A DNA stretch of 8,355 nucleotides from Gemmatimonadota bacterium (GTDB lineage: Bacteria; Gemmatimonadota; Gemmatimonadetes; Gemmatimonadales; GWC2-71-9), in the NCBI GenBank assembly GCA_029862935.1, contig JAOTWK010000140.1, forward strand, positions 1 to 8,355, written 5' to 3'. Below, piece by piece: positions 1 to 8,355 of this stretch. Under the pieces are notes generated by a model that saw only the letters and a program-made list of their open reading frames with translations, did not search any database and had not been told where the DNA came from. Each line of letters opens with the position of its first letter. The stretch's first letter is position 1. A program made the translations under genes and the position numbers.

Positions 1-631
1 CCCACTTGAGCCGTTGCTGGAAGCGGGGTCCGATGCCCGGGATGTCGGCGAGGTCGAACTGGGTGAGGAACGCCTCTTCTTCCCCCGGGGGAACCACGAT
101 CACGCCGTCGGCCTCTGGGGTTCGGTGGGGCTTGGCGCGCTTGGCGGCGAGCTTGGCCACCAGGCGTGTCGTTCCGCCACCGATGGTGCCGACAATGCCC
201 GTTTCGTCGCGAACGGTGGTGCGAATACGTCTGGCGGTCGCTTCCAGCGATTCATCTCGGTAGAGCGTCTCGGTGCCAGTCATGTCGAGATACATCTCGT
301 CGATCGACGCTGGTTCCACGACGGGAGTGAACCGCTCCAAGACGGCCACGATCGCCTTGCTCTTTTCGCCACACGCGCCCCGTGGGACACCGACGATCAT
401 GGCGTCGGGACAGCGCTCGAGTGCCTGCGCCATGGACATGCCCGACCGAACGCCGTAGGCGCGGGCGCCGTACGATGCCGAGGTGACCACGCCGCGTCCG
501 TGCGGCGACCCGCCGACGAGCACGAGGTCGGCGGAGCCCGCGCCTGTGGGGTCGAGCAATCTGGCTACTTGGACGTAGTAGGCGTCGGCGTCCAGCTGCA
601 GGATGCGAGGGGGTGGGAGCTCGCGCGGCAT
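1..631 (-). CDS. dinB: DNA polymerase IV (DinB, Y-family), N-terminal part
   Basis: Error-prone translesion DNA polymerase acting on damaged template in the cytoplasm. The 210 visible residues run from Met (ATG at 631-629) to the left edge, so the little-finger domain and C-terminus are missing; E. coli Pol IV is about 350 residues. Recognisable blocks are LDADAYY (residues 13-19, first metal-binding Asp14, steric-gate position Tyr19), SYGARAYGVRSGM (53-65, the usual SYEARxxGVxSxM block), FTPVVEP (101-107), SIDEMYLDMTG (109-119, catalytic Asp111 and Glu112), and a helix-hairpin-helix segment IPGIGPRFQQRL near residue 200. The intact acidic residues argue against the catalytically dead ImuB. 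Tyr rather than Phe at the steric gate is seen in other Y-family enzymes. The gene lies 46 bp after the lipoprotein gene on the same strand and may be cotranscribed. No Shine-Dalgarno and no familiar LexA box is visible upstream. Confidence 0.9.
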   Translation of the reverse strand, partial: MPRELPPPRILQLDADAYYVQVARLLDPTGAGSADLVLVGGSPHGRGVVTSASYGARAYGVRSGMSMAQALERCPDAMIVGVPRGACGEKSKAIVAVLERFTPVVEPASIDEMYLDMTGTETLYRDESLEATARRIRTTVRDETGIVGTIGGGTTRLVAKLAAKRAKPHRTPEADGVIVVPPGEEEAFLTQFDLADIPGIGPRFQQRLKW

Positions 632-636
632 AGCGA

Positions 637-642
637 AGTATA
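637..642 (-). promoter_or_regulatory. Possible -10 element (TATACT) directly before dinB
   Basis: TATACT on the minus strand matches the sigma70 -10 consensus at five of six positions. Transcription would start about 7 nt downstream, at or beside the dinB ATG, giving a leaderless message; this fits the lack of a Shine-Dalgarno there. No convincing -35 hexamer is visible 15-19 nt upstream, so this is weak. Confidence 0.22.
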
Positions 643-671
643 TCCGTCCCCGCGCGAGTCGGCCGTAGATT

Positions 672-686
672 TCGGGCTCAGCCCGA
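672..686 (-). other. Perfect inverted repeat over the lipoprotein stop codon
   Basis: TCGGGC and GCCCGA flank a three-base centre that is the TGA stop of the lipoprotein gene on the minus strand. The transcript could form a 6-bp GC-rich hairpin with a 3-nt loop. It is followed by AAATCT and not by a U-run, so it is not a convincing intrinsic terminator. It may stabilise the upstream message or lower read-through into dinB. Confidence 0.3.
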
Positions 687-1253
687 CCCCTTGGACTCCT
701 CGCTCACCGCTGGCACCGGTGGCATCGCTGGCATCAGGCTCGGAATCGAATCGGGGCTCACGCCGAGCAGATCAGCGAGAGCCAGGTTCGCGAACATGGG
801 ATGGGCACCGAGCCAGGTCAGATCGCTGCCATCGACGTAAAAGAAGTGCACCTCGCCCCGACCGAACACCGAGTGGACCTCACGCCCGTCGACCTCGAGC
901 GTGCGGTGGTGTCCGTATCCGGCCGCACCCTCACCGATGCCATCTGCCATGGAGACGAGTTGGCTCTGGGCCTCTTCAGGGGACGCGAATCGGCTGACAT
1001 AGATCGTGGCACCGATCTCCTCGGTACCGTACCGCCCGATGAAACTCGCAGTTGGAGCGACATCTTGCTCGTGGAGACGCGCGAGGGCGCGTGCGGCTTC
1101 TTCCCCGGACTGCTGCTCGATCAACTCCAAGCCGTGTAGCTCCTCAGGGAGCGGTGAGCCCGCGCGGTCGCCAGCGCAGGCGCTTGCCAGCGCGAGCAGT
1201 GCCACACAACCGACGGTTCGCTGCAGAGTGAGATACGCCACGTGTGTCTCCAT
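678..1253 (-). CDS. Predicted lipoprotein of unknown function, 191 aa
   Basis: I do not recognise a family. The reading frame stays open to 1484, but the ATG at 1253 is chosen because a lipoprotein signal begins there: a short N-region, a hydrophobic core at residues 14-25, and a lipobox-like ALASAC with lipidation predicted at Cys26. The mature part has a Ser/Pro linker, a helical Glu/Ala-rich segment (38-66), then a compact alpha/beta region (68-166) with alternating hydrophobic strands (IGATIYVSRF, REVHSVF, EVHFFYVDGSDLTWLG) and a 'SPEEAQSQL' helix. The Pro-rich tail (171-182) ends in SKGSG. This suggests a small soluble domain tethered to a membrane and facing the periplasm. A sigma70-like promoter fits just upstream. 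It precedes dinB on the same strand, but no functional link is evident. The lipoprotein call is fairly secure; its role is unknown. Confidence 0.75.
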   Translation of the reverse strand: METHVAYLTLQRTVGCVALLALASACAGDRAGSPLPEELHGLELIEQQSGEEAARALARLHEQDVAPTASFIGRYGTEEIGATIYVSRFASPEEAQSQLVSMADGIGEGAAGYGHHRTLEVDGREVHSVFGRGEVHFFYVDGSDLTWLGAHPMFANLALADLLGVSPDSIPSLMPAMPPVPAVSEESKGSG

Positions 1254-1271
1254 GGAAGAGTTGGCCGACGA

Positions 1272-1300
1272 ACCATAGTGGGAGGTGGCTGAAGGTTCAA
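1272..1300 (-). promoter_or_regulatory. Candidate sigma70 promoter for the lipoprotein gene
   Basis: On the minus strand TTGAAC (1300-1295) and TATGGT (1277-1272) are separated by exactly 17 nt, each matching consensus at four of six positions. The expected start near 1265 leaves a 5' leader of about 12 nt before the ATG at 1253, with no clear Shine-Dalgarno. Seen by pattern only. Confidence 0.4.
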
Positions 1301-1310
1301 CAGCGGGCGC

Positions 1311-1339
1311 TGGACACTCATTGTGTCCCGGCGTACCTT
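1311..1339 (+). promoter_or_regulatory. Candidate sigma70 promoter for the radical SAM operon
   Basis: TGGACA (1311-1316, five of six matches) and TACCTT (1334-1339, with the key T, A and final T) are separated by 17 nt. The predicted start near 1346 gives a leader of about 47 nt before the ATG at 1393. The -35 hexamer overlaps the left arm of the inverted repeat at 1312-1328, so a repressor bound there could control it. Confidence 0.35.
1312..1328. promoter_or_regulatory. Operator-like perfect inverted repeat in the divergent promoter region
   Basis: GGACAC, a 5-nt spacer TCATT, then GTGTCC form a perfect 6-5-6 dyad. It sits between the two divergent candidate promoters, overlaps the rightward -35 and lies 12 bp from the leftward -35. 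This is a sensible site for a dimeric regulator, although none is encoded in the window. It could also form a hairpin in RNA. Confidence 0.35.
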
Positions 1340-1392
1340 CGCGACATCGAGGTTCCTCGTCGCCCGCGGGTCTCTCCCAGTCGAGAACGACC

Positions 1393-2952
1393 ATGAAGCG
1401 TTTCCTCGCCGGCCTGTTTGTTCTCTCGATCCTCCCTCCGGCGGTCCAATCCGGCCCCGGAGAGATCCGATTCGTCGAAACCAACGTTGATCTACAGGCA
1501 GACGGGTCGGCGGTGGTGCAGTACGTGGTGCGGTGGGGGGTACTGCGCGGCGAGCTGCACGGGTTCTACTTCGAAGGCGTCGATCGTTTGCGCGTCGAGA
1601 TGCTCCCGGATGCCGCGTACGCCCTGGATAGTCAAGGACAGCGCTACGGTCTGTCGATCAGCGAGGTGTCGCCCGGCCGATGGGACATCATCCTGGCTGA
1701 CGGTGCCGGCGTGCGCTCCGGCACGGTGACGTATTTCTTCGCCTTCGCCACGGACTTCGCCGCTGCCGGGTACGTCGGGCCGACGGCCGATGACGGCCGC
1801 CAGCTGACCTACTTCAACTGGTCTCCTGTTGAATGGGATGAGGCACGCAACCAGGATCACTACACGTTACGGGTGTTGCTGCCGCACCGCTTGGCACCGG
1901 GAATCGACGCGCGACAGTACGTCGATGCGGAGCAAGTGGTACTCACCGAGCGGTGGGTGAACGACAAGTTCCGCATCGACTACCAGCGAGGTGAAGCTGA
2001 TCGTCTGCGGCTGGTCTTTCACAAGGACGATCCCGGCAATCAGTTCGACATGCGGACGCAGTTCTACGTCCCGGCGCAGTGGTTCACGGTTGCCGGTGCG
2101 CCCGCCGTGGACGCACCACGTCCGCAATTCGGGCGCTGGAAGAAGGAAGACTGGTACATCGGCGGAGGCGTGCTTTTGCTGCTCGGGGCGTTCTTCCTCG
2201 TGGTGACCGGGAAGCATCGCTCGATGATCACCGCGCACCGCGGTTTGGATAAGGTACGCTGGGACACATTGGACTGGACGCCCCCCAAGCTGGTGTTGTC
2301 GAGCTTCCGCAAACCGGGCAAGGTCTGTGAGACCCTGACGCCGCTCGAAGCGGCGTTCTACCTCGAGATTCCGTTCAAGCGCATCCTCAGTGCCATGCTC
2401 GATTCCATGGTGGCAGAGGGGTTCCTGCGGGTCACCTCGCGAACACCGCTGCGGGTCCGCGTCCTGCAACCGCCCGACAAGACGAAACTGGATCAATACG
2501 AGAGGATGCTGTTCGAGTCGTTCGAGGACGATGGTCGCCTTTCGCAAAACGAGCTCGAAGCTTTCATGAACGGTGCGGTCGAGAACATCCGCCAGAAAGC
2601 GTGGGACTCTGACGTGGAAGCGACGAAAGCGTACTACCAGAACCTGGTGGTCGACCGCCCCGCAGCCGATCGGCGTGGCACAGACGCAGACTGGTACTGG
2701 TGGTATCACAACCAGCATCCGTACTACACCCGCCGGTACAACCACGACCGCAACCCGTTTCGTCACGAGGCAGACGTCCCCGTGCAGGTTGATCATCTGG
2801 TCAGCGGTCCCATCAACACCGACTTGGCGCTCGATCTCAACGTGTGCCACGATGCCTGCCACTCGGCGTGCCACTCGGCGTGCCACTCCGCGTGCCACTC
2901 TGCCTGTCACTCAGCCTGTCACTCGGCGTGTGTCAGCGGGAGCTCGCACTGA
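1393..2952 (+). CDS. DUF2207-like membrane protein with C-terminal Cys-His-Ser-Ala repeat (probable radical SAM substrate)
   Basis: 519 residues. The frame is open from 1285, but ATG 1393 is chosen because a signal peptide starts there (MKRF, hydrophobic core, likely cleavage after AVQS, residue 20). Residues 22-230 resemble the extracytoplasmic beta domain of DUF2207: DGSAVVQYVVRW, GELHGFY, TVTYFFAF, LTYFNWSPVEW and a closing VLLP. One membrane helix follows (about 254-272). Residues 315-350 (LTPLEAAFYLEIPFKRILSAM to EGFLRVTS) look like the cytosolic winged-helix-like part of the same family. A Trp/Tyr/His-rich stretch (433-452) leads to the tail, where eight Cys at 485, 489, 493, 497, 501, 505, 509 and 513 are each followed by HDA or HSA, the last by VSGSSH. 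Only one other Cys (312) exists. The stop overlaps the next start by 1 nt (TGATG). That the tail is modified by the next gene's enzyme is inference. Confidence 0.82.
   Translation: MKRFLAGLFVLSILPPAVQSGPGEIRFVETNVDLQADGSAVVQYVVRWGVLRGELHGFYFEGVDRLRVEMLPDAAYALDSQGQRYGLSISEVSPGRWDIILADGAGVRSGTVTYFFAFATDFAAAGYVGPTADDGRQLTYFNWSPVEWDEARNQDHYTLRVLLPHRLAPGIDARQYVDAEQVVLTERWVNDKFRIDYQRGEADRLRLVFHKDDPGNQFDMRTQFYVPAQWFTVAGAPAVDAPRPQFGRWKKEDWYIGGGVLLLLGAFFLVVTGKHRSMITAHRGLDKVRWDTLDWTPPKLVLSSFRKPGKVCETLTPLEAAFYLEIPFKRILSAMLDSMVAEGFLRVTSRTPLRVRVLQPPDKTKLDQYERMLFESFEDDGRLSQNELEAFMNGAVENIRQKAWDSDVEATKAYYQNLVVDRPAADRRGTDADWYWWYHNQHPYYTRRYNHDRNPFRHEADVPVQVDHLVSGPINTDLALDLNVCHDACHSACHSACHSACHSACHSACHSACVSGSSH
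2845..2931 (+). repeat. 12-bp tandem coding repeat for CHSA units
   Basis: Seven complete 12-nt units (one CHDA, six CHSA) plus a terminal Cys codon end the DUF2207-like gene. The amino-acid period is perfect, but Ser codons include TCG, TCC, TCT and TCA, Ala codons GCG and GCC, and Cys codons TGC and TGT. His is always CAC. This means the peptide repeat is maintained by selection and is not just a recent DNA expansion. Confidence 0.9.
2938..2942 (+). promoter_or_regulatory. Shine-Dalgarno (GGGAG) for the radical SAM gene
   Basis: GGGAG lies within the last Gly-Ser codons of the upstream gene, 9 nt before ATG 2952. It supports that start over the in-frame ATG at 2844, which would read through the CHSA repeat in another frame and give a nonsensical leader. 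Confidence 0.6.
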
Positions 2953-4310
2953 TGGACGTTCCGTTCGTGGCCAGGGACCTGTCGTGGATCGATGAATTCA
3001 TCGAACGCGTCAGGCCGTACGTGTTCGTACGTGAGATCGACCAACTCATCATCAAGCGCCCCAACCAAGCGCAGAAGCTCAACGCCCAAGGTGTGACGAT
3101 CCTCAAGCGTCTCCTGGATGGCGCATCGGTACATGAACTGCTCAACGACATTGGGCGGGATCCGCGCATCGTGAGGGACGTGGAGCTCTTCATGTACGAA
3201 GTGAAGCGGTTCATGGAAGGGACCCTCGACGAGGCGACGCGGACGCACGCCGTTGACGTGCAACCCTTCGACTTGGGCTTCTCACAACTCCCGGTTCTGT
3301 CGGAGATCGCACTGACCTACCGGTGCAACCTCAAGTGCTCGTTCTGCTACGCCGGGTGCAACTGCACGACGAATCCGGTCGGCGACGACAGAGAGATGAC
3401 AACGGCCGAAGTGCAGTCCGTCCTGCAGAAGATCTCTGAGGAAGGCCAGGTGCCGTCGGTCAGCTTCACCGGTGGTGAGGCGACGGTCCGGCGCGATCTG
3501 TGTGAACTGGTACAGTCTGCGCATGCGCTGGGTCTCAGAGTCAACCTGATCACCAACGGCACCCTGATTACCGAGGCACGGGCCACCGCACTGGCGGCCG
3601 CAGGTCTCGACTCGGCCCAGGTGAGTCTCGAAGGGGTAAGCGCGACAACGCACGAGAAGATCACGCAGATCCCACACTCGTTCATGCGCGCGGTCGCTGG
3701 TGTGCGGCACCTCAAAGCCGCCGGCATCCACGTGCACACGAACACCACCATCAATCGCGACAATCTGCACGAGTGTGTGCGGATGCCGGAGTTCGTGAAG
3801 CGGGAGCTCGGCAACACCAAGTTCAGCATGAATCTCGTCATTCCAACGGGGAGCGCGGCGCTCGACGAACGGTTGGTCGTACGCTATCGGGAGTTGGCGC
3901 CGTATCTGATGGCGATTCAGGCCGAAAGCCGACGCCACGGTGTCGAGTTTATGTGGTACTCACCGACGCCGATGTGCATGTTCAACCCTGTGGCTCGCGG
4001 ACTGGGGAACAAGGGGTGTGCGGCCTGCGATGGACTCCTTTCGGTAGCCGCCAACGGTGACGTCCTTCCGTGCGCGTCGTACGATGAAACCGTTGGGAAC
4101 TTGCTCGAGCAGAGCGTGCAGGACGTGTGGGAGTCACCGCGGGCGAAGCTATTCCGCGACAAGTTCCTGGCCCATCCGGAATGTCGCAGCTGCCAAGACT
4201 TTGCGATCTGCAATGGCGCCTGCCCCCTCTACTGGCGGCAGATGGGGTTCGACGAGTTGACCGGGTGTCGTGGCTTCGCACCCCTCGAGCCGGGACATTT
4301 CACCCAATGA
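2952..4310 (+). CDS. PqqD-like/radical SAM/SPASM peptide-modifying enzyme
   Basis: 452 residues. Radical SAM enzymes cleave S-adenosylmethionine at a [4Fe-4S] cluster to make a 5'-deoxyadenosyl radical; SPASM members commonly modify ribosomal peptides. Residues about 20-90 resemble PqqD (NAQGVTILKRLLDGASVHELL), the usual leader-recognition domain. The cluster motif is CNLKCSFC, Cys125, Cys129 and Cys132, followed by two further cysteines, 136 and 138. The SAM-binding GGE is at 174-176, and LITNGTL and AQVSLEG strands follow as expected. The C-terminal SPASM region has Cys356, 359, 374, 411, 414, 420, 424 and 439 (CAAC, LPC, CRSC, CNGAC), enough for two auxiliary clusters. Start is set by the overlap with the upstream stop and GGGAG. 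The adjacent Cys-rich repeat protein is the obvious substrate. Thioether (sactipeptide- or ranthipeptide-type) bond formation is plausible, but the reaction is not deducible from sequence. Confidence 0.93.
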   Translation: MDVPFVARDLSWIDEFIERVRPYVFVREIDQLIIKRPNQAQKLNAQGVTILKRLLDGASVHELLNDIGRDPRIVRDVELFMYEVKRFMEGTLDEATRTHAVDVQPFDLGFSQLPVLSEIALTYRCNLKCSFCYAGCNCTTNPVGDDREMTTAEVQSVLQKISEEGQVPSVSFTGGEATVRRDLCELVQSAHALGLRVNLITNGTLITEARATALAAAGLDSAQVSLEGVSATTHEKITQIPHSFMRAVAGVRHLKAAGIHVHTNTTINRDNLHECVRMPEFVKRELGNTKFSMNLVIPTGSAALDERLVVRYRELAPYLMAIQAESRRHGVEFMWYSPTPMCMFNPVARGLGNKGCAACDGLLSVAANGDVLPCASYDETVGNLLEQSVQDVWESPRAKLFRDKFLAHPECRSCQDFAICNGACPLYWRQMGFDELTGCRGFAPLEPGHFTQ

Positions 4311-5257
4311 TCCTTCCAACCAGAGCCGACCGCGGCATCGTCGTCTTTGTGCTCTTCCCGTCGTTCGCGTACGAGCGACGTCTCGTGGTGAGCTTTGGTC
4401 TCGTCGTCGTGGGGTTCGTTGTGCAGTTCATCACCACGGCGATCTTTCCCGGACTCCTGCTCCTGGTCGTCGGAAACGCGCTGCTGTTGGTCAAGGGCTA
4501 CGACAATCGGATTGATTGGGCAGGATTCGACCCTGACGCACGCTGGGAGCGCGTCGACATCGAGAAACTCGATCAGCTTCGCGAGCTGGACAAGAAGATC
4601 AAGAAGTGGGACCTGAGTGCCCTCGACATTTCGAATCCCCTGGGAGTGGTCGCCTTCCTGTTCGTGGCAGGAGGGTTGGGCGTGCTGCTAGTGACGAGTC
4701 GCGGAAACCTTCGAATCGTCGCGCTGGATGCGCTCGTCTTGCTCGTGCCACACTGGCTCACTGGAATTCGCTCGATTCTCCGAACGCCGCAGCTGTTGGT
4801 GCGGATTGACGCCATCAAGAAGGTCCTCGACCGGTCGGCGACTCGTCTCAGGGACCATCGCGTGATACCGCTCATGCTGCTGTTGGGCGACGAGGCGAAG
4901 CTCCCCGAAAACATCAAGTTCAAAGTTGACATCGGTGGGGCGCATCCGGATTTCTTGGGCCTCTACGGACAGGTCGTGATCAACGACGTGCAAGGCAAGT
5001 CGTATCCGTACTTCTACGTTGTGCTCGTGGCTCGGAAGGACTTCGGCTTGCGCGAGGCCCACCGGCGTTTTCGACCGAGCGACGACCTCACCAAGGAGTT
5101 CAAGGTGGAGGAGGAGGTGGAGGTGATGGTGATCCGGCAGCACACCACGAAGACCAGCGGGTATCACACCAAACCGGAAGTTGCGGCCGGCATCTTCTAC
5201 GCTGGGCTCAACATGGCGGAGCAGGTGGCAGGGGGAGTGGTGAGCGGTAAGCCGTAA
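4307..5257 (+). CDS. Four-helix membrane protein of unknown family, 316 aa
   Basis: I do not recognise the family. ATG 4307 overlaps the radical SAM stop as ATGA (4 bp), the standard coupled arrangement, and no strong Shine-Dalgarno is seen. The frame is open further upstream, but that part is only a shadow of the radical SAM gene. Hydrophobic segments are at about 26-43, 46-64, 111-130 and 134-153. Between the pairs lies a charged helix with an ELDKKIKKWDLSALD region (93-107). A soluble C-terminal domain of about 160 residues follows, with strands around FKVDIGG, QVVINDV and YPYFYVVLVARKD, then an acidic run (KVEEEVEVMV) and HTTKTSGYHTK near residue 280. There is no Cys-rich region, no P-loop and no HExxH protease motif. 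Context suggests a partner of the repeat protein: maturation, assembly or redox partner. That is inference only. Confidence 0.8.
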   Translation: MILPTRADRGIVVFVLFPSFAYERRLVVSFGLVVVGFVVQFITTAIFPGLLLLVVGNALLLVKGYDNRIDWAGFDPDARWERVDIEKLDQLRELDKKIKKWDLSALDISNPLGVVAFLFVAGGLGVLLVTSRGNLRIVALDALVLLVPHWLTGIRSILRTPQLLVRIDAIKKVLDRSATRLRDHRVIPLMLLLGDEAKLPENIKFKVDIGGAHPDFLGLYGQVVINDVQGKSYPYFYVVLVARKDFGLREAHRRFRPSDDLTKEFKVEEEVEVMVIRQHTTKTSGYHTKPEVAAGIFYAGLNMAEQVAGGVVSGKP

Positions 5258-5265
5258 GCTGCGAG

Positions 5266-5370
5266 TTCTCAGTTCTCAGTTTTCAGTTTTCGGTTGTTAG
5301 GTTTCAGCCGTCAGCCGTCAGCGATCAGCCTTCAGCCAACAGCTTTCAGCTATCAGCCGTGAAGCGTCAG
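5266..5370 (+). repeat. Heptamer tandem repeat, 15 units of NNNTCAG
   Basis: Fifteen consecutive 7-nt units fill the gap between the operon and the next gene. Eleven end exactly in TCAG; the other four end in TCGG, TTAG, ACAG and TGAA. The three variable bases are T-rich in the first five units (TTC, TTC, TTT, TTT, TTG) and mostly C-rich later (CCG, CCG, CGA, CCT, CCA). No unit contains a clear promoter, no intrinsic terminator is seen, and no ORF spans it. Heptameric tandem repeats are known from cyanobacterial intergenic DNA; whether this is related is unknown. Confidence 0.85.
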
Positions 5371-5375
5371 AGGAG
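5371..5375 (+). promoter_or_regulatory. Shine-Dalgarno (AGGAG) for the 222-aa secreted protein
   Basis: AGGAG directly follows the last heptamer and lies 5 nt before ATG 5381. It is the best ribosome binding site in the window and fixes the start. Confidence 0.65.
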
Positions 5376-5380
5376 CTCAG

Positions 5381-6049
5381 ATGGTCCAACACATTCATGT
5401 TGATCACGTCCGGGTTCTCATCATCGCAGCGGTGACATTGTTGGCCACGGTCAGCACCGGCATTGCACAGGAGCCCCATCTTCCTACTCCGACAGAGCAG
5501 CAGGGACACGACTGGCTCATTGTACCGGGCGAGAGGGCAGGGCCCGTGACGGCGACGAGCACGGAAGCCGAGCTGCTCGCGCACTTGGGGGAAGCGCAGT
5601 CAGAACCCACGGAGATCCACCGCGGCGAGGGATTCTTCACTGGTGGCGTGATCGGGTATCCAAGCGATCCCACCCGGCGATTCGAAGTCGCGTGGGCCGA
5701 TCCTACAGAGGGATTCCAGAGACAGGTGTACATCCGTGGCAGGTCGTCCGAGTGGCATACGGCGGAAGGGATCACGTTGGGCACAACACTCAAGGAACTC
5801 GAAGCGCTGAACGGCAAGCCGTTCCGTCTGATGGGGTTCGAGTGGGATTACTCAGGCGTGATCATGTCGTGGGAGGGCGGGAAGCTCGAGCATCTGGCGC
5901 CGGTTGGCCTCAGCCTCGAGCACATCTTCGAGGGAAACCCGGATCCGGTGTACTTCCAGGTCTCGGGTGATCGCGAGTTCTCCTCAGGCCACCCGGCGAT
6001 GCAGCGGCTGAACCCGACCGTGCGAGAGATCGTCGTCAGATTCGACTGA
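5381..6049 (+). CDS. Secreted or periplasmic protein of unknown function, 222 aa
   Basis: I do not recognise a named family. The N-terminus has a signal peptide with an unusually His-rich N-region, hydrophobic core at about 10-26 and a likely cut after TGIA (residue 29). There is no Cys, so it is not a lipoprotein. The mature protein seems to contain two copies of a short module: AGPVTATSTEAELLAHLGEAQ and, later, GITLGTTLKELEALNGKPF. Each is followed by a Gly-rich strand region; the second has a Trp-containing stretch, WDYSGVIMSW. This 'G-x-hydrophobic ... T-xx-EL-xx-L-x-G' pattern is common in small periplasmic proteins. Its last visible strand, VREIVVRFD, ends 19 bp before the convergent ATPase gene stops. 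It lies 123 bp after the radical SAM operon, across the heptamer repeat, so membership of that operon is uncertain. Confidence 0.8.
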   Translation: MVQHIHVDHVRVLIIAAVTLLATVSTGIAQEPHLPTPTEQQGHDWLIVPGERAGPVTATSTEAELLAHLGEAQSEPTEIHRGEGFFTGGVIGYPSDPTRRFEVAWADPTEGFQRQVYIRGRSSEWHTAEGITLGTTLKELEALNGKPFRLMGFEWDYSGVIMSWEGGKLEHLAPVGLSLEHIFEGNPDPVYFQVSGDREFSSGHPAMQRLNPTVREIVVRFD

Positions 6050-6068
6050 CCGACGTTGCGCGGCGGGC

Positions 6069-8355
6069 CTACGCGATCACGTTCCGATCCTTCAGGTGCT
6101 CCAAGATCGGGTGCAGGATGAGTCTCCGCAGGCGATAGCGCCGGCCGGGCGTGACGGGCTGGCGAGCACTCGTGTTGATGGGCTGGTTGTCCGATGGTAC
6201 GGGCTCGATCAGCCTGAGCGTGAGAAGCGATTCCAGTAACACCGTGCTCTGCTCGGTCGTCATCCGGAAGATCGTGGCGTGTTCCTCCGGCGTCAGCGAA
6301 TTGTGGACGACGAACGCCTTCAGCGTGAACGTCCGCTGTAAATCGAAGTCCCTGAGAAAGCGGAAGCTCAGCGGCTTGACCGGTGCGATCGTGAGCGTGT
6401 CAACGTTCGCCGTGAAATCGACCGACCGCAGCCAGTAGAAGAGCGCCAACATGACGTCTTCCCCGCTGTGCCGGTGGAGGCTGTCGAAGTACCACTCCCG
6501 AAGAATCGCCTGCTTCTTCGAAGGGGACCGAGCGCGTCGGAGCTTGTGCCGCATCATGGGCGTGAGGCCAGACGGGGGTGCAAACGTCATCGGCAGGCCG
6601 GTGCGTCCATGGCGGTTGCCGACGATGTCCTGAAGAGTGTCGCGTCCCAGGCGATCCAAGGGATGCACGGTCACGAGTTGCACAGATGCCGGTGCCGTCT
6701 TGGTGAGGTAATGCCATGCCTGACGGCCGATCGTCGTGATCCAGTAGATCGTCGAGTCCGTGCGCGAAAAGAAGATGAGAAGGCGTTGCAGGAGCTCTGT
6801 ACCCCGATGGCCTTGGAGCATCAGGAGCTCCAAATTGTCGATCGCGCACACGGTCGGTGAGTCCGACCGATCGGCTTGGACGAGGTACGTCTCCAAGGAC
6901 TCGATTGAGTTCCGCGGCTCGCCTTCAATCCCGAGCGTATCTGCCAACAGCGCTGCGAGAGTGGCCTCCTCGGTGATGCGGTCGTCGAGTACGACCTTGG
7001 TCAGGCGGCAGTCGTCGAACACCTTGCGCTCGAGCACGTTCGAGAAACTGGTCCGTCCGCTTCCCAGCGGAGCCGTCAGGATCATGACGCCCGGGCCGTC
7101 ATCCTCACGCCACGCCTTATGGTGATTGCGGACGAACACGAGGTCGCGCGCGCGCCCCTCGAGCAACGACGGGTCGGTCACTGGCGCAAAAGAAAAGAGC
7201 TTGCGATAGACGAGCGGACGGTTCTGCAGAAGCTCGTCAACGCCGACAATGGCATCGAGCGCGTGGAACACGTCGGCGTCCTCGACGGCAGCAACTCCGA
7301 CGGCAGTCTGTCCGCGGCGGACGAGCCCTAACAGCAGCCGTTGTCCCCGACTGGCCAGTGCCACGAGACGGGCTGCGGCTCGGCTGGCCCAGGTGCCGGC
7401 ACGCCGCCGCCCGCGCTCCAAGTCGCGTGCGACACGGGTCTGGACGCGCACCCAGAGCCCCTGAATTGACTGCTCGGCACGAATGCGCCGCAGGAGGTCT
7501 TCCCAGTCCTCACGGATGGCGCCGAACGCGCCGGTGGCGAGATCGCCCCACGGCTCGGCGAGGGATGTCGTGAGCTCGTCGAGCGTGTCAGCGGACCTGC
7601 GGACGCCGTCAGGCGCCAGCTCGAGGGCGGTGGCAACGGCCGTGCGGGCCTTGTCGCTGTCGGGTTTCGATGCGCCCACGGTCTCGAGCTCGTCCGCGGC
7701 GGAAGTCAGGTTGTACTCGATGATCTCGCGGACTCGCTCCGCCTCACTCCACACTTGACCGATACGGACCTGCAAAGGCTCCGCTCGCTTCTGGAGCTGC
7801 TCCGGCCATGGCGGGGCAAGTGCCTCTTCCGCGATCTCTCTCAGGTCAATTGCAAAGACATCGGCGCGAGGGTCGACCGCTTTTTCTGGGCCGGCTTTCC
7901 AAAGGTGCACGGAAACGCGGTCGGGCAACCCGGCCATGAGCTCGACGAGTTCGTCCCACTCGGCCTGGCCGGGGGCATTCAACACGTCGCGTGGCACGAC
8001 GGCCCCGGGGAGCTTCTTCAAGGCCTCGTCTACCTTCTTGATTGCCTTACCCTGAATATCCCTGAGTCGAGCTGCCGTGTCCGCGAGGCGATCAGGTGAG
8101 GCATCACGACAGACCTGCTCGGTGTCGTCGCCCATCCGACGGAGGTGCCGTGCGAGGGAGTCGAAAGAATCGGTAACCGGTTTGATCGTCGCACTTCCGA
8201 TTCGATCGAGTGCCTTCTCCTCGAGACCCAGCAGGCGCTCTCTGAGTTCAATGAGTTGCAGCGTGAGTGCGAACCGATCTTGCAGCTCCCTGTGCCATAT
8301 CGCCCACTCGGCGGCCCGAGCGCGGAGCTTCGCTGCTGGCGAGCGGTGGGATGGG
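6069..8355 (-). CDS. Large P-loop (AAA/STAND-like) ATPase with C-terminal winged helix, 5' end outside window
   Basis: The stop is TAG at 6071-6069. An ATG at 8135 would give 688 aa, but the frame continues without a stop for 73 more codons to the right edge and encodes plausible helical protein (RFALTLQLIELRERLLGLEE), so the true start is probably outside; 761 residues are visible. Counting from Met8135, residues 1-285 are mostly charged helices, probably coiled coil. Walker A is APLGSGRTS (355-363), with Ala for the first Gly and Arg361 for the usual Lys. Walker B is TVCAIDN, Asp433, with Asn where AAA+ proteins have Glu. A sensor-like IYWITTIGRQAWHYL follows (463-477), then VGNRHGRTG (505-513). 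A winged helix spans about 606-646 (SLTPEEHATIF, LLESLLTLRLIEPV). No membrane helix is evident. A regulatory or scaffold ATPase is more likely than a motor; partners are unknown. Confidence 0.82.
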   Translation of the reverse strand, partial: PSHRSPAAKLRARAAEWAIWHRELQDRFALTLQLIELRERLLGLEEKALDRIGSATIKPVTDSFDSLARHLRRMGDDTEQVCRDASPDRLADTAARLRDIQGKAIKKVDEALKKLPGAVVPRDVLNAPGQAEWDELVELMAGLPDRVSVHLWKAGPEKAVDPRADVFAIDLREIAEEALAPPWPEQLQKRAEPLQVRIGQVWSEAERVREIIEYNLTSAADELETVGASKPDSDKARTAVATALELAPDGVRRSADTLDELTTSLAEPWGDLATGAFGAIREDWEDLLRRIRAEQSIQGLWVRVQTRVARDLERGRRRAGTWASRAAARLVALASRGQRLLLGLVRRGQTAVGVAAVEDADVFHALDAIVGVDELLQNRPLVYRKLFSFAPVTDPSLLEGRARDLVFVRNHHKAWREDDGPGVMILTAPLGSGRTSFSNVLERKVFDDCRLTKVVLDDRITEEATLAALLADTLGIEGEPRNSIESLETYLVQADRSDSPTVCAIDNLELLMLQGHRGTELLQRLLIFFSRTDSTIYWITTIGRQAWHYLTKTAPASVQLVTVHPLDRLGRDTLQDIVGNRHGRTGLPMTFAPPSGLTPMMRHKLRRARSPSKKQAILREWYFDSLHRHSGEDVMLALFYWLRSVDFTANVDTLTIAPVKPLSFRFLRDFDLQRTFTLKAFVVHNSLTPEEHATIFRMTTEQSTVLLESLLTLRLIEPVPSDNQPINTSARQPVTPGRRYRLRRLILHPILEHLKDRNVIA

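Follow-up and report, generated by a model that had tools for sequence, protein, structure and literature searches.

The window, the 8,355-nucleotide stretch of Gemmatimonadota DNA that was analysed, carries three genes, here called A, B and C (Table 1). A first-pass annotation had described them as overlapping, and both junctions were confirmed in the sequence: A runs into B through TGATG at 2950-2954, and B into C through ATGA at 4307-4310.

Table 1. Genes and features of the three-gene locus (positions in the window)
Feature	Position	Strand	Description
Gene A	1393..2952	+	519 aa; ATG 1393, TGA 2950-2952
N-terminal beta domain of A	1456..2082	+	about residues 22-230; weak DUF2207 match
Membrane segment of A	2155..2211	+	residues 255-273; the only segment of A above the Kyte-Doolittle hydropathy threshold
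Winged-helix-like part of A	2290..2466	+	inside residues 303-402, which match TIGR04222 weakly
C-terminal tail of A	2845..2949	+	CHDA(CHSA)6-CVSGSSH; predicted substrate of B
Gene B	2952..4310	+	452 aa; ATG 2952, TGA 4308-4310; PqqD-like, radical SAM and SPASM
PqqD/RRE-like N-terminal domain of B	3024..3266 (approximate bounds)	+	weak PqqD match
Radical SAM core of B	3312..3767	+	CNLKCSFC; PF04055, 92.5 bits (cut-off 29.5)
SPASM domain of B	4017..4196	+	PF13186, 46.0 bits (cut-off 21.5)
Gene C	4307..5257	+	316 aa; ATG 4307, TAA 5255-5257; membrane protein with an alpha/beta domain

The A protein is laid out as a signal peptide (recognised by eye), an extracytoplasmic beta domain, one transmembrane helix, a winged-helix-like domain, helices and a Cys/His tail. 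Its beta domain was modelled by AlphaFold with pLDDT mostly above 90. The earlier description of A as DUF2207-like has a weak match behind it, but the score for PF09972 (17.4 bits) lies below the curated cut-off of 24.4. Among the best 50 Foldseek matches listed for this domain (E 1.3e-8 to 5.2e-6; TM by query length 0.23-0.28) were human OST-A chains, with rmsd above 20, and M1-type aminopeptidases, with rmsd mostly 5-8. The winged-helix-like part, an assignment read from the predicted model rather than from a separate fold search, has helix-helix-strand-strand order. TIGR04222 matched A at 32.7 bits, below its cut-off of 43, over 100 of 229 profile positions; 9 of 32 A3 members and 7 of 15 A4 members matched it at E ≤1. 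A profile comparison with TIGR04222, in which tail trimming did not work on the third tail type or on some of the TIGR04222 sequences, gave 73% probability over 67 columns, all of them ahead of the tails.

Hydropathy, together with the signal peptide seen by eye, indicates that the tail of A probably faces the cytosol. It is doubtful, though conceivable, that the tail is instead exported to the periplasm as a metal trap, whether or not B modifies it. Such a location has been proposed for the tails of TIGR04222 proteins (PMC12452194), and 27 of 59 A proteins have at least two hydropathy segments past residue 60 that might be membrane segments. However, the A protein of the window has a single segment above threshold, and in the 7 of those 27 proteins in which the conserved motif W..PP was placed, the second, marginal segment begins 23-26 residues after the motif, within the winged-helix-like part, a predicted small globular domain.

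The assignment of B as a SPASM radical SAM enzyme was upheld, since both Pfam domains exceed their cut-offs and the cluster cysteines are invariant: Cys 125, 129 and 132 of the CX3CX2C motif (33 rows), and the SPASM-type Cys 342, 356, 374, 411, 414, 420 and 424 (33 relatives), with 356, 374, 411 and 414 inside the SPASM domain and 342, 420 and 424 just beyond its edges. The label PqqD-like falls short for the window's own B, which scores 15.3 bits against a Pfam cut-off of 23.4, but fits its family, in which PqqD matches reach E ≤0.1 in 18 of 33 members (best 6.6e-11). SkfB and PqqE led the solved relatives in a profile search. Among the NCBIfam families listed (the best 25 for the enzymes), none scored above its cut-off with A and B or with the sister proteins; the top scores of B were to tetrapyrrole enzymes such as AhbD and NirJ2, at 145 bits, far below the 500-bit cut-off.

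C had been called a four-helix membrane protein. Its model shows a pair of helix hairpins and, after them, a beta-rich domain, but a hydropathy scan flagged just two of the four helices. No Pfam match was found for C, and Foldseek returned nothing at E ≤0.001. The type III secretion chaperone/YbjN fold was considered as a candidate for residues 161-314.

The cysteine tail of A

The final 35 residues of A are CHDACHSACHSACHSACHSACHSACHSACVSGSSH. Translation bore out the eight cysteines reported at four-residue spacing (residues 485-513, spacing exact), and His follows seven of them. The phrase "perfect CHSA repeat" was slightly generous, as a CHDA unit comes before the six CHSA units and CVSG after them. 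A heme (CxxxCH) reading of the sequence was also considered. In the DNA of the tail, Tandem Repeats Finder reported 6.2 copies of 12 bp with 88% matches, and pLDDT of the tail was mostly below 50.

A genome search for (CHxA)3C returned at least 116 loci. Four of the 116 listed were dropped for want of a repeat-bearing frame of at least 40 aa (L002, L037, L042 and L054, of which L042 and L054 do contain a B), and a further 13 had the pattern in another frame or in a protein lacking the A domain (L028, L029, L030, L032, L047, L071, L074, L089, L097, L098, L104, L105 and L110). The other 99 carry an A-type protein with the tail, seven edge-cut loci being counted as A from the tail alone (L059, L062, L082, L084, L087, L093 and L108). 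By our reading these 99 loci span about 30 phylum-level names. The tail loci include the named strains Desulfobulbus alkaliphilus DSM 24258 (L035) and Herbivorax sp. ANBcel31 (L109). Twelve viral loci also contained the pattern; 11 of them had short frames, L126 had no frame, and the A domain found no match among these 12.

The same tail thus ends A-type proteins in 99 listed loci, which confirms the observation as real and beyond chance. In branch I, 76 of 78 tails, including that of the window, have 8 to 10 Cys, and His follows Cys in nearly every unit. Tail identity had a median of 0.93 and a mean of 0.78, against means of 0.27 for the remainder of A and 0.43 for B; since these loci were picked by the tail pattern, part of the C, H and A conservation in three of the units follows from the selection itself. 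Serine codons in the tails belong to both classes (475 TCN and 186 AGY), so it is the protein that is conserved and not a DNA repeat. A chance repeat, or one made by DNA slippage, was rejected because register, Cys number and C-terminal position recur while codons vary.

Linkage of tail and enzyme

The first-pass annotation had asked whether tailed proteins occur without the enzyme, and the enzyme without a tailed neighbour. B lies directly downstream of A on the same strand in 87 of the 99 listed loci. Three lack room for a downstream B (L065, L045 and L083); at L065 B is upstream, and the genomes of L045 and L083 have one B each. In L001, L053 and L106 B is inside the locus on the opposite strand, in L020 and L093 it is on the same contig as the tail, and in L061, L004, L101 and L102 it is elsewhere in the genome, so that A and B are unlinked at these four (the B of L061 is a partial match, positions 161-436). 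Exactly one B (E ≤1e-60) was found in each of 10 genomes searched, among them those of L004, L020, L061, L093, L101 and L102, where the tail had no adjoining B. A plasmid search for B at E ≤1e-60 gave no match.

From the enzyme side, six phylum samples totalling 1,195 genomes yielded 34 B genes, of which 33 adjoin a CHxA-tailed A; the lone exception has its tail on a different contig of the same genome. With the six seed genomes and G004 excluded, 27 of 27 lie beside a tail. These enzyme-first loci avoid the bias of the tail pattern, but the query, A1, came from tail loci, some of the genomes recur from the tail-pattern search, and the L150 enzyme is identical to that of L058. The first-pass annotation had set the solitary tail and the solitary enzyme as refuting conditions, and neither refuted its reading. 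A and B occupy the identical 8 of 198 Elusimicrobiota genomes (p 2e-14), and B and C are shared by the same 2 of 150 Gemmatimonadota genomes. Across 67 loci the distances of A and B correlate with r 0.82, a value equalled in 0 of 2000 permutations; because tail, scaffold and enzyme are co-inherited in one operon, co-variation of tail and enzyme alone is no proof of contact.

Branch I has C as its recurring neighbour, branch II a small membrane protein together with a protein of 400 aa; lineage-specific genes recur as well. C was detected in 63 of the 99 listed A-type loci; another 19 have space for it yet lack it, 17 of these belonging to branch II by our reading. C is probably a branch-specific membrane partner in branch-I systems.

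Among the loci neither a peptidase nor an exporter has a fixed, recurring position, and A therefore seems to be a resident membrane protein that is modified, rather than a secreted RiPP. For the same reason, and because a 519-aa membrane protein bears the tail, a small secreted RiPP rich in Cys is a poor fit. PQQ and mycofactocin are excised, peptide-derived products, and PqqD-fused SPASM enzymes often serve excised-peptide systems. The tail of A, at the extreme C-terminus, could likewise be a precursor, first modified by B and then excised by a protease to yield a secreted peptide or a small cofactor of peptide origin, and an ABC-type ATPase family is present in five loci (L008, L017, L024, L027 and L078). 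However, those ATPases are scattered, lie on both strands and, L078 apart, are 3.4-6.3 kb distant, no peptidase was recognised among the recurring partner families, most of them unnamed, and the entire scaffold is conserved together with the tail, all of which makes excision very improbable.

Sister enzymes and the proposed modification

In a sister clade of B, the enzyme gene at 42 of 43 loci neighbours a related membrane protein whose tail is of another Cys type (CACACACAGCACACAGGGR, among others). Such a protein was present at 2 of the 22 lower-scoring radical SAM loci examined, both with partial enzyme matches. The module occurs in many bacteria and some archaea, and relatives with different Cys tails are accompanied by correspondingly different enzymes. 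The pairing of tail type with enzyme clade is almost one to one: on a tree of 63 rows that we selected, tail type changes 6 times, where the minimum is 5 and the shuffled mean 36.7.

The first-pass annotation had stressed a His after almost every Cys. This holds in the window but is not a general feature, because the CACA tails of sister systems contain no His. The same tails bear on the idea that the Cys/His array binds metal unmodified while B serves the same pathway in another way, for instance by making or inserting a small cofactor that the tail holds. Copper-storage proteins have CxxxC helices with metal ligands, the His after Cys in nearly every branch-I unit would suit such a role, and AhbD and NirJ2 head the NCBIfam scores of B, though far below cut-off. 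We consider it unlikely, as sister enzymes partner the His-free tails, the PqqD/RRE-like domain of B points to a peptide substrate, and SkfB, which ranks first among the solved relatives of B, is the maturase of a small peptide.

That B modifies the tail of A is the most likely reading of the conserved tail, linkage, co-occurrence, correlated divergence, enzyme motifs and sister pairs. We think it likely that A, B and C form a dedicated module in which B rewrites the Cys units of a membrane-tethered tail that stays on A. The PqqD/RRE-like domain of B would bind A, and the radical SAM and SPASM clusters would act repeatedly on the Cys units. Our guess at the bond is one Cys thioether per unit, with a loss of 2 Da each; most Cys of the two main tail types follow an Ala, which is perhaps the acceptor. 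The modified tail would remain on A as a membrane-anchored appendage, probably metal- or redox-active, and C would serve as the branch-specific membrane partner. The wider proposal, for which belief and doubt weigh about equally, is a new class of post-translationally modified membrane proteins in bacteria and Asgard archaea. In it a related membrane scaffold would bear one of several fixed Cys tails, each tail type would have a dedicated clade of PqqD-fused radical SAM/SPASM enzymes to write it, and the product would be a cytosolic, membrane-tethered tail with multiple crosslinks that acts as a metal or redox device.

If correct, radical SAM peptide chemistry would extend from small peptides to resident membrane proteins within one enzyme clade, which is found in bacteria and Asgard archaea, and the tail would be a genetically encoded, polymer-like cofactor retained by its protein. 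The near one-to-one match of tails and enzymes provides ready-made pairs for learning what each enzyme writes, and the system offers a handle on the role of DUF2207/TIGR04222-type membrane proteins.

Comparison with known systems

Our literature searches, which left subscription journals mostly outside their coverage, found no paper pairing DUF2207 with a radical SAM enzyme, and in broader searches this membrane-protein/radical SAM pairing was absent among the matches listed. Ranthipeptides and sactipeptides use a small precursor peptide, whereas the tail-bearing A has 519 aa and a transmembrane helix. The ranthipeptide maturase PapB (PMC9413430), like B in our proposal, is a radical SAM maturase that acts on several Cys in a four-residue register. 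Its substrate is a peptide with Cys-X3-Asp, and Asp or Glu serves as acceptor; in A the position four past a Cys is occupied by the next Cys, and the partner is a 519-aa membrane protein. TvgB (PMC9062424) is a radical SAM enzyme that acts on a four-residue repeat (TVGG) with a loss of 2 Da, as we surmise for B, but its repeat contains no Cys, Val becomes cyclopropylglycine, and the precursor is a peptide.

SkfB (sporulation killing factor maturase, PDB 6efn) matched B at 118 bits, over just 112-317 of 456 positions. TIGR04117 ("Cys-Xaa-Xaa-Xaa repeat radical SAM target protein") shares a Cys-every-four repeat and, by name, a radical SAM partner; A of the window scores 11.2 against its 50-bit cut-off, and 25 of 32 A3 members match it at E ≤1. 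The lowest E was 0.0089, and in the member shown the match covers the tail. For TIGR04340, the ACGX-system radical SAM enzyme, B scores 78.5 against a cut-off of 400 bits.

The closest published system (PMC12452194) is that of TIGR04222 membrane proteins paired with MNIO (DUF692, PF05114) enzymes, two pairs of which were found here (L173 and L174). In both systems a membrane protein bears a Cys-rich C-terminal tail beside a Cys-peptide-modifying enzyme, and A has a weak profile likeness to TIGR04222 in its winged-helix-like part. The enzyme there is an MNIO and the tail CGG, whereas here the enzyme is a radical SAM/SPASM protein, the tail CHSA or CACA, and A below the TIGR04222 cut-off. This parallel suggests that one kind of membrane protein may be served by two unrelated Cys-modifying chemistries.

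Genes A, B and C in the window

In the window, genes A (a 519-aa membrane protein with a C-terminal cysteine tail), B (a 452-aa PqqD-like/radical SAM/SPASM enzyme) and C (a 316-aa membrane protein) overlap as the first-pass annotation had read them, and the eight cysteines at the end of A are spaced by exactly four residues, also as described. The repeat, which had been called a perfect CHSA repeat, contains six CHSA units but is flanked by CHDA before and CVSGSSH after. Similarly, the family assignments stood in part: Radical_SAM and SPASM of B exceed their Pfam cut-offs, whereas DUF2207, TIGR04222 and PqqD remain under cut-off. PqqD was matched by 18 of 33 B relatives at E <=0.1 (best E 6.6e-11). 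A DUF2207 protein of Streptococcus mutans reportedly affects stress tolerance and biofilm.

Coordinates of the three genes, their surroundings and repeat frames at other loci
Feature	Location	Coordinates	Strand	Remarks
Gene A	window	1393-2952		overlaps B as TGATG
Gene B	window	2952-4310		overlaps C as ATGA
Gene C	window	4307-5257		
DNA polymerase IV-like gene	window	2-631	minus	IMS domain; truncated at window edge
Short lipoprotein-like frame	window	678-1226		
Degenerate short direct repeats	window	5264-5360		7-bp units, between C and next gene
Large protein	window	6069-8354	minus	AAA_22 and pepcterm_ATPase matched weakly, under cut-off
Viral repeat frame	L117	2895-3089		without A domain, without B
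Viral repeat frame	L118	6022-6303		without A domain, without B
Viral repeat frame	L119	6495-6689		without A domain, without B
Pseudomonas mucoides 171-aa frame	L047	716-1228		ends in CHSACHGACHGACHGARGWR; locus without A domain or B

Co-occurrence of tail and enzyme

The first search used the tail alone and ignored the enzyme; a DNA pattern for (CHxA)3C returned at least 116 genome loci, and in 92 of these a tail-free profile of A detected the scaffold. Together with seven edge-cut loci these make 99 A-type loci among the matches listed, where 4 other loci were dropped and 13 were unrelated frames. By their record titles, the listed A-type loci span about 30 phylum-level names, including the archaeal Thorarchaeota, Lokiarchaeota and Heimdallarchaeota, although single assignments may be wrong because most are MAGs.

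Tailed A without the enzyme, a possibility raised in the first-pass annotation, is not the rule: B lies directly downstream on the same strand in 87 of the 99 listed A-type loci, with no room in 3 and a different arrangement in 9. B is within the locus on the opposite strand at L001, L053 and L106, on the same contig as A at L020 and L093, and elsewhere for L004, L061, L101 and L102; L004 carries an additional copy of A and of C, and the other A of that genome (L010) adjoins B. Each of 10 genomes searched for B had exactly one. An A/B overlap is possible in 31 of 62 measured pairs, mostly of 4 or 1 bases, a count that takes the nearest possible start and excludes L065 (B upstream). C comes next in 63 of the 99 listed loci, with no room in 17; by our reading, 17 of the 19 other listed loci without C belong to branch II of the CHxA-tailed systems.

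Enzyme-first samples were drawn from six phyla named after the seed loci: Gemmatimonadota (150 genomes), Elusimicrobiota (198), Spirochaetota (198), Acidobacteriota (149; seeded with an Aminicenantes genome), Chloroflexota (251) and Bacillota (249). Spirochaetota yielded 10 B matches, Elusimicrobiota and Acidobacteriota 8 each, Chloroflexota and Bacillota 3 each, and Gemmatimonadota 2. It had been considered that the radical SAM homologues might mostly lack a Cys-repeat neighbour; this is not so, as a CHxA-tailed A adjoins 33 of the 34 B matches. The sole non-adjacent B (L137) is in genome G004, where the tail lies on a different contig (L102), and with G004 and the six seed genomes omitted the figure is 27 of 27. 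These genomes partly recur from the tail-pattern search, and the L150 enzyme is identical to that of L058. In Elusimicrobiota, A and B occur in the same 8 of 198 genomes (p 2e-14), and in Gemmatimonadota C and B occur in the same 2 of 150. The system is therefore rare and patchy, yet A and B co-occur.

The tail is the best-conserved part of A. Across 67 loci, a 27-residue stretch round the tail end had a median identity of 0.93 (mean 0.78), whereas B averaged 0.43 and the remainder of A 0.27; tail identity is partly by construction because the search pattern required three CHxA units, leaving free the x position, ending and length. Among 592 branch-I units, 469 are CHSA and 72 CHDA, and tail serines use both codon classes (475 TCN, 186 AGY). 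Distances of A and B correlate at the same 67 loci (r 0.82; 0 of 2000 permutations as high). With the window included, branch I comprises 78 tails, mostly of 8 to 10 cysteines in plain register and usually with gene C. The 22 branch-II tails are interrupted by VHDAC or VCHSAC and end in sequences like CVSSF. In place of C, these systems often have a protein of ~400 aa (14 loci) and a small membrane protein (10 loci); among the small proteins, one has a zinc ribbon match just under cut-off.

WOR-3, Aminicenantes and Asgard loci (L056, L061, L025, L001, L053 and L106) encode, upstream of A, a recurrent small protein with a frame of 130-168 aa and the motif LPYG.I; Pfam scans of two of these proteins gave no match over cut-off. 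Separately, the short frames on three viral contigs carry CNSA/CHSA repeats and the spacer SSKHNAYSA.

Sister enzymes beside other cysteine tails

The most telling result is the distribution of B scores in Acidobacteriota: 8 at 540-640 bits, 19 at 275-326 and the others at or below 176 among the matches listed. Enzymes of the middle band form a sister clade and adjoin distant A relatives with different tails: in Acidobacteriota and Chloroflexota a C-terminal CACACACAGCACACAGGGR, in Bacillota SCACACACACASSGGCT, and as a third type CVSCACACVSCACACACAGGGGAGC, with gene order reversed. Such a tail adjoins 42 of 43 middle-band enzymes in three phyla (18/19, 15/15 and 9/9), 40 of them found via one strict rule and two (L212, L223) via the shorter CACACAGCACACAGGGR; L204 had no such tail within about 1.5 kb. 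Among 22 lower-scoring radical SAM loci examined, 20 had no tail (L206, L225, L239-L256) and two did, L205, whose enzyme is truncated by the contig end, and L207, whose enzyme matches positions 32-293 only.

In profile comparisons, A matched the CACA scaffold (E 3e-29, 297 columns), the Bacillota scaffold (E 1e-21) and, in its N-terminal part only, the third-type scaffold (E 1e-7). On an enzyme tree of 63 rows picked by us, six labels (five tail classes plus none) needed 6 changes, compared to a minimum of 5 and a shuffled mean of 36.7, and 0 of 200 shuffles were as low. Since the scaffold is co-inherited with its tail and enzyme, this agreement indicates matching of tail and enzyme clade rather than contact.

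Sister-clade enzymes beside related membrane proteins with CACA-type tails are at L186-L203, L205, L207, L211-L224, L226 and L230-L238. Some Chloroflexota loci (e.g., L211, L213 and L224) have an additional radical SAM gene that is more distant; in L211 it encodes a PqqD domain scoring above cut-off.

Proposed modification and known relatives

We consider it probable that B modifies the tail of A. A Cys-to-Ala thioether would be the bond to guess first, because Ala precedes nearly every Cys in CHSA and CACA tails. No account of a radical SAM version of this pairing was found in the open-licence literature among the matches listed.

TIGR04222 membrane proteins are described with Cys-rich tails, adjacent MNIO enzymes and periplasmic topology (PMC12452194). 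TIGR04222 matches occurred in 9 of 149 Planctomycetota genomes at ten places, five with CG-rich tails among the frames listed (L169, L171-L174); a Pfam scan of some neighbours of six places put PF05114 (MNIO) beside TIGR04222 at two (L173, L174). Four-residue registers are modified repeatedly by the radical SAM enzymes PapB (PMC9413430) and TvgB (PMC9062424).
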